Part shown: in pieces, positions 1-64,000 of the stretch
How the letters are laid out: every line of letters begins with the position of its first letter
Numbering within the stretch: position 1 is the stretch's first letter
Assembly: GCF_027925145.1 (NCBI RefSeq)
Contig: NZ_AP027130.1
Coordinates: 1,240,001 to 1,304,000 of the forward strand
Direction: 5' to 3'
Source: Thermodesulfomicrobium sp. WS
Lineage (GTDB): Bacteria; Desulfobacterota; Desulfovibrionia; Desulfovibrionales; Desulfomicrobiaceae
DNA length: 64,000 nt
Program-made: the position numbers and the translations under genes
The notes under the pieces: generated by a model
What the model was told of the DNA's origin: nothing
The model's database searches: none
Seen by the model: the letters and a program-made list of their open reading frames with translations, nothing else

Positions 1-1
1 A

Positions 2-925
2 GTCTACCACATGCAGATCAGTCCGTATTCCGTGGGCCCGTCGGACTTTGCCGGGGTGGTGCTCTCCTTTTGGGACGTTACCGCCTCGGTGCGCATGCGC
101 CAGGAGCTCTCCGTGTTGGAACATCGCCTGCGCGAGGCCATGCGCCTGGCGCGCCTGGGCTTTTGGGTGGGCCATGGGGTGGGGCTGGACCAATATTGGG
201 ACGAGGAGACCTTTGCCGTGTTCGGTCTGCCCCCCAAGAACGCCATGACCCTGACGGAGATCGTGGATCTCTTCGATGCCGAGTACCGGCCTTTGGTGCA
301 CGACGCCTTGTTCCGTCTGGGCAAGGAGCGCACACCGGTGGACATGATCGCCCGGTTGCGTGCGGACTTGGGCCCCAAATGGATCCGCATTCTGGGGCGC
401 TGGGAAGAGGACCCCAAAGGCCCTGAGGTGCGTGGGGTCTATCAGGACATCACCCACGTGCAGGAACTGCGCGAGCGCTTGGCGGTGCTGGAGCGCGGGC
501 AAGGCCGTGGGCATGAGAGCGTGTACCGCTATTTCTTCGACACCCTTGCCCACGGGGCCGTGATCCAGGACGCCCACGGCCGGATTGTGGATGCCAATCC
601 CGCGGCCGAGGCCATTTTGGGCCGCAGCCTTGCCGCCATGCAGGGTCGTACCTCCGAGGACGATGAGTGGCGGGCCATCCGTGAGGATGGCACCCCTTTT
701 CCCGGTGCCGAGCACCCGGCCATGGTGGCCTTGCGTGAGGGGCGAGAGGTCCTGGACGTGTCCATGGGCGTCTGGCGTCCGTCGGACCAGCGCTGGGTGT
801 GGATCCGCATCAACTCCTATCCGGTGTTCTGTGATGGCGAGTCTCGGCCCTGTCGGGTGTTCACCGTGTTCGAAGAGGTGCGTCCCCAGGAAACGGCGGG
901 GGCAGCGTCCAGGGAGCAGCGATGA
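2..925 (+). CDS. PAS-domain signalling protein, C-terminal part (5' end outside window)
   Basis: The reading frame is already open at the window edge, so only the C-terminal ~307 residues are visible and the first Met (position 11) is probably internal. Residues 1-30 look like the end of a PAS-type domain (GVVLSFWDVT, like the GVVLTF-DIT that closes PAS domains in CheB/CheR-PAS fusions). Two further PAS units follow at about residues 40-155 (PAS_3-like, ending in YQDITHVQEL) and 170-290 (FDTLAHGAVIQDAHGRIVDAN). No kinase or output domain follows. The stop overlaps the next start (ATGA), so it heads or belongs to the signalling operon. It could be the tail of a CheB/CheR-type methylesterase/methyltransferase fusion; that is inference from one motif. 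Confidence 0.75.
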   Translation, partial: VYHMQISPYSVGPSDFAGVVLSFWDVTASVRMRQELSVLEHRLREAMRLARLGFWVGHGVGLDQYWDEETFAVFGLPPKNAMTLTEIVDLFDAEYRPLVHDALFRLGKERTPVDMIARLRADLGPKWIRILGRWEEDPKGPEVRGVYQDITHVQELRERLAVLERGQGRGHESVYRYFFDTLAHGAVIQDAHGRIVDANPAAEAILGRSLAAMQGRTSEDDEWRAIREDGTPFPGAEHPAMVALREGREVLDVSMGVWRPSDQRWVWIRINSYPVFCDGESRPCRVFTVFEEVRPQETAGAASREQR

Positions 926-2655
926 GCGAGGCCAGACGTCAGCGTATCGATGCCTTGCGGCTCCGCGTGGAGTCCTTGGCGTGTGACGGCCGCATCAGCC
1001 CCGAGGACGCCGCGTTGGTAGAGGAACTGGTCACCGAGCTTGCGGTGTACAAGGGTGAGCTGGAGGTGCAAAACGAGACCCTGCGGGAGACTCTGGCGGA
1101 GCTGGAGGCCTCGCGCGCTCGTTTCCAGCGCCTCTTTCAGTATGCACCCATCGGCTATGCGGTGCTCGACGGCACCGGCGTGGTGTGCGAGGCCAACATC
1201 GCTTTGGCTGCCCTGGCAGACATGCCGCAGGCGCGGATCTGTGGTCGGCACTTTTCCCGATTGCTCGCCCCGGAAACGGTCCCGGCCTTTATCCTGCGTC
1301 TGCGTGAGGTGATGGCTCAGGGCGGGGAGCGCAGTGTGAACGCGGTGTTGGTCCACCAGGACGGCGCAAGCACGCCGGTACGTCTGGTGCTTTTTTGTGA
1401 CGCCGAAGCCTGCGCCGGGGAGAATACCCAGGTGCTGCTGGCGGTCATCGACATGACCCTGGTGCGGCGGCGGGAGGCCGAGCTCTCTGCCGCCCTGGAG
1501 GCGGCCAAGGCCGCGGACCGGGCCAAGAGTGAATTTTTGGCCACCATGAGCCACGAACTGCGCACCCCCCTCAATGGCATCCTGGGGATGCTCCAGCTTC
1601 TGGAAGGTACGGCCCTTTCCGAAGAGCAGCGTTTTTACGTGACCCAGGCCGGGGGCGCCTCCCGGCATTTGGTGCGGCTGCTTTCCGATGTCCTGGATTT
1701 TGCCCGTCTGGATACCGGGCGCCCGGAGCCGGTGGTGGAGCGTTTTGCCGTGCGCGAGGACGTGCTGGAGCCGGTGCAGGGAACCTTGGGCCTGGAAGCG
1801 GCGGGCAAAGGGCTTGCGCTGCGTCTGGAGACGGCCCCGGAACTTGCGCCCTGGTGGCGGGGAGACGGCAGCCGGCTGCGGCAAATCCTCCTCAATCTCG
1901 TGGGCAATGCCATCAAGTACACCTCCGAGGGCGAGGTCTCGGTGTGGGTGGAGGCATGTCCGCGGGGGCTGCGGCTCTGGGTGGAGGACACGGGCCCGGG
2001 CATGAGTGATGCCACCTTGGAGCGGCTCTTTGATCCCTTTTGCCGTGGCGAACAAACCCAGCGGACCAGTGGCGTCGGTCTCGGCATGGCCATCGTGGCC
2101 CGGCTGCTGCGCCTGATGGGCGGAAGCCTCTGCGTGGAGACTGCCCTCGGCCGGGGGACGCGCATGGTGGTGGTGGTGCCGGGCCAGCCCTTTGTGGGGC
2201 AGATGGATGCGGGGACCCCGCCTCGCCCCCAGCCGGTGACCGTGGGCCCCACCTGCGCGGGCCGGGTGCGGGTGCTGGTGGTGGAAGACGATGCCGTCAA
2301 CCGCCTGGTGGCGGTGCGGCTTTTGCGCTCTCAGAACTACGAGGTGCGCGAGGCCGTGAACGCTTCCGAGGCCCTTGCCTGGCTCGCGGAGGAGTGCTTC
2401 GACGTGGTGCTCATGGATGTGCAGATGCCGGGCATGGACGGCGTTGAAGCCACCCGCCGCATCCGCGAGTCCCAGACCCCGTATCGCCATATCCCCATCA
2501 TCGCCATGACCGCCCATGCCTTTGCCGAGGACCGGCAGCGGTTTCTTGCCGCAGGCATGGACGAGGTGCTCACCAAGCCCTTCGATATTTCCATGGTGCA
2601 GGCCACCATCTCCGCGGTATTGGCAACGCAGAGCATGAATAGGGAGCAGTCATGA
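922..2655 (+). CDS. Hybrid sensor histidine kinase (PAS-HisKA-HATPase-REC)
   Basis: 577 aa, apparently cytoplasmic (no membrane segment seen). A short coiled coil (about 35-65) leads into a PAS domain (65-190), then a HisKA dimerisation helix with the intact H-box [10 protein letters not shown] (phosphoacceptor H211), an HATPase_c domain with N-box [10 protein letters not shown] and DTGPGMS, and a C-terminal receiver with acidic cluster VVEDD and phosphorylatable D499 in [12 protein letters not shown]. This is a complete His-Asp hybrid kinase; phosphate would pass H211 to D499 and on to an HPt such as that of the gene at 4211. It overlaps both neighbours by 4 nt (ATGA), implying translational coupling. 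Ligand unknown. Confidence 0.9.
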
Positions 2656-4202
2656 AGAGCTACCGCAGCATGTCTGCCGAGGAGTTGGCGCAGCTCGTCC
2701 AAAGTGAAGGCGTGCCGGAGCATGTGCGCCAGGTGATGCTGGAGATCCTCTGGGAGCTCAAACAATATGAGGAGGAGCTGCGTATCCAAAACGAGGAACT
2801 GCGTCGGGCGGCCTTGGAACTGGAAACCATGGCCGAGCGCTACACCACGCTTTTCCATTCCGCCCCCTTGGGGCTTGCGGTGGTGGACGCCCATGGACTG
2901 GTGCGTCGGGCCAATGCGGCCCTGCTCGCACTCTTGGGGACCACGCGGCAGGAGGTGGAAGGGCATCCCATCACGGTCTTTGTGCACCGCAAGAGTCACG
3001 GCGTGTGGATGCAGCAGCTTGCCCAGGCGGCAGGGGGCTATAGCACCCGCGAGCGGCTCCTGCTTGCCCCGGACGAGCATCCTGTGTTGGCGAGCCTTGG
3101 TCCCGTCGGAGCGGACGAATTCCTGCTCACCCTGGTGGACCAAGGCGCGGAAGAAGCGGCGCGGGAAGATCAACGCCGCGCCTTGGCCAGCTTCCACACC
3201 CTCGTGGAGCGCACGCCCTTGGGGCTGTGCATCACCAATCCCCAGGGCATCTTCGAGTACGTGAACCCTGCCTATTGCCGCTTGTACGGCTATAGCGCCG
3301 AGGAACTTGTGGGCCAGCATTTCACCCTGGTGGTGCCGGAAACGCAGCGGGCGGAACTGATTGCCCTGCACGACCGCTTCATCGCCGGCGAGGCGGAACT
3401 GCGCGGCGAGTGGGAGGTGGTGCGCAAGGACGGCCAGCGGCTGCATATCCTCGCCGATGCCGCCCGCATCGAAGGCGAGGACGGCGCCCCGCGCAAGGTG
3501 ACTTTTGTCATGGACATCACCGAACGTGTGGCTGCCGAGCGTTTGCGCCAGGAGATCGAGGCCATCGTGCGCCATGACTTGCGCGCCCCCCTTTCGGGTA
3601 TCGTGGGACTCACCCCGTTGCTTTTGGAAGACACCAATCTCACCGACGAACAGCGCGAGATGCTTTTGGCCATCCACAAGGCGGGCCGCCGCATGATGCG
3701 TATGCTGAGCGAGTCCGTGTCCTTGGTGGCCATGGAGCGCGGCACCTATACGCTTGCGCCCCAGGCCGTGGATCTCATGGGAGTCCTTGATGAGGTGGTT
3801 GCCGACCTGGAGGAATTGCGGCGGCGCAAGCATATCGAGATCACTATCCTCCAGTGTTGTGAAACCACCCAATGTCCCGTGCTCGGCGAAGAGGCCCTGC
3901 TCTATTCCATCTGCGCCAATTTGCTGCGAAATGCCTTGGAAGCCTCGCCGCAGGGGGCAACGGTGGAGGCGCATATCCGCTGTGGGCCCCAGGTGCTGCT
4001 CACGGTGAAGAATCCGGGTTCCATCCCTGAGGACTTTCTCCCCCGTATCTTCGACAAGTTCGCCACCTGGGGCAAAAAGGGCGGAACCGGTCTGGGGACC
4101 TATAGCGCCCGGCTCATGGCCCGCACCATGGGTGGGGACGTGGTGGTGGCGAGCAGCGAAGGCGAGGTATGCTTTACGGCGATCCTTCCTTCTGCGGTGT
4201 GA
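2652..4202 (+). CDS. PAS-PAS sensor histidine kinase
   Basis: 516 aa, soluble. An N-terminal helical segment (1-60, EEELRIQNEELRRAALELE) resembles that of the upstream kinase, suggesting duplication. Two PAS domains follow (about 65-165 and 175-295; the second ends in TFVMDITERVAAE), then an H-box RHDLRAPLSGI (H308) and an HATPase_c domain whose G-box is GTGLGTYSARLMA. There is no receiver, so the phosphoryl group must go to another protein's receiver, plausibly in this cluster. The start overlaps the preceding gene by 4 nt; the stop lies 8 nt before the next start. Confidence 0.9.
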   Translation: MKSYRSMSAEELAQLVQSEGVPEHVRQVMLEILWELKQYEEELRIQNEELRRAALELETMAERYTTLFHSAPLGLAVVDAHGLVRRANAALLALLGTTRQEVEGHPITVFVHRKSHGVWMQQLAQAAGGYSTRERLLLAPDEHPVLASLGPVGADEFLLTLVDQGAEEAAREDQRRALASFHTLVERTPLGLCITNPQGIFEYVNPAYCRLYGYSAEELVGQHFTLVVPETQRAELIALHDRFIAGEAELRGEWEVVRKDGQRLHILADAARIEGEDGAPRKVTFVMDITERVAAERLRQEIEAIVRHDLRAPLSGIVGLTPLLLEDTNLTDEQREMLLAIHKAGRRMMRMLSESVSLVAMERGTYTLAPQAVDLMGVLDEVVADLEELRRRKHIEITILQCCETTQCPVLGEEALLYSICANLLRNALEASPQGATVEAHIRCGPQVLLTVKNPGSIPEDFLPRIFDKFATWGKKGGTGLGTYSARLMARTMGGDVVVASSEGEVCFTAILPSAV

Positions 4203-4210
4203 GGTGCGCC

Positions 4211-7039
4211 ATGGAAGATTCTCCGTCTGCTGCCAATCTGGACGACGCAGTGTCGCAACCTCAGAGGATCGGGGATGATGCGGCCGTCATCGCCGGCTTG
4301 GAGGCCCATGTGCGCCTGTTGCGCCAGGAAGTGCAGCGGGTGCGGGAGCAGGGCGTGCTGTGCAGTGCCCTGATGGCCGAATCCCCGGTGGGGATTGCCG
4401 TGTATTCCGCCTTGCAGGGCGGCGAGGACTTCGTGTTCGTGGACCTCAATCCCGCGGGCCAGCGTTTGGTGGACATGAGTCGGGACCAGGTGGTGGGGCG
4501 CTGTCTCTCGGAGCTCTTTCCCGGGGTGCGGGCCATGGGCTTGCTGGACGCCCTGGAGGCGGCTTGGCGTACGGGGGAGCCCCAGCGTCTTCCCCCTCGG
4601 GAATACCGGGATCGGCGCATTCGGCTATGGGCGGAGAATCACGTGGTGCGCCTCTCTACGGGGCATGTGGCCAGCTTTTTCCTGGACGTCTCGGCGTGGA
4701 TATGGCGCCGCGTGGAGGATGGCCGGGGCATAGTCCGGTTCCGCCGGCTGTACCAGCGTCTCCATGAAGGTTTTTGTTTCGTGAATCACCTGGGCCAAGT
4801 GGTGGAGGCCAATCCCGCCCTGGAGGCCCTTTTGGGCGTGGCCCCGGGCGGGCTTGAGGGCCGCCGCTGGCAGGAGTTGGTGTCCCCTGCGGGCCACGAG
4901 GTGATGGCCATCATTGCCCGTCTTCTGGAAGAGCGCGGTTCGTCGCCGGCCATGGAACTGGAGCTTCTGGGCAGCGCCGGGCCGGTGCCGGTGCATCTGT
5001 CCGCCTACCGGGAAGAGGACGGCTGGTGGGCCATGGTGCGCGACGCCTCCGAGGCGCGGCGCCTGCGCGAGGTGATCGCCTGGCGGCACTTGGAAGCAAC
5101 CACCCTGGCGGATCTCTCCCAGTCCTTGCTGACCTGCGAGGACCTGCGCGAGCTGGGGCGGCGCGTGGTGGAGGCGGCGGTACGCCTCACGGACAGCCGT
5201 TACGGCTTTGCAGGGTATGTGCGCGAGGATGGCGCCCTGGTGTCGTCGGCCAGCTCGCTCTCCATGCAGCAGTGCGCCATGAAGGACCACGATCTGGTGT
5301 TCAGCGGGGTCCGTGGCCTGTGGGCCGAGGCGATGCATACCGGTGCCATGGTGGTGGTGGATGACCTCGCGTCCCATCCCTTGGCGCGGGGGCTTCCTGA
5401 AGGGCATGTGCCCATCACCAATTTTTGCGCCTATCCTGTGGTGGATGCCGGCCGGGTGGTGGGAGAGATCGCCGTGGCCAATGCCGCCCAGGGGTACCGG
5501 CACGAGCGGGTGGAGTCAGTGCTTGCGCGCCTGGCCACGGTGTATGCCCTGGCCCTGCGCCGCGCTCGTGAGGGGGAAGCCCTGCAGCGCGCCCAAGCAC
5601 GCATCCAGCAGGAGACGGCCGCGACGTCCGGGCAGGTGCGGCAGATGGTGGAGCGGCTCCTGGTGCCGGTGCAGATCTTGATGGAATTGGCCTCCTCTTT
5701 GGAAGACCGGCAATGGGATCCACGCACCCGCGGCTATGTGGAAGGCATCGGCGAATGCGCCCGCGGTCTTCTGCGGAGCCTGCAGCAGGCCGAGCTGGCC
5801 TTCGGCCAGGAGATTCGCCTGGACGAAGCGGTCTTTGACCTCCCGGACGCCCTCAAGGACCTCGTGCGCCGCCAGATGCCGCTGTGGACCGCCAAGGGCC
5901 TCAGCCTGCACTTGGCCCTGGAGCCGACAGTCCCCCAGTGGGTGCGGGCGGATATGGGGAGCATCCTGCTGATGCTCGAGCAGCTTTTGGCCAATGCCCT
6001 GAATCATACCCAAAGCGGCGGGGCCCGCCTGGCGGTCTTTGCCCGGCCTTCGGCAGAGGTCCAGGACCGCATCGAGATCCGCATGTGCGTGGAGGACTCG
6101 GGTCTCGGTATCTCCGAGGCCCAGCAGGCGAGTATCGCCGCCTTTTTTCTCCAAGGAAAGGGCGAGGGCGTTGGCACGGGCCTCACCGTAGTGCGCCGCA
6201 TTCTCACGGCCCTGGAGGGGACGATCCAATTCTCCAGCAGGCTCGGGCATGGGACCGTGGTCTGCGTGACCATTCCCCTGTATCGGGCTCAGCCGCTGCA
6301 GGATGCCCCTGCGGTGTTGGTGGTGGATGACGAGCCCTTGCAGCGGGATCTGCTCCGCCGGCTGCTGTTGGGGTTGGGAAGATTTGCCATTCGCGAGGTG
6401 GAAAGCGGGGCCGCTGCCCTCCGGGTTCTGGCCCAAGAGCCGGTGCACATGGTGCTGGTGGATATGGATCTTGCGGATATGTCGGGCCTGGAGGTGGCCC
6501 GGATCCTGCGGGAGCGCGAACATGCCGCCGGGCAATCGCCCGTGCCGGTGTTTCTGGTGACCGGGTTCGCCCCTGAGGAGCTCCCGGACACGCACCATCC
6601 CCAGTGGGGGCCCTTGGTGCAGGGCGTGCTCCAGAAACCGGTGCCGGTGGACAAGCTGCGGACTGCCCTGGAACAGGCAGGTTTGCCTGTGGATGCGCCA
6701 TGGGACGACGCCGACGCCTTGGCGCAATTGGGCGGAGACCTTCAGCTTCTGAACGATCTGCGCCGGATGTTCGCCGCCGAGGCGCCCCAGCGCCTCTCCG
6801 AAGGGCGCGCGGCCCTGGAACGCGGCGATCTTGCCACGGCCCTGCGCATGTTTCATGCGCTCAAAGGCAATGCCGCCACCATCGGCGCCACGGAAGTGAG
6901 CACACTGGCCCGCGCCGTCCATGATGCCCTGCGTTTGGGGCAGGTCAACGAGGCGGTGTCTTTGCTGCCTGCCCTGCAGACCGCCTTGGATCGCGTGGGC
7001 ATGGTCCTTAAGGAGAAGCCCCATGAGTCCACTCTATAG
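4211..7039 (+). CDS. Hybrid PAS-GAF kinase-like protein with REC and HPt, phosphoacceptor His apparently replaced by Glu
   Basis: 942 aa from the ATG at 4211; an upstream in-frame ATG at 4169 lies inside the previous gene. Order: two PAS-like domains (about 30-150 and 170-290), GAF (about 300-440), a HisKA-like helical pair, HATPase_c with N-box LLANALNHT and DSGLGIS, a receiver (D751 in VLVDMDLADM, Lys in LQKPVPV), and a C-terminal HPt with FHALKGNAATIG (H882). Where SHELRTPLN is expected, the helix reads VERLLVPVQ, which puts Glu481 at the histidine position. It therefore probably cannot autophosphorylate in the usual way and may act as an acceptor/phosphorelay hub using D751 and H882. It overlaps the next gene by 17 nt. 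Confidence 0.85.
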   Translation: MEDSPSAANLDDAVSQPQRIGDDAAVIAGLEAHVRLLRQEVQRVREQGVLCSALMAESPVGIAVYSALQGGEDFVFVDLNPAGQRLVDMSRDQVVGRCLSELFPGVRAMGLLDALEAAWRTGEPQRLPPREYRDRRIRLWAENHVVRLSTGHVASFFLDVSAWIWRRVEDGRGIVRFRRLYQRLHEGFCFVNHLGQVVEANPALEALLGVAPGGLEGRRWQELVSPAGHEVMAIIARLLEERGSSPAMELELLGSAGPVPVHLSAYREEDGWWAMVRDASEARRLREVIAWRHLEATTLADLSQSLLTCEDLRELGRRVVEAAVRLTDSRYGFAGYVREDGALVSSASSLSMQQCAMKDHDLVFSGVRGLWAEAMHTGAMVVVDDLASHPLARGLPEGHVPITNFCAYPVVDAGRVVGEIAVANAAQGYRHERVESVLARLATVYALALRRAREGEALQRAQARIQQETAATSGQVRQMVERLLVPVQILMELASSLEDRQWDPRTRGYVEGIGECARGLLRSLQQAELAFGQEIRLDEAVFDLPDALKDLVRRQMPLWTAKGLSLHLALEPTVPQWVRADMGSILLMLEQLLANALNHTQSGGARLAVFARPSAEVQDRIEIRMCVEDSGLGISEAQQASIAAFFLQGKGEGVGTGLTVVRRILTALEGTIQFSSRLGHGTVVCVTIPLYRAQPLQDAPAVLVVDDEPLQRDLLRRLLLGLGRFAIREVESGAAALRVLAQEPVHMVLVDMDLADMSGLEVARILREREHAAGQSPVPVFLVTGFAPEELPDTHHPQWGPLVQGVLQKPVPVDKLRTALEQAGLPVDAPWDDADALAQLGGDLQLLNDLRRMFAAEAPQRLSEGRAALERGDLATALRMFHALKGNAATIGATEVSTLARAVHDALRLGQVNEAVSLLPALQTALDRVGMVLKEKPHESTL

Positions 7040-9293
7040 TCTTGCGCATCGCCATGACCGTACCCCGCGGGTGCTCATCGTGGATGACGAAGCCTTTTAC
7101 CGCACCCAGCTCTCGCGCATGGTGGAAGGCTTCGGCTACCAATGGGTGGCGGTGGCTTCCGGCGAGGAGGCCTTGGATATATTGGACCGCAGCTTCGATG
7201 TGGTGCTTTTGGACGTGCTCATGCCCGGGCTCGACGGCTACGAGACCCTCAAGACCATCCGCGGACTGCCCGAGGTCAAGGATATCCCGGTGATCATGGT
7301 CACCAGCCTCGACGACCTGGCCACGGAACTGCGCGCCGTGGAGCTGGGGGCCAACGACTACGTCACCAAGCCGGTACGCCATTTGGAGCTGCGCCTGCGC
7401 GTGGCCAATTGGATCCGCATGAAGGCCATGGCGGACGAGAACTATGATGTCCGCCGCCACTTGGAAGGGGTGGTGCTGGAGCTGGAGCGCTCCCAGGCGC
7501 ATGTGCGCGAACTGCTCGAAGAGCGCACCCGGCGTCTGGCCCACGCCCAGGATGCGCTGGAGCAGGAGCGGATCTCCCTGGAGGAGACGCGGCTGCAGCT
7601 GCGCCTGCTGGACACAGTGCTCTTGCACTCCTTGCAGGGCATTACCATCACCGATGCCCAGGGCACCATCGTGCGCGTCAATCCGGCCTTTACCGCCATT
7701 ACCGGCTATAGCGCCGAGGAGGCCATTGGCCAGAATCCGCGGATCCTCAAGTCCCATGTGCATCCGCCCGAGTTTTATGCCAACATGTGGCGCACGCTGC
7801 GCGAGACCGGCTTTTGGACCGGCGAGATCTGGAACCGCAAAAAGAGCGGCGAGGTCTATCCGGAGCGCCTCACCATCACCGCATTTGCCGACGATCAAGG
7901 CCGGGTGACCCACTACGTGGCCATCTTTCATGATATCTCCGAATACAAGCGCCAAGAGGAACGGCTGCGCTTTCAGGAGTTCCATGACCTGCTCACCGGC
8001 CTGCCCAACCGCGCCCTGTTTTTGGACCGCCTGCGCAAGAATCTGTCCGTCGGCAGGCCCGCTGCGGTGTTCTTCGTGGACGTGGACAATTTTCTCCACG
8101 TCAACGAAAGCTTGGGGTACACCGCTGGCGACGAGGTGCTGCGGGTGGTGAGCAAGCGTCTGGCCGCAGCAGTGGGGCCGGAGCATACCGTGGCGCGTCT
8201 GGCCGGTGACGAATTCGGCGTGCTGGTGCTCGGCCTTTCCCGCACCGAGGACGCCCTGCCCCTCGGCGATCGTCTCCTTCGAGCCTTCCAGCGCCCCATT
8301 GTCGTGGCGGGGGAGTCTGTGGTGCTTAGCGCGAGCATCGGGGTGGCCTTGGCCCCCCAGGACGCCACCGAGGCCGAGGGCCTCCTCGGCCGGGCCGAGA
8401 TGGCCATGCTGCGCATCAAAAAGAGCGGCAAGAATCAGCTCATGTTCTTTGACCCCGAATTGGCGGAGCGGGCGGGATTGCGGCTCAAGCGGGAGATGGA
8501 CGTGCGCCGGGGCATGGATGCCGGGGAGTTCGTCATGTACTACCAGCCCAAGATCCGTCTTGCCGACGGCGCCATCGCCGGCTTCGAGGCCCTGGTGCGC
8601 TGGCGGCGGCCGGACGGCTCCATGGTACCGCCGGGTGAGTTCATCCCCCTGTGCGAGGAGACCGGGCTCATTGTGGACTTGGGCGAGCACATCCTGCGTC
8701 TGGTATGCCAGGACATGGGCATCATGGCCCGACATTTGCCCACGGTCCTGCCGGTGGCCTTCAACGTCTCGGCCGTGCAGTTCGACCAGCCGCAGTTTGT
8801 GGAAACCCTGGAGCGGACCGTTGCTGCCTTTGGCGTGCCCCCGCACCTGCTGGAAGTGGAGATCACCGAGACGAGCATCATGCGCGATTTCGGCCAGGCT
8901 TTGGCCCGGCTGGAGCGCTTGGCCTCTTTGGGGTTTCGCTTGCATCTTGATGATTTCGGCACGGGATACGCCTCCTTGGGCTATCTCAAGCAGCTGCCCA
9001 TCCACGTGCTCAAAATCGATCAAAGCTTCATGCGCGGCATCCCCGGCGACCCCAAGGACGAGCGTCTGGTGCGCACCATCATCGACTTGGGCCGCAACTT
9101 CGCCCTGACGGTGCTGGCCGAGGGGGTGGAGACCGCCGCGCAGGTGGCGTTCTTGCGCAAGGGCGGCTGCGACGAGGCCCAGGGCTACTTCTTTGCCCGC
9201 CCCATGCCCCTCGATGAGGCCCTGGCCTTTGTGCGCACTTGTCCCACCTGTCTTCTGGCAGAAGCAGAGTCGGCTTCTTTGGGGGATGGCTGA
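7023..9293 (+). CDS. Response regulator with PAS, GGDEF and EAL domains (cyclic di-GMP turnover)
   Basis: 756 aa. The start at 7023 is chosen because AAGGAGAA sits just upstream and the receiver begins directly after it. REC at 10-130 (D64 in VLLDVLMPGLDG), a coiled coil (140-190), PAS (195-320, ending in HDISEYK), GGDEF (330-490) with the catalytic variant AGDEF at 394-398, and EAL (505-750) with E522-A-L, EITETS, DDFGTGYASLG and AEGVET. Key residues of both catalytic domains are present, so it could synthesise and/or degrade c-di-GMP, gated by phosphorylation of D64 from the upstream kinases. Last gene of the signalling run; its stop is only 6 nt from the stop of convergent cbiA. Confidence 0.93.
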   Translation: MSPLYSLAHRHDRTPRVLIVDDEAFYRTQLSRMVEGFGYQWVAVASGEEALDILDRSFDVVLLDVLMPGLDGYETLKTIRGLPEVKDIPVIMVTSLDDLATELRAVELGANDYVTKPVRHLELRLRVANWIRMKAMADENYDVRRHLEGVVLELERSQAHVRELLEERTRRLAHAQDALEQERISLEETRLQLRLLDTVLLHSLQGITITDAQGTIVRVNPAFTAITGYSAEEAIGQNPRILKSHVHPPEFYANMWRTLRETGFWTGEIWNRKKSGEVYPERLTITAFADDQGRVTHYVAIFHDISEYKRQEERLRFQEFHDLLTGLPNRALFLDRLRKNLSVGRPAAVFFVDVDNFLHVNESLGYTAGDEVLRVVSKRLAAAVGPEHTVARLAGDEFGVLVLGLSRTEDALPLGDRLLRAFQRPIVVAGESVVLSASIGVALAPQDATEAEGLLGRAEMAMLRIKKSGKNQLMFFDPELAERAGLRLKREMDVRRGMDAGEFVMYYQPKIRLADGAIAGFEALVRWRRPDGSMVPPGEFIPLCEETGLIVDLGEHILRLVCQDMGIMARHLPTVLPVAFNVSAVQFDQPQFVETLERTVAAFGVPPHLLEVEITETSIMRDFGQALARLERLASLGFRLHLDDFGTGYASLGYLKQLPIHVLKIDQSFMRGIPGDPKDERLVRTIIDLGRNFALTVLAEGVETAAQVAFLRKGGCDEAQGYFFARPMPLDEALAFVRTCPTCLLAEAESASLGDG

Positions 9294-9299
9294 CGTCCT

Positions 9300-10673
9300 T
9301 TATCTTCCTGGCCACGGCGGGCAGGTGCGGCAGGCGGCGGTGAAATGCGCCGCCAGGCGGGGGTTGGAGCCCAGGTGCAGGTGCACGTAGGTGCCGCACA
9401 CCTGGGCCTTGACCCAGCCGGTATCTCCTTGAGAGCTGCCAAACAGGGGCCGGGCCTCGGGATCGTGGCCGCAGACGCGGGAGTAGTGGAACTCGTGGCC
9501 CCGGGCCGCTTCTCCTTCCTCGCCCAGAGGGCAGGGGGCAGCGAGGGTCACCTGGCGGTAGCCCAGGGCCTGGCGCTGGCGCTCCATGACCGTATGCAGC
9601 TGGAAGAATCCCACCATGGGATGAGTCTGGCCCTGGGCATCGGTCACGCTTTGTCCAAGGTACATGAATCCGCCGCATTCGGCCCACACCGGCCGGTAGG
9701 AGGCGCAGAAGGCGCGGATTTCTTCCCGGAGGCTGCTGTTGGCCGCCAGGCGTGCGGCGTGGAGCTCGGGATAGCCGCCGCAGAGATAGAGCCCCTGGAT
9801 GCCGGCAGGAAGGCGCGTATCCCGCAGGGGAGAGAAGGGGATCAGACGTGCGCCCGAAGCTTCCAAGAGGCGCAGGTTTTCCGCATACACGAAGCAAAAG
9901 GCCGCATCTTGGGCCACGCCGATGGGGACCGCGGGCCGGGGGCTCTCTGCAGGCGCGGGCTGCACGGCGGTGGCGTTGTGCTGCATTGGCGCAAGCGCCA
10001 GCAGGCGATCCACGGCGCCGCTTGCCTCCACCCATTGAGCCAGGCGCTCGAGGTGGGCGCGTGCCTGCGGCAGGTCTGCGGCGGTGATGAGCCCCAAGTG
10101 GCGGCTGGGCAGGGTGATCTCGGGGGCGCGGTCAAGGCACCCCAGAAGGGGCGGGCCCGAGGGAAGTGCGGCCAGGGATGCGGTGAGGATGGCCTGGTGG
10201 CGGCTGGAGGCGACCTGGTTGGCGAGGACGCCGGCTATGGGCAGGTTGGGGTCGAAGGTGGCGAATCCGTGCACCAGGGCGGCCACGGAGCGGCCCATGG
10301 CGCGGGCGTCCACGACGAGCACCACCGGCAGGCCGAGGAGGGCGGCGATCTCGGCGCTGGAGCCGCGGCTCGAGGCGCCATGCCCATCGAAAAGCCCCAT
10401 GGCCCCTTCCACCACCGCCACATCCGCCCCGGCGCAGGCGCGGTGGAAGAGGTCCTGCAGCGCCTGGGCCGGGAGCATCCAGGCGTCGAGGTTGTGGCTT
10501 GCCCGGCCTGTGGCCAGACCATGCAGCCCTGGGTCGATGAAGTCTGGTCCGCATTTGAACCCTTGCACCGTAAGCCCGCGCTTTCGCAGGGCGGCCATCA
10601 GGCCCAGGGCCACCGAGGTCTTGCCGCAGCCGCTTTGGGTGCCGGCGATGAGCAGCGCACGCAGAGCGCTCAT
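9300..10673 (-). CDS. cbiA: Cobyrinate a,c-diamide synthase
   Basis: 457 aa, normal length for CbiA. It uses glutamine and ATP to amidate the a and c side chains of cobyrinate. An N-terminal dethiobiotin-synthetase-like ATPase carries the P-loop GTQSGCGKTS (about 10-19); VVEGAMGLFDG is a family hallmark. The C-terminal class I amidotransferase domain has GGYPELHA, the nucleophile Cys in AECGGFMYLG and the His in GHEFHYS. The start overlaps the stop of cbiL by 4 nt. It is the last gene of the riboswitch-controlled cbiK operon and ends 6 nt from the convergent c-di-GMP gene, with no terminator hairpin in between. Confidence 0.95.
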   Translation of the reverse strand: MSALRALLIAGTQSGCGKTSVALGLMAALRKRGLTVQGFKCGPDFIDPGLHGLATGRASHNLDAWMLPAQALQDLFHRACAGADVAVVEGAMGLFDGHGASSRGSSAEIAALLGLPVVLVVDARAMGRSVAALVHGFATFDPNLPIAGVLANQVASSRHQAILTASLAALPSGPPLLGCLDRAPEITLPSRHLGLITAADLPQARAHLERLAQWVEASGAVDRLLALAPMQHNATAVQPAPAESPRPAVPIGVAQDAAFCFVYAENLRLLEASGARLIPFSPLRDTRLPAGIQGLYLCGGYPELHAARLAANSSLREEIRAFCASYRPVWAECGGFMYLGQSVTDAQGQTHPMVGFFQLHTVMERQRQALGYRQVTLAAPCPLGEEGEAARGHEFHYSRVCGHDPEARPLFGSSQGDTGWVKAQVCGTYVHLHLGSNPRLAAHFTAACRTCPPWPGR

Positions 10674-11422
10674 GGCTGGGGCTCGGAGTCGCTGGTCTTG
10701 GGCGGTGGCGCCGTGCGCTCGGCACTGGGGACCAGCACCAGGGTGAGGTAGGGCCGCGGGGCGCCGTCTGCAGGCAGATCGAGGCAGATGTGCTCTCCGG
10801 GCAGGCCTACGGCCGTGGCCAGGTGACTGCGTTCTGCCGCCCCGGCGGCGGTCAGTGCCTTGTGGATTTGGGCAAAGCGCTTGCCGGCCTTGAGGATGAC
10901 GAGGCTTTCCGTGGCGGCGAGGGCGCCGTGGACTTCTTCCGCCCCGCGTACCGCCGGCAGGATGAGCAGGCGTTCGCGCCCTTCGGCAAGAGGCACGCGC
11001 ATCCTGGCCGCTGCGGCCTGAAAGGAGGTGATCCCCGGGATGACGAGTACCGGAAACTGCGGGTCCTGGGCAAGCAGGGTGCGCAGGAGGTAGCCGAAGG
11101 TGGAGTAGAGCAGGGGATCGCCCAGGGTCAAAAAGGCGCAGCGTTCGCCCTGGCGCACCGCTGTGGCCACCTGGTGGGCGTTTTCCTGCCAGGCGGCCTG
11201 CAGCGTGCTTTCCTGGGTGGTCATGGGAAAGCGCAGCAGCGTCACTGGCGTGTCTGGGGGCAGGTGGGGCCGGGCGATGGACAGGGCGATGGAGTCTTCG
11301 GCGCTGCTGGAGGCTGCGGCAAAGACGTGGGTGCATTGACCAAGGGCCTGGACGGCCGCCAGGGTGATGAGCTTGGGGTCGCCAGGGCCGACCCCGATGC
11401 CGATGAGTTCGCCGGGATACAT
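10670..11422 (-). CDS. cbiL: Precorrin-2/cobalt-factor II C20-methyltransferase
   Basis: 250 aa from the ATG at 11422, chosen because it forms a TGATG junction with the upstream stop and places GIGVGPGDPKLIT at the N-terminus. It transfers a methyl group from S-adenosylmethionine to C20 of the cobalt-containing tetrapyrrole. The tetrapyrrole-methylase fold is shown by GVGPGDP, LTLGDPLLYST (about 95-105) and the VIPGITSFQAAAA SAM-binding region. With CbiK in the same operon, the substrate is likely the cobalt form. The C-terminal 15 residues are a low-complexity Pro/Ser tail. Confidence 0.93.
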   Translation of the reverse strand: MYPGELIGIGVGPGDPKLITLAAVQALGQCTHVFAAASSSAEDSIALSIARPHLPPDTPVTLLRFPMTTQESTLQAAWQENAHQVATAVRQGERCAFLTLGDPLLYSTFGYLLRTLLAQDPQFPVLVIPGITSFQAAAARMRVPLAEGRERLLILPAVRGAEEVHGALAATESLVILKAGKRFAQIHKALTAAGAAERSHLATAVGLPGEHICLDLPADGAPRPYLTLVLVPSAERTAPPPKTSDSEPQP

Positions 11423-12264
11423 CAGGGTTCTCCATGTTCCAGAACGCGCGCTGCGTGCTGGATCCAGGCGGCAAGTTGTTGGGTCGCCGCCACAGCCCGG
11501 GGGGTGGGGCGGGAAAAGGCCGCTTGCTCCGCCTGGAACACCAGACCGCGGCGCACGCACGGCAGGCTTGCGAAGATGGGGCCGCGCTCGGGCAGGGGGT
11601 CAGGATTTGGGTGCATGGGGCCGCGCAGGATGACGCAGACCTCCGGGGCCAGGCGCAGGAGTTCTTCTTCCGAGAGGCGCACGATCTTTTCCGGCGCGGT
11701 CACGGCGTTTTCTCCCCCGGCGGCGAGAATCATGTGGTGCACGATGCTGGCCGTACCGCTCACCACCAAATTGGGATAGCGCAGCTCCACGAGCACCCGG
11801 GGCCGGCGCGCGGCAGAAGCCGCAGCCACGGCGGCAAGGGTGCGCTCCATGGCCTGGACTTGCGCTTCGGCCTGGGCTTCGGCGTCCAGTTCGCGGCCCA
11901 GACGGCGCAGGGAGGCAAAAAGATCGGCAAAGGACTGACCTGGGAGCGCGAGGGTGCGGATGCCGGCGGCCTGAAGCAGGGCGCAAAGCTCCGGGTGCGG
12001 TGCGTCTTCAAGGGTGAGGACCACATCCGGGTGCAGGGCCAAAATGGCCTCGAGGTTGGGCCGCAGATGCGTGCCGATGCTGGGAAGCTGCGGCAGGATC
12101 TCGGCGTCGGCCTCGGTGCGGGCAACGAGCAGGTCCCCGCGCCCCAAAGCCAGGACCATCTCCGCCAGCGCCCCGTGCAAGGCAATGATCCGGGGATGCC
12201 CCGCTGCCTCAGTGGGTAGGGGTGCGGTCAGCAGACACAGGAAGAGGCAGAGCTTGCGGCACAT
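11422..12264 (-). CDS. btuF: Periplasmic substrate-binding protein of a BtuF/FecB-type ABC importer
   Basis: 280 aa from the Met at 12264, which gives a normal signal peptide (MCRKLCLFLCLL... ending TEA); an ATG at 12303 would add 13 residues. Neither start has a good ribosome site, and both overlap the ATPase gene (by 56 or 95 nt). The mature part shows the Peribla_2 pattern (RIIALHGALAEMVLALG, HPDVVLTLED, LVVSGTASIVHHMILAAGGENA). No lipobox is seen, so it is probably a soluble periplasmic protein. With the permease, ATPase and cbi genes around it, corrinoid or cobalt-chelate capture is likely, but the ligand is not proven by sequence. Confidence 0.8.
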   Translation of the reverse strand: MCRKLCLFLCLLTAPLPTEAAGHPRIIALHGALAEMVLALGRGDLLVARTEADAEILPQLPSIGTHLRPNLEAILALHPDVVLTLEDAPHPELCALLQAAGIRTLALPGQSFADLFASLRRLGRELDAEAQAEAQVQAMERTLAAVAAASAARRPRVLVELRYPNLVVSGTASIVHHMILAAGGENAVTAPEKIVRLSEEELLRLAPEVCVILRGPMHPNPDPLPERGPIFASLPCVRRGLVFQAEQAAFSRPTPRAVAATQQLAAWIQHAARVLEHGEP

Positions 12265-13003
12265 CCGCCACGGGATGGCGCACAAGGTGAAACGGCGTGC
12301 CATAGAGGTCTCGCAATCGGTTGGCGGTAAAAAAGTCGCGGGCGGGGCCGTCGTACACCACGCGGCCGCGGTCCAAGGCCACGAAGCGCGGGCAGTACAG
12401 GGCCGCGCCGTTGAGGTCGTGGGCCACGAGCACGATGGTCTGGCCCGTTTGGTGACGTTTGGCGAGGATACTGAGCACGGTGATGGCCCAGGATGGGTCC
12501 AGATGGGCGGCGGGCTCGTCCAGGAGCAGCACCGGGGTCTCTTGCGCCAGGGCCTGGGCGAGGAGCACCCGGGAGAGTTCGCCTGCGGACAAGGTCGGTG
12601 CTAGGCGATGGGCGAGGTGTGCCGCCCCGGTCTCCGCAAGGCAGGCCTCGGCCACGGCGCGGTCGTGGCCGCTGGGGGCGCGAAACGGGCCGCTGTGGGC
12701 AAAGCGGCCCAGGAGCACCACATCCAGGGCCGTGAGCGGGGGCAGGGTCGGTGGGCGCTGGGGCACCATGGCCAGGGTGCGGGCGCGGGTTAGGGCAGCC
12801 ATGCGCTGCACGCAGGTGCCGGCCACGAGCACCGTCCCTGCCTGCGGCCGCGTGAGGGCGCAGATGGTGCGCAGCAGGGTGGTCTTGCCGCAGCCGTTCT
12901 TGCCCACCACCGCGATCCATTCGCCGCGGGCAACATGGAGATGGATGCCTTCGAGCACCAGGCGGCGGCCAAAGCCCACGCAGAGGTTGTCGATGCTGAT
13001 CAC
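12209..13003 (-). CDS. btuD: ABC importer ATPase, BtuD/FecE type
   Basis: 264 aa, starting at a GTG (13003) that overlaps the permease stop (GTGA). Walker A is GKNGCGKTT (about 35-43), the Q-loop VPQRPP, the signature LSAGELSRV (a variant of LSGGQ), Walker B VLLLDEPAAHLD and the switch His AHDLNGA. It is the cytoplasmic motor of the importer formed with the FecCD permease and the BtuF-like binding protein. The long C-terminal overlap with the binding-protein gene suggests coupled translation. Confidence 0.88.
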   Translation of the reverse strand: MISIDNLCVGFGRRLVLEGIHLHVARGEWIAVVGKNGCGKTTLLRTICALTRPQAGTVLVAGTCVQRMAALTRARTLAMVPQRPPTLPPLTALDVVLLGRFAHSGPFRAPSGHDRAVAEACLAETGAAHLAHRLAPTLSAGELSRVLLAQALAQETPVLLLDEPAAHLDPSWAITVLSILAKRHQTGQTIVLVAHDLNGAALYCPRFVALDRGRVVYDGPARDFFTANRLRDLYGTPFHLVRHPVADVPQALPLPVSADRTPTH

Positions 13004-13989
13004 GCCTGCCTCCGGGAGCCCAGGAGCACGAAGCAGAAGGCCGGCGCCCCGGCGAGGGCGGTGATGACGCCCACCGGCAGCTCGGCCCCGTGGGCGAGGA
13101 CGGTGCGCGCGGCCACGTCCGCCCAGAGGAGCACCACCCCGCCCATGACCGCGCAGGCCGGAAGCAAGAGCCCGTGGCGGGGCCCCAGCAGCAGGCGCAT
13201 GCCGTGCGGCACCACCAAGCCCACAAAGCCGATGATGCCGCATACCGCCACGGACGAGGCCGTGAGCCCTGCGGCGGCGAGCACCAATAGGGTGCGGCAT
13301 GCCGCCACCCGTACCCCCAGGGTGTGGGCATACTCTCCGCCCAGGGCGAGCACATCGAGCACCTTGGCGGAGGCAAGGATCACCGCCATAGCCGGCAGGC
13401 CCAGGGGGAGCATCATTGCCACATGCGGCCAGGAGCGGTTTTGCAGGCTCCCCAAGAGCCAAAACACGATGGAGGCCACCGAGTCTTCGTGCAGGGCCTT
13501 CATGAGGGCGATGCAGGCAGCAAGAAAGGTGGAGACGATGATGCCGGCCAGCACCAGGCTTTCCCGGGAAAAGCTGCGCGCCGCCCAGCACAGGCCCAGC
13601 ACCACGGCCACGGCCCCGGCGGCCCCCATAAGGGCGGCAAGGGACACGCCAAGCCCCCCGCTGGCTCCGCTGACCAAGGCCAAAGTGGCCCCGATGCCGG
13701 CCCCGCTGGAGACCCCCAAGGTGAAGGGGTCGGCCAGCGGATTGCCGAGGATGGTTTGCAGGACCGCGCCCGCCACCCCCAGGGCGGCGCCGCAGGCAAG
13801 GGCCAGGACCAGCCGCGTCAGGCGCAGGTCCACCACCAAGCTGGCGGCGTCGTTGCCTGGGCTTGTCAGCGCGGCGAGGACCTCCGGCCAGCGTACGGGA
13901 TAGCTTCCTGCCTTGAGGGCGACCGCGGCGGAGAGGAGGAGCATCGCCAGTACGGCGAAAAGGGCGGCAGGGCGCGGGACGGCGGTCAT
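13000..13989 (-). CDS. btuC: ABC importer permease, FecCD/BtuC family
   Basis: 329 aa with about ten hydrophobic segments, the normal size for a FecCD permease. Recognisable elements are LRLTRLVLALACGAALGVAGAV near 55-75, GNPLADPFTLGVSSGAG, and the coupling-helix region GFVGLVVPHGMRLLLGP near 235-250. It would form the membrane pore for corrinoid (or a related metal chelate) uptake. It follows cbiK with a 15-nt gap and overlaps the ATPase gene by 3 nt. Confidence 0.9.
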   Translation of the reverse strand: MTAVPRPAALFAVLAMLLLSAAVALKAGSYPVRWPEVLAALTSPGNDAASLVVDLRLTRLVLALACGAALGVAGAVLQTILGNPLADPFTLGVSSGAGIGATLALVSGASGGLGVSLAALMGAAGAVAVVLGLCWAARSFSRESLVLAGIIVSTFLAACIALMKALHEDSVASIVFWLLGSLQNRSWPHVAMMLPLGLPAMAVILASAKVLDVLALGGEYAHTLGVRVAACRTLLVLAAAGLTASSVAVCGIIGFVGLVVPHGMRLLLGPRHGLLLPACAVMGGVVLLWADVAARTVLAHGAELPVGVITALAGAPAFCFVLLGSRRQA

Positions 13990-14004
13990 GGCAGGCGCGC
14001 GTCG

Positions 14005-14892
14005 TTAGGGAAGCCCCAGGGCGCCCCACGCGCGCGCCAGGTGCTCCATCCAGATGGCGCTGACGTCCGGGGAGGAGGCGAGCCCATCCAGGACCGGCAC
14101 CGGCTTGATGCCGCGAGAGCGCAGGCGCGAGGCCAGAGATTCCGGGTCATCGCCGCTCATGTCGTTGAGGGCGTGGTCGCCGGCCACGGCCATGAGCGGC
14201 ACCAGACGGGCCTGGGTGGCGCCCAGGGCAGCCAGGGACTGGACGGTCTCGTCCATGGAGGGCGTGCCTTCCACCGTGGTGACGGTAAACCAAGGCGAGA
14301 CCTGCTGCAGGGTGCGATCCAGGGCGGTGTAGAACACGTCGCCGCCGTGGGCGGTGCCGTGGCCGAAGAACACCACGGCCTCGCGCCGGTTACGGTTGGC
14401 GAAACGGCTGGTCAGGGCGGCGGTGAGCTGGCGCACGTCATTACTGGTGGCCAGAAGCGGGGCGCCCACGCTGATGCGCCGAAGGCCCTTGGGCAGACCT
14501 TCCATGCGGGAACAGATGGTCAGGAGGTTGTGGAACTCTTCCCCCGGGATGACGTGCAGGGACTGCACCGCCACGTGGGTGAAGCCGTCGTCGGCCAGCC
14601 GCGCCAGGGCCAGGGCCGGGGAATCCACCACCACACCCTGGGTGCGGATCTTTTCGCGCACCTGCCGGGCGGTGTAGGCCCAGCGCACCTCCACGCCGGG
14701 GTAGCGCTGCCGCACCTGGGCTTCCAGGTGCTCCAGGGCGGTGCGGGCCTCGGGCACGGTGGTGCCGAAGGCCACGAGCAGGATGGCCGGCCGGGGCGGG
14801 AGCTCCGCGCCGTGGCCTGCCCACGCCGGGCAGGCAGCCATCCACAGGCACAGAAAAGCCAGCACAAAAAAACCGCGAACCGGGAAAGTCAT
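14005..14892 (-). CDS. cbiK: Sirohydrochlorin cobaltochelatase, exported CbiK type
   Basis: 295 aa. The ATG at 14892 is preferred over the one at 14904 because GGAGG lies 6-7 nt before it. It inserts Co2+ into sirohydrochlorin, the entry step of anaerobic cobalamin synthesis. A clear signal peptide (RGFFVLAFLCLWMAAC..AWA) precedes the chelatase fold, as in the periplasmic CbiK variant known from Desulfovibrio vulgaris. Metal-site histidines are visible in VQSLHVIPGEEFH, FFGHGTAHGGD and VAGDHALNDMSGDD. It is the first gene after the cobalamin riboswitch. A periplasmic chelatase in front of a biosynthesis operon is odd and may reflect cobalt handling, haem binding or corrinoid salvage. Confidence 0.93.
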   Translation of the reverse strand: MTFPVRGFFVLAFLCLWMAACPAWAGHGAELPPRPAILLVAFGTTVPEARTALEHLEAQVRQRYPGVEVRWAYTARQVREKIRTQGVVVDSPALALARLADDGFTHVAVQSLHVIPGEEFHNLLTICSRMEGLPKGLRRISVGAPLLATSNDVRQLTAALTSRFANRNRREAVVFFGHGTAHGGDVFYTALDRTLQQVSPWFTVTTVEGTPSMDETVQSLAALGATQARLVPLMAVAGDHALNDMSGDDPESLASRLRSRGIKPVPVLDGLASSPDVSAIWMEHLARAWGALGLP

Positions 14893-14989
14893 GAGGACCT
14901 CCATGGGTTTGCGGGGGCAGAAAACACACGGGCACGACGCCCAAGCTCAAGGCCAAGACCCCCGTTGGCGCTCGAGCCGTAGTCCTATT

Positions 14990-15148
14990 GGCCGTGGATC
15001 GGTCTTCCGGCTTGTCCCCCTCGGTTTCCGGCCTTCCCAGGAGTATCCCAGTGACCCGACCGCCCGAAGGCGGGGAAACGAGGTTGCAGGGACTTACGGC
15101 GGCGGGCCCGCTCCCGATTTGCACGGGATTCCCAAGCATCCACAGCAG
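14990..15148 (-). promoter_or_regulatory. Cobalamin riboswitch upstream of cbiK
   Basis: Read on the minus strand, the 158-nt leader has the conserved cobalamin (AdoCbl) riboswitch core in order: GCTTGGGAATCCCGTGCAAA, then GGGAGCGGGCCCGCCGCCGT with AAGTCCC, a GC-rich variable hairpin, GGTCACTGGGA with CTGGGAAGGCCGG, and a closing AGCCGGAAGACC. It ends about 100 nt before the cbiK start. The family is known to repress downstream genes when B12 is plentiful; here that would be cbiK-btuC-btuD-btuF-cbiL-cbiA. The exact ends are approximate. Confidence 0.9.
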
Positions 15149-15157
15149 GTTTGTGTC

Positions 15158-16201
15158 CTAAGGGCGAGGCGGGCAGGGTGTCAACGCGCTCCGCTGCATC
15201 CACTCCATGGCCGCCTGTGCCACGGCTTCTGGGGAAAGGTCGGTCAGGCAGCGGGTATGGCCGTGCGGGCAGACGTTGTGGTTACATGGCTGGCAGGCAA
15301 GGCCCAAGGCCATGTCCTGATGCATGGCCGCGGGATAGCGCCAGCCGCCGCTGGTGGCTCCGCGGATGGTGAAGGACGGTACGCCCACGGCCACGGCCAT
15401 GTGGCGCGGGGCCGAGCAATTGCCCATATGGCCGCGGGAAAGGCGCATGATGGCGGCCATCTGGCGCAAAGCAAGGAGGGTTTCCGGGACCACCACGGCC
15501 TGCGGCGGGCAGGCGGCGGCCAGGCGGCGCACCTCCTTTTCTTCGCCGGGGCCGTAGAGGAGGAGGGCGCGAAATTCCGGCATCCGGCGGTGGATCTCGC
15601 CTACCAGGGCCGCGAAATGCGGCCAGCGCCGGGCAGGCCGGCGGTGGGTGGGGTCCACGGTCCAGAAGCCGCGTTCCTCAAGCCCTGCCTGCTGGATCCA
15701 GTGGCGGGCGGCGGTCGTTTCCTCGGGGCAGAGAAAGACCTCCGGGGCCTCGCCCTGCCAGGTGATGCCCAGGGCCTCGAGGATACCGGCCTTGAAGGCC
15801 GCGGCGTAGGCGCCGGCGCGCGGCGGGTGGGTGTGGGTGTAGAGCAGGCGGTTGTACCAGGGTGCGGGGTAAGAGAGGCGCACGCGCGCCCGGGAAAGCA
15901 GGGTCGCCATGCGGCAGCGGGGAAGCTGCTGGAAGTCCACCACCAGGTCGAAGCCTGTGGCCGCCAGGCGGCTCCACAAGGGGAGGGCTTGGGCGAGGCT
16001 GCGGGGAACCGTCCAGATGCGCGAGATGTGGGGGTTGTGCTCGAGGATGGGGGCGCATTTGGCTTCGGTGAAGACGTGGATCTCTGCTGCGGGAAAGCGT
16101 TGGGCCAGAAGCCGGATGCTGGGGGTGGTGAGGAGCACGTCGCCGATCTGGCGCAACTGGCAGACGAGGATGCGGCGGGGAGAAAAGGCGGCGAGGTTCA
16201 T
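15158..16201 (-). CDS. Glycosyltransferase family 9 (ADP-heptose:LPS heptosyltransferase-like)
   Basis: 347 aa from the ATG at 16201, which overlaps the upstream stop by 4 nt. The N-terminus ILVCQLRQIGDVLLTTPSIR is the GT9 signature. The C-terminal half carries the nucleotide-sugar-binding segment (MRLSRGHMGNCSAPRHMA, VPSFTIRGATSGG), here less canonical than the usual G-D/S-GP-H pattern. It would add heptose to the LPS inner core at the inner membrane. Last gene of a three-gene glycosyltransferase operon; the riboswitch of the next operon begins about 10 nt after its stop. Confidence 0.85.
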   Translation of the reverse strand: MNLAAFSPRRILVCQLRQIGDVLLTTPSIRLLAQRFPAAEIHVFTEAKCAPILEHNPHISRIWTVPRSLAQALPLWSRLAATGFDLVVDFQQLPRCRMATLLSRARVRLSYPAPWYNRLLYTHTHPPRAGAYAAAFKAGILEALGITWQGEAPEVFLCPEETTAARHWIQQAGLEERGFWTVDPTHRRPARRWPHFAALVGEIHRRMPEFRALLLYGPGEEKEVRRLAAACPPQAVVVPETLLALRQMAAIMRLSRGHMGNCSAPRHMAVAVGVPSFTIRGATSGGWRYPAAMHQDMALGLACQPCNHNVCPHGHTRCLTDLSPEAVAQAAMEWMQRSALTPCPPRP

Positions 16202-17322
16202 GGCAGCGTGTCTCGTGTGTTCTGCTGGATGAGGCCGCCAAGGAGGTCCCGGTAAGGGGCAAGGCCCATGGCGGGCCGGAAGTCCGGGCGCTGGGTGCTT
16301 TTGCCCAGGTTGGCGGCGATGGCGCGGGCCACCTGCATGGGGTCGGCGGGGTCCTTGATGATCGCCTCGGGTGCGAGAAAGGCGCTGCTGCCGTTCCAGC
16401 GGGTGGAGATGGTGCAAAGCCCCGTGGCCAGGGCCTCGAGCACGGCGTTGGCGCAGGCGTCGTAGAAGGTATTGAGCACGAAGCCATCCAGGGCGGCGTA
16501 GAAGACGGGCATGTCGTCCACCCGGCCGAGGAAATGCACCCGGTTTTCCAGGCCGTGGCGCCGGGCGTGCGCGAGCGCCTGGTGCGGGGAGCGGCCGCCT
16601 GCCACCCAGAGGTGGACTGCCTTAGGCAGGTGGCGCAGGCTTTCGATCAAGGGAAAGATCCCCTTGAGGCGGAAATTGGTGGCTGCGGTCCCCAGGGCGA
16701 TACAGTCCGGCGGGATATTCCAGAGGCTGCGGGCGCGGGAGCGCGCTTGCGGCGAGGGCGGGGCAAAGCGGCTGGTGTCCGGGGCGTTGTAGATGACCGG
16801 GATGGGGCGGTTTTGGAGCTGGGGGAAGCTTTCGCGCATAAGGTCGCGCACCAGGTGGGAATTGGCCACGAGGATGCGGGAGCCGGAAAGCTGGAGCCGC
16901 TCCACGGCCATGGCCAGCAGGTGGCCGGGGTTGGCCCAGCGGCGCAGCATCTTGGCGTGCCGCGGCCATCCATGGCCGTAGGCCGGGGCGGTGAGTTCCC
17001 AGAAACGCCGGGTAGGGGCGCCGCTGATGCGCAGCACGTCCTGGAAGAGGGTGGTACCCATGCCTATGGTAGCGGCATACCTGCCGGTGCGCCGCGCCCA
17101 TTCCGCGGCCAGGGCGAACCAGAGGATCTTGCCCGCCCGTCCTGGAAGGGGCCGGCCCAGACGCACCACCTGCACCCCTTCCGGGGCGCGGCCGTCCTGC
17201 TGCATACAGAGCACGTGGACCACGAACTCGTCGCGCAGGTATTCGGCCAGACGCCAGGTGAAGCCTTCCATGCCGCCGTAGCGGCCAAGGCGCGGTGCCA
17301 TGAGGGCGATGCGCGGCTTCAT
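16198..17322 (-). CDS. Glycosyltransferase family 4 (WaaG-like)
   Basis: 374 aa with two Rossmann halves of the GT-B fold. The N-terminal half starts IALMAPRLGRYGGMEGFTWRLAEYL, the Gly-rich acceptor loop typical of GT4. The C-terminal half has RVHFLGRVDDMPVFYAALDGFVL and the donor-binding ACANAVLEALATG. Overall layout recalls the LPS core glucosyltransferase WaaG, but sugar specificity cannot be read from sequence. It sits between another GT4 and a GT9, overlapping both by 4 nt, which fits core oligosaccharide assembly. Confidence 0.85.
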   Translation of the reverse strand: MKPRIALMAPRLGRYGGMEGFTWRLAEYLRDEFVVHVLCMQQDGRAPEGVQVVRLGRPLPGRAGKILWFALAAEWARRTGRYAATIGMGTTLFQDVLRISGAPTRRFWELTAPAYGHGWPRHAKMLRRWANPGHLLAMAVERLQLSGSRILVANSHLVRDLMRESFPQLQNRPIPVIYNAPDTSRFAPPSPQARSRARSLWNIPPDCIALGTAATNFRLKGIFPLIESLRHLPKAVHLWVAGGRSPHQALAHARRHGLENRVHFLGRVDDMPVFYAALDGFVLNTFYDACANAVLEALATGLCTISTRWNGSSAFLAPEAIIKDPADPMQVARAIAANLGKSTQRPDFRPAMGLAPYRDLLGGLIQQNTRDTLP

Positions 17323-18431
17323 CGCGGTCGCTCCACGCGGGTAAGGGCCCTGGCGTACACCTCCATGGTGGCCGCAAGGAACGTCTCGCTGGTGAGCTCC
17401 GGCAGGCGTTGGTCTTGGAGGTCGCGCAGGCGCAGGCGAAAATCCGCGTCCATGGCCTTTTCGATGCGCTGCGCCCAGGCCGCCACGTCCCCCGGCGGCA
17501 CCAGGGCCTCGGGGGCAAAGAGGTCCGGCAGCACGCCCACGGTGCTCGCCAGGGTCGGCACACCGCAGGCCATCCATTCCAGGGCGGCGCGGGCGATGGC
17601 CTCGGACCACAGGGAGGGGACCACCGCCAGGTCCACGGCGTTGAGGTACTCCGCCACCGGCTCCACGCGGCCGGTGATGGTGACTGCGGCGTCCAGACCG
17701 GCTGCGCGGATCCAGTCCTGCACCGTGGCCTCGGCAAGGGCGGAGGAAAAGCCGAGGAGCAGCAGGCGCAGGTGCCTGTGGCCGCGGTGATGGAGGATCC
17801 GGAGGGCCTCGATGATCTCGCGCTGGCCCTTGACCGTATCCAGGCGGCCCAAGAGCCCGAGCACCAGGTGGTCTTCGGTGAAGCCGAGCTCGGCCCGTAC
17901 ACGCTTTCGGGCTTCGGGGTTGGGGAAGAAGGTCTCGGTGTCCACGCCGCCGAGGATACAGAAGATGCGCTCGCGCGGCAGCCCCATGGCGAGAAAGCGC
18001 CGGGTGGTGGCGGAATTGGTGCTGATCACGGCGTCCGCCTGCAGATGGAGCCAGCGGTTGATGGGGTCGTTTTTGGGGGGGCGCTGATCGCCGCGGGTGC
18101 GGATGAGGGCGAAGTCCCGGCGCAGGCGGCGCAGGGCGGCCCACATCCAGAAGTGCTCCCCCCGGTGGCAATTGACCACCTGGGGGCAAAAGCGCGAGGT
18201 GAGTTCGCCGATGGCGCGGGCCAGGCGCGCCGTGCCCCAGGGGGTGCGGGTATTGTGGTCCAGACGGACCAAGGATAGGCCGCGCTTCTTTCCTGCCGCC
18301 TCGGCCAGGGTGCCGGGGAGGACCGCCACGCGCACCTGGTGGCCGGCGGCTTGCTGCAGGCGGGCCAGCTCCATGGCATACCAGACCGTGGCGTTGAACC
18401 AGCGTACATTGGCGATGTGGAGGATACGCAC
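17319..18431 (-). CDS. Glycosyltransferase family 4
   Basis: 370 aa, starting at a GTG (18431) with CGGAGACC upstream; the protein begins VRILHIANVRWFN. GT4 features: the loop for the acceptor (ATVWYAMELARLQ), DAVISTNSATTRRFLAMG, GGVDTETFFPN, LLGRLDTVKGQREIIEAL, and the donor-site motif EAIARAALEWMACGVP with Glu pairs. First gene of the envelope glycosyltransferase operon. Its start codon is separated from the start of the divergent GT2 gene by a single base, so promoter elements for each must lie inside the other gene. Confidence 0.85.
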   Translation of the reverse strand: MRILHIANVRWFNATVWYAMELARLQQAAGHQVRVAVLPGTLAEAAGKKRGLSLVRLDHNTRTPWGTARLARAIGELTSRFCPQVVNCHRGEHFWMWAALRRLRRDFALIRTRGDQRPPKNDPINRWLHLQADAVISTNSATTRRFLAMGLPRERIFCILGGVDTETFFPNPEARKRVRAELGFTEDHLVLGLLGRLDTVKGQREIIEALRILHHRGHRHLRLLLLGFSSALAEATVQDWIRAAGLDAAVTITGRVEPVAEYLNAVDLAVVPSLWSEAIARAALEWMACGVPTLASTVGVLPDLFAPEALVPPGDVAAWAQRIEKAMDADFRLRLRDLQDQRLPELTSETFLAATMEVYARALTRVERPR

Positions 18432-18432
18432 T

Positions 18433-19266
18433 GTGGTCTCCGTGATTCTTCCGGTCCGCAATCGTGCCGCGGTGGTGGAGCGCGCGGTGCGCTCCGTGTG
18501 GGCGCAGACCTGGCAGGACTGGGAGCTTGTGGCCGTGGACGACGGTTCCGACGACGCCACCCGTACCGTGCTGGAGGACCTGGCGGCCCAGGAGCCCCGG
18601 ATGCGGGTGCTGGTCACCCCGCCGCGTGGGGTGAGCCATGCCCGCAACCGGGGGGTGGAGGCAAGCGCCGGCGCGTGGATCGCCTTCTTGGATTCCGACG
18701 ACCTGTGGCTGCCGCGCAAATTGGAGGCGCAGATGCGCTTTGTGGCGGACTCGGGGTTTTCGGCCTGCCAGACCGAAGAGATCTGGATCCGCCACGGCCG
18801 GCGGGTGAATCCGTGCCGCAAGCACGCCAAGCCTGCGGGATGGTTTTTGGAGCGGGCCGTGGCGCTCTGCCTGATCAGCCCGTCGTGCGTGCTCTTTTCC
18901 CGCGCCCTCTGGGAGCAGGTGGGGCCGTTCGACGAGGACCTGCCGGCGTGCGAGGACTACGCCTTGTGGCTGCGGCTGCTCCTCGTGGCCCCGGTGGGGC
19001 TTGTGCCCCAGGCCTTGGTGGTCAAGACCGGCGGCCATGCGGATCAGCTCTCCCGCCTTTTCGTGGGGCAGGACCGGTTCCGCCTGGAAGGCCTGCGCCG
19101 GGCCCTTGCCCGGGCGCAGCGCGCCGAAGACCGCCGCATCCTGGCTGCGGAAATGGTGCGCCGCGGCCGCATCTACCAGGCAGGCTGCCTCAAACACGGC
19201 CTGGTGGACGAGGCCGTGCTCGTCGGCCAGTGGATGGATGCGGCCCGCGCCGGCAAGGAGGCTTAG
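18433..19266 (+). CDS. Glycosyltransferase family 2
   Basis: 277 aa from the GTG at 18433, chosen for the GGAGG at 18419-18423, 9 nt ahead; an ATG at 18415 lacks a ribosome site. The GT-A fold shows SVILPVRNRAAVVERAV at the N-terminus, VAVDDGSDDATR near 35 and the metal-binding FLDSDDLW near 90, followed by an ED-type acidic pair (ACEDYALWLRL). It is probably a cytoplasmic-face enzyme adding a sugar to LPS core or another glycan. Divergent from the GT4/GT9 operon and likely co-functional. Its stop codon lies inside a 36-bp segment duplicated from the end of the next gene. Confidence 0.87.
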   Translation: MVSVILPVRNRAAVVERAVRSVWAQTWQDWELVAVDDGSDDATRTVLEDLAAQEPRMRVLVTPPRGVSHARNRGVEASAGAWIAFLDSDDLWLPRKLEAQMRFVADSGFSACQTEEIWIRHGRRVNPCRKHAKPAGWFLERAVALCLISPSCVLFSRALWEQVGPFDEDLPACEDYALWLRLLLVAPVGLVPQALVVKTGGHADQLSRLFVGQDRFRLEGLRRALARAQRAEDRRILAAEMVRRGRIYQAGCLKHGLVDEAVLVGQWMDAARAGKEA

Positions 19267-19366
19267 GGGCCGATCTCCCGCTTGGTGATGGCCTCCTGCC
19301 CCTGGCGCTGCTCCTGCGCCTGCCGTTCCCGGCTTAGGCGCCGATCTCCCGCTTGGTGATGGCCTC
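19260..19366. repeat. 36-bp direct repeat (one mismatch) at the GT2/moaE convergent junction
   Basis: 19260-19295 and 19331-19366 match at 35 of 36 positions (core GCCGATCTCCCGCTTGGTGA) with a 71-bp period and an unrelated 35-bp insert. The right copy is the true 3' end of the MoaE-like gene, including its stop; the left copy contains the GT2 stop codon. This is best read as a short segmental duplication or recombination scar. Confidence 0.9.
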
Positions 19367-19696
19367 GGCCTTGATGCGGTCGAGGAGCTCCGCCAGGGCG
19401 GGCTTGACGTTTTCGCGGACGTCTCCGGCCACGATGAGAAAGAGCAGGTCGTCACCCACCTGCAGCACTCCTTCCTTGGCCTCCACCACGACGCGGAAGA
19501 TGCCGGGCCGGGCTTCGATTTCCTTGCGGATGGCCTCGATCTTGGCGCGGTCCGGATGGACTTCCACCTGGGTGACGGCCGCGCCGTCCTTGCGCGACCA
19601 GGCGCGGACCACGCCGTTATGCACGAGGATCATGCCCACGTGCTCGGCGAAGCCGGGTTCCTGCTTCAATTGGGCGATGGTGCGGGTGATGTCCAT
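19334..19696 (-). CDS. moaE: MoaE-like molybdopterin synthase large-subunit homologue
   Basis: 120 aa, shorter than the ~150 aa of classical MoaE. MoaE with MoaD converts precursor Z (cPMP) to molybdopterin. The match rests on GMILVHNGVVRAW near 20-33 and the C-terminal AGDVRENVKPALAELLDRIK with AEAITKRE, which place a Lys pair like the MoaE active site. The central HR-x-AF part is not clear, so the protein could be a divergent relative with another role. Downstream of the YcaO gene by 15 nt, probably co-transcribed. No moaD is visible nearby. Confidence 0.6.
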   Translation of the reverse strand: MDITRTIAQLKQEPGFAEHVGMILVHNGVVRAWSRKDGAAVTQVEVHPDRAKIEAIRKEIEARPGIFRVVVEAKEGVLQVGDDLLFLIVAGDVRENVKPALAELLDRIKAEAITKREIGA

Positions 19697-19711
19697 GATG
19701 CCTCCGTGGGT

Positions 19712-21430
19712 TCAGGGGAGTTCCGTGAGGTGCTGGCGGACAAAGTCCAGGCTGGGGTCGATGGTGAGCGCTCGGGTAAGGATTTGCCGGGCAAGGGTCG
19801 TATGGCCGAGAAGTTTGTGGCAGACGCCGAGATTGGCCAGGTCCATGACCGAGCCGCTGTCGAGCTCCAGGGCCAGCTCGAAATTGGCCGCTGCCGCGGC
19901 GTACTGGCTCTCTTTGAAGTAGGCCACGCCGCGCAGGTTGTAGTATTCCTTGACTTCAGGGCACGCGTCGATGGCCCGGTCCAGGATGGGGATGGCCTCG
20001 CTCCAATGCCCTTCCTGGGTGAGGGCGTAGGCCTGGTAGAAGGCGGCAAGTCCCCGGTCGTCGGCGTCTTCCTGCAGGGGTTCGGCCTGGGCGAAGAGCT
20101 GGGCCGCCCGGGGAAGATCTCCTTGCCGCAACGCCACGAGGCCGTGGAAAAAGGGCAGGTACGGCGCATCCGGCCACAAGGATTCCAGGGTCTGAAGTCC
20201 GGCCTTGGCGGCCTCGGGATCCACTTCCTCGGCCAAGACCCGGCCCACGAAAAGCCCTACCGACGCCCGGGGGGTGCGCTCGCGAAAGAGCAGTCCCGGG
20301 GCAAAGGTATAGGCCGTGGGAATGCCCAGGCGCGCATGGGTGGTGGCCACGGCCAGGGGAGGATGGCCGAGCTGGGCGAGCCCGCGCGCCAGGGTGCGCA
20401 GTTCCTCGGTGATGTCGTCGTGCGCGATATTGGGCAGGGTGTGGATGGAGACCAGGGGGCCTGCTTCCACCCAGGCGGTGTCTTCCAGACGGAAGAACTT
20501 GGGCAGCCCCGAGGCCTCGTAGTTGCTTTCAGTGATGAAATCCCCCGCCAGCTGCGCCACTTCCGTGAGCGCCCGGATGGCGGCCTTTTCGGGGGAGCTG
20601 GCAGTACCGGCGGTAAAGACGATCTCGCTTTGGAGTGGAAAGGTTGCCGGATCGTAGGCCAGGGCCGCCACGGTGGGTACGGGCATGCCCAGGGAAAAGT
20701 CCTTGAGCCAGACCCGGACTCCGGCAGCGGCGAACTTGGCGAGCAGCTCCCGCAGAACCGGATCCGTGGCGCTTTGGGGGTCGATGGTGGGCGTTTGCGG
20801 GCGGGTACGGTCCCACAGGCAGCACACGTGGCGTTCCACCAGTTCGCACACTCCCTGAAGGATCGCTTCTTCCATGGAGTTGCCCGCGCAGGAGCCGTTG
20901 AACTCATTGAGCTTCTTGAACCAGGTGATGGGCACCCACAGCGGACGCTCGCCGGCGAGGTCCGTTGCCTCGGCAAAGCGCCAGGGCACCAGGTCCAACG
21001 CAGCGCGTGCCGATTGCGCTGAGGCGGGGTCGGCCACGGAATGGAGGATCCATTCCACAGGGATGAGGTCTTTGCCGAAGCGGGCTTCGGCTTCGGACCA
21101 GGTGAGGCTGGGCACGTCGGCGTCTTCCCAGAAACTGAAAAAGCTGAAGCGCTCCACGAGCTCCATGAGGGCCGAGGCTTCGGCCTGTGCGGGCGAGGAG
21201 CCTTTGCCCATCTGTTTGCGGGTGGGCATGATCTTTCGGGCATGCTCGCCGCAGACGGACATGTACACAGGGATCCCCAAGCGTCCGGTGTCCACACGGC
21301 GGGTTTCGGCCAGGACGTGCAGACCGCTCTGGGCCAGGGCGGCGCGGACCTCGGCCACGGTCTGGGCCGGGTCGCGGGTCTTGTCCAGGTCAGTGGTGAA
21401 GCCTTTGGGGCAGGGGCGAAGCTGGATCAT
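19712..21430 (-). CDS. YcaO-domain protein with C-terminal TPR repeats
   Basis: 572 aa. YcaO domains bind ATP and activate amide backbones, making azolines/thioamides in some peptides or assisting other modifications. Residues 1-390 carry the ATP-site motifs: SALMELVERFS (S-x3-E-x2-ER, about 87-97) and QGVCELVERH (about 195-205), plus a YDPATFPLQ region. Residues about 410-565 form four or five tetratricopeptide units (FFHGLVALRQGDLPRAA, YNLRGVAYFKESQYAAAAAN). Upstream is the tRNA terminator; there is no good ribosome site at the ATG. No precursor peptide or dehydrogenase is adjacent, so a RiPP role is unsupported. Confidence 0.88.
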   Translation of the reverse strand: MIQLRPCPKGFTTDLDKTRDPAQTVAEVRAALAQSGLHVLAETRRVDTGRLGIPVYMSVCGEHARKIMPTRKQMGKGSSPAQAEASALMELVERFSFFSFWEDADVPSLTWSEAEARFGKDLIPVEWILHSVADPASAQSARAALDLVPWRFAEATDLAGERPLWVPITWFKKLNEFNGSCAGNSMEEAILQGVCELVERHVCCLWDRTRPQTPTIDPQSATDPVLRELLAKFAAAGVRVWLKDFSLGMPVPTVAALAYDPATFPLQSEIVFTAGTASSPEKAAIRALTEVAQLAGDFITESNYEASGLPKFFRLEDTAWVEAGPLVSIHTLPNIAHDDITEELRTLARGLAQLGHPPLAVATTHARLGIPTAYTFAPGLLFRERTPRASVGLFVGRVLAEEVDPEAAKAGLQTLESLWPDAPYLPFFHGLVALRQGDLPRAAQLFAQAEPLQEDADDRGLAAFYQAYALTQEGHWSEAIPILDRAIDACPEVKEYYNLRGVAYFKESQYAAAAANFELALELDSGSVMDLANLGVCHKLLGHTTLARQILTRALTIDPSLDFVRQHLTELP

Positions 21431-21456
21431 ATAAGTCTGCTTTGGTTGGAGGAGAC

Positions 21457-21480
21457 AAAAAAAGGCCAGCGATGCTGGCC
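21457..21480 (-). terminator. Intrinsic terminator of the tRNA Gly-Cys-Gly cluster
   Basis: On the minus strand a 7-bp perfect stem GGCCAGC/GCTGGCC with an ATC loop is followed by seven T, immediately after the distal tRNA-Gly. It separates the tRNA/cbi transcript from the YcaO gene. Confidence 0.88.
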
Positions 21481-21494
21481 TCCAATCTTTTATG

Positions 21495-21569
<75 letters not shown>

Positions 21570-21575
21570 TCGGCG

Positions 21576-21650
<75 letters not shown>

Positions 21651-21656
21651 TTGATG

Positions 21657-21731
<75 letters not shown>

Positions 21732-21748
21732 TCAACGGAGGTCGGTGT

Positions 21749-22543
21749 TTATAGAGCCTCGGCACCAGTGTCAACCGGATTTTTGTCGAATGTTCCCGGA
21801 TTGTTGTCTGAGGGCGTGGCGGGATAGTACCCTCGGGGCGTCAGCACGTGCCTGCCCACCAGGCGCGAGGAGGAGCTTCCCACCAGCACGATGGTGCGCA
21901 TGTCCACGCCGTGGGCGGTGGCCTTGGCGATGGTGGTGGTCCAGATGGTCTCCCCCTGCCGGTAGGCGTTGCGCACAAACCCCACGGGCGTGGTTGGCGG
22001 ACGGTGGGCGGCGAGGATGCGCAGGGCTTCGGGGAGCAAGGTGGTGCGCCGGGTGGAGCAGGGGTTGTAGAGCACGGTGACGAAGTCGGCCTGGGCCGCG
22101 GCGAGGAGGCGGCGGCGGATGGTCGCTTCCGGGGTGAGCAGGTCCGAGAGGGAGATGACGGCAAAGTCGTGGGTGAGCGGCGCCCCGAGCCTGGCCGCGG
22201 CTGCAGCCAGGGCCGGGATGCCGGGGATCACCTCCCAGGGGATCTGCGCATGGCAGCCGCGGCGCTCCATGGTCTCGAGGATGAGCCCGGCCATACCGTA
22301 GATGCCGGCATCCCCCGAGGAGACCACGGCCGTGGCCGTGCCGTGCCGGGCGTGATCCACCGCGGCCTCGGCCCGGGCGCGTTCCTGACGCATGGGGGTC
22401 TCGACGATGGTTTTGCCCACAAGGAGCTCCGCAGGCACGAGGTCCAGATAGGTCCCGTAGCCCACGATGGCCTGGGCCCGGCTCAGGGCGTCTCGGGCAA
22501 GGGGGGGCAGAAGGCTTGGGTCTCCAGGTCCGAGTCCCACCAC
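21749..22543 (-). CDS. cbiH: Precorrin-3B/cobalt-precorrin-3 C17-methyltransferase
   Basis: About 264 aa. The start is uncertain: GTG codons at 22543 and 22540 put VVGLGPGDPSLLPP at the N-terminus, inside the 3' end of cbiFG, but no ribosome site is evident. The enzyme methylates C17 and drives ring contraction. Family motifs: GYGTYLDLVP, SSGDAGIYGMAGLILE, VIPGIPALAAAAARLGAPLTHDFAVISLSDLL, LYNPCSTRR and the C-terminal TPRGYYP. Last gene of the cbiD operon, directly ahead of the tRNA cluster. Confidence 0.93.
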   Translation of the reverse strand: MVGLGPGDPSLLPPLARDALSRAQAIVGYGTYLDLVPAELLVGKTIVETPMRQERARAEAAVDHARHGTATAVVSSGDAGIYGMAGLILETMERRGCHAQIPWEVIPGIPALAAAAARLGAPLTHDFAVISLSDLLTPEATIRRRLLAAAQADFVTVLYNPCSTRRTTLLPEALRILAAHRPPTTPVGFVRNAYRQGETIWTTTIAKATAHGVDMRTIVLVGSSSSRLVGRHVLTPRGYYPATPSDNNPGTFDKNPVDTGAEAL

Positions 22544-24333
22544 CCACAGGGGAGCTGGGCTGCGGCCACTGTCACCGGGCCGTGGATGGTCTTGGGGATG
22601 CGCAACCTGGCTTGGGGATGGCTGGCAAGGGCTGCAGCTTCGCATACGCTGGATACTCCCATGTGCTGGTAGACCCGCGCCGAAGGATGGGGCGCGGGCT
22701 GGGCAGAAAGGACGTCTGGGGGAAAGCACCGAAAAGGGACACCAAGGCTGCGTGCGGCCTCGTGCAGCCCCGGCTCCTGGGCCTTGGCGTCGATGCTGCA
22801 CACCAGGGCCACGGCTTTGGGACTGAGGCCGTGGGCGCCGAGGGTGGCGGTGATGGCCTTCAGGATGTGACTGGCGGGCACACCGCGGCGGCAGCCCACG
22901 CCGATGGCCAGGCACGGGGGATGCAGGCGCAGGGCCGAGGCAGCGGTGGTCTCCGGCCCCACCCAGATGGCCGCAGCCTCCGGGGCGTCTGCCGGGGTGA
23001 GCAATGAACGGGCGTTTTCGGGAAGCTTCAGCCACCCTTCAGGGTCCCACAGGGCAAGGCGCTGGCCTTCCAGCCACGCCCCCTGCGTCCGGGCCAGGGC
23101 TTCGGGGTTGCCGATGGCAAGGCCGCTTTCGCGGGCAAGGAGGTCCAGGGCCGGGGTGCCGGTGCTCTCCGAAGCGGTGGTGATGACTTCCGTTGCCCCC
23201 AGGATCCGGGCCGCCGCTGAGGCCAGGGCGTTGGCCCCGCCCAGATGGCCGCTGACGAGACTGACCACGAAGCGGCCGGATGGGTCGCAGACCACCACCG
23301 CCGGGTCCTGGGTCTTGGTGCGCAGGTGCGGGGCAATGGCGCGCACGGCAATGCCGGTAGCGCCCACGAAGATATGCCCGGCAAAGGCGCGCCAGCTCTG
23401 CGCCATGGTTTCGGCCAGGCGCGTCATCTTCTCCATCCCAGGGCCGGCCAGGCGCGTCGGGGCGAAGAGGGTGGCCGCAAGCTGGGCGCCGAGGCGCTGG
23501 GCGATGGCAATGCCTTGCGAGCAAAAGCTGTAGATGGCCACCGGCTCCGGCGGCTTCCTGGTGGTGCGTTTCCGAAAGCCGTGGGCAAAGCCGGGGTCGT
23601 AGAGCCGGGAGGCCGGGTGCGGGGTTTCGTGTCCCGGAAGCACCAAGAAGACGGTCTGGCGGGTGAGGCCGCGGGCATCGGTCGGCAGATCCTGGAGCGT
23701 GGTCTTGCGGATCTCTTCTTCCGGGTGTCCCACGCGGGCCGCCACCACCACGGGGGTTTGCGGAGGAAGTCCGGCGCGGCTGAGCTGTTGTGCCAGTTCC
23801 TCGGCCTTGGGGGCGGAGAGGTAGACGGCCATGGCCGCCCGGGAGCGGGCAAGCAGCGTCAGGTCCTCTGCCGCAGGCACGGGGGTGCGGCCGGGCAGGC
23901 GGGTGAGGATGAGGCTTTGCGGGCCTTCGGGCAGGGTGAAGGCGACCTTGGCCGCGGCTGCGGCGGCAAAGGCCGCGGAGACCCCGGGCACCACCTCCCA
24001 GGGGATGCCTTCGGCGTCCAGCAGGCGGGCCTGTTCCGGCACCGTGCCGTAGAGACTGGGGTCGCCGGTGTGCACCCGGGCGACCATGAGGCCGGCGTGG
24101 GCGGCCTCGGCCATGATCCGGTGGGTCTCCTCGAGGGTGAGGGGCGCGGAATCCACCAGGCGCGCCTCGGGCTTGGCCCCTTCAAGCACGGCGCGCGGCA
24201 CCAGGGAGCCAGCGTAGACGATGAGGTCGGCCAGGGCGATGACGCGCTGGCCGCGCACGGTGATGAGATCCGGTGCCCCGGGGCCGGCGCCCACGAAGAT
24301 CACCTTGCCGCGGCAAGGGGTGCGGTCGGTCAT
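22483..24333 (-). CDS. cbiFG: Bifunctional CbiF-CbiG: cobalt-precorrin-4 C11-methyltransferase / cobalt-precorrin-5A hydrolase
   Basis: 616 aa in one uninterrupted frame. Residues 1-255 are CbiF (VIFVGAGPGAPDLIT, VHTGDPSLYGTVPEQ, VVPGVSAAFAAAA), which methylates C11. Residues about 258-616 are CbiG (AIYSFCSQGIAIAQRLG, FVGATGIAVRAIAPHL, SLVSGHLGGANALA, then CLAIGVGCRRGVPASHI), which opens the ring A lactone and releases acetaldehyde. These enzymes act one after the other, so the fusion may channel the intermediate. Start overlaps cbiET by 4 nt; the end overlaps cbiH. Confidence 0.95.
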   Translation of the reverse strand: MTDRTPCRGKVIFVGAGPGAPDLITVRGQRVIALADLIVYAGSLVPRAVLEGAKPEARLVDSAPLTLEETHRIMAEAAHAGLMVARVHTGDPSLYGTVPEQARLLDAEGIPWEVVPGVSAAFAAAAAAKVAFTLPEGPQSLILTRLPGRTPVPAAEDLTLLARSRAAMAVYLSAPKAEELAQQLSRAGLPPQTPVVVAARVGHPEEEIRKTTLQDLPTDARGLTRQTVFLVLPGHETPHPASRLYDPGFAHGFRKRTTRKPPEPVAIYSFCSQGIAIAQRLGAQLAATLFAPTRLAGPGMEKMTRLAETMAQSWRAFAGHIFVGATGIAVRAIAPHLRTKTQDPAVVVCDPSGRFVVSLVSGHLGGANALASAAARILGATEVITTASESTGTPALDLLARESGLAIGNPEALARTQGAWLEGQRLALWDPEGWLKLPENARSLLTPADAPEAAAIWVGPETTAASALRLHPPCLAIGVGCRRGVPASHILKAITATLGAHGLSPKAVALVCSIDAKAQEPGLHEAARSLGVPFRCFPPDVLSAQPAPHPSARVYQHMGVSSVCEAAALASHPQARLRIPKTIHGPVTVAAAQLPCGWWDSDLETQAFCPPLPETP

Positions 24334-25520
24334 GCGGGCTTCTCCATGAGGGCGAGAAAGACGGGGTTGGCGGGCACCAGCCGCGTGCCGCCTGCCAGGG
24401 GCTCGGCGTGGCTGTGCTGGAGGTGGTGGAGGCTGAGGGTGAGACCCAGACGCGGGGCGTGCTGGCGAAGCATCTCCAGGACCTCCAGGCGGACGAAGCT
24501 TGCCACCATGCGGCCGCCCGGGCGCAGGCATTGGCGCAACACCTCCAGATTGCAGGCGGTGATGCCGCCGCCCCAGAAGATGTGGCTTGGGCGCGGCAGG
24601 GTGGGCGCGGTCTGGGCCATGGGGCCGGGGACGACCTCCACCATCCAGGCGCGGGCGTGGATGCGGTTGGTGTGGATGGCCGCCAGGCGCTGGGGAGAGT
24701 GCTCCAGGGCGAAGACCATGCCGTGGGAAATGCGCGCCGCGGCCTCCAGGGCCATGGTGCCGGCGCCGGCACCTGCGTCCCAGAACACGGCCTGCGGCCC
24801 TGGGGCAAGCAGGGCCATGGCCAGGGCGCGGGTGGCGGTCTTGGAGATGGTGCCGTCGTGGCTGAGGGGCACACCGTCCACGCTGGGCGCTGGCCCTGGG
24901 CCGAGGCGCTCTGCGAGCACCACGTTGGGCTGCCGGAAGGAGGCGTGGGCCGCCGCGGCTGGAGAAAGATGCTGGATGCGTTCCTCGGCAAGGCCCAGGC
25001 ATTCGCCCACGTGGAGTATGAAGGACTCATCCGCGCCGCGCTCGGCAAGGAGCGTCCCGATCCAGGCGGGATCGTGCTTGGGGTCGGTGAGGACGAAGCT
25101 CTCCTGGGCGTGGGTGAGGCTTGCCAGGAGGGCGAAGACGTCGTCCCTTCCGTGGAGACTGGTGACTCGCCACTTCCACCAGGGGCGCTTCAGGGCGGCG
25201 GCCAAAAGCTGCAGGCAGGCAGGCGCTGGGTGCACGGTGGTGGGGCATTGGCAAAGATGGGGAAGCAGGGAGGCGCCGAGGCCGAAGAACAGGGGATCGC
25301 CGTTGGCCACAACGACGATGCCTTGGCCTTGCGTGGAGAGCTCCCGCAGCTGGCGTCCCAGGGCCGCCATGTCCCGGCCCATGGGCAGGCGTTTTTCCTC
25401 GGGGACGCCCAGGGCGTCCAGGATGGCCGGGGCCCCTGCCACGTGCGCCGCGGTCCTCAGGAGCTCTGCGTCTTCGGCGGGCAGCGTCTTTCCCGCAGCG
25501 ATGCCGACAAGATGGATCAT
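24330..25520 (-). CDS. cbiET: Bifunctional CbiE-CbiT: cobalt-precorrin-7 C5-methyltransferase / cobalt-precorrin-6B C15-methyltransferase
   Basis: 396 aa, the CobL-type fusion. CbiE (1-~200) begins MIHLVGIAAGKTLPAEDAEL and has VVVANGDPLFFGLGASLL. CbiT (~215-396) is a Rossmann methyltransferase with GTISKTATRALAMALLAPGP and the SAM loop WDAGAGAGTMALEAA. The pair methylates C5 and C15 and decarboxylates the C12 acetate. It overlaps cbiD and cbiFG by 4 nt each. The start at MIHLVG removes a long upstream open stretch that is antisense-like Pro/Arg-rich sequence. Confidence 0.95.
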   Translation of the reverse strand: MIHLVGIAAGKTLPAEDAELLRTAAHVAGAPAILDALGVPEEKRLPMGRDMAALGRQLRELSTQGQGIVVVANGDPLFFGLGASLLPHLCQCPTTVHPAPACLQLLAAALKRPWWKWRVTSLHGRDDVFALLASLTHAQESFVLTDPKHDPAWIGTLLAERGADESFILHVGECLGLAEERIQHLSPAAAAHASFRQPNVVLAERLGPGPAPSVDGVPLSHDGTISKTATRALAMALLAPGPQAVFWDAGAGAGTMALEAAARISHGMVFALEHSPQRLAAIHTNRIHARAWMVEVVPGPMAQTAPTLPRPSHIFWGGGITACNLEVLRQCLRPGGRMVASFVRLEVLEMLRQHAPRLGLTLSLHHLQHSHAEPLAGGTRLVPANPVFLALMEKPA

Positions 25521-26572
25521 GGGGTGCTCCACTGCGCAAGGAGGGTCCCGTCCAGGGCAAAGAGGCTGTAGGTCAGCTCCAGGGGCGCGCGGGCAAAATC
25601 GCGGGCGTGGCGGGCGGCTTGGGCCATGAGGGCGCGGTAGAGTTCCGGGGCTTGGGCATGGCCGCGGAGCATGTCGGAAGCTGCCAGGGCCGTGGGGGCG
25701 GAGGCAAGCGGCAGGTCGATGCCGCGCTCGCGGGCAAGGCGGGCAAGGAGATCCAGGTCCACGGGCCCGAAGTGGGCGTGGGTGCACGGCATGCCTTGGG
25801 CCTGCTTGAGGAGCTTTCCCAGAAAAAGCGCCCAGTGCACGTGGGCGAATCCCTGACGGGCCGCCTCGCGCAGGGCGAAGGCCACGTGGTCGGCCACCTG
25901 CACGGCGGACGCAGGCGCCGGGAAGTGGGCGCGGAAAAAGCGTTCGGACCTGCTGCCGGTGGTATAGAGCACCTGCTTGGCTCCTGCGGCCCGGGCCACG
26001 GCGAGCTCGGTGTGGATGGTGGCCCGCCAGGCGCCGTGGCTGAAGGGTTTGACCGTGCCGCGGGTGCCGAGGATGGAAATGCCCCCCAGGATGCCGAGAC
26101 GCGGGTTCATGGTCTTCTGGGCTATGGCTTCGCCGTTTTCCACGCTGATGGTCACGTGCACGCCGCCGTAGGGGAGTACTTCGCGCACCGCTGCGGCAAT
26201 CTGCCTGCGGGGGGCGGGGTTGATGGCCGCTTCGCCCACAGGGAGCACAAGGCCGGGGCGGGTGACGCGGCCCACTCCAGGGCCGCCGTGGATGAGCACT
26301 TCGGTGCCTGTGGGGTCCCAGGTGAGCTGGGCGTGGATGTGGGCCCCGTGGGTGGCGTCCGGGTCGTCGCCGGCGTCCTTGATGACCACGGCCTCCGCAG
26401 CGTCTGCAGTGCGCCGGAGGCATGCCACGGGGATGCGCAGCCTTCCGCCCGCAGGCAGGGGGACGTCCACCTCGGTGGGGGACGCCGTTTCCAGCACGAG
26501 CAGGGCCGCGGCCTTGGCCGCGGCCGCTGCTGCGGTGCCGGTGGTAAATCCCGTACGCAGGGCAGGACGCAT
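25517..26572 (-). CDS. cbiD: Cobalt-precorrin-5B C1-methyltransferase
   Basis: 351 aa, normal CbiD length. N-terminal RTGFTTGTAAAAAAKAAA is the family signature; further motifs are VVIKDAGDDPDATHGAHI, GVGRVTRPGL, AINPAPRRQI, VTISVENGEAIAQKTMNPRL with GILGG, and TTGSRSE. It methylates C1 of the corrin ring in the anaerobic pathway. First cbi gene of this second cobalamin operon, 10 nt after the uraA stop. No riboswitch lies directly in front of it. Confidence 0.96.
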   Translation of the reverse strand: MRPALRTGFTTGTAAAAAAKAAALLVLETASPTEVDVPLPAGGRLRIPVACLRRTADAAEAVVIKDAGDDPDATHGAHIHAQLTWDPTGTEVLIHGGPGVGRVTRPGLVLPVGEAAINPAPRRQIAAAVREVLPYGGVHVTISVENGEAIAQKTMNPRLGILGGISILGTRGTVKPFSHGAWRATIHTELAVARAAGAKQVLYTTGSRSERFFRAHFPAPASAVQVADHVAFALREAARQGFAHVHWALFLGKLLKQAQGMPCTHAHFGPVDLDLLARLARERGIDLPLASAPTALAASDMLRGHAQAPELYRALMAQAARHARDFARAPLELTYSLFALDGTLLAQWSTP

Positions 26573-26582
26573 GGGCGTGGGA

Positions 26583-27821
26583 TTACTCTTTGGGATTGGG
26601 GAGCACGAGGTTGAGGATGACGCCGGTGATCCCCGCCAGGCCGATGCCGCTGATGGTCACCTCGCTGACGCCAAAACTCATGCCGCCGATGCCGAAGACG
26701 AGGATCACGGCCACGATGGCGAGGTTGCGGGCCTGCATGAGGTCTTCACCGGCCCGCACCAGGGTGTTGATGCCCACCACGGTGATGGCGCCGAAAAGCA
26801 GGATCATGATGCCGCCCATGACCGGCGCCGGGATGCTTTGCAGGCACGCGCCGAGCTTTCCCACAAAGGCGAGCAGGATGGCGGTGATGGCGGCCCAGGT
26901 CATGATGGCCGGGTTGAAGGCGCGGGTCAGGGCCACGGCGCCGGTGACCTCGGAGTAGGTGGTATTGGGCGGCCCGCCCAGGCAGGAGGCCAGCGTGGTG
27001 GCCAGACCGTCGCCGAGCATGGTGCGATGCACGCCGGGGTCTTTGAGAAAGTTCTTCCCGGTTACCGAGCTGATGGCCAGGATGTCGCCGAAATGTTCGA
27101 TGGCCGGGGCGATGGCCACGGGCACGATGAAGAGCACGGCCTCCCAATTCCATTGCGGGAAGGTGAAGTTGGGGACCGCAAACCACGGCGCGGCGCTGAT
27201 GGTATCGAAATGCACCATGCCGAGGAAAACGCTCACCACGTATCCGGTGACGATGCCCACCAGGATGGGGATGAGCTTGAGGATCCCACGACCGAGGAGT
27301 GACGCGGCGATGGTGGCCGCAAGGGCGATCATGGACACCGTGAGGGCGTCGGTGCGGGCAAAGAGTTCCGCGCTGCCATCGCCGGTCTTGCCCACGGCCA
27401 TGAAGACCGCCACCTTGGCCAGGATGAGGCCGATGACCATGATCACCGGTCCGGTGACCACGGGGGGGAGCAACTGGTGCAGCACACCGACCCCGCGCCA
27501 GCGGATGAGCGCGGCGAGAAGCAGGTAGACCACGCCAGCCGCGGCAAGGCCGCTCAAAGTCTGCGGGATGCCCCAGGTCTGAGCCCCGTAGATGATGGGC
27601 GCGATGAAGGCAAAGGAAGACGCCAGGAATACCGGGACCTTTCCTTTGGTGATGACCTGAAAGAGCAGGGTGCCGGCCCCGGCGGTGAAGAGCGCCACGT
27701 TGGGGTCAAGCCCGGTCAAGAGGGGGACGAGGACCAAGGCGCCAAAGGCCACGAAGAGCATTTGGGCCCCCAGGAGGCAATCCTGGAACCGAAAGGAATA
27801 CTCCGTGCTGCCGGTTGTCAT
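26583..27821 (-). CDS. uraA: Uracil/xanthine permease (UraA, NCS2 family)
   Basis: 412 aa with 12-14 hydrophobic segments, typical of UraA:H+ symporters. NCS2 features: GAQMLFVAFGALVLVPLLTG near 18-37, FLASSFAFIAPII, LPPVVTGPVIMVIGL, EHFGDILAIS (conserved Glu of the substrate site) and GGPPNTTYSEVTGAVALTRAF. It imports uracil for salvage by Upp, encoded just upstream. GAGGTT lies ahead of the ATG. A terminator hairpin separates upp from uraA, and cbiD follows only 10 nt downstream. Confidence 0.95.
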   Translation of the reverse strand: MTTGSTEYSFRFQDCLLGAQMLFVAFGALVLVPLLTGLDPNVALFTAGAGTLLFQVITKGKVPVFLASSFAFIAPIIYGAQTWGIPQTLSGLAAAGVVYLLLAALIRWRGVGVLHQLLPPVVTGPVIMVIGLILAKVAVFMAVGKTGDGSAELFARTDALTVSMIALAATIAASLLGRGILKLIPILVGIVTGYVVSVFLGMVHFDTISAAPWFAVPNFTFPQWNWEAVLFIVPVAIAPAIEHFGDILAISSVTGKNFLKDPGVHRTMLGDGLATTLASCLGGPPNTTYSEVTGAVALTRAFNPAIMTWAAITAILLAFVGKLGACLQSIPAPVMGGIMILLFGAITVVGINTLVRAGEDLMQARNLAIVAVILVFGIGGMSFGVSEVTISGIGLAGITGVILNLVLPNPKE

Positions 27822-27854
27822 GAGGGAACCTCACAGGGTTAAGGGTGGAACAAA

Positions 27855-27876
27855 AAAGCCGCCTCCAGGCGGCTTG
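27855..27876 (-). terminator. Intrinsic terminator between upp and uraA
   Basis: On the minus strand, 4 nt after the upp stop, AAGCCGCC-TGGA-GGCGGCTT forms an 8-bp stem followed by TTTTTT. It either ends upp messages or acts as an attenuator that sets how much uraA (and possibly cbiD operon) RNA is made. Confidence 0.88.
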
Positions 27877-27878
27877 GA

Positions 27879-28505
27879 TTACTTGGTGCCGAAGATCTTG
27901 TCACCGGCGTCGCCAAGGCCGGGGAGGATGTAGCCGTGCTCATTGAGGCGTTGGTCGACGGCGGCCACGTAGATGTCCACGTCCGGATGCGCGCGCGTGA
28001 TGCGGGCGATGCCCTCCGGCGCGGCCACCAAGAAGAGGCCGCGGATGCTGGTGCAGCCTGCCTTTTTGAGGCAGCGGATGGTGGCGTCCAGGGTGCCGCC
28101 AGTGGCGAGCATGGGATCGAGGATGATGGCCATGCGGTCCTCGATGTTTTTGGCCAGTTTCACGTAGTATTCCACGGGCTCCAGGGTGGCTTCGTTGCGG
28201 TAGAACCCCACGACGCTCACCTTGGCCCCGGGGATGAGGTCGAGCACCCCGTCGAGCATCCCCAAGCCCGCACGCAAAATGGGCACCACCGTCACTTTTT
28301 TGCCTTTGATGACGTCCACTTCCACTGGTCCCGCCCATCCCTGGATGATGCGTTTTTCCGTCTGGAAGTCTTTGGTGGCCTCATAGGTGAGCAGTCGCGC
28401 GACCTCGGAGGCGAGCTCGCGAAAATTCTTGGTGCTGATATCGTGTTTGCGAAGCAACCCGAGCTTATGTTGGATGAGCGGGTGTTCTGCGACATATACA
28501 GCCAT
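27879..28505 (-). CDS. upp: Uracil phosphoribosyltransferase
   Basis: 208 aa from the ATG at 28505, which has GGAGGTTCCCC just upstream; a 10-residue-longer start lacks this. It converts uracil and PRPP to UMP. Family motifs: [15 protein letters not shown] at the N-terminus, [10 protein letters not shown], the PRPP loop [11 protein letters not shown] near 130, and [17 protein letters not shown] at the C-terminus. It works with the adjacent UraA importer. Confidence 0.97.
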
Positions 28506-28656
28506 GGGGAACCTCCAGGGGTGGGTTGCGGTCAAACCGGCTTTCGTTAGCCCAAGGCATCGTCCTGGGTCAAGAAGGCCTGCCGCAAAGCGGCGCGTCG
28601 GCGCGGCAGATGTCTTTCCTTTCGAGGAAAGCGCCTGTGGGCAGAGAACAGCACAA

Positions 28657-28676
28657 GGGGCGTCGGAAGACGCCCC
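28657..28676 (-). terminator. Probable terminator hairpin after the 81-aa gene
   Basis: GGGGCGTC-TTCC-GACGCCCC (8-bp perfect stem, minus strand), 6 nt after the stop at 28683, then TTGTGCTGTT, a weak U-tract. The remaining ~150 nt to upp contain only a short CTTTCCT/AGGAAAG hairpin with a UUCG-type loop. Confidence 0.6.
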
Positions 28677-28682
28677 CGGGAG

Positions 28683-28928
28683 CTATACCTGTGCCCCTTG
28701 GTGCTGCATGGCCTGTTCCCGCACCTTGGCCAAGATGTCTTCCTTGACCGCATGCATGCGGTCTGCGGCGTGGAGGAAAGCATCCAGCGGGATGGCGATG
28801 CGAAATCCCGGCTCCAGGGTGTATTCTTTGGTCTCGGGATTGACGCTGCCCAAGCGGGCGAATTCCATGCGGACGATGCCCTGGTGGATGTGGATGTTGG
28901 TCAGGCGTTCGGTGAACATGTCGAACAT
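28683..28928 (-). CDS. Conserved-looking small protein of unknown function
   Basis: 81 aa from the ATG at 28928 with GGAG 8-9 nt ahead. I do not recognise a family. Residues 1-55 look like two beta strands around INIHIHQGIVRMEFARLG and a Pro-rich turn (LGSVNPETKEYTLEPGFRIAIPL); the C-terminal third is a helix (AADRMHAVKEDILAKVREQAM). It is cytoplasmic by appearance and lies 72 nt downstream of engB, with its own terminator hairpin. Composition matches its neighbours. Confidence 0.7.
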   Translation of the reverse strand: MFDMFTERLTNIHIHQGIVRMEFARLGSVNPETKEYTLEPGFRIAIPLDAFLHAADRMHAVKEDILAKVREQAMQHQGAQV

Positions 28929-29000
28929 TGAGGGTCTCCTTATGTGAGGAAATGAAAGTGATTGCCCGGTTGGTTTTCGTGGCATCGTCGTTGGGAGGCG

Positions 29001-29603
29001 TCAAGGGGCGCTTTCGTCAATTGTCGCCAAGACGAATCGTTCGATGCTTCGCCACAGGTGCGCGATGCCCAGGCCGGTGCGGCTGGATACGGCAAGGGGC
29101 GGCTCTGGGGTCCCGAGGATGTCCGCCCAGCGTCGTGCAACCTGAGCGCGCTCTTTGAGAGACGTCTTGTCCACCTTGGTGAGTACGGGAAGGAGGGGGA
29201 TATGGTGTTCTTGGGCGTAGGCGACCAGGTCCATGTCCAGTTGCTGCGGGGCAAGGCGGCTGTCGAGGAGCACCACCAGGGCGCGCAGGTGGGGGTTGTC
29301 CGTGAGGTAGGCGTGGATGAGGCGCGCCCAGGCATCGCGGTCGGCGTGGGAGGCGCGGGCATACCCGTATCCGGGTAGGTCCGCGAGATAGAAGTCCCCC
29401 GGAGTGACACGGTAGAGGTTGATGCTCCGGGTCTTTCCCGGGGTGCTGCTGGTCTTGGCCAGTGTCCGCCGTCCCGCCAGGGCATTGATGAGGCTCGACT
29501 TGCCGACGTTGGAACGTCCCGCCAGGGCCAGTTGCGGGGCATCGGGCAGCTGCATCTGGCGAGGGGTATAGATGGTAGATTCGAGAGTAAGGGTAGCGCG
29601 CAT
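29001..29603 (-). CDS. engB: Ribosome biogenesis GTPase EngB (YihA/YsxC)
   Basis: 200 aa, normal length. G1 is [12 protein letters not shown] (about 29-40), the switch region [13 protein letters not shown]3 DLPGYGYA, G4 TKVD and a G5-like VSSRTG. EngB GTPases help assemble the large ribosomal subunit. Divergent from the lipoprotein gene at 29734; the 130 nt between them must hold both promoters. Confidence 0.96.
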
Positions 29604-29733
29604 GGAAAGGGAAGGTGGTTGACGCTTCCTGGCCTATTGGGGCACAGGAAACGATATTGTATCGGGTCGCAAACGGAGAAGCTCATACAGTGCAACCCTA
29701 CGGGGGGCAATCACAAAACCAACGGGGGAACCC

Positions 29734-30543
29734 ATGCGGATGGGAAAGATTTTTGGATGGTGTCTGGTGGCATTGCTCGCGGCATGTTCTTCTTCGCCCC
29801 TCCAAGGCAAGGCAGTGGTATCCTCGGCGTCGTCATCGATGGAGTCCGGTCTGCGTCATGAGGCGACTGCCCAGGTGACGGTGCGCATCAGTCCCCAGGA
29901 GCTGCGCGGGGTTGTCGATCAGGAGGCGGAAATCTGGCGTCGGGGGCGGCAGGCGCTGATCGCCAAACTCGCCACCGAGTTCTTGATGCGGCGCATGGTG
30001 CTGCCCCTGCCGTCTTCTGCCAATACGTTTGGCGTCATGGATGCCTATACCCAAAAAGGCGCCATCGCTGCCGTGCGCGAGGAAGCCACCGGGGATGTTG
30101 TCCAGTCCTTTCAGGGGAGTTTGACGCTCGACGCGACGCAGGCGGCGATCGGTCGCGTGGTGGGCCTGGAAACGGACGGCTACATGGCCGGGAGCCAGCA
30201 GCGGGTGTACGTGGCCTTGCCTGGGCAGTCGGTGAGCCTGCCTGCTTACGTGGCCTTTTTGAAGGAGCAGTCAGGAGCCGGAGAGGGGTGGTACCGCCTG
30301 GGGGCCATCGGCGAGCTGATGCAGGCCAACGAGGCGCTCATGGACGGCAGCATCCCTGCAGTGCTCGGGAATGTGGAGATCATCATGGCGGATCGGGAGA
30401 CCGAGGTGGGTGATCTGGCGGTGCTGCTTTTCGCTTCCGTGGAGGCACTGGAGCAGAAGCCCGCCGCTGCGGCGGCTTCGGACGAGGTGGTGGTCACGCC
30501 GCACTTCATGCCCACGGTGACCGAGCCGAAGATCAAGAAGTAG
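29734..30543 (+). CDS. Lipoprotein of unknown function
   Basis: 269 aa with a lipoprotein signal: GWCLVALLAACSSS, lipobox LAAC with the lipidated Cys near 18. Mature residues 45-240 contain an unrecognised mixed domain (VTVRISPQELRGVVDQE, then YVALPGQSVSLPAYVAFL). The C-terminus is Ala/Val-rich. It is probably periplasmic-facing and membrane-anchored. It lies 18 nt ahead of the transglutaminase gene and is probably in the same operon. A second in-frame ATG 6 nt downstream is an equally possible start. Confidence 0.75.
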   Translation: MRMGKIFGWCLVALLAACSSSPLQGKAVVSSASSSMESGLRHEATAQVTVRISPQELRGVVDQEAEIWRRGRQALIAKLATEFLMRRMVLPLPSSANTFGVMDAYTQKGAIAAVREEATGDVVQSFQGSLTLDATQAAIGRVVGLETDGYMAGSQQRVYVALPGQSVSLPAYVAFLKEQSGAGEGWYRLGAIGELMQANEALMDGSIPAVLGNVEIIMADRETEVGDLAVLLFASVEALEQKPAAAAASDEVVVTPHFMPTVTEPKIKK

Positions 30544-30561
30544 CTCATCCGTAGAAGTCCC

Positions 30562-32433
30562 ATGGCGTTTGCGCCTGCGTGGATTTTGGGGGCCGTGGCC
30601 GGGGCCTACGGCCTTCATGTGCTGTGGCAGCCGCTGTGGGTCTCCATGGCGTTGGCAATCGCCCTTCTGTGGCGCATGGCGGTCGACCGCGGCCGCCTGC
30701 CGCTGCCTCCCCGAATCGTTCGTTGGACACTTGCCGCTGCGGCCATGGCTGCTGTGGTGGCCACCCATGGCCGTACCTTTGCCCTGGACGCGGGCACCGA
30801 GCTCTTGTGCTTGGCGGCGGGCCTCAAGGTACTGGAGGCCCAGAGCCGGCGGGACATGGTGCTCGTGGTGTTGGTGGCATACGTTTTGGCCGCCACCCAC
30901 GTGCTTTTTGCCCAGCATTTGGCGGCAGCCGCCTCTATGCTGGCAAGCGTTGTGGTCTCCACGGCGGCCCTTGCCAGCCTGACGGCGCACCGTCCCTGGC
31001 GCGAGGACCTGCGTGTCGGCGCCTGGGTGGTGCTGCAAGCCCTTCCCTTGGGGCTTCTGGCCTTTGTGGCCATCCCTCGCCTGTCCGCAGGGGTGGTGGG
31101 CCTGCCGCTGGGCCGTGCCCCGCAGGGCGTCACCGGGCTGGCGGAGACGGTCCAGCCCGGAAGTATCGGTCGCCTCGCCCAATCCTCGGAACTGGCCCTG
31201 CGGGTGGCCATGGACGGGGAAATCCCGCCCCGAACCGATTGGTATTGGCGGGCCATCGTGCTCGACAGCGTGGATGCCGATGGGGTGTGGACCCAGCGCC
31301 GCACTCCAATGCTCTGGCAGGACCCGCCGCCGGCCCGTTGGCAGGGGAGGGTGACCTTGGAGCCCCACCACTTGCCGTGGCTCGTCAGCCTGGATGTCCC
31401 CACTGCGGCCCCGCCTGGGGCCCGGCTGGATCAATGGGGCCGGGTGCGCTGGTCGCAGCCCGTGCGCGACCGCCTCGTGTATGCGTGCAGCAGTGCCTCG
31501 GTTTCGCCCCCATGGGACGGGGATCCCGGCTGGACGATGCTGCCTCCCCGGCTCGCCCCACGCACCCGTCAGCTTGTGGCCACGTGGCAGGGCGGCCCTG
31601 AGGCCGTGGCGCAGGCGGCCCTGGCCTTCTTTGCCCAAGGCGGCTTTCGCTACACCCTGGATCCCGTGGCTGTCACGGGCGACCCAGTGGACGGCTTCAT
31701 GTTCGAGACCCGCGAGGGCTTTTGCGAGCACTACGCCGCGGCCTTGGCGGTGATGCTGCGTGCCGCGCGCATCCCGGCCCGGGTGGTGGCCGGATACCTG
31801 GGCGGCGAGGTCAATGCGGTGACCGGGCATGTCACCGTGCGTCAGTCCGATGCCCATGCCTGGGTGGAGGCGGTGCTGGATCCAACGCGCGGCTGGCAGC
31901 GTCTGGACCCCACTCTGGCAGTGGCCCCGGAACGTGCCTTGCGTGCTCTTGCCCAAGGGGTGGGGGCCATTCGTCCGCGCCTGGAGCCTGTGGGGCTGCA
32001 CTGGCTGCGCATGGTTTGGGATGCGGCGGACCATACCTGGAGCCATTGGGTGCTCGATTTCACGGCCGAGCGTCAGCGGCGGCTCGCTGCGGCGTTGGCG
32101 AAGCGGCTGCCGGTGGGGGCAGCGGCGGGGGTCGTTCTCGTTTTGGGGGTGCAGGTGGCTGGCTGGTGGCGCCGGCGCCGGCGCACGGACGATCTCGCCG
32201 CAGCGTATGCCGATGTGCGGCGCTGGCTTGGCCGCCAGGGCATGCATTGCCCGGCGTGGGAAGGGCCGCGCTCCCTGAGGCGCCGGGTGGAGGCGGAGCT
32301 TCCGGCGGCGGCCCCCTGGGTGGGGGAGCTCCTTGGCCGCTATGAGCTCTTGCGCTATGGCGGGTCTGCGGATGCGGCCGCCGCAGCGCAACTGCGCCGG
32401 GAAATTCGCCGCCGCACACGGAGAATCTCATGA
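30562..32433 (+). CDS. TgpA-like membrane transglutaminase (DUF3488-transglutaminase core)
   Basis: 623 aa. Residues 1-180 contain five or six membrane helices (DUF3488 type); 190-500 are periplasmic and hold a transglutaminase-like domain with the catalytic triad C388 (REGFCEHYAAA), H432 (SDAHAWVE) and D449 (RLDPTLA). A further helix (about 515-535) is followed by a cytoplasmic basic tail. Members act as peptidoglycan- or protein-linked hydrolases/transferases; substrate unknown. Homologues usually sit beside MoxR and DUF58 genes, which are absent here; instead a lipoprotein precedes it and a small membrane protein overlaps its stop. Confidence 0.85.
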   Translation: MAFAPAWILGAVAGAYGLHVLWQPLWVSMALAIALLWRMAVDRGRLPLPPRIVRWTLAAAAMAAVVATHGRTFALDAGTELLCLAAGLKVLEAQSRRDMVLVVLVAYVLAATHVLFAQHLAAAASMLASVVVSTAALASLTAHRPWREDLRVGAWVVLQALPLGLLAFVAIPRLSAGVVGLPLGRAPQGVTGLAETVQPGSIGRLAQSSELALRVAMDGEIPPRTDWYWRAIVLDSVDADGVWTQRRTPMLWQDPPPARWQGRVTLEPHHLPWLVSLDVPTAAPPGARLDQWGRVRWSQPVRDRLVYACSSASVSPPWDGDPGWTMLPPRLAPRTRQLVATWQGGPEAVAQAALAFFAQGGFRYTLDPVAVTGDPVDGFMFETREGFCEHYAAALAVMLRAARIPARVVAGYLGGEVNAVTGHVTVRQSDAHAWVEAVLDPTRGWQRLDPTLAVAPERALRALAQGVGAIRPRLEPVGLHWLRMVWDAADHTWSHWVLDFTAERQRRLAAALAKRLPVGAAAGVVLVLGVQVAGWWRRRRRTDDLAAAYADVRRWLGRQGMHCPAWEGPRSLRRRVEAELPAAAPWVGELLGRYELLRYGGSADAAAAAQLRREIRRRTRRIS

Positions 32434-32648
32434 AAGACAACGACCAGTATTTGCCGGTGCTCCCGCGTTTGCAGGAGCAGGATACCGAGCGCCGCTACCA
32501 GCAGGCCAAGGAATATTTTCGCCAATCTACCGGGGCGGCTGCCCGGGTGAATGCCGCTTTGGTGGTGTGTGTGGGCGTGTACCTGGTGCGTCTGGCACGA
32601 TTGGTGTGGGAGGGGCTGCGGGTGGCGTGGGCCCGTTGGCGGAGGTAG
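32430..32648 (+). CDS. Small membrane protein of unknown function
   Basis: 72 aa, start overlapping the transglutaminase stop by 4 nt. Residues 1-38 are charged and polar (TERRYQQAKEYFRQS); 39-60 form one hydrophobic helix (AALVVCVGVYLVRLARLVW) and the tail is basic (RVAWARWRR). The tight coupling suggests it is a partner or subunit of the transglutaminase membrane protein. No family recognised. Confidence 0.7.
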   Translation: MKDNDQYLPVLPRLQEQDTERRYQQAKEYFRQSTGAAARVNAALVVCVGVYLVRLARLVWEGLRVAWARWRR

Positions 32649-32651
32649 CCG

Positions 32652-33368
32652 GTGCTCGTGGCCGTGCTTGCGGACGTCCACGCCAACCTGGAGGCCCTGC
32701 AGGCCGTCTGGGCGGACCTTACCGCCTGCGGCGCGGACCAGGTGGTCTGTTTGGGGGATCTGGTAGGCTACGGCCCGGACCCCGAGGCCGTGGTGCGCTT
32801 TGTCCAGGAGCATCCGGTTACCTGCTGCCGCGGCAATCATGACCAGGCCGTGGTCTGTCCGGCATCGGCCATGCATTTTCATCCCCAGGCCCGCCTCACC
32901 TTGCCGGTGGTGGCGGGTCTGCTTTCCGAGTCTTCGCGGGCGTATCTGGAAGGGCTTCCCCGCAGCCTTAAGTTTCAGGGCGCCTACGGCGTGCACGGAT
33001 TCCCGCCGGAAGACGTGTTCACCTATCTGCACGATGTGGACGACACCCAGGTGGCGGCGTGGGCGGCCCGAAGGCCGCTCACCTTCGTCGGCCACACCCA
33101 TGCCCTGGCCTGGCTGGAGGTGTCCGGCCGCGAGGTGGTCCGGCACCCGCTTGCGCCGGGCGCGGTGATACGTCTCAAGTCTCCATCTTTGATCAATGTG
33201 GGCAGTGTGGGGCAGCCCCGGGACGCGACCCGGGATGCCAAGTACGTGCTCTGGCACGTGGAGGCGTCCCAGATCCAGGTGCGGGCCGTGCCGTACCCGG
33301 CGCAGCGTACCGCGGCCAAGATCCGGGCCCGAGGGCTCCCGGAGGCCTACGCCCGGCGGCTGTTATGA
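32652..33368 (+). CDS. Calcineurin-like metallophosphoesterase
   Basis: 238 aa, starting at a GTG 3 nt after the previous stop. Metal-site motifs in order: VLADVHANLEAL (D-x-H), VCLGDLVGYGPDP (GD), CCRGNHDQ (GNH), VHGFP and VGHTHALAW (GH-x-H). This is the YfcE/DUF2437-like phosphodiesterase subgroup; many members are phosphoprotein or nucleotide phosphatases. Its stop overlaps the start of a protein-kinase-like gene by 4 nt, so the two may form an opposing kinase/phosphatase pair, which is inference. Confidence 0.88.
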   Translation: MLVAVLADVHANLEALQAVWADLTACGADQVVCLGDLVGYGPDPEAVVRFVQEHPVTCCRGNHDQAVVCPASAMHFHPQARLTLPVVAGLLSESSRAYLEGLPRSLKFQGAYGVHGFPPEDVFTYLHDVDDTQVAAWAARRPLTFVGHTHALAWLEVSGREVVRHPLAPGAVIRLKSPSLINVGSVGQPRDATRDAKYVLWHVEASQIQVRAVPYPAQRTAAKIRARGLPEAYARRLL

Positions 33369-34654
33369 AAACCATCGGCCCCTATCCCATTGTCGGCCTG
33401 TTGGGGCGTGGGGGCACTGCCGTGGTGTACCGGGTGGTGCATCCCCGGTTAGGCTTTCCCATGGCCCTCAAGTGGCTGCGTCCCCGCCCTCTTTTGCTCG
33501 ACCTTTGGGGGGAGGCGGAGGTGCGGCGGCGTTTTGCCGCGGAGGCCGAACTCTTGGGCCGTTTGCGCCACCGGCATTTGGCCATGGTGTACGACGTGGG
33601 AGAGCATCAGGGGTGGCCCTATCTGCTGGTGGAATATCGCTGTGTCCACTTGGGCTTGGTCTTGGGGGAACCCTTGGCCGCGGACGGCCCGTGCCGCGCG
33701 CTGGAGCCTGGGTGGGCCCTGCGGGTGGCGCGGCAGATCCTGGGCGTATTGGGGATGCTCCACGCCCAGGGGCTCGTGCACCGGGACGTACAGCCTGCCA
33801 ATGTCCTGCTCACCGAGGACGGGGACGTGCGCCTCATCGATTTGGGGTTGGTCTTGCGGCCAGGGCACGGCGAACAGGTTCCGCCCCAGTTGCAGGTGGG
33901 CACCCCCTTTTATGCGGCCCCGGAGCAGGAGAAGGCCCCCGGCGCTGTCGGCCCCGCGGCGGATCTCTATGCCGTGGGGGTGCTCGTGCATCGTATGGTG
34001 AGTGGCCATCTCCCGGACGGGCCGGGCCGCATGCACCCGCATTCGCTCTTCACTGCGCCGTGGCAGCGGTTTTTCGCCACTGCCCTGGCGGTGGACCCAC
34101 GGCGGCGTTTTGCCTCTGCCGGGCAGATGGACGAGGCGGTGGCGGCGCTGGAGGCAGCGTGGCGCACCCAACAGGAGGCCGCGTGTGCTTTGGAGACTCC
34201 GGCGCAAGGTATTGAGGCCGCGAGCGTGCGCCACGTCCCCATCCGTACCGGGGTGCGGCCCCGGCAGCCCTTTGGGTTCCTCGATGCCTTGGGAAGACCC
34301 CACGGTGCGCCGGCCTCGCTGACGCACAAAGACGACGGCTTGTGGGACGCCGAGGCGGGGCTTCTCTGGCAACCGCGGGTTTCTGCGTGGGCCATGACCT
34401 GGGAAGAGGCCCACCGGTTTGCGGCCGAAGACGGCTGGCGGCTGCCTACGGTGGAGGAAGGGGCGCGCCTTCTTGGACAGAGCCACTGCCCCATGTGGCC
34501 GGCGCTGCCCCACGTGGCGTGGCTGTGGACCGCGGATCGGCGCAGTTTTACTTCCGCATGGTGCTTGGACGCGCGCGGCGGCGCCGTGACCTGGCAGGAC
34601 TGCGGCCCTGTGGGCTGTCTTGCCCATGTGCTTGGGGTGCGCGGCCCTTTTTAG
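33365..34654 (+). CDS. Ser/Thr protein kinase-like protein with DUF1566-type C-terminal domain
   Basis: 429 aa. The kinase fold (1-~265) has GRGGTAVVYRV, the VAIK-type K36 (MALK), the catalytic loop HRDVQPANVLL (H139-R-D141) and IDLGL with D159 replacing DFG, then YAAPEQ. The catalytic-loop Lys (HRDLKPEN) is Gln143, so activity may be reduced or altered. Residues ~300-429 resemble a DUF1566/Lcl-type domain (DGLWDAEAGLLWQ, TWEEAHRFAAEDGWRLPT), usually found in secreted or surface proteins. No membrane helix separates the two parts. Overlaps the metallophosphoesterase gene. Confidence 0.82.
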   Translation: MKTIGPYPIVGLLGRGGTAVVYRVVHPRLGFPMALKWLRPRPLLLDLWGEAEVRRRFAAEAELLGRLRHRHLAMVYDVGEHQGWPYLLVEYRCVHLGLVLGEPLAADGPCRALEPGWALRVARQILGVLGMLHAQGLVHRDVQPANVLLTEDGDVRLIDLGLVLRPGHGEQVPPQLQVGTPFYAAPEQEKAPGAVGPAADLYAVGVLVHRMVSGHLPDGPGRMHPHSLFTAPWQRFFATALAVDPRRRFASAGQMDEAVAALEAAWRTQQEAACALETPAQGIEAASVRHVPIRTGVRPRQPFGFLDALGRPHGAPASLTHKDDGLWDAEAGLLWQPRVSAWAMTWEEAHRFAAEDGWRLPTVEEGARLLGQSHCPMWPALPHVAWLWTADRRSFTSAWCLDARGGAVTWQDCGPVGCLAHVLGVRGPF

Positions 34655-34658
34655 CCGT

Positions 34659-36770
34659 CTAGCCGTCCAGATGGACTCCCCACTGGTGGCGCAGCTGCTG
34701 TTCCGGCAGCTGCCACAGCCGTTGGTGGAGGGTGTGCATGCGTTCGGGGTCGAAGAGCAGCTCTTCGCGCTCCGCGGGCGAGAGGGCCTTGGGGCCGTGG
34801 GTGAGGGCGCGCTCCACCAATGCGTCGCGGCGGGCGGCGATGCTCGGGGCAAGGGTGCGGGGGGCACGCAGCAAGGCCCGGTGCAGCAGGTTGATCTCCG
34901 GGTCTGCCACCGCGCGCACGAATCCGGCCTCCGGACTTATGCCCAGACGGGGACGCTGACTTGCCACTTCCTCCAGATAGCTCTCGATGTCCTGGTACTC
35001 TTGGGGAAGCTGGACTTCTTCCGGGGTGCAGAAGATGCGCAGGCGGCGGAGCAATCGTCCGGCCTCGGCCCGGCTCGAAATCATGGACACCGGGATGGAG
35101 AGCACGAGGGAAAACACGAGGGGCGAGATCCACCAAAAGAAGGTGGGATTGATGACGAGCATACTCCCCCCCCAAAGAAGCGCCAGCAGGGTGCCGCCGC
35201 CGTGGAAGCGCAGGGCGTCGAGGAAGGGGGTGCCTTGGTCGTCACGCTGCTGGGTGCCCCAGCCGATGCCCCGGCCCAGAAGGGTGAGGAAGACGAACTT
35301 GCTGTGAAAGAGCATGCGGATGGGGGCCAGAAGGGTGGAGAGCAGTACCTCGGTCAGGACGCTGCCCGCCAGGGCGAAGAGCCCGCCAAAGAGCCGGCGC
35401 CGGCCTTGGATCACGGCCAGGAGCAGGGCGCAGACTTTGGGCAGGAAGAGCACGGCGGCGGTGGCACCAAGGAGGGTGAGGGCGGGCCAGGGGTCCCACA
35501 CCGGCCAGGACGGGAAGAGGGTCTTGGTGGAGGTGGGAAAATAGATGGGAGTGCGCACCGCCTCCACCACGGCCTCGGCGGTGGACAGGGCAAGGAGCAG
35601 AAACCACAGCAGCGCCGAGCCGTAGCTCATGACGCCATTGAGGAACAAGGCACGGTGCCCGGGAAAGATGCCGCGGGTGAACACCAGCCGCAAATGCTGG
35701 AGATTCCCCTGGCACCAGCGGCGGTCGCGTTTGAGCTCGTTGAGCAGATTGGGCGGGACCTCTTCGTAGGAGCCTTCCAGGTCGTAGGCCAGCCACACGG
35801 CGTAGCCCGCACGGCGCATGAGGGCCGATTCCACGAAATCATGGGACATGATGTCGCCGCCCAAGGGCGGCTTGCCGGGGAGCCGTGGCAGGGCGCAATG
35901 GCGCATGAACGGGGCCACGCGGATGATGGCGTTGTGTCCCCAGAATTGGGCGTCTCCCAAGAACCAATGGTGCAGGCCCGCTACGTACATGGGGCCGTAG
36001 AGCCGGTTGGCGAATTGTTGGGCGCGGGCGATAAGGGTTTCCCGGCCTGTACATGCCGGGGCGGTCTGGAGGATGCCGATGGTGCGGCGGCGCTCCATGA
36101 TGCGGACCAGCTCCACGAGGGTGCTTCCGGTCATCACGGAATCGGCATCGAAGACCACCATGTAGGTGTAGTGGGCGCCGAAGCGACGGCAAAAATCCGC
36201 CACATTGCCGCTTTTGCGTTTCAAATTGATGCGCCGGCGGCGGTAGAAGATGCGGCCTTCAGCATCGAGGCTGGTGGTGAGCTGCCGCCACATGGCCTCC
36301 TCCTGCACCCAGCGCTCAGGATCGTTGGAATCGCTGAGGATATGGATGTCGAAGCGGTGGTGGGGATCGGCGCGCTCAAGGGAGAGCCACACGGCGCGGA
36401 TGCCTGCCTGGATGCGTACGGAGTCTTCATTGCAGATGGGAAAGAGGATGGCGGTGCGTACATGCGGGCGGATAGGGGCGTCGTCGGGGCGTGGCCGGGT
36501 CACGGCGAAGGGGTCGTGGCCGCGCACCAGCGTCCAGAATCCGGCCATGGCGGTCCAAAACCCCAAGGAAATCCACACAAAGAGCACCCCGTACACCACG
36601 AGGATGGCGGCCTCCAGGGCAGTGCCCCCACCGTGGGGGAGGAGGGAGCCCATGATGCGCGCTGCCAGGATCGCCGGGAGCACCACCAAGGCGATGAGCA
36701 GCCAGCGCCGCCGTGCAGCCACGCGGCGCCACGGCATGTGGAGGTATTCGCGGGAAGCAAAGGTGGCCAT
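34659..36770 (-). CDS. opgH: Glucans biosynthesis glucosyltransferase H
   Basis: 703 aa; compared with E. coli OpgH (~847 aa) the N-terminal cytoplasmic region is missing. OpgH polymerises UDP-glucose into osmoregulated periplasmic glucans across the inner membrane. Seen: TAILFPICNED, ILSDSNDPE, FYRRRRINLKRKSGN, the D-x-D in VVFDADSVMTG, GHNAIIRV, GGDIMSHDFVESALMRRAGY, and the RDRRWCQGN product-binding motif. About six to eight membrane helices. It follows the small 138-aa gene by 3 nt and opgG, so glucan synthesis and periplasmic processing are co-expressed. Confidence 0.96.
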   Translation of the reverse strand: MATFASREYLHMPWRRVAARRRWLLIALVVLPAILAARIMGSLLPHGGGTALEAAILVVYGVLFVWISLGFWTAMAGFWTLVRGHDPFAVTRPRPDDAPIRPHVRTAILFPICNEDSVRIQAGIRAVWLSLERADPHHRFDIHILSDSNDPERWVQEEAMWRQLTTSLDAEGRIFYRRRRINLKRKSGNVADFCRRFGAHYTYMVVFDADSVMTGSTLVELVRIMERRRTIGILQTAPACTGRETLIARAQQFANRLYGPMYVAGLHHWFLGDAQFWGHNAIIRVAPFMRHCALPRLPGKPPLGGDIMSHDFVESALMRRAGYAVWLAYDLEGSYEEVPPNLLNELKRDRRWCQGNLQHLRLVFTRGIFPGHRALFLNGVMSYGSALLWFLLLALSTAEAVVEAVRTPIYFPTSTKTLFPSWPVWDPWPALTLLGATAAVLFLPKVCALLLAVIQGRRRLFGGLFALAGSVLTEVLLSTLLAPIRMLFHSKFVFLTLLGRGIGWGTQQRDDQGTPFLDALRFHGGGTLLALLWGGSMLVINPTFFWWISPLVFSLVLSIPVSMISSRAEAGRLLRRLRIFCTPEEVQLPQEYQDIESYLEEVASQRPRLGISPEAGFVRAVADPEINLLHRALLRAPRTLAPSIAARRDALVERALTHGPKALSPAEREELLFDPERMHTLHQRLWQLPEQQLRHQWGVHLDG

Positions 36771-36773
36771 AGA

Positions 36774-37190
36774 TTATGGGGTGGGCGCCAGGCCCAGGGC
36801 GTGGAGGATGATGGTGATGATGGCCCAAAATACCGCGTCGGCCCAGGCAGAATGGAACACCCAGGCGGCGACGATATATGCGGGTGTGCCGTAGCGCTGG
36901 ACGAATCGCACCCAGGGGCGGCGGTCCATGGGTTCGGGCCGCATGTGCCGGCGCAGGAGCTTCGGCCCGGGATGCACCTCCGGCAGCACCACATGGCGCA
37001 CCAGGATTTCCTGCAAAAGCTCCATGGCCCGTGCCTGGGCCTCGTCTGCAGGGAGCGGCAGCTCCATGGTCAGGCGGCGCAAGGTGCGCAGGGCGAGCTC
37101 ATGGCGTCGGGTCTCGGGGATGGGCAGGGCCCGCAGGTAGATGGAAAGACGCCGGCCTGCGGCCTCGAGCACGGCTTCTGCTGTGGTCAT
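36774..37190 (-). CDS. Small protein between opgG and opgH, possible detached OpgH N-terminal partner
   Basis: 138 aa. No family recognised. Residues 1-85 are helical and charged (ALRTLRRLTMELPLPADE, AMELLQEILVRHVV); 95-138 contain PWVRFVQRYG, then one or two membrane helices (AYIVAAWVFHSAWADAVFWAII). It overlaps opgG by 4 nt and ends 3 nt before opgH, whose N-terminal region is shorter than in E. coli. A role as a split OpgH regulatory or assembly segment is attractive but only inferred from position and size. Confidence 0.75.
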   Translation of the reverse strand: MTTAEAVLEAAGRRLSIYLRALPIPETRRHELALRTLRRLTMELPLPADEAQARAMELLQEILVRHVVLPEVHPGPKLLRRHMRPEPMDRRPWVRFVQRYGTPAYIVAAWVFHSAWADAVFWAIITIILHALGLAPTP

Positions 37191-38713
37191 AGCTTGCAGG
37201 CGTAGCTCCAGGTTTCCGAAATGGGCGTGATGCCGTGCAGGAGGATGACCCGCATCTCGGTGTCGGGCTGTTTGTCGGGCAGCATGCGGGCAAGGGGGGA
37301 GTCTTTGTCCGTGGTGACTTCAAACACTACGCGGAAGCCTCCGGTTTCGGGGTTGCGCGTGATGTGCTTGTCGGTGACTCGGCCGCCCTCGCCCACCCAG
37401 ATGGAGGCGTCGAGCACGGCATCGGCGGGGAGCGTCTGGAGGACTGGGCCGGCAAAATCCAGGGCAAACATCCGGCTCCCTTTGGTCCGTCCCTGGCCGG
37501 TGCGCGTGGCCGTGACTGCGGCGAGCGGCGGCAGCACCGCCTGGGCAGCGCACCAGCGCATGCGGTAGGAAACGGCAAACGGTTTGCCCGCTTCCACGGG
37601 GGTGGCAGGTTTCCAGTAGGCAACGATGTTGTCGTGGATTTCTTCAGGCGAAGGGATCTGCACCAGCCGGACTTCCCCAGGGCCCCAATCGCCCTTGGGT
37701 TCGATCCAGACGCTGGGGCGCTTGTGGTAGAACGCTTCCAGGTCCTGGTAATGGTCAAAAAGGGTGTCCCGCTGCAGCAGGCCAAAGCCCCGTAGTCCGG
37801 GGGCTTCGAAGACGTTGACCGTAAGATTGGTGGGGTTGCGCAGGGGGCGCCAGATCCATTCGCCGTTGGCCAGATGGATGGCGAGCCCGTCGGAGTCGTG
37901 CACCTCGGGCCGGAAGTCGTCGAAGGTGCGCGGCCAGGTGTTTTCGCCAAAGATGAACATGCTGGTCAGGGGGGCGAGGCCCACATGGGTGAGCGTGGCG
38001 CGCGGATAGAGGACGGCGTCCACATCAATGATGGTCTCGGCGCCTGGGGTGGCCACAAATCGGTAGGCGCCGGTCGTCCTCGGGCTGTCCAGCAGGGCAA
38101 AGATGGTGATGGTCTTGTCTTTTTTCTTCGGTTCTTGGATCCAGAAGGTGCGGAAGAAGGGGAACTCTTCCCCGGAAGGCTCTGCGGTGTCGATGGCCAG
38201 CCCCCGCGCCGAGATGCCGTAGTGCTGCCCTTGGGCCACGGCCCGGAAATAGCTCGCCCCGAGAAAGACGAGGAACTCGTCCTTGTAGGTCTTGGTGTTG
38301 ATGTCGGTATGCACCCGAAACCCGGCGTAGGCGAGTTCCGGGAGGTTTTTGGGGGCGATGCCGGTTTTTCCGTAATCGAAGGATTCGGTTCGGAAGGGGA
38401 CGAGGGTGGCGGTATTGTTATTCAGGATGAAGATGTCCACCGCGCGGTCGTAGAGCATGCCGGGATGAAAGAATTGGACCTCAAAGGGAAGCTTGGCGCT
38501 GCGCCACAGGCTTTCTTCCGGGCGGAAGCGGATGTCCCGCCATGCGTCATAGCTCAGCTGGGCGAGTGGGGTGGGGAGGGCGAGGCGCTGCTCTCCATGC
38601 GGGGCTTGGGCCAATTGTCGGGCCTGTTCTTGCAAGGCTTCCCACGAGAAATCCGCGGCATGGGCATACGTGGCCCAACACAGCAGCACGACCAAGACAG
38701 CACGAAAGGACAC
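37187..38713 (-). CDS. opgG: Periplasmic glucan biosynthesis protein OpgG
   Basis: 508 aa, normal length. A signal peptide (MSFRAVLVVLLCWATYAHA) precedes the OpgG/OpgD fold: FSWEALQEQARQLAQ, YDAWRDIRFRPEESLWR, FEVQFFHPG, HYGISARGLAIDTAEPSGEEFPFF, GENTWPRTFDDFRPEVHDSDGL. It acts in the periplasm on the glucan backbone made by OpgH. First gene of opgG-small gene-opgH. Confidence 0.96.
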   Translation of the reverse strand: MSFRAVLVVLLCWATYAHAADFSWEALQEQARQLAQAPHGEQRLALPTPLAQLSYDAWRDIRFRPEESLWRSAKLPFEVQFFHPGMLYDRAVDIFILNNNTATLVPFRTESFDYGKTGIAPKNLPELAYAGFRVHTDINTKTYKDEFLVFLGASYFRAVAQGQHYGISARGLAIDTAEPSGEEFPFFRTFWIQEPKKKDKTITIFALLDSPRTTGAYRFVATPGAETIIDVDAVLYPRATLTHVGLAPLTSMFIFGENTWPRTFDDFRPEVHDSDGLAIHLANGEWIWRPLRNPTNLTVNVFEAPGLRGFGLLQRDTLFDHYQDLEAFYHKRPSVWIEPKGDWGPGEVRLVQIPSPEEIHDNIVAYWKPATPVEAGKPFAVSYRMRWCAAQAVLPPLAAVTATRTGQGRTKGSRMFALDFAGPVLQTLPADAVLDASIWVGEGGRVTDKHITRNPETGGFRVVFEVTTDKDSPLARMLPDKQPDTEMRVILLHGITPISETWSYACKL

Positions 38714-38815
38714 AATGGGTCTCCTTGAAGGATGGTGAAGACGGCAGACGGCGCAGCAACCGGCGTCTCTCCGGCATCCGCTCTTTGGGGTGTTCTTGGT
38801 TCGGCGTCAAGAGGT

Positions 38816-38835
38816 GGGGGCGCTGGAGCGCCCCC
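38816..38835 (-). terminator. Probable terminator after the cytochrome c3 gene
   Basis: Minus strand: GGGGGCGCT-CC-AGCGCCCCC, a 9-bp perfect stem with the centre acting as a small loop, 7 nt after the stop codon. The trailing ACCTCTTG is only weakly U-rich. It separates cytochrome c3 from opgG. Confidence 0.65.
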
Positions 38836-38842
38836 GGACAGA

Positions 38843-39238
38843 CTATTCTTTGATGTGGCAGCTATTGCAGGCCAGAGGAGCATCTCCCAAGCCCTGCTTT
38901 TTGACTTCCCGGTGGCAGGCCACGCAGCTGCGTTTGTCCTGGCCGGTGTGGAAGGCGCGGTAGACGGAGTTTTCGTCGGTACGGCTGGCGATGTTGTCGT
39001 GGCAGCCTTCGCTCATACAGCTCTGGAAGGTGTAGGTGTCGGGCACGGTGTGGTGGCAGCTGATGCAGGAAACGCTCATGTGCGAGGCATGGTTGAAGGT
39101 GACCGGACCCTTTTTGGGGGTGTAGTTGGAAAATTGTTTGGTGCTCATGGTGACACTTTCGGGCATCTGCATGGGCGCAGCTGCCACGGAAGCCGCCATG
39201 GCCAGTACGGATACTGCAGCCAGACCAAAATGCTTCAT
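38843..39238 (-). CDS. Periplasmic tetraheme cytochrome c3 (class III)
   Basis: 131 aa, with GGAGAG just ahead of the ATG and a signal peptide (ends at about AAA, 19-21). Four haem-binding motifs: C58-x2-C61-H62, C74-x4-C79-H80, C105-x2-C108-H109, C124-x2-C127-H128. Extra histidines (50, 53, 63, 97) are available as second axial ligands, giving the bis-His haems of type I c3. Cytochrome c3 receives electrons from periplasmic hydrogenases and formate dehydrogenases in Desulfovibrio-type sulfate reducers. Single-gene unit, divergent from fdhD. Confidence 0.96.
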   Translation of the reverse strand: MKHFGLAAVSVLAMAASVAAAPMQMPESVTMSTKQFSNYTPKKGPVTFNHASHMSVSCISCHHTVPDTYTFQSCMSEGCHDNIASRTDENSVYRAFHTGQDKRSCVACHREVKKQGLGDAPLACNSCHIKE

Positions 39239-39487
39239 CACTTCTCTCCTTGTGCCATGGATTTGTGGACCGGGGGCTTCCCCATGGGCCGGCCCTGCTA
39301 GCGGGAATGCGCCCCTGAAGCAAGGGGAAAAGCCCTGGCACATGCGCCTTGAAGGGAGAAACCGGGGTTCGGGATGGTGCGGCAAGCGCCGGTGAACCGC
39401 ATCGCGCGCAAAATCGGGGATTGGGATTGTCTTGGGAGCAACTTTGCGGCAGGAGACCTTCCCGTATTCTCAAGGCACGGAGGCCGT

Positions 39488-40294
39488 ATGTCGTCCCATC
39501 CGTTGGAGCCGCTTGTCTCGGTGGAAATAGTCCGGGTCACGCCGGAAAAGGTGCATGGCCAGCAGGACGTGGTGGCCACGGAAGTGCCGGTGACCATCGT
39601 GGCGGGGAGTGTGGAGATCGCCACCGTGATGGCCACCCCCGAAGCATTGGACGACCTTGCCCGGGGGTTTTTGGTGACCTCGGGCCTGCTTGCCCCGGAA
39701 GACATCGGCGCTGTTTGCGTGGATACCGGCCTGTGGCGGGTGGAGGTGGAGACCGCCCGGCCGGTGGATGCCGCGCTGTTGGTGCGGCGGACGTACTCGT
39801 CGGGGTGCGGCAAGGGGGTGGTGTTCGCCTCGGCCCTGGAGGCGGATCTCGCGGCGCTTCCGGTGACCTGGCAGGTGGATGCCTCGACGGTGTTTGCGCT
39901 GGTGCACGCCTTCCGCCGCCATTCGGAACTGCATCAGGCCACCGGGGGGGTGCACTCCGTGGCCTTGGCGCGCGGCAGCGAGGTGCTCGTGACCTGCGAC
40001 GACGTGGGCCGGCACAATGCCTTGGACAAGGCCGTGGGGCAGGCCTTGCGTCGGTCCCTTCCTGTGGCCCAGACCATGGCCCTGACCACCGGCCGCATTG
40101 CGGCGGAGATCGTCCACAAATGCCGCCGTGCCGAGATCCCCATGGTGGTCTCCCTGGGGGCGACCACCCATCAGGCCGTGCTCACGGCCCGGCGCCTTGG
40201 GGTGACCCTGGTGGCCTTTGCCCGTCAGGGCCGGTTTTCCATCTTCGCCGGGCCAGAGCGGGTGGCGGGCGTTTCCCAGGTCTTAGCCCCGTGA
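39488..40294 (+). CDS. fdhD: Formate dehydrogenase accessory sulfurtransferase FdhD
   Basis: 268 aa from the ATG at 39488, chosen for GGAGG 5-7 nt ahead. FdhD passes sulfur from IscS to the molybdenum/tungsten cofactor of formate dehydrogenase. Seen: VPVTIVAGSVEIATVMATP, ARGFLVTSGLL, CDDVGRHNALDKAVG, GRIAAEIVHKC and SLGATTHQAVLTARR. At the usual C-x2-C loop only the first Cys remains (SSGCGKG), so sulfur transfer would rely on one Cys. The last 12 nt overlap the convergent thpR. Confidence 0.95.
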   Translation: MSSHPLEPLVSVEIVRVTPEKVHGQQDVVATEVPVTIVAGSVEIATVMATPEALDDLARGFLVTSGLLAPEDIGAVCVDTGLWRVEVETARPVDAALLVRRTYSSGCGKGVVFASALEADLAALPVTWQVDASTVFALVHAFRRHSELHQATGGVHSVALARGSEVLVTCDDVGRHNALDKAVGQALRRSLPVAQTMALTTGRIAAEIVHKCRRAEIPMVVSLGATTHQAVLTARRLGVTLVAFARQGRFSIFAGPERVAGVSQVLAP

Positions 40295-40843
40295 GAGGAG
40301 GTATTCGCGCACAGGCTGGTAGCGCGGCCCCTGGGGGCCAAGGATGCTTTGCCACAGCACCATCCGGTCCACGGCGAAGACGGGCAGCTGCAGGGCGGCC
40401 ACGGCTTGGGCCGCCTGCAGCCAGGGGTCTCCTGGGGCTGCGTCCTTGATGCGCGCCAGGGTCACGTGGCCGGTGAAGGGCCGGGTTTCCGGGGCAAACC
40501 CCAGCGGCTCTAGGGCGGCTTCCAGGCCCTGGGCGAGGTTGCGAAGCTCCGGGGCGCCCTCGCCAAAGCCGAGCCAAAAGACCCGCGGCCGCGCTGCGGA
40601 AGGAAAGAACCCTGCGCCTTGCGGGGCAAGGGAAAAGGCAGGCGCAGCCAGCGCCTCGAGGGCGCTTTGAATGGCGGGCACTTGGGCCGGCGGGACTTCG
40701 CCGAGAAACTTGAGGGTCACGTGCATGAGCGCAGGCCGGACCCACGCCACGCGGGAGCGAAGTTTCCGCGCCCAGGTTTGGCATACTTCTCCCACGGCCT
40801 CGGCCATGGCCTGCGGGATGGGGACACCGACGAAGAGCCGCAT
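40283..40843 (-). CDS. thpR: RNA 2',3'-cyclic phosphodiesterase (LigT/ThpR)
   Basis: 186 aa. The ATG at 40843 is chosen over 40849 because AGGAGG lies 7 nt before it and it forms a TGATG junction with pepA. The 2H phosphoesterase pair HVTLKFLG (near 43) and HVTLARIK (near 127) is intact. The enzyme opens 2',3'-cyclic phosphates on RNA. Its ribosome site lies in the last codons of pepA, so the two are translationally coupled. Confidence 0.93.
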   Translation of the reverse strand: MRLFVGVPIPQAMAEAVGEVCQTWARKLRSRVAWVRPALMHVTLKFLGEVPPAQVPAIQSALEALAAPAFSLAPQGAGFFPSAARPRVFWLGFGEGAPELRNLAQGLEAALEPLGFAPETRPFTGHVTLARIKDAAPGDPWLQAAQAVAALQLPVFAVDRMVLWQSILGPQGPRYQPVREYLLSRG

Positions 40844-42267
40844 CACCATTCCTCCTGCATGAGGCCGGTCAGGGTGCGCACGCCAAAGCCGGTGGCGCCT
40901 GCCTGCACGAGGGATACCTTGTCGTTCGACCAGGCCGGGCCGGCGATGTCCAGGTGCGCCCAGGGGACCCCGTGGGGGACGAAGTGGCGCAAAAAGAGCG
41001 CCGCGTACAGCGCCCCGCCTTCGCGCTGGGCGATGTTTTTGAGGTCCGCCACCTCGCTTTTCAGGTCCTTTGCGTAGAGGTCGGCAAGGGGCATGGGCCA
41101 GAAGGTTTCGCCGAGGCTTTGACCCAGGCGGAGCACGCGCTCCTGGATGGTGGTGCTCGAGGCGAAGAGGCCGGCGATGCGGGTGCCTAGGGCCACGACG
41201 CAGGCGCCGGTGAGCGTGGCCACGTCCACGATGGCGCAGGGCTGGAACTCACCGGCCAGATGCAGGGCGTCGGCGAGGATGAGGCGGCCTTCGGCGTCGG
41301 TGTTCTGGACCTCCACCCGGAGTCCCGAGCGGGCGGTGATGACGTCCCCAGGCCGCATGGCCCCGGATCCCGGGAGGTTTTCCGCCAGAGGCAGGATGGC
41401 CAGCGTGCGTCGGCAAGGTCCCCCAAGGCCGTGGATGGCGGCGATGGCCCCGAGGATGGCCGCGGCCCCGGCCATGTCGGCCTTCATCTCGTGCATGTGC
41501 GCCGCGGGTTTGAGGCAGATGCCGCCGCTATCGAAGGTGATTCCCTTGCCCACGAGGACCAGCGGCTGCTGGTCGCTGTGCGGGGCGCTGTCGAGCACCA
41601 CCACCCGCGGCGGCACGCGGCTTGCCCCTGCCACGGCGGCAAGACACCCCCAGGAGGCAAGGGCGTCGCCCTCGAGGATCTGCACCGCCCACCCGGCCTG
41701 CTGGCCCACGGCCGCGGCCTCGTCGGCCAACGTGGCGGGGGAGAGGAGATTGGCCGGGGTATTGCCGAGGTCCCGGGCCAAGGCCACTCCGCGCGCGATG
41801 CTCTTCGCCCAGCGGACGTCTTCCGGCTGGGCGGTGATGAGGACGAGGTCCGGCAAGGGCTCGGAAGTTTCGCAGGCAGCAAGGGAAAACCGGTAGCCGC
41901 ACAAAAGTCCGGCTGCGGCGGCCAGCAGGAAAGCAGACGGGGCAAATCCGGCCTCCGCGAAAAGATCGGGATGCAGGACGAGTTCTGCTGCCGGGCTCAT
42001 GCGACAGAGATCCATGGCCTGGGTGATGAGGCGGTCCATGGCGGCTGCGGTGCGCTCCTGGGGCAGGGGCACGGCCACCACCATCCCGTGCTCGCCGAAG
42101 AAGATCCGGGCGGCGTCGTGCGAGAGCACCGTGCTCGGGGCTGCTTGGCCAAGAGTTGCGTGCCAGAGTTTTTGGGCGGTGGACGGCAGGGGCGCTTCTG
42201 GGCTACACAGAAGCAGGAGGGCGCGCTCGCGCTTGGGCTCGTAGCGGGGAGTATGGCGAAGTTCCAT
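40843..42267 (-). CDS. pepA: Leucyl aminopeptidase (M17)
   Basis: 474 aa, normal size. The N-terminal domain is weakly conserved; the catalytic domain has GNTPANLLSP, the metal-binding VGKGITFDSGGICLKP (about 237-252), MHEMKADMAGAAA, ENLPGSGAMRPGDV and the signature NTDAEGRL (about 324-331). A cytosolic metallopeptidase that removes N-terminal residues from peptides, usually as a hexamer. No signal peptide. Confidence 0.95.
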   Translation of the reverse strand: MELRHTPRYEPKRERALLLLCSPEAPLPSTAQKLWHATLGQAAPSTVLSHDAARIFFGEHGMVVAVPLPQERTAAAMDRLITQAMDLCRMSPAAELVLHPDLFAEAGFAPSAFLLAAAAGLLCGYRFSLAACETSEPLPDLVLITAQPEDVRWAKSIARGVALARDLGNTPANLLSPATLADEAAAVGQQAGWAVQILEGDALASWGCLAAVAGASRVPPRVVVLDSAPHSDQQPLVLVGKGITFDSGGICLKPAAHMHEMKADMAGAAAILGAIAAIHGLGGPCRRTLAILPLAENLPGSGAMRPGDVITARSGLRVEVQNTDAEGRLILADALHLAGEFQPCAIVDVATLTGACVVALGTRIAGLFASSTTIQERVLRLGQSLGETFWPMPLADLYAKDLKSEVADLKNIAQREGGALYAALFLRHFVPHGVPWAHLDIAGPAWSNDKVSLVQAGATGFGVRTLTGLMQEEW

Positions 42268-42338
42268 AGGCCTTCCTTGGAAAGAAATTTGGATACGGGG
42301 CGTGTACGTCCTTGGCTGGGCATCGTAAAGGAGTTGCT

Positions 42339-43856
42339 ATGACGGAACCCATCGCGGTGTTGGGGGCTTCGGGGTATATCGGCGGGCGTTTGGTCCCCGC
42401 CTTGCTGGAGCAGGGGTTTGGCGTGCGGGCCTTGGGGCGCTCGGCGGCCAAGCTGGCGTGTCGGCCGTGGGGTCGGCACCCGCGGGTGCAGGTGACGGTG
42501 GCCGATGCCTTGGATCAGGCAGCGCTGGCCCGCGCTTTGGAAGGCTGCCAGGCGGTCTATTACCTGGTGCATTCCATGACCTCGGCACAGGGCGATTTTG
42601 CCCAACGCGACCGCCAAGCCGCGCAGACCATGGCCCGCGCCGCCCAAGCGGCTGGAGTGCGGCGCATCATCTACTTGGGAGGCCTGGGAGACCCGAAGAC
42701 GGAGCTCAGCGAGCATTTGCGTTCCCGCTTCGAGGTGGGGGAGGTCTTGGGCGCCGGAACGGTGCCGCTCACCTGGCTGCGGGCGGCAGTGATCCTGGGC
42801 TCTGGCAGCGCTTCCTTCGAGATGATCCGGTATCTTACCGAGCGCCTCCCGGTGATGTTGGTGCCGCGCTGGGTGGACACGCCGTGCCAGCCCATCGCGG
42901 TGTCCAACGTCATCGAATATCTCGTGGGAGTCCTCGCCGAGCCGCGCACTGCGGGGGGCATGTTCGACATCGGCGGCCCGGAGGTGCTCACCTACCGCCG
43001 CCTGCTGGAACTCTACGCCGAGGTGGCCGGCCTTCCCCGGCGCTGGATCATCGGCGTGCCGGTGCTCACCCCCCGGCTTTCGTCCTGGTGGGTCCACCTG
43101 GTGACTCCAGTGCCCGCCTCCCTGGCGCGGCCTTTGGCCGAAGGGCTGCGCAATCCCGCCGTGTGCCAGGAGCACGCCATTCGGGCCTTGGTGCCGGTGC
43201 GGCTGCTTTCCGCCCGCGAGGCCATGGCCCGGGCGCTCATGCGCACCCGCCACCACCAGGTGGCCACGTGCTGGTCCGATGCCGGGCCGCTGCCCATGCC
43301 GGAGTGGCTTTCGTGTTCCGATGCCTCCTTCGCCGGGGGAACCCTCCTGCGCGCGGCCTATGCCATGGATGTGGATGCGCCGCCGCAGGCGGTGTGGGAT
43401 GTCCTGACGCGCTTGGGCGGAGACTTTGGCTGGCTCTTTGGCGATGCCTTGTGGACGCTTCGGGGCGCAGTGGACCGGGTGCTGGGCGGCGTGGGACTTC
43501 GCCGCGGCCGGCGGCACCCCACGGAGATCCGGGTGGGCGATGCCCTGGATTTCTGGCGGGTGCTCGACGTGGTGGAGGGCGCACGCTTGGTGCTGGGAGC
43601 GGAGATGCGACTGCCGGGCGAGGCAGTGCTCGATCTGCGGGTGCATCCGGCAGCAGGCGGCTCGCGGGTGGAGTTGCGCGCCCGCTACCGGCCCAAGGGG
43701 CTTTGGGGGATTGTGTACTGGCAGTCCCTCGTGCCCGTCCACCGCTGGCTCTTTCAGGGCTTTTTGCGGCGTTTGGCCGAGAAGGCCGCAAGCCGCCAGG
43801 TGCGAGGCCCCTATCCCATTGCCCCCTCTGAGGAGGACGCATGTCCGATTTCCTAG
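42339..43856 (+). CDS. NAD(P)-binding SDR-like protein with C-terminal DUF2867
   Basis: 505 aa from the ATG at 42339 with AAAGGAG upstream. Residues 1-~300 form an atypical SDR/NmrA-like Rossmann domain (VLGASGYIGGRLVPALL; YYLVHSMTS; IIYLGGLGD). Residues ~330-490 match the DUF2867 fold (WDVLTRLGGDFGWLFGDALW, GDALDFWRVLDVV), which resembles START/PYR lipid-binding folds. Function unknown; related two-domain proteins (YbjT/YfcH relatives) are thought to handle quinone- or lipid-like ligands. Its end overlaps the next gene by 16 nt. Confidence 0.85.
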   Translation: MTEPIAVLGASGYIGGRLVPALLEQGFGVRALGRSAAKLACRPWGRHPRVQVTVADALDQAALARALEGCQAVYYLVHSMTSAQGDFAQRDRQAAQTMARAAQAAGVRRIIYLGGLGDPKTELSEHLRSRFEVGEVLGAGTVPLTWLRAAVILGSGSASFEMIRYLTERLPVMLVPRWVDTPCQPIAVSNVIEYLVGVLAEPRTAGGMFDIGGPEVLTYRRLLELYAEVAGLPRRWIIGVPVLTPRLSSWWVHLVTPVPASLARPLAEGLRNPAVCQEHAIRALVPVRLLSAREAMARALMRTRHHQVATCWSDAGPLPMPEWLSCSDASFAGGTLLRAAYAMDVDAPPQAVWDVLTRLGGDFGWLFGDALWTLRGAVDRVLGGVGLRRGRRHPTEIRVGDALDFWRVLDVVEGARLVLGAEMRLPGEAVLDLRVHPAAGGSRVELRARYRPKGLWGIVYWQSLVPVHRWLFQGFLRRLAEKAASRQVRGPYPIAPSEEDACPIS

Positions 43857-44299
43857 ACACCGATATCCGCACGCGGGCCCTGGCGCTCATGGGTGCCGAG
43901 CGCTCGGCGGTGCTGGCCCTCTGCCATGAAGGCCGTCCCCGATGTTTTCAAATGGCCGTGGCCTTGGGGGCGGACGAGCAGCGGGTGTATCTGGCAACGT
44001 CGCAGGATTCCAGCAAATACCCCATGCTTCTGGCCTGTCCCAGGGTGTGCCTCTTTTTTTCCACGGCGCGCAACCGGGACACGGACCCGCAGCACGCTGC
44101 AACCCTCGAAGTGCAGGGCGTCATCGAGCCGGTGGCCGGGACGCGAGAGCTGCAGGCGCGGCAGCTTTTGGTTGCGCGCCATGGGACTTTGGAGCAATTC
44201 TTGGGCGATCCCGGGACACGAATCCTGGCCGTGCGCATGACGCGCTTGGTGCTGACCGAGCGTTTCCAGCAGGTTGCCGTGCTGGACGTGGATTCTTGA
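43841..44299 (+). CDS. Pyridoxamine 5'-phosphate oxidase-fold protein
   Basis: 152 aa. The split beta-barrel FMN-binding fold is suggested by SAVLALCHEGRPRCFQMAVA, VYLATSQDSSKYPML, VCLFFSTARN, ATLEVQGVIEPV. Such proteins bind flavin, F420 or haem; the ligand here is not determined. It starts within the DUF2867 gene (16-nt overlap), so the two are translated together and may share a redox step. Confidence 0.8.
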   Translation: MSDFLDTDIRTRALALMGAERSAVLALCHEGRPRCFQMAVALGADEQRVYLATSQDSSKYPMLLACPRVCLFFSTARNRDTDPQHAATLEVQGVIEPVAGTRELQARQLLVARHGTLEQFLGDPGTRILAVRMTRLVLTERFQQVAVLDVDS

Positions 44300-44392
44300 T
44301 CCTTTGATTCGTTGGTGAGGGCACAGAAAATTTGCCTTGCGCGTCTTCCTGGGCTAGGGGCCGCCCACCGTTTGCAGGGAAGGAATGTCTCT

Positions 44393-45349
44393 ATGGAACC
44401 TTTGAGCACGATTCGCCTGGGCATCAGCCGCTGTCTTTTGGGGCATCCCGTGCGCTACGACGGCGGTCACAAGCACGACCCTTTTCTCACCCAGACCTTG
44501 GGCCAATACGTCGACTACGTGCCGGTGTGTCCGGAGGTGGAGTGCGGCCTGCCGGTCCCCCGCGAGGCCATGCGCCTGGTGCGCACCCCGCAGGGGGTGC
44601 GGCTTTTGACGCAGAAGACCGGCATCGACCACACGGATCGCATGCTGGCGTGGGCCGCCCCGCGCCTGGACGCCCTAGAAAAAGAGGGGCTTTGCGGTTT
44701 CATCTTCAAATCCAGGTCGCCGTCCAGCGGCATGGAGCGGGTGAAAATCTATGGTGCCACGGGCCAGGTGGTGGATCATGGCTCGGGGATCTTTGCCGGG
44801 CTCTTCATGGCCCGTTTTCCGCTCCTGCCGGTGGAAGAAGAGGGACGCTTGCACGACCCCCTGCTGCGGGAAAACTTTATCGACCGCATCTTCTGCCTGC
44901 AGCGCTTTCGGGAGGGTGTGGAAAAGGAGCCCAGCCTGGGCGCACTCGTGCAGTTCCATACCCGCCACAAGCTGCAGATCCTCTCCCACAGCCCCGAGCA
45001 TTACCGCGCCTTGGGGCGGCTGGTGGCCCACGCCAAAGGTCAGCCCTTGGCCGAGGTGGTGCGCGCGTACCAGGAGCTTTTGCTTGCGGCCCTGCGCCTC
45101 AAGGCCACGGTGCCTAAAAATCGCAACGTGCTCCAGCACATCATGGGCTACTTCAAGCTGGACCTCACCCGCGAGGAAAAGCGCGAGCTGGAAGACATCA
45201 TCCGCCAGTACGCCCGGGGGATTTTGCCGCTCATCGTGCCGGTGACCCTGCTTTCCCACTACGCCCGCAAGTACGAGGTCCGCTATCTGCTGGAGCAGAC
45301 GTATTTGTCCCCGCATCCCCTGGAGCTCAAACTCCGCAATCACGTGTAA
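44393..45349 (+). CDS. DUF523 and DUF1722 (YbgA) two-domain protein
   Basis: 318 aa. The ATG at 44393 has AAGGAA upstream. DUF523 (about 8-150): GISRCLLGHPVRYDGGHK, VCPEVECGLPVPREAM, GFIFKSRSPSSGMERV. The Cys residues (near 12, 47, 51) suggest a metal or Fe-S site. YbgA/DUF1722 (about 190-305): LVQFHTRHKLQILSHSP, PKNRNVLQHIMGYF. Related proteins have been linked to 2-thiouracil desulfuration and to photolyase neighbourhoods; the reaction here is unknown. TAATG overlap with the following gene. Confidence 0.88.
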   Translation: MEPLSTIRLGISRCLLGHPVRYDGGHKHDPFLTQTLGQYVDYVPVCPEVECGLPVPREAMRLVRTPQGVRLLTQKTGIDHTDRMLAWAAPRLDALEKEGLCGFIFKSRSPSSGMERVKIYGATGQVVDHGSGIFAGLFMARFPLLPVEEEGRLHDPLLRENFIDRIFCLQRFREGVEKEPSLGALVQFHTRHKLQILSHSPEHYRALGRLVAHAKGQPLAEVVRAYQELLLAALRLKATVPKNRNVLQHIMGYFKLDLTREEKRELEDIIRQYARGILPLIVPVTLLSHYARKYEVRYLLEQTYLSPHPLELKLRNHV

Positions 45350-45789
45350 TGGACACCCCCATGAACGATACTTCCCACGCCGAGAGCCTGGCGGCCGATC
45401 TCTTTCGCATGGTCATGCAGGCCAAGGAGCGCGGCATTGCCGTGGACCGTGGATTCCGCAACCATGCCTTGGAGAGTCCTCGGCTTTCGATCACCTATCT
45501 GTTCTTGCCCCGGGCGGAGCTCCTCAAGGTGTCGGCCTTTCCGCCGGCCTTGCGGCGCTTTGTGCGGCGCATGAACGCCTTGGTGTGTCTGGAGGCCAAA
45601 AAGGACAACGGCCGCCGCACGACCTTGGGCATCCATCTCCTGTGGGCCACGGACGCCCCTCTCGCGGAGGTCTGCGGTCCAGAAGCCGTGCAGGAGGAAT
45701 TGGTGCTCCCTGGAGTGGCCGCGTATACGGAGCAGGTGCGCGGGCTCCTGCGGGCAGATATTGCTCGGGCCGCGAAGACGGATGCTTGA
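45349..45789 (+). CDS. Hypothetical protein
   Basis: 146 aa if translation starts at 45349 (TAATG with the previous stop), 142 aa from the ATG at 45361. I recognise no family. It appears soluble and alpha/beta: a helix at 10-30 (AADLFRMVMQAKERG), strands around LSITYLFLPRAELLKVSAF and TLGIHLLWATDAPLAE, and a C-terminal helix. Its stop overlaps the start of the DUF445 gene, so it belongs to the 44393-47099 operon. Confidence 0.7.
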   Translation: MDTPMNDTSHAESLAADLFRMVMQAKERGIAVDRGFRNHALESPRLSITYLFLPRAELLKVSAFPPALRRFVRRMNALVCLEAKKDNGRRTTLGIHLLWATDAPLAEVCGPEAVQEELVLPGVAAYTEQVRGLLRADIARAAKTDA

Positions 45790-46387
45790 GGTCGTTGGTA
45801 TTTCCACGGTCGTGTGTGCCTTGGTGGGCTGGGGGACCAACGTGCTCGCCGTGCGCATGCTCTTTCGGCCCTACCGCCCGTGGCGCGTGGGGCCGTGGAC
45901 GCTGCAGGGGGTCTTTCCCCGGCGTCAGGCAGCTGTGGCCCGGCGGCTGGGGGAACTCACCGCCACCGAGCTCCTTCCCCCGCAGCGGTTGCAGCAGGCC
46001 GTGGCGGCCCCCGCCACGGTGCAGGCCGTGCGCCAGGCGCTCGTGACTGCCCTCATCCAGCGCGTATCCCGCCTCGTGCATGGGGTGCCCAGCGTTTTGG
46101 GACCGTTGCAACAGCGTCTGCTCGCTGGCTTCGAGGACGCCGTGGACGCGGAACTTCGCCGCAGCCTTCCGGGGCTCATGGAGCAGGTGGCCGGTGCGGC
46201 GGTGCAGGAGCTGCGCGTGGCCCAAGTGGTGGCGGAGCAGGTGGCGGCCCTGCCTCCGGAGCGCCTGGAGGAGATGCTCCTTTCCGTGCTGCGCCGGGAG
46301 CTGCGTTTTGTGGAAGGCGCAGGCGCGCTGCTCGGGGGGTTGGTGGGAATGGTGCAAGGGATTTTATGGACAATGATTGTGCAGTAA
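45782..46387 (+). CDS. DUF445 family membrane protein
   Basis: 201 aa. An N-terminal membrane helix (VGISTVVCALVGWGTNVLAVRMLFRP) is the DUF445 signature, followed by a long amphipathic alpha-helical region (50-180) and a C-terminal hydrophobic hairpin (AGALLGGLVGMVQG). Function unknown. It is a short version, like the half-size DUF445 proteins of some proteobacteria. It starts 8 nt inside the previous gene and ends 19 nt before the AT-rich transporter gene. Confidence 0.82.
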   Translation: MLEVVGISTVVCALVGWGTNVLAVRMLFRPYRPWRVGPWTLQGVFPRRQAAVARRLGELTATELLPPQRLQQAVAAPATVQAVRQALVTALIQRVSRLVHGVPSVLGPLQQRLLAGFEDAVDAELRRSLPGLMEQVAGAAVQELRVAQVVAEQVAALPPERLEEMLLSVLRRELRFVEGAGALLGGLVGMVQGILWTMIVQ

Positions 46388-46406
46388 GGACGAAGAGGAT
46401 TGGGAT

Positions 46407-47099
46407 ATGATTGGATTCAATGAGCTTTTGTGGTTTTCTTTTGCATTGGTAGATTTGTCTATTTTGCTCTTGATATATCGTTTTTTTGGAAAAATTGGTC
46501 TTTATGTGAGTATAGTCATTAGCATTATTATTTGTAATATTGAAGTGCTCAAGACGGTTACCCTTTTTGGACTGACCACCACCTTGGGAAATGTGCTCTA
46601 TGCATCCATCTTTCTTGCGACGGATATTTTGAGCGAGATGCACGGCAAGGAAGATGCGCGTCGAGGAGTCATCTTGGGTTTTGTTGCGTTGGTGCTCAGT
46701 ACGTTGTATCTGCAAGTGGCACTGCTTTTTATCCCAGATGGAAGTGATTTTGCACAACCGCACTTGGAAGCCTTGTTCGGACTTTTGCCGCGGGTTGCCT
46801 TGGCATCCATGACGGCGTATCTCGTATCGCAGATGTACGATGTCTGGGCCTTTCACGCCATTCGCGAAAAGACCGGCGTTCGGCATCTGTGGCTGCGCAA
46901 CAATGGCTCCACGTTGGTGAGCCAGTTTTTGGATTCGCTGGTGTTTTGCGTCATTGCCTTTGCTGGCGTCTATCCCATGTCCGTGTTTGGGGAGATCCTG
47001 CTGACGACCTATGGCATCAAGGCCTTGGTGGCGGTGCTGGATACGCCGTTCATGTACCTGGCGCGGCGCATAGGCGCCAATCAAGCCGCTCTTGCATAA
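46407..47099 (+). CDS. yhhQ: Queuosine precursor transporter, VUT (YhhQ) family
   Basis: 230 aa with six membrane helices. Family motifs are LGNVLYASIFLATDILSEMHGKEDARRG (about 72-97), LVSQMYDVWAFHAIRE and NNGSTLVSQFLDSLVFC. Homologues import preQ0/preQ1. The first ~180 nt are strikingly AT-rich (runs such as GATATATCGTTTTTTTGG) compared with the rest of the gene and the neighbours, which points to acquired or mosaic DNA or a need for unusual 5' RNA. GAAGAGGA precedes the ATG. Confidence 0.92.
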   Translation: MIGFNELLWFSFALVDLSILLLIYRFFGKIGLYVSIVISIIICNIEVLKTVTLFGLTTTLGNVLYASIFLATDILSEMHGKEDARRGVILGFVALVLSTLYLQVALLFIPDGSDFAQPHLEALFGLLPRVALASMTAYLVSQMYDVWAFHAIREKTGVRHLWLRNNGSTLVSQFLDSLVFCVIAFAGVYPMSVFGEILLTTYGIKALVAVLDTPFMYLARRIGANQAALA

Positions 47100-47126
47100 C
47101 TTTTGGGGCATTTGTTGGCGAAGCGA

Positions 47127-47157
47127 ACGCGGGGCGCTTGTTGGGGGCGCCCCGCGT
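47127..47157. terminator. Bidirectional hairpin between convergent yhhQ and thioesterase genes
   Basis: ACGCGGGGCGC (47127-47137) pairs perfectly with GCGCCCCGCGT (47147-47157) around a 9-nt loop. It lies in the 59-nt gap between two convergent stops; there is no U-tract on either strand, so it may act by structure alone. Confidence 0.55.
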
Positions 47158-47158
47158 G

Positions 47159-47563
47159 TCATTGGCAGGAAGGGGAGAGGAGCTCTCGGAGCCAGTGCGG
47201 GATGGCCACGGGCTTGCCGCGGCTGTCCACCACCGCGTGCTGGGTGCTCCCGTGGGCGAGGAGCCGGGTCTTGGTTTCGTCCATGAGGCGGTAGGCGAAG
47301 GTGAGGCTGGCGCGGCCTTGGGCGTCCAGCCAGGTTTCCAGCCAGATGAGCTCGTCATAGCGCGCTGGGGCGCGGTAGCGGCATTGTGCCTCGCGCACCG
47401 GCAGATAGATGCCCTGGGCCTCGATGGCGGCGTAGCTGTGCCCGCAGGCCCGGATCCACTCGCTTCGGCCGCGCTCGAAGAGGTGCAAATACTCGGCGTA
47501 GTACATGACGCCCATGGCGTCGGTCTCGCCGTAGGAGACGCGGTGGGCAAGCCAGACGTTCAT
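47159..47563 (-). CDS. Acyl-CoA thioesterase, YbgC/4HBT hotdog family
   Basis: 134 aa. Hotdog-fold motifs: VSYGETDAMGVMYYAEYLHLFERGR near 8-33, containing the catalytic Asp (TDAMGV), followed by RYRAPARYDELIWLETWL. It hydrolyses acyl-CoA or acyl-ACP thioesters; in other bacteria such enzymes associate with Tol-Pal genes, not seen here. The start overlaps the ApgM-family gene by 4 nt. Confidence 0.9.
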   Translation of the reverse strand: MNVWLAHRVSYGETDAMGVMYYAEYLHLFERGRSEWIRACGHSYAAIEAQGIYLPVREAQCRYRAPARYDELIWLETWLDAQGRASLTFAYRLMDETKTRLLAHGSTQHAVVDSRGKPVAIPHWLRELLSPSCQ

Positions 47564-48747
47564 CCGCGCCCCCGGGCAAGGACGAGCTGCAAGAGTTCCG
47601 GGCCCGAGGCGATTTGCGCCCCGCTGCGGGTGGAGGCTTCGGTGAACACTTCCGGGCCGCAGGTGGCATGCTCGCTCTGGTACACCAGGAAGGGCACCGG
47701 GTCAGCCACGTGGGTGCGCTCGGCCACCGGCGTGGCGTGATCACTGGTGACCACCAGGACGAAAGGTTCGCCCAGGGCGCGCAGGCCCTCCAGCATGGGG
47801 GCCACGATGCGGGCGTCGAAACGGGCGATGGCTTCGGTCTTGAGCGCAGCGTCCCCCATGTGACCGCACTCGTCCGGGGCCTCCACGTGCAGGTAGGCGA
47901 AATCGCCGCGCTGCAAGAATTCCAGGGCCGCCGCCACCTTGCCTTCGTAATTGGTGTCGATGAGGCCCGTGGCCCCCGGCACTTCCAGTACCTCCATGCC
48001 CGCCGCCCGTCCCAGGCCTCGCACCAGGTCCACGGCGGAGATCACCGCCCCGCGCAGGCCGAAGCTGGCCTCGAAGGCGGGAAGCTGGAGGGGTCGGCCT
48101 TGCCCCCAGGGCCAGATGGCGTTGGCCCGGGAAGGGTTGCCATGACTCAGGAGGCTATGGGCGTTGCGGGCAAAGCTGGCGAGCGCAGGGGCCGCGGCCA
48201 GGGCGTCCAAATCCGGGCCGATGCTTTCCCCCAGGATATCGTGGGGCGGCCGCACGTGGATGCGGGCGGAAGGGCCGTGGCCCGCGTTTCGTTCCACCAG
48301 GAGATGTCGGTATTGCACCCCGCAGAAGATCTCCAGGCCGTCCGGGAGACTTTGCCGCAGGCGCTCGATCAGGGCCGCTGCCGTGGCGGTGTCGATGTGC
48401 CCGGCGCTGTAGTCTTCCATGCGGCCCTCTGGGGCGTAGGCGGACACCGTGACCAGGTTCATGCGCCACACCAGGTCGTCGGCGTCCAGCGTGAGCCCCT
48501 GGGCCGCAGCCTCGATGGGGCCGCGACCGGTGTGGTAGCGCTTGGGGTCGAAGCCCAACAGGGCCATGTTGGCCACATCCGAGCCCGGAGGCATGCCTTG
48601 GGGCACGGTGCGGCACTGACCGGTCAAGGCGGTGCGGGCGAGGGCATCCAGGGTGGGGGTGTGGGCCGCTTCCAGGGTAGTGCGGCCGCCGGCCATTTCT
48701 CCGGGCCAGCCGCTCATGCCATCGGCGATGAGATAGACGAATTTCAT
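47560..48747 (-). CDS. ApgM-family phosphotransferase (annotated cofactor-independent phosphoglycerate mutase; probable homoserine kinase)
   Basis: 395 aa. Alkaline-phosphatase-superfamily motifs: LIADGMSGWP (metal Asp), GSDVANMALLGFDP (nucleophile Ser), GRGPIEAAA, IDTNYEGKVAAALEFL, HVEAPDECGHMGD, VTSDHATPVAERTH. The archaeal-type ApgM family is annotated as phosphoglycerate mutase, but its position directly after homoserine dehydrogenase (4-nt overlap) and the absence of a separate thrB here suggest homoserine phosphorylation; relatives in other bacteria have been assigned that role. Substrate needs testing. Confidence 0.85.
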   Translation of the reverse strand: MKFVYLIADGMSGWPGEMAGGRTTLEAAHTPTLDALARTALTGQCRTVPQGMPPGSDVANMALLGFDPKRYHTGRGPIEAAAQGLTLDADDLVWRMNLVTVSAYAPEGRMEDYSAGHIDTATAAALIERLRQSLPDGLEIFCGVQYRHLLVERNAGHGPSARIHVRPPHDILGESIGPDLDALAAAPALASFARNAHSLLSHGNPSRANAIWPWGQGRPLQLPAFEASFGLRGAVISAVDLVRGLGRAAGMEVLEVPGATGLIDTNYEGKVAAALEFLQRGDFAYLHVEAPDECGHMGDAALKTEAIARFDARIVAPMLEGLRALGEPFVLVVTSDHATPVAERTHVADPVPFLVYQSEHATCGPEVFTEASTRSGAQIASGPELLQLVLARGRG

Positions 48748-50039
48748 GCAAGAATCCGGTAATGTACGGGTTTGGCCACCACGAAGCTGAAGGCAGCGAT
48801 GGTGGAAAGCGCCCGCTCCACGTCACGCATTTGGGCGCTGTGGGTGAAAAAGACGATGGGCACGCTGCTGTCCGCGTTGGCGCCGCGCTGCACCATCTGG
48901 GCGATGCTGATGTTGGATTCGCCCATGACCCCGGCAATGGCCGCCACCACGCCGGGTTTGTCCACCACCGTGAAGCGGAAATAGTGGCGAAAGACGGTGA
49001 GCTCCGGGGCCAGGATCTGGGCTTGGGGCAGGCGGGTCTCCAGAAAGCCGGTGTTGTTGGGGCAGCTGCCTGAGCGGGCAAGGGCCAGGATGTCCGCCAG
49101 CACGGCGCTGCCTGTGGGCAGGTCCCCGGCGCCTTGACCGTAGAGCATGATGGGCCCCACGGCGTTGCCTTCCAGGAGGATGGCGTTGAACGGGCCGTCC
49201 ACCTTGGCCAGGATGTGGTCTTCCGGGAGCAGGGCCGGGTAGACTCCGGCCTGGATGCGGCCGGACTTGTCGCGCATCTGGGCCACGAGTTTCACGCGGT
49301 AGCCGAACTCCCGGGCCAGGGCGATGTCTTGGGCCGTGACGTTGCGGATCCCTTGCACCACCAGTGCGGGCAGCGGCACGTCCTGGCCCGTGGCCAGGCG
49401 GATGAGGATCACCAGTTTGTGGGCCGCGTCCCAGCCGTCCACATCCAAAGTGGGGTCGGCCTCGGCGTATCCCTTTTCTTGGGCCTTTGCCAGTGCGGTG
49501 GCGAAGTCTTCGCCGTGCTGGGTCATTTCGCTCAAGATGAAATTGGCCGTGCCGTTGAGGATTCCCGTGATGTCTTTGATGCGGTTACCGGCGAGACTTT
49601 CTTTGAGGGTCTGGATGACCGGAATGCCGCCGGCCACGCTGGCCTCGTAATAGAGCCCGAGTCCTCGCGAGGCGGCCAGCTCGAAGAGCTCCGGGCCGTG
49701 TTCGGCGAGCAGGGCCTTGTTGGCCGTGACCACGGATTTGCCGTGCTGGAGGGCCTCGGTGATGAGGCGGCGGGGAAAGTCGATGCCGCCGGTGAGTTCC
49801 ACCACGATGTCGATGTCCGGGTCGGTGTAGAGGTCCGCAGGATTGGTGGTCAGATGGGTGGACGGGGACGGCGTGATGGGCCGCGGCTTGTCCATGTCCC
49901 GCACCAGGATGGCCTTGACCTGCAGGCGCCTGCCCAGACGCCGGGCGATCCAATCGCCGTTTTCTTCGATGATGCGCACCAGCCCTGATCCCACAGTGCC
50001 AAGCCCAGCCAGCCCCAAATGGATGACCGATGGTTCCAC
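48744..50039 (-). CDS. hom: Homoserine dehydrogenase with C-terminal ACT domain
   Basis: 431 aa starting at GTG 50039, which has AGGAGGA 6 nt ahead. It reduces aspartate semialdehyde to homoserine for threonine and methionine synthesis. NAD(P)-binding GLGTVGSGLVRII (near 10-22), VVTANKALLAEHG, NGTANFILSEMTQHG, the catalytic region DVDGWDAAHKLVIL, and an ACT domain from about 350 (FRFTVVDKPGVVAAIAGVMGE) that normally gives threonine feedback. Stop overlaps the next gene by 4 nt. Confidence 0.96.
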   Translation of the reverse strand: MEPSVIHLGLAGLGTVGSGLVRIIEENGDWIARRLGRRLQVKAILVRDMDKPRPITPSPSTHLTTNPADLYTDPDIDIVVELTGGIDFPRRLITEALQHGKSVVTANKALLAEHGPELFELAASRGLGLYYEASVAGGIPVIQTLKESLAGNRIKDITGILNGTANFILSEMTQHGEDFATALAKAQEKGYAEADPTLDVDGWDAAHKLVILIRLATGQDVPLPALVVQGIRNVTAQDIALAREFGYRVKLVAQMRDKSGRIQAGVYPALLPEDHILAKVDGPFNAILLEGNAVGPIMLYGQGAGDLPTGSAVLADILALARSGSCPNNTGFLETRLPQAQILAPELTVFRHYFRFTVVDKPGVVAAIAGVMGESNISIAQMVQRGANADSSVPIVFFTHSAQMRDVERALSTIAAFSFVVAKPVHYRILA

Positions 50040-50157
50040 GCGTTCCTCCTCATCCGGCCTTGCGGCCACACGATTTTCGGGCCCTGTACCGGGAGGCCGA
50101 AGCGCTGTCAAAACGCGGTCAGCGGGAATTTTGGGCAGCCCGTGGGCGAGATTTCGG

Positions 50158-50187
50158 TTGACGGCACGAAGGCCTTTTGACTAGAGA
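50158..50187 (+). promoter_or_regulatory. Probable sigma-70 promoter of the tRNA-Ser pair
   Basis: TTGACG (50158-50163), 18-nt spacer, TAGAGA (50182-50187), with about 17 nt to the tRNA 5' end at 50205. The -35 is near-consensus; the -10 is moderate. Confidence 0.5.
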
Positions 50188-50204
50188 TCGGCTTCTCAAC
50201 GCAT

Positions 50205-50300
50205 GGAGAGGTGGCCGAGTGAGGACGAAGGCGCTCGCCTGCTAAGCGAGTATAGGGGCGTAAACCTCTATCGAGGGTTCAAATCCCTCCCTCTCCGCCA
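50205..50300 (+). tRNA. tRNA-Ser (GCT)
   Basis: 96 nt including CCA. Acceptor GGAGAGG/CCTCTCC, anticodon arm CTCGC-CTGCTAA-GCGAG (anticodon GCT at 50241-50243), a long variable arm typical of tRNA-Ser and T loop TTCAAAT. Confidence 0.96.
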
Positions 50301-50309
50301 ACACCACGT

Positions 50310-50399
50310 GGAGGGTTGGCAGAGTGGTTGATTGCACCGGTCTTGAAAACCGGCATGCCTTCACGGGCATCTGGGGTTCGAATCCCTAACCCTCCGCCA
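50310..50399 (+). tRNA. tRNA-Ser (TGA)
   Basis: 90 nt including CCA. Acceptor GGAGGGT/ACCCTCC, anticodon arm CCGGT-CTTGAAA-ACCGG (anticodon TGA), long variable arm, T loop TTCGAAT. It starts 9 nt after the first tRNA-Ser, so the two are probably one transcript. Confidence 0.96.
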
Positions 50400-50427
50400 T
50401 AGAACTTCATTTCTGAAAATGAGCCAA

Positions 50428-50450
50428 AACGCCCCCATCTTGGGGGCGTT
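50428..50450. terminator. Bidirectional intrinsic terminator after the tRNA-Ser pair
   Basis: AACGCCCCC (50428-50436) pairs with GGGGGCGTT (50442-50450); ACCATTTT follows on plus and TTTTGGC on minus. It serves the tRNAs and probably also the convergent MFS-acyltransferase gene, whose stop is 76 nt away. Confidence 0.85.
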
Positions 50451-50525
50451 ACCATTTTGGCGCCTCTGCTTGCGGGCGTCTGCATTCCCAAAGATCTTCC
50501 GGCTGCGTTGCATCGCAGCGTTGCT

Positions 50526-52334
50526 TTAGTCTTCGCTACGCAACGCCGCCACGGCCTCGCGCACGTGATGGGCGCTGGTGGCGGCTGGAAGCGGGGCGCC
50601 CAGGCGCACGGTGATGGTGCGGCGCCACTGCCACCGCCAGGGGCGACAGCGGGACCACAGGGATCCCCACAGGCCCATGAGGGCCACGGGCACGATGACG
50701 GCTTGGGTGCCGCGGCAGGCGAGCTCCAGGCCGCGCTGAAAGGGGGCGAGCTCCGGGGTGCGGGCAATGCCGCCTTCTGGAAAGATGGCCACCGCCCCAC
50801 CATCAAGCAGAGCCGTGCGCATGGCGCGGATGGCGCCGGCGGCCCGGCGGCTATCCACAGGGATGACGCCAAATGCCCGCAGTATCGGCCGCAGCAGGGG
50901 GTGCTCGGCATAGGCGCTATAGATGACGAAGCGTACCGGCCGGGGCAGCACCGCCAAGAGCACGGCCCAGTCGATCCAGCTCACGTGATTGGCGGCGACA
51001 AGTACGGGGCCGGTGGCGGGGAGGTGTGCAATTCCCTCACAGCGCAGGCGGTAGAAAAGCCCGAGGAGTGCGCGCAGGAAGAGCCTCGCGGTCTCGAAGC
51101 GCAAGGCCGCGAGGCTTGCGGCCGCCATGACGGCAAGGATCACTGCCAATACCAGGAGCATGGGTTTCGGCGGCATGTGCAGGGCCGCGGCCCCTATGGT
51201 GAGGACGAGAAAACCGAGCATGGCCGCGTTTTGAAGAAAATTGGCGGCCGCCAGGACGATGCCCAACTGGGAGGCTGGGGCGCGCAGCTGGATGAGGGTA
51301 TTGAGAGGCACGATGAAGAGGCCGGCACAGGTGCCGTACAGGACGAGCACAAGGCCCAAGACAGGGACAGCGGTGAGCCAGGGAAGGAGCCCCAGACATA
51401 CCGCCATGCCCAAGGCCCCTAAGGCGGCGAGCCCAAGTTCCAGACGCGTACGGCACACCCGCGCCGTAAGCGCGGAACCCAGCACGATGCCCACCCCGCC
51501 GATGGCCAAAAGCCCTTGCGCCACCACGGTGGAGGTGACGCCAGCGGCCTCCTTGAGGTGGGCGCCGAAGGCAGCGAAAAGCACCTGATTGACGGCCCAA
51601 AACAAGGCAAGGCCCGCCATGGGCCCCCACAGGGCAGGATGGCTGCGGACACCGCGCAGCACCTGAGCAAGCGCGGGTGTTTGCCCTGCGCCGGGGTTTT
51701 GGGTGGCAGGAAGGCGCGTGGCCAGGATCGTTTGGGCCACGGCCCCAGCCACAAGCAGGATTCCGGCAGGGCTGATGGCGGTGAGAATATGGCCCGCCTG
51801 CGTGGCGGTGCCGATCCATGCCTCAAAGAGCACGGAAAAGGCGACACTCCCCAAGAGGATGGCCACGATGGTCACGGCCTGCACCGCCGCATTGGCGGCA
51901 GTGAGATATTCTTCTGCGTACATCTCGCGGATGATTCCATATTTTGCTGGCGAATAGAATGCAGATTGCGTGGCCAAAACCAAGGTGAGGGCAAAAGCCA
52001 GGAAGAACATGCCGTTGCGGTAGCTCCACCAGATGGACATGGCTACGGGAATGGATGCGGCAATGGTGGCTTGAATCACCCGGTACTTGGGATACTTGTC
52101 CGCCATTCGTCCCGCTGGTACAAAAAAGACGATAAAAGGTACAAGGATACAGGCGTTGACCAGGGCGGTCAGCCCCATTTGCAAGGCGCCGCTGGTAGTC
52201 TTGAACACGGTGTTCTGAATGAGGATCTTGTGTCCCAAATCCAGCATGGCGTTGATGACCACCACCGCCAGGTAGGGGAAAAATCCTGGGGAGCGCCACA
52301 GGCGCAAGGGAGTGGGCGATTGCGGGGGATGCAT
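50526..52334 (-). CDS. MFS lysophospholipid transporter fused to 1-acyl-glycerol-3-phosphate acyltransferase
   Basis: 602 aa. Residues 1-~400 form an MFS transporter (LplT-like; 12 helices; PAGRMADKYPKYR loop); residues ~415-600 form a PlsC-type acyltransferase with NHVSWID (HX4D), VIPVDSRR and FPEGGI. The combination imports and re-acylates lysophospholipids on the cytoplasmic side, as in the LplT-Aas system but in a single chain; E. coli Aas additionally has an acyl-ACP synthetase domain, missing here. The start chosen (52334) has only a weak ribosome site. Confidence 0.9.
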   Translation of the reverse strand: MHPPQSPTPLRLWRSPGFFPYLAVVVINAMLDLGHKILIQNTVFKTTSGALQMGLTALVNACILVPFIVFFVPAGRMADKYPKYRVIQATIAASIPVAMSIWWSYRNGMFFLAFALTLVLATQSAFYSPAKYGIIREMYAEEYLTAANAAVQAVTIVAILLGSVAFSVLFEAWIGTATQAGHILTAISPAGILLVAGAVAQTILATRLPATQNPGAGQTPALAQVLRGVRSHPALWGPMAGLALFWAVNQVLFAAFGAHLKEAAGVTSTVVAQGLLAIGGVGIVLGSALTARVCRTRLELGLAALGALGMAVCLGLLPWLTAVPVLGLVLVLYGTCAGLFIVPLNTLIQLRAPASQLGIVLAAANFLQNAAMLGFLVLTIGAAALHMPPKPMLLVLAVILAVMAAASLAALRFETARLFLRALLGLFYRLRCEGIAHLPATGPVLVAANHVSWIDWAVLLAVLPRPVRFVIYSAYAEHPLLRPILRAFGVIPVDSRRAAGAIRAMRTALLDGGAVAIFPEGGIARTPELAPFQRGLELACRGTQAVIVPVALMGLWGSLWSRCRPWRWQWRRTITVRLGAPLPAATSAHHVREAVAALRSED

Positions 52335-52510
52335 GGATGCGCCTCTAGTGGAGCAGGGGGCCGAAGGCAAATCTCTTGGTGGTATCTTTTGGTGGGCGTT
52401 GAGCGTGCGCGTTTGGGTGCAGAGTTTTCCCGGTGCGCAGCATTGATGGGCGGGGCAGGCAACCACTAGCACCGTCAAAGGAGGTGCACAGCCCCACAGA
52501 TGGTTTTGGG

Positions 52511-52546
52511 AACATGCGGCCCTGGAGGCCCCAAGGGCCGCATGTT
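52511..52546 (-). terminator. Terminator hairpin downstream of feoB
   Basis: A perfect 13-bp inverted repeat, AACATGCGGCCCT (52511-52523) with its complement (52534-52546), loop 10 nt, 25 nt after the feoB stop. No strong U-run follows. The rest of the 237-nt gap to the next gene has no recognisable content. Confidence 0.7.
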
Positions 52547-52571
52547 TGCGCTGCTGGGCGCACGGCTTGGG

Positions 52572-54719
52572 TTATGCGAGCCTGCTTCCGAGTTGGTAGA
52601 TGAGGGCGGCGACGGTAAAGGCCAGGGTGGTGTTGAAGGCCACGGAAAAGGCGGCCCATCCCCAGCCGATCTCCCGGCCGATGACCGTGACCGTGACAAA
52701 GCACGGGGCATAGAGGAGCACAAAGGCCATGAGGCTCAGCGCCACCCAGCGGTTCCAGGTGGGGTCGGCGGCCAGACGCTCGGCCAGGGGGGCAGCGTCT
52801 TCGGGGTCTATTTCGCCGAGGGAGTAGGCGGTGCCCAGGGTGGCGACGATGACCTCCTTGGCGGCCACTCCGCCGATGAGGGCGATGTTGGTGCGCCAGT
52901 CAAATCCCGCCCAGCGGGAGATGGGTTCCAAGGCGGTGCCCAGGCGGCCGGCCAGGGAGTGGCGCAGGGCGTCTTGGCGTTCGGCGGCGTCGATGGCGGC
53001 CAGGGCGGCTTCTTGCGCTTCCGGGCTGTCCCAGGGGCGATCCATGGCCGCCTGCCGTTCGTCCTGCCAATGGGCCGTGCGGTCGGCCGGCAATCCCGGG
53101 AAGGTCATGGCCGCCCACACCAGGATGGAGATGGCGAGGATCACGGTGCCGGCCTTCTTGACGTACTGCCAGACCCGCTCCCAGGTGTGCATGAGCATGC
53201 CGCGCAGGGTAGGCATGCGGTACGGGGGCAGCTCCATGACAAAGGGGGTGGAAGTCCCGCGGATGATGGTGGAGCGCAGGAGCCGGGCGGCCAGCAGGGC
53301 CATGGCCCAGGCCGCAAGGGTGATCCAAAAGAGCACCGTGCCGCCCGATCCAGGAAAGAAGGCCGCGGCCAGGAGGAGAAAGACCGGCACCTTGGCCCCG
53401 CAGGCAAAGAAGGGGGCGGTGAGCACGGTGGCGATCTTTTCTTTGGGGCTGCGCAGGGTGCGGGCGGCCATGACCCCAGGCACGGCGCAGCCGCCGGGGA
53501 TGCCGCCGGAGACGATAAACGGCACCACCGAGCAGCCGTGCAGGCCAAAGGTGCGGAATACGCGGTCGAGCATGTAGGCCATGCGGGCCATGTAGCCGCT
53601 GTCCTCGAGGAAGGCGAGGAAGAAGAACATGATGAGGATGAGGGGCACGAAGCTCAGCACCCCGCCTGCGCCGTCGATGACGCCCGAGACCACGAGGGAT
53701 GCCAGCAGGCCCTCGGGGAGGATCTGGCGGAAGGTGTCTCCAAGCCAGCCAAAGAGCGCCTCCATCCAGCCCATGGGGACTTCCCCCAGGGTGAAGGTGG
53801 CGTGGAACATGGCATAAATGATGGCCAGCATGATGGCCGGGCCGGTGAACTTGCCGGTGAGCACCTTGTCCAACTTGTCCGAGAAGTCGTAGCGGCTCTC
53901 TACCGGCCAGGTGAGGATATCGCGCAGGGCCGAGGCGATGTAGCCGTAGCGGTAGTCGGCCACCAAGGCTTCGGGGTCCGTGCCCAGGGTCTTTTGCGTG
54001 TGCTCCGTGAGTGTCGCCACCATCTGGGTGAGCTGGGCGTGCAGATCCGGGTGCTTGGCGCCCAAGGACAGGATGTGGGCGTCGTTTTCCAGGTATTTGA
54101 TGGCGAGCCAGCGCGGCGGGATGCGCTGCTCGCCAAGGCCGGAAGCCGCGATGCGCGCTTCCATGTGCCGCAAGGTTTCGTCGAGGTCCGGGCCGTAGGA
54201 GATGAAAAGCGGGGCAGGCGTGGGGGGATGGGCGAGGTTTTCGCGCAGTGTGGCCAGGAGTTCTTCCTTGCCTTCGCCGCGCCGCGCGCTCATGCCCACC
54301 ACCGGCACCCCCAGGGTGCGCGACAGGGCCGGGATGTCGATGCCAATGCCCTTGGCGCGCACCTCGTCCATCATGTTGAGGACGAGCACCACGGGCATGG
54401 CCATCTCCATGACCTGGGTCACCAGGTAGAGGGAGCGCTCCAAGTTGGTGGCATCCACCACGATGACCACCAGATCCGGCCGCTCGTCCACGAGAAAGTT
54501 GCGCGCTACTAACTCGTCGGCGGTGTAGGCGGTGAGGGAATAGGTGCCGGGAAGATCCACCACGGCCACGTCGGTGTCCCCGAGGCGCAGCACGCCTTCG
54601 TGTTTTTCCACGGTAATGCCCGGGTAGTTACCGACGTGCTGCCGCGAGCCGGTGAGCAGGTTGAAGAGCGTGGATTTCCCAGAATTGGGGTTGCCCATGA
54701 GGGCGATGGTTGCGTTCAT
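52572..54719 (-). CDS. feoB: Ferrous iron transport protein B
   Basis: 715 aa. The N-terminal GTPase domain (1-~165) has G1 GNPNSGKST, YPGITVEKHEG, G3 DLPGTYSL, G4 NMMDE, then a helical regulatory segment. The membrane part has the Gate motifs with GCAVPGVMAARTL and FACGAKVPVFLLLAAAFF (Cys residues in the pore region) and a second Gate (KEVIVATLGTAYSLGE). It moves Fe2+ across the inner membrane. It overlaps feoA by 4 nt. Confidence 0.97.
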   Translation of the reverse strand: MNATIALMGNPNSGKSTLFNLLTGSRQHVGNYPGITVEKHEGVLRLGDTDVAVVDLPGTYSLTAYTADELVARNFLVDERPDLVVIVVDATNLERSLYLVTQVMEMAMPVVLVLNMMDEVRAKGIGIDIPALSRTLGVPVVGMSARRGEGKEELLATLRENLAHPPTPAPLFISYGPDLDETLRHMEARIAASGLGEQRIPPRWLAIKYLENDAHILSLGAKHPDLHAQLTQMVATLTEHTQKTLGTDPEALVADYRYGYIASALRDILTWPVESRYDFSDKLDKVLTGKFTGPAIMLAIIYAMFHATFTLGEVPMGWMEALFGWLGDTFRQILPEGLLASLVVSGVIDGAGGVLSFVPLILIMFFFLAFLEDSGYMARMAYMLDRVFRTFGLHGCSVVPFIVSGGIPGGCAVPGVMAARTLRSPKEKIATVLTAPFFACGAKVPVFLLLAAAFFPGSGGTVLFWITLAAWAMALLAARLLRSTIIRGTSTPFVMELPPYRMPTLRGMLMHTWERVWQYVKKAGTVILAISILVWAAMTFPGLPADRTAHWQDERQAAMDRPWDSPEAQEAALAAIDAAERQDALRHSLAGRLGTALEPISRWAGFDWRTNIALIGGVAAKEVIVATLGTAYSLGEIDPEDAAPLAERLAADPTWNRWVALSLMAFVLLYAPCFVTVTVIGREIGWGWAAFSVAFNTTLAFTVAALIYQLGSRLA

Positions 54720-54964
54720 GCCGGGGATTCCTCCAAGGTCTTCACCAAGATGTGGTCTGCCTCATTGTTGCGAAGGGTGAGCGTTGCGCCGCGAAGCCGC
54801 AGGGCCACAGGGTCCTCGAGCGGGGCGCGGCCGATGACGCAGATCTCGGTGCCCGGGACGAGGCCCATGTCCCGGATGCGCCGGCCAAGCTCACCTTCGG
54901 CGCAGACGCGCTCGATGATCGCTTTTTGGTTGACGCGCAAGTGGCGCAAGCCCATGCTGCTCAT
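54716..54964 (-). CDS. feoA: Ferrous iron transport protein A
   Basis: 82 aa, single FeoA (SH3-like) domain: MGLRHLRVNQKAIIERV, GELGRRIRDMGLVPGTEICVIGRAPLEDPVALRLRGATLTLRN. GGAGG precedes the ATG at 54964. FeoA is needed for FeoB activity; here it is the middle gene of the feo operon, overlapping both neighbours by 4 nt. Confidence 0.95.
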   Translation of the reverse strand: MSSMGLRHLRVNQKAIIERVCAEGELGRRIRDMGLVPGTEICVIGRAPLEDPVALRLRGATLTLRNNEADHILVKTLEESPA

Positions 54965-55155
54965 CGGTGGTCCTCCAGAGCGTTGAGGCTGGATGGTGTC
55001 TTTGGGGTGGCGCAGCAGCACGAGCCCTGGGCGCATGCCGAGGACGTGGAGGAGGCGCACGACGCGCAGCCGGTATGCCGCCGGGTGAAGGCGCGTACGA
55101 CGGCACCCGCAGCGAGGATAACGATGAGCATCACTCCAATAAGTTGCCAATCCAT
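54961..55155 (-). CDS. Small Cys-rich membrane protein of the feo operon (FeoB-associated type)
   Basis: 64 aa with GGAGG 8-9 nt before the ATG. One N-terminal membrane helix (WQLIGVMLIVILAAGAVV) and a Cys-rich tail (Cys 30, 33, 41, 46, 47, 48) that could bind metal. This matches the small FeoB-associated Cys-rich membrane proteins seen near feo genes in other bacteria. It is the first gene of the operon and overlaps feoA by 4 nt. Confidence 0.82.
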   Translation of the reverse strand: MDWQLIGVMLIVILAAGAVVRAFTRRHTGCASCASSTSSACAQGSCCCATPKTPSSLNALEDHR

Positions 55156-55171
55156 GAAAACTACCTCCGTG

Positions 55172-55188
55172 GTCATGTTTTGTATGAC
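55172..55188 (-). promoter_or_regulatory. Candidate operator (inverted repeat) in the feo leader
   Basis: GTCAT (55172-55176) and ATGAC (55184-55188) form a perfect 5-7-5 palindrome lying just after the -10 of the predicted feo promoter, where the transcription start would be. It does not match a classic Fur box, so the regulator is unknown. Confidence 0.5.
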
Positions 55189-55192
55189 TAAC

Positions 55193-55221
55193 TTTCTATG
55201 GAGTTGGTCTTGCTTCGTCAA
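55193..55221 (-). promoter_or_regulatory. Predicted sigma-70 promoter of the feo operon
   Basis: On the minus strand TTGACG (55216-55221), a 17-nt spacer and TAGAAA (55193-55198), about 38 nt ahead of the small Cys-rich ORF start. The surrounding ~60 nt are AT-rich compared with the window. Confidence 0.6.
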
Positions 55222-56346
55222 GAAATAAAATTAGCCAAAACAAATTTTTCTTCTCCCCCCCCAGGGTGGAGCGGTCTGCTGCGGGCGCGGCGGCTATGGA
55301 CCGGTGATGCGTGGATGGAGGACGCAGCCCTGGCCGCTCGTGACGGCCAGGTGGTGGCCGTGGGGCCGTGGCGGCACTTGCGAAATGGCTACGGCCCGGC
55401 AGCGTGGGATGTGGACGGCGTGGTGGTCCCAGGGGTGGTCAATGCCCATATGCACGGGGAGCTTTCGGCCTTGGCGGGCCGGGTGCCTCTGGACCGCGGC
55501 TTTACGGCGTGGGCCACGGCCGTGGCGCGGCCGGATTTCTGGGACGAAGCGCGCGTGCGCACGGCCGTGAGTGCCATGGATCTTGCCGGACACCGCTTGG
55601 TGCTCGACGTGGCCACGCGCATGGTGCGGCCCATGGCGGCCGTGTGGGAAACCGCCGGTGTTTGGGAGTATGGGCTGTTGTGCGAAAGTTTGACATCCCG
55701 AATTCCCCGCACCTGGGTGCCGGCCGTGGAACTTGCTCATGGATGGGTGGCCCCGGCGGCCCATAGCGTCTATGCCACGGCGCCCATCGTCCTTGCCGGG
55801 GCCAAGGCATGGTGCCGGGCCCATGGCCGACTGTTTTCCCTGCACGCGGCCGAACGCGAGGATGAGCTCGGTCTGGCGCGCGAGCGCTTTGGCCTTGGTC
55901 CGGATGGCGTCTTGGCGCGTGCGTCCTCGGTGGTGGCCGCCTTGGATGCCCTGGGAGTGCTCGATGCGGGCACGCTGCTCGTGCACGGCGTGCATCTCGG
56001 GGAGGCGGACGTGGCCTTGCTCGCCCGGCGTCGGACTGTGGTGTGCCTGTGCCCGCGCTCCAATGCGGCCTTGGGGGTGGGACAGGCCCCTTGGCGGCTT
56101 TTGCGGCGCTCCGGCTTGCCTGTGGTGCTCGGGACCGATTCCCTTGCCTCTGCCCCGGACCTCGATGTGTGGCAGGAGGCGGCCTTCCTCAAGGAGCACC
56201 TTGCCCCGGAGCTCTGCTTGGCGGAGGCGCTCGCCCTGGTCACCGGCCAGGCCTTGGGCATGGGACGCTTGGCCCCTGGCGTCCCTGCTGCAGTGGCCGT
56301 GGTGCCGCCGTGGTTTGCGGCGCTTTTCAACCGAGGAAGTTTTTGA
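55198..56346 (+). CDS. Amidohydrolase/deaminase-like metalloenzyme
   Basis: Up to 382 aa; the start is doubtful. The ATG at 55198 has no ribosome site and coincides with the feo -10, so translation may start at a downstream TTG/CTG near 55260-55300. Metal-site motifs of the chlorohydrolase/deaminase clade: NAHMHGE (HxH, about 82-88), SLHAAERED, VHGVHLGE, and GTDSLASAPD. Similar enzymes deaminate guanine, cytosine or thioadenosine compounds; the substrate cannot be set from sequence. Its last 20 nt overlap the convergent MarC-family gene. Confidence 0.8.
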   Translation: MELVLLRQEIKLAKTNFSSPPPGWSGLLRARRLWTGDAWMEDAALAARDGQVVAVGPWRHLRNGYGPAAWDVDGVVVPGVVNAHMHGELSALAGRVPLDRGFTAWATAVARPDFWDEARVRTAVSAMDLAGHRLVLDVATRMVRPMAAVWETAGVWEYGLLCESLTSRIPRTWVPAVELAHGWVAPAAHSVYATAPIVLAGAKAWCRAHGRLFSLHAAEREDELGLARERFGLGPDGVLARASSVVAALDALGVLDAGTLLVHGVHLGEADVALLARRRTVVCLCPRSNAALGVGQAPWRLLRRSGLPVVLGTDSLASAPDLDVWQEAAFLKEHLAPELCLAEALALVTGQALGMGRLAPGVPAAVAVVPPWFAALFNRGSF

Positions 56347-56920
56347 CGCCGGTGAAGACGATTTGCGCGGCCATGGCGGCGAGCACCAGGCCGGTGATCT
56401 TGGTCATGATGGAAAGGCCCATGGGGCCGAGCACCCGGGCGATGAAGCGGGCGGAGGCGAGGATGATGCCCACCCCGGCGCAGGCGGAAAGCAGGGCCGC
56501 GGCGCCGGTGAGGCGCTGGACGGCCCCGGAGAGTTCGGCCCCAAGCACGAGCAGGGTGCCGATGGTGGCCGGCCCCACGGTGATGGGGATGGCCAGGGGC
56601 ACGACCGCGATGTCGCTTTTCTCCGTGTTTTGGGCGCTGGAGCGGGCTTGGGTCACCAGGGAGACGCTGGAGAGAAAAAGCAGGCTCCCGGCGCCGATGC
56701 GAAAGCCATCCAGGGTGATGCCCAGGGTGCTGAAAATCGGATTCCCTGCCCAGTAGAGCACCGTGCCGATGATGGCCACGGCCAGGGTGGTGCGCAGCGC
56801 CACCCGGCGCTGGCAGGTCTGGTCCATGCCTTCGGTAAGCGACAGAAAGACGCTCAGCACGAAAAACGGGGTGAGCAAAAAGAAGAGCTGCATGGTGAGG
56901 TTGATGTAGAGGTTGAGCAT
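56327..56920 (-). CDS. MarC-family integral membrane protein
   Basis: 197 aa from the ATG at 56920, 9 nt after ftsY. Six hydrophobic helices with MarC-type segments: FFLLTPFFVLSVFLSLTEG near 15, GITLDGFRIGAGSLLF, VVPLAIPITVGPATIGTLLVLG, MTKITGLVLAAMAAQIVFTG. The family's function is still unclear; the E. coli mar link has not held up. Probably co-transcribed with ftsY. Confidence 0.9.
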   Translation of the reverse strand: MLNLYINLTMQLFFLLTPFFVLSVFLSLTEGMDQTCQRRVALRTTLAVAIIGTVLYWAGNPIFSTLGITLDGFRIGAGSLLFLSSVSLVTQARSSAQNTEKSDIAVVPLAIPITVGPATIGTLLVLGAELSGAVQRLTGAAALLSACAGVGIILASARFIARVLGPMGLSIMTKITGLVLAAMAAQIVFTGVKNFLG

Positions 56921-56929
56921 TGGCAAGCC

Positions 56930-58567
56930 TTATTGTTCTCCCAGAAGCGCCGCGGCGAACTCTTCCGCCAGGAAGGGGCGCAGGTCTTCCATCTTCTCGC
57001 CCAGGCCCACGAAGCTGATGGGGATGCCGAACTCCAGGGCCACGCCCACGATGACGCCGCCCTTGGCCGTGCCGTCGAGCTTGGTGAGGATGATCTCCGT
57101 CACCGGCGCGGCCTGGGAGAAGAGCCGGGCCTGGGACAGGGCGTTTTGTCCGGTGGTGGCGTCGAGGACCAGGGCGGTGCGGTGGGGCGCGCCGGGGAGT
57201 TTTTTGCCCAGCACGCGGGCGATCTTGGCCAGCTCTTCCATGAGATTGTGCTTGGTCTGCAGCCGGCCGGCGGTATCCACCAGCACCAAGTCGTAGCCTT
57301 CGGCCTGCGCCCGCTCCACGGCCTCGAAGGCCACGGCCGCAGGGTCGGCGCCGTGCTGCTTGGCATGGAACCCGGCGCCCACGCGCCGGGCCCAGACCTC
57401 CAACTGCTCGATGGCCGCGGCCCGGAAGGTGTCGCCCGCAGCCACCAGTACGCGCCGGCCCTGCATCTGGGCGCGGTGCGCCAGCTTGGCGATGGTGGTG
57501 GTCTTGCCGGCACCGTTGACGCCCACCAAGAGCACCACTTCCGGGCGTGCCTCCACAGGGGCGGGGACAGGCGGGAAGACCGCACGGATCTCTTCCTTCA
57601 AGAGCGACTTGAAGTTTTCCGGCGCAGCCCCGCCTTCCTGGCGCACGCGTTTTTTGAGCCGATCCAGGAGCTTGGTGGTGGCGGTCACCCCCACGTCCGC
57701 TACCAAGAGGATTTCTTCCAATTCCTCCCAAAAGGCGGCGTCGTAGCCGCTGGTGCGGGCAAGGAGGTTTTCGATGCGGGCGGTGAGCTGGCTGCGGGTC
57801 TTGGCCAGGCTCTGGGAGAGCTTGAGGAGCAGGCGGCTGCGCTCGTCTTCTTCGTCCTCCAAATCCAGGGCCAGGGCCAGGCGGTACTGGAGCTCCGAGC
57901 GGAAGTCCCCCACGGCCTCGTAGCCCATGTCCGAAAGCCAGGTGTCGAAGCGGTGGATGAAGTCCTCGGCCTCGCCTTCCGGGGCGTCGAGCTGGGAGAA
58001 GAGAAAGCGCAGGCGTGCCCAGAGTTCCGGGCCACGCGCCGTGACCCCGGCCAGGATATGCTCCATCCAAACCGAGAGCCGGGGTTCGGCGTCCCGCAGG
58101 GCGCGGGTGAGCTCCGCTTGCCAGGCCGGGATGGTGGGCTTTTCCTGAAAATCCCGCGCAGGAGCTGCGTCCGGGGCCTTGGGGGCGGCTGGCGCGGCCG
58201 TGTCCCGGGAAGGGGCGTCTTGGGGCGTCTGCCCCCACAGGCGCTGCCACAGCGAGGGCCGGGGGGTGGTGGCCGCTGGCGCCTTGGGCTTGGAAGCCGC
58301 CTCGGGGGCGGGCTGCGGCGCGGCAGGCGCGTCGGCCGCAATCGGGGCTTCGGGCGTGTCCCGCTTGCTCGGTGCGGCAGAGGGTTGGTGCTCCTGAGCG
58401 GGCCTTGGCGGTGCGGCGGGTCCTGGCGTTGGTGCCGGGTGGGTGGCCGCCTCAGCGGCAGGATGCGTCGGTTCTGGCTGCGGCGCGGGAGTTTGCGGAG
58501 CAGAAGGTGTGGGCGATGCGCTTTCGCCTCCACCCCAGAGTTTTTTGATGCGCGAGAAAAAGCCCAT
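56930..58567 (-). CDS. ftsY: Signal recognition particle receptor FtsY
   Basis: 545 aa. A long low-complexity Ala/Pro-rich region (about 14-150) follows the N-terminal GFFSRIKKLWGG, replacing the acidic domain of other FtsY proteins. The NG domain (about 240-545) has GVNGAGKTTTIAKLA (G1), DTFRAAAIEQL, DTAGRLQTK (G3), TKLDGTAKGG (G4) and FVGLGEKMEDL. It docks ribosome-SRP complexes at the inner membrane. ftsY comes first, followed by the MarC-family gene. Confidence 0.97.
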   Translation of the reverse strand: MGFFSRIKKLWGGGESASPTPSAPQTPAPQPEPTHPAAEAATHPAPTPGPAAPPRPAQEHQPSAAPSKRDTPEAPIAADAPAAPQPAPEAASKPKAPAATTPRPSLWQRLWGQTPQDAPSRDTAAPAAPKAPDAAPARDFQEKPTIPAWQAELTRALRDAEPRLSVWMEHILAGVTARGPELWARLRFLFSQLDAPEGEAEDFIHRFDTWLSDMGYEAVGDFRSELQYRLALALDLEDEEDERSRLLLKLSQSLAKTRSQLTARIENLLARTSGYDAAFWEELEEILLVADVGVTATTKLLDRLKKRVRQEGGAAPENFKSLLKEEIRAVFPPVPAPVEARPEVVLLVGVNGAGKTTTIAKLAHRAQMQGRRVLVAAGDTFRAAAIEQLEVWARRVGAGFHAKQHGADPAAVAFEAVERAQAEGYDLVLVDTAGRLQTKHNLMEELAKIARVLGKKLPGAPHRTALVLDATTGQNALSQARLFSQAAPVTEIILTKLDGTAKGGVIVGVALEFGIPISFVGLGEKMEDLRPFLAEEFAAALLGEQ

Positions 58568-59041
58568 GGCAACTTCCTTGAGAGCTGGAATGAAAAACCT
58601 TCACGCGGCGCGTGCGTTGCCGCCGTCTCGGCCGTCTATGGTGCCTCAGGGCCCGCGCGATGTCCAGCCGGCGGCAGGACGAAGCGGCCAGGGGGCGTCT
58701 GGGCCACGGAAGGGTCCGTCGCCTGCGCGTCGCACTTGTGGAGCCGTGGGCATGCTCGATTCCCGCGATGCCCTGCGTGGGCCGTATGCCCTGCTGCATT
58801 GGCGGTGCCTGCGGCGGCGCATTTCCTCAGGAACCAGCACGAGGATCGTCCGGTAACATCAAGATCGCCCCGCGTGTTGTCATGGCGGAACCGCCGGGGT
58901 AGGCAGCGACTGCACCCGGAACTCCGGCGCAGTGGTTCCTGGGTCGGGCTCCGAGACCCAAAAGACGTGAAGAGCCGTCCGGCGTCCCTAGGAGAAAACC
59001 CGTTTTTGATGCTCATGGCCAGACAAGGGGAGGAGGGCATC
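58568..59041. other. 474-nt gap with a hairpin-dense segment (58884-58983) before the PflX-like gene
   Basis: No convincing gene: open frames on both strands are Arg/Pro/Cys-rich and lack starts with ribosome sites. The last 100 nt contain five consecutive short perfect hairpins: GGCG-GAAC-CGCC (58884-58895), GCAG-CGA-CTGC (58903-58913), CCGG-AACT-CCGG (58916-58927), GGGTC/GACCC (58941-58959), GCC-GTCC-GGC (58974-58983). This could be a structured leader RNA of the downstream gene; it also partly reflects high GC. Confidence 0.4.
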
Positions 59042-59992
59042 ATGGATCGACCCGGCTACGTGGATCTCTTGGAAACGGGGGTGCTTGCCCAAAGGGCCCA
59101 GGAGGCCCGGGCAAGGCTGAGGCGCTGTTCCCTGTGCCCCAGGGAGTGCGGGGTGGACAGGCTCGCAGGCAGGAAAGGATTCTGCCGGACCGGTGCGCAA
59201 GCGGTGGTGGCGAGCTATGGCCCTCACTTCGGCGAGGAATCGGTACTGGTGGGCCGCGGTGGCTCCGGGACGATTTTTTTCAGTTTCTGCAACCTCGGGT
59301 GCATCTTTTGCCAGAACTATGCATTGAGTCACTTGGGCGAAGGGGTCGAGAGCTCGGCCCGCGAGCTTGCCGCGATGATGCTCCGCCTCAAGCAGCAGGG
59401 GTGCCACAACATCAACCTCGTCACCCCCTCCCACGTGGTTCCGCAGATTCTGGAAGCGTTGGTGATCGCCGCGGGCCAAGGGCTTGACCTTCCCTTGGTG
59501 TACAACTCGAGCGGCTACGACTCCCTCGCCACGTTGCACCTCTTAAGAGGGGTGGTGGACGTCTACATGCCGGATTTCAAGTTTTGGTCCGCGGAATCGA
59601 GCAGGAAGTATCTCGCAGCGCCCGACTACCCCGAACGGGCCCGGGAGGCCATCCGGGAGATGCACCGCCAAGTGGGGGACCTGAAGGTCACAGAGGATGG
59701 TACTGCGGCGCGCGGTCTGCTGATCCGCCACCTAGTGATGCCCGGCGGGGAGGCAGAGAGCCGCAGGATTATGGAGTTCATCGCCCAGGAGATCTCGCCT
59801 GCCACCTATGTCAACGTCATGGGCCAGTACCACCCCTGTGGCGAGGCCTTTTCCCATCCGCCCCTGGACAGGCCGGTTTGCGCGCAGGAGCACCGTGCGG
59901 CGCTGCAAGCGGCAGAGGATGCAGGCCTGTTGAGGCTCGACGGCGGCCCTAACCTGGCCCGGATCATACGCTGGTTGTCCAGGGACGAATGA
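59042..59992 (+). CDS. PflX-like radical SAM protein (COG1313 type)
   Basis: 316 aa. The ATG at 59042 has AGGAGG 5 nt ahead; upstream ATGs at 59009 and 59015 do not. The N-terminal RCSLCPRECGVDRLAG (about 24-40) supplies four extra Cys typical of PflX; the radical-SAM cluster motif is FCNLGCIFCQN (C-x3-C-x2-C, near 84-92), followed by a TIM-barrel region (NINLVTPSHVVPQIL, DVYMPDFKFW). Such enzymes cleave SAM to a 5'-deoxyadenosyl radical; the PflX target is unknown and it is not a proven formate-lyase activator. Confidence 0.88.
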   Translation: MDRPGYVDLLETGVLAQRAQEARARLRRCSLCPRECGVDRLAGRKGFCRTGAQAVVASYGPHFGEESVLVGRGGSGTIFFSFCNLGCIFCQNYALSHLGEGVESSARELAAMMLRLKQQGCHNINLVTPSHVVPQILEALVIAAGQGLDLPLVYNSSGYDSLATLHLLRGVVDVYMPDFKFWSAESSRKYLAAPDYPERAREAIREMHRQVGDLKVTEDGTAARGLLIRHLVMPGGEAESRRIMEFIAQEISPATYVNVMGQYHPCGEAFSHPPLDRPVCAQEHRAALQAAEDAGLLRLDGGPNLARIIRWLSRDE

Positions 59993-60039
59993 TCCACTCC
60001 CGCAATCCGCTGGCCGCTTGGGGGCGTTTCGGCCAAGGA

Positions 60040-60069
60040 TTGCATTCCCCTCCCGAACCGTGACCTCTG
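60040..60069. repeat. 30-bp direct repeat, copy 1
   Basis: Perfect copy (TTGCATTCCCCTCCCGAACC followed by GTGACCTCTG) of 60107-60136, start-to-start distance 67 nt, separated by 37 nt of different sequence. The bases beyond both ends differ. No further copies are visible nearby. Confidence 0.95.
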
Positions 60070-60101
60070 TCGCGGCGGGGTGACGGGCTTCCGCCTGTGG
60101 T

Positions 60102-60230
60102 CTATGTTGCATTCCCCTCCCGAACCGTGACCTCTGCCGCCGCAGGCCGCGCGCTTACCAAAATTCGTCGCGCGTCCTGCATCGCCATGAGTATGGCCCC
60201 CTCCAAGTCTTCATGGGGTGACGTGTTCAT
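60102..60230 (-). CDS. Possible 42-aa protein
   Basis: ATG at 60230 with GGAGGGAGGCA directly upstream; protein starts MNTSPHEDLEGAILMAMQDA and ends EVTVREGNAT. No family known. Its 3' part is the second copy of the 30-bp repeat; the first copy encodes the same EVTVREGNA in a nearby minus frame, also preceded by an AR-x-AA-like stretch, which hints at a decayed tandem protein segment. A perfect 8-bp inverted repeat (60230-60250) covers its ribosome site. It may equally be chance. Confidence 0.35.
   Translation of the reverse strand: MNTSPHEDLEGAILMAMQDARRILVSARPAAAEVTVREGNAT
60107..60136. repeat. 30-bp direct repeat, copy 2
   Basis: Second copy of 60040-60069, about 210 nt before the start of the MBL-GAF-HD-GYP gene. 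The remaining intergenic sequence (60251-60347) has only a TCTCCT/AGGAGA inverted repeat. Confidence 0.95.
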
Positions 60231-60347
60231 TGCCTCCCTCCAGGAGGCAACCGCATTGTCCGGGAGCACCTGGGCGCTTTTCCATTGACCCCAAGTCCGT
60301 CTCCTCGATAGGAGATGGGAACCCTTTTCTGAATCCTGGGAGGCAGT

Positions 60348-62441
60348 ATGGAAGTATTGGTGCGCGGGGTGCGCGGCTCCATTCCGGTGGCATCGGTCAC
60401 CACGCAGCGCTACGGCGGCAATACCACCTGTGTGGAGGTGCGTTTGGATGAGGAGCTTTTGGTCATCGATGCCGGCTCGGGCATCCGCGCCTTGGGCGAA
60501 GAGATCATGACTGCAGGCCCGGTGCGGCTGCATTTGTGCTTCACCCACGCCCATTGGGACCATCTTCTGGGCTTTCCCATGTTCGCGCCCATCTTCTCCC
60601 CGCACACCGAGCTTCACATCCATGCCCCGCGCACCATCGGCGGCAGCGGCATTCAGGCGGTGCTCTCCGGGATCATGGACCGCCGCTACTTTCCGGTGAA
60701 GTTCGAGAGCCTGCCGGCCCGGATCACGATCCACGAATTCGAACCCGGGGAGTCGTTTTCCGTGGGCTCGGCCCAGGTGAGCACCTGTCCTACGGTGCAC
60801 CCGGGCGGCAACGTGGCCTATGCCATCACCCACGATGGGTGGCGGTTTGTCTTTACCGGGGATCACGAATGGCGGCCCAATGCCACGGACGCCCTCTCCC
60901 GCGGGGTGGAGCGCTTTCTCGAAGGCGCCACCGTGGCCCTGGTGGACGCCCAGTACACCGAGGACGAGTACGCCGTGCGGCAGGGCTGGGGGCATTCGGC
61001 CATGGACGCCTGGCCGCAGCGTGCAGCCCGCGCCGGGGTGCACACCTTGCTGTTGAGTCACCACGACCCGGCGCGCAGCGACGAAGACGTGGAAGCCCTG
61101 GAAGACTTGGTGCGCCGGCGTTTTGCGGACCTTGCCGTGGACATCCGCATGGCCGCGGAAGGCATGCGCATCGGTCGCTGGGAAACGGGCGCCGTGGAGG
61201 TGCGCCACGAACCGGTGCCGCAAAAGTGCCAGCCTTTTGCCATGGAAAACACCGCCCAGGGGGTGCTTGCCTGGCTCAATAGCCTCACCCAGGAGCTCAG
61301 CCGCTACGCGGACATGGGCGCGCTGTTGGACCGTATTCTCTTGGAAGGCCGGCGTATTACCAGCGCCGACGCCGGCACGATTTTTCTCGCGGAAAGCGGG
61401 GGACTCTCTTTTGCCTACACCCAGAACGACACCCTGTTCCCTGGGTCTGCAGCGAGCAAATACGTCTATGTCAATGCCGTGCTCCCCTTGGATTCATCCT
61501 CGGTGGCCGGACACGTGGCCTCGACGGGCAAAGCCGTCAACATCCCGGATATGTACCATATCCCTGCGAGCGAGCCGTACCGTTTCAACGACGCTTTTGA
61601 CCGCAAGACGGGATATCGCACGGTATCGACCCTCACGGTGCCCATCTTCGGCCAAAAAGGCCGCATCCTTGGGGTCATGCAGCTCATCAACAGTATGGAG
61701 GACGGAAAACCCCGGCCGTTTACTACCGACATGCAGATGCGGGTGAATCTCCTCGCGGCCCAGGCAGGCGCGGCCTTGGAGCGCGGGCTCATGACCCAGG
61801 CCTTGCTGTTGCGCATGCTCAAGATGGCGGAGCTGCGCGATCCACGGGAAACCGGGGCGCACGTGCAGCGGGTCGGGGCGTACGCCGCAGAGATCTACCA
61901 CCGCTGGGCCGAGCGCCGTGGCGTGGATCCCGATGAATTGCGCTACACCAAGGGCAAGATCCGCATGGCGGCCATGCTCCACGATGTGGGCAAGGTGGGG
62001 ATCCCGGACGCGGTCTTGAAAAAGCCGGGACGGTTAAACGACGAGGAACTCAAGATCATGCGTTCCCACTGCGTGCTTGGCGCCAGCCTCTTTGCCGACG
62101 GCTCCTGGGATATGGATGAGCTGGTGCGCGACGTGATCCTGCATCATCACCAGAAGTGGGATGGCACCGGCTACACCGGCTCGGAGGACCCGCCCCTGGC
62201 AGGAGAGGCCATTCCGCTGGTGGCGCGCTTGGTGGCTGTTGCCGATGTGTACGACGCCTTGTGCTCCCGGCGGTGCTATAAAGAGGCCTGGAGTCCGGAA
62301 GATGCGGTGGCGACCATCCGTAAAGACGCCGGTACCCACTTCGATCCGGAGGTCGTTTCCTGCTTCGAGGAAATCTTCGAGACCATCGAGGCCATCCGCG
62401 CCCGCTACCCCGATGAGGCGAGCGAGCAGCACGCATCGTAA
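60348..62441 (+). CDS. Metallo-beta-lactamase-fold, GAF and HD-GYP fusion protein
   Basis: 697 aa with GGGAGGCAGT just before the ATG. Residues 1-~270 form an MBL-fold hydrolase domain with H67-A-H69-W-D71-H72 (THAHWDH), a metal-binding TVHPGGN and GDHEWRPN. A GAF domain follows (about 300-480; SADAGTIFLAE, YRTVSTLTVPIFGQKGRILG), then HD-GYP (about 500-690) with H545-D546 in LHDVGKVGIPD and HHHQKWDGTGYTG, where the GYP Pro is Thr. HD-GYP domains hydrolyse cyclic di-GMP. An N-terminal MBL domain is unusual and may supply a second hydrolase (phosphodiester or cyclic nucleotide); GAF may sense a small ligand. Confidence 0.92.
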   Translation: MEVLVRGVRGSIPVASVTTQRYGGNTTCVEVRLDEELLVIDAGSGIRALGEEIMTAGPVRLHLCFTHAHWDHLLGFPMFAPIFSPHTELHIHAPRTIGGSGIQAVLSGIMDRRYFPVKFESLPARITIHEFEPGESFSVGSAQVSTCPTVHPGGNVAYAITHDGWRFVFTGDHEWRPNATDALSRGVERFLEGATVALVDAQYTEDEYAVRQGWGHSAMDAWPQRAARAGVHTLLLSHHDPARSDEDVEALEDLVRRRFADLAVDIRMAAEGMRIGRWETGAVEVRHEPVPQKCQPFAMENTAQGVLAWLNSLTQELSRYADMGALLDRILLEGRRITSADAGTIFLAESGGLSFAYTQNDTLFPGSAASKYVYVNAVLPLDSSSVAGHVASTGKAVNIPDMYHIPASEPYRFNDAFDRKTGYRTVSTLTVPIFGQKGRILGVMQLINSMEDGKPRPFTTDMQMRVNLLAAQAGAALERGLMTQALLLRMLKMAELRDPRETGAHVQRVGAYAAEIYHRWAERRGVDPDELRYTKGKIRMAAMLHDVGKVGIPDAVLKKPGRLNDEELKIMRSHCVLGASLFADGSWDMDELVRDVILHHHQKWDGTGYTGSEDPPLAGEAIPLVARLVAVADVYDALCSRRCYKEAWSPEDAVATIRKDAGTHFDPEVVSCFEEIFETIEAIRARYPDEASEQHAS

Positions 62442-62641
62442 TCGGGGGACCTTGGGAAATGGACGTATCCTGGCCGTAGGCCTTGCGCCCATGCCCCAAA
62501 GAGCCCCCTTTGCGTTTTCCGGCAAGGGGATGCGCGTGCCTCCGCGGGGTGTGCGCTGCACCAAGCCGGAGGTGCGGGGCTGTGCCGGAGATCCATGCGC
62601 GCTCATGAAAGACGCGCAGGCCGCTGCCATGCCCAAAAAGA

Positions 62642-62736
62642 TGGCGGAAGTGCATAGGAGTCGAACCTACCGAAGACCTCGTCAGCCTTCCACCGGTTTT
62701 GAAGACCGGGCCGCCCACCGGGACGAACGCACTTCC
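62642..62736 (-). tRNA. selC: tRNA-Sec (TCA)
   Basis: 95 nt with CCA. An 8-bp acceptor stem GGAAGTGC/GCACTTCC, an enlarged D arm and long variable arm, and the anticodon arm CCGGT-CTTCAAA-ACCGG with anticodon TCA, which reads UGA as selenocysteine. Together with fdhD it fits selenium-containing formate dehydrogenase. The 62442-62641 stretch after it has no identified gene or terminator. Confidence 0.95.
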
Positions 62737-62773
62737 GCGTGCGGCCGGCACTACCGATGCCATCGGGGGAAAT

Positions 62774-62839
62774 CAAGGGGCGCCAACGTGGTTTTTGCCC
62801 CTTGTCTTTCTTGGGGGCGCACATAAAGATAGCCCCTTG
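62774..62839 (+). other. Alternative-pairing leader ahead of ftsH
   Basis: CAAGGGGC (62774-62781) can pair perfectly with GCCCCTTG at 62797-62804 (followed by TCTTTC) or with an identical GCCCCTTG at 62832-62839. The two hairpins exclude each other, a layout seen in attenuators. Purely sequence-based; no known family matched. Confidence 0.35.
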
Positions 62840-62895
62840 GTGGTCCTTGATGCCTTTTTCGAATGTGGTTGTGATTTTTTGCAAGGAGCAGCAGT

Positions 62896-64000
<1,105 letters not shown>

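Follow-up and report, generated by a model that had tools for sequence, protein, structure and literature searches.

What can a hybrid sensor kinase contribute to a phosphorelay when the histidine on which it should phosphorylate itself is missing? The question is raised by a gene (gene D) in Thermodesulfomicrobium sp. WS, a sulfate-reducer-type bacterium of the family Desulfomicrobiaceae. The window analysed is a stretch of 64,000 nucleotides, positions 1,240,001-1,304,000 of the one-contig 2.36-Mb genome, and its coordinates are used in Table 1. The frame of gene D gave a translation free of stop codons, in which the numbering of E481, D751 and H882 was verified. Two PAS domains, GAF, HATPase_c, Response_reg and Hpt were all found above the Pfam cut-off. 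With a kinase fold and no phosphoacceptor, D belongs to the class of pseudo-histidine kinases.

Table 1. Positions in the window of genes A to E and of the domains and sites of protein D.
Feature	Residues of D	Position	Strand	Remark or basis
Gene A, CheB-CheR-PAS fusion, 3' end		1..925	+	start upstream of window
Gene B, PAS-HisKA-HATPase-REC hybrid kinase		922..2655	+	His intact, without HPt
Gene C, PAS-PAS-HisKA-HATPase kinase		2652..4202	+	His intact, without REC, Asn in G1 box
Gene D, hybrid pseudo-histidine kinase, PAS-PAS-GAF-DHp(degenerate)-HATPase_c-REC-HPt		4211..7039	+	942 aa
First PAS-like domain	about 50-165	4358..4705	+	PAS_4 in two stretches, approximate limits
Second PAS domain	176-284	4736..5062	+	PF08448
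GAF domain	310-449	5138..5557	+	PF13185, E 1.2e-21
Eroded DHp helix alpha-1	470-498	5618..5704	+	alignment, core model, orthologue comparison
Glu481 codon, phosphoacceptor position	481	5651..5653	+	MAFFT and phmmer alignments
DHp helix alpha-2, better retained	504-530	5720..5800	+	core model, orthologue comparison
HATPase_c domain, ATP lid shortened	585-691	5963..6283	+	Pfam, alignment
Receiver domain, Asp751	702-820	6314..6670	+	PF00072
HPt domain, His882 in HALKG	849-929	6755..6997	+	PF01627, E 2.1e-13
Gene E, REC-PAS-GGDEF-EAL response regulator		7023..9293	+	start codon within last 17 bases of D

The preliminary description had placed a Glu at the position of the kinase His and proposed alignment with the HisKA family (PF00512) as a check. 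The absence of His was borne out: the Pfam scan gave no PF00512 match in the D protein at E ≤ 1, and the site is not among the 36 places in the whole genome that match PF00512 at E ≤ 0.1. When residues 276-698 of D were aligned by MAFFT with 45 distinct kinase cores, taken from its own genome and its order, the column of E481 held His in all 45. From the H-box to helix alpha-2, D aligned with kinase B in this register without a gap. A phmmer comparison with solved structures paired VERLLVP of D with SHEIRTP of GacS (7z8n) and SHEFRTP of ShkA (6qrj), the Glu falling on the His of both without local gaps. A DHp profile built from the genome's own kinases set Pro486 on the Pro of HELRTP, although with a weak score, and the predicted hairpin in the D core, with helices ending at residue 498 and starting at residue 504, lay at the expected place.

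An orthologue from the same genus (G002), 60% identical overall, has Gly at the phosphoacceptor position. Thus the Glu is present in D, as had been described, but is not itself conserved; on these alignments, the conserved feature is the loss of His. Glu481 as a conserved phospho-mimic was rejected on the same comparison. A sequencing error or hidden frameshift was likewise rejected: no H-box lies in the other frames, the orthologue too is without His, and the Gly that it carries at the site rules out a sequencing error as the reason. One global MAFFT run produced another register, six residues upstream, in which D has Gly and the orthologue has His. This register demands a six-residue insertion before alpha-2, whereas that of E481 is ungapped, and we discarded it. 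As it would place Gly at the site, D lacks the His in both registers.

In HisKA enzymes an acidic residue at H+1 usually serves the autokinase reaction, and Thr or Asn at H+4 the phosphatase chemistry. The aligned kinases have Glu or Asp at H+1, where both D and its orthologue have Arg, and active HisKA kinases have Thr or Asn at H+4, where D and the orthologue have Val or Pro. Because the Thr or Asn at H+4 has been lost, a phosphatase role of D through its DHp domain is unlikely.

Comparison of the two species showed where D has changed most. Only 8 of the 29 residues of alpha-1 are identical between D and its orthologue (3 of 17 around the phosphoacceptor site), compared with 27/29 in kinase B and 28/29 in kinase C over the same stretch (Fisher p 4e-7 and 4e-8, respectively). 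Helix alpha-2 is identical at 17 of 27 positions, and identity in the other domains is 71% and 69% (PAS), 66% (GAF), 61% (CA), 53% (REC) and 65% (HPt). As judged from these identities, erosion of D is confined locally to alpha-1. D is also the fastest evolving of the compared genes, its neighbours being 66-78% identical between the species (78% for gene E). Rapid change and an eroded alpha-1 are what might be seen if the kinase part were decaying and the gene heading for loss of function. However, the frame is open over its full length in both species and the REC, HPt and ATP-site residues are intact. Moreover, each domain, DHp included, has a dN/dS of roughly 0.1-0.3 (dN 0.35 and dS 1.3 for the whole gene), although with dS near saturation this is a guide value only. 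With ratios this low throughout, gene D does not look like a pseudogene; purifying selection, by this measure, acts on all of its domains. We consider decay very unlikely.

Complete orthologues of D are known from these two species only: none with its architecture was found outside the genus in 348 genomes of the order, where the next-best relatives were mostly GAF-kinase parts of about 30% identity. In another genome of the genus (L038:4585-6555), a segment 98% identical to the C-terminal 184 residues of D is fused in-frame to a methyl-accepting chemotaxis protein near a contig end, which is probably a misassembly.

A model of the D core, of medium confidence (mean pLDDT 65.9), has the DHp hairpin and the CA fold in their usual form; the prediction for full-length D (mean pLDDT 44) was of too low quality for use. 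Structural matches of the core model include GacS, ShkA, RetS and DivL. The CA domain alone fits the matched structures at about 2.7-3 Å, and the large rmsd of two-domain alignments makes the DHp/CA arrangement in the model unreliable.

The appearance of RetS and DivL among both the sequence and the fold matches could indicate that D, like RetS, inhibits a neighbouring kinase or is its allosteric partner, or that, like DivL, it senses a response regulator in phosphorylated form. RetS of Pseudomonas resembles D as a hybrid sensor that acts on another kinase, and is a good match to the core fold. DivL of Caulobacter has a HisKA-type core in which another residue, Tyr550, replaces the His. It is a well-studied His-less kinase that senses a phosphorylated regulator and retains its fold without kinase or phosphatase activity (PMC4211667). 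Yet neither protein matched D better than the ordinary kinases GacS and ShkA did. Both act through the DHp domain, by which DivL senses DivK~P, whereas in D alpha-1, the docking surface in the RetS and DivL models, is the least conserved segment. DivL, with its Tyr, has neither REC nor HPt; D, with Glu or Gly at the site, has both, and this explanation leaves their conserved sites unaccounted for. We therefore regard a role as inhibitor or sensor of this kind as improbable.

The ATP-binding domain, previously thought to look intact, is so in part. Both species have the invariant residues of the N, G1 and G2 boxes (N595, D629, G631, G633, G653, G655 and G657), but the ATP lid is about six residues shorter, the F-box Phe at 643 is Ala, and the G2-box Leu at 656 is Thr or Met. 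It is unlikely, though worth weighing, that D is still an ATP-using enzyme, phosphorylating either its own HPt His882, by a CheA-like wiring arisen anew, or the DHp His of a neighbour in trans.

In the second of these arrangements D would be one half of a heterodimeric kinase, its ATP domain acting on the His of a partner DHp, that of C or B. Phosphorylation in trans of this kind has been proposed for FasB/FasC (PMC12675982), and RetS/GacS illustrates a further heterodimer option. The kept ATP-site invariants suit a heterodimer, and the neighbour C carries the His, but the shortened lid and the lost Phe and Leu argue against it, as does the erosion of alpha-1, which is part of the dimer core. 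The two upstream kinases had been taken as conventional, which holds for the His of both; C, however, has Asn in place of the G1-box Asp. This might have suggested a split site, with C lacking a good ATP site and D supplying one. That idea is weakened by the C subfamily, in which 16 of 16 aligned members retain the His and have Asn instead of Asp in the G1 box: since the Asn is a trait of the whole subfamily, C does not evidently need a helper. A heterodimer seems rather improbable. Gene C (2652-4202) has an HDLR H-box, and its G1 box reads NxGxIP instead of DxGxG and is followed by GTGLGTYSARL.

A direct, CheA-like phosphorylation of HPt His882 by the HATPase domain, bypassing the DHp His, would account for the retention of ATP site and HPt in two species that have both lost the DHp His. 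Against this, Pfam shows no sequence affinity of D to the kinase parts of CheA, the lid is shortened, and the REC domain sits between HATPase and HPt. We know of no hybrid kinase with the domain order of D that phosphorylates its HPt His directly from the HATPase domain, and we judge this wiring highly improbable.

The relay domains themselves retain their active-site residues. The receiver has the acidic pair in VVDDE, Asp751, the Thr of LVTG and the Lys of LQKP; as had been noted from the sequence, Asp751 and the HPt His882 are intact, and both domains match their Pfam families.

The surroundings of D contain candidate partners. CheA, CheR, CheB and two HPt-REC proteins lie upstream of the window, followed by gene A, which reaches into it. 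Genes A to E are tightly packed, with ends that mostly overlap, and the order cheB-HPtREC-HPtREC-A-B-C-D-E is collinear in the second species (G002). The two HPt-REC genes upstream of the window are in tandem (L049:7812-9608), beside CheB and the CheB-CheR-PAS fusion. Two distant genomes (L153 and L154) have an HPt-REC pair resembling this one, together with a kinase of the C type; no counterpart of D was recognised in those clusters. In gene E (7023-9293) the GGDEF motif is AGDEF and the EAL domain looks intact; the protein resembles DibA-type phosphodiesterases.

The domains of adjacent genes complement each other: C offers a His but lacks a receiver, D combines a receiver with an HPt but lacks a source of phosphate, and E brings a receiver and no kinase. 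We favour the explanation that D is an RcsD-like pseudo-histidine kinase serving as a sensory phosphorelay adaptor, and consider this probably correct. D had been proposed as either a phosphate relay hub or a kinase inhibitor. The relay hub is the better supported, because both species retain the REC and HPt active sites, in the same order, despite erosion of the phosphoacceptor helix of the DHp; the inhibitor is less so, alpha-1 being the least conserved part.

As such an adaptor, D would be unable to phosphorylate itself on its DHp domain. Phosphate would instead pass from the His of kinase C, or possibly B, to Asp751 of the D receiver, from there to His882 of the HPt, and on to the receiver of the adjacent E, whose phosphorylation would raise or lower c-di-GMP. 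A chain from C through D to E is the simplest that domain content and gene order suggest, and the receiver of B could also feed His882. The PAS-PAS-GAF part may gate phosphate transfer and alpha-2 may keep D dimeric, while nucleotide binding, if the ATP site is still capable of it, may act as a conformational switch. We infer this route, with its partners, dimer and gating, from sequence. Two findings speak against an adaptor: D has retained ATP-binding motifs for which a pure adaptor would have no use, and its REC ranks second lowest in conservation among its parts. In addition, the two HPt-REC proteins and CheA of the cluster could serve B, C and E in place of D.

In function the closest precedent is RcsD, a phosphotransfer protein that carries additional kinase-like domains and a HATPase without activity, and that has been suggested to have arisen, like RcsC, from an ancestral protein by duplication (PMC7418988). 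Like D, it ends in an HPt with a conserved His, which follows PAS-like, DHp and HATPase regions, the DHp being degenerate, and it is fed by another kinase, as we propose for D. RcsD differs in being membrane-bound, in a HATPase that has been described as inactive, and in carrying an ABL domain where D has an intact receiver (PF00072, D751); D also has kept ATP-site residues, two PAS domains and a GAF. The D core scored lower with the RcsD family model (41.4 bits, cut-off 634) than with those of RcsC (84) or TorS (125), so D is not an RcsD orthologue. The unorthodox hybrid kinases ArcB, BarA and TorS share the order sensor-DHp-CA-REC-HPt with D, but they have the phosphoacceptor His and autophosphorylate.

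His is absent from about 0.9% of HisKA domains (722/76,471), in a study that also defined pseudo-histidine kinases (PMC12632262); the class is thus already known. A limited search of open-access literature found no description of a lost phosphoacceptor helix combined with a kept ATP site, REC and HPt beside two kinases and a GGDEF-EAL regulator. Within the known class D is a clear and conserved case, unusual in keeping ATP site, REC and HPt together. The pseudo-histidine kinases compared here either have no relay domains (DivL) or, in the case of RcsD, are described as having neither an active ATP domain nor a receiver. In D only the phosphoacceptor helix has been lost, and the ATP site, REC and HPt appear to be still under selection in two species. 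Lying beside probable donor kinases and a c-di-GMP output, D would offer a compact natural system for asking what kinase-dead hybrid sensors add to phosphorelays.
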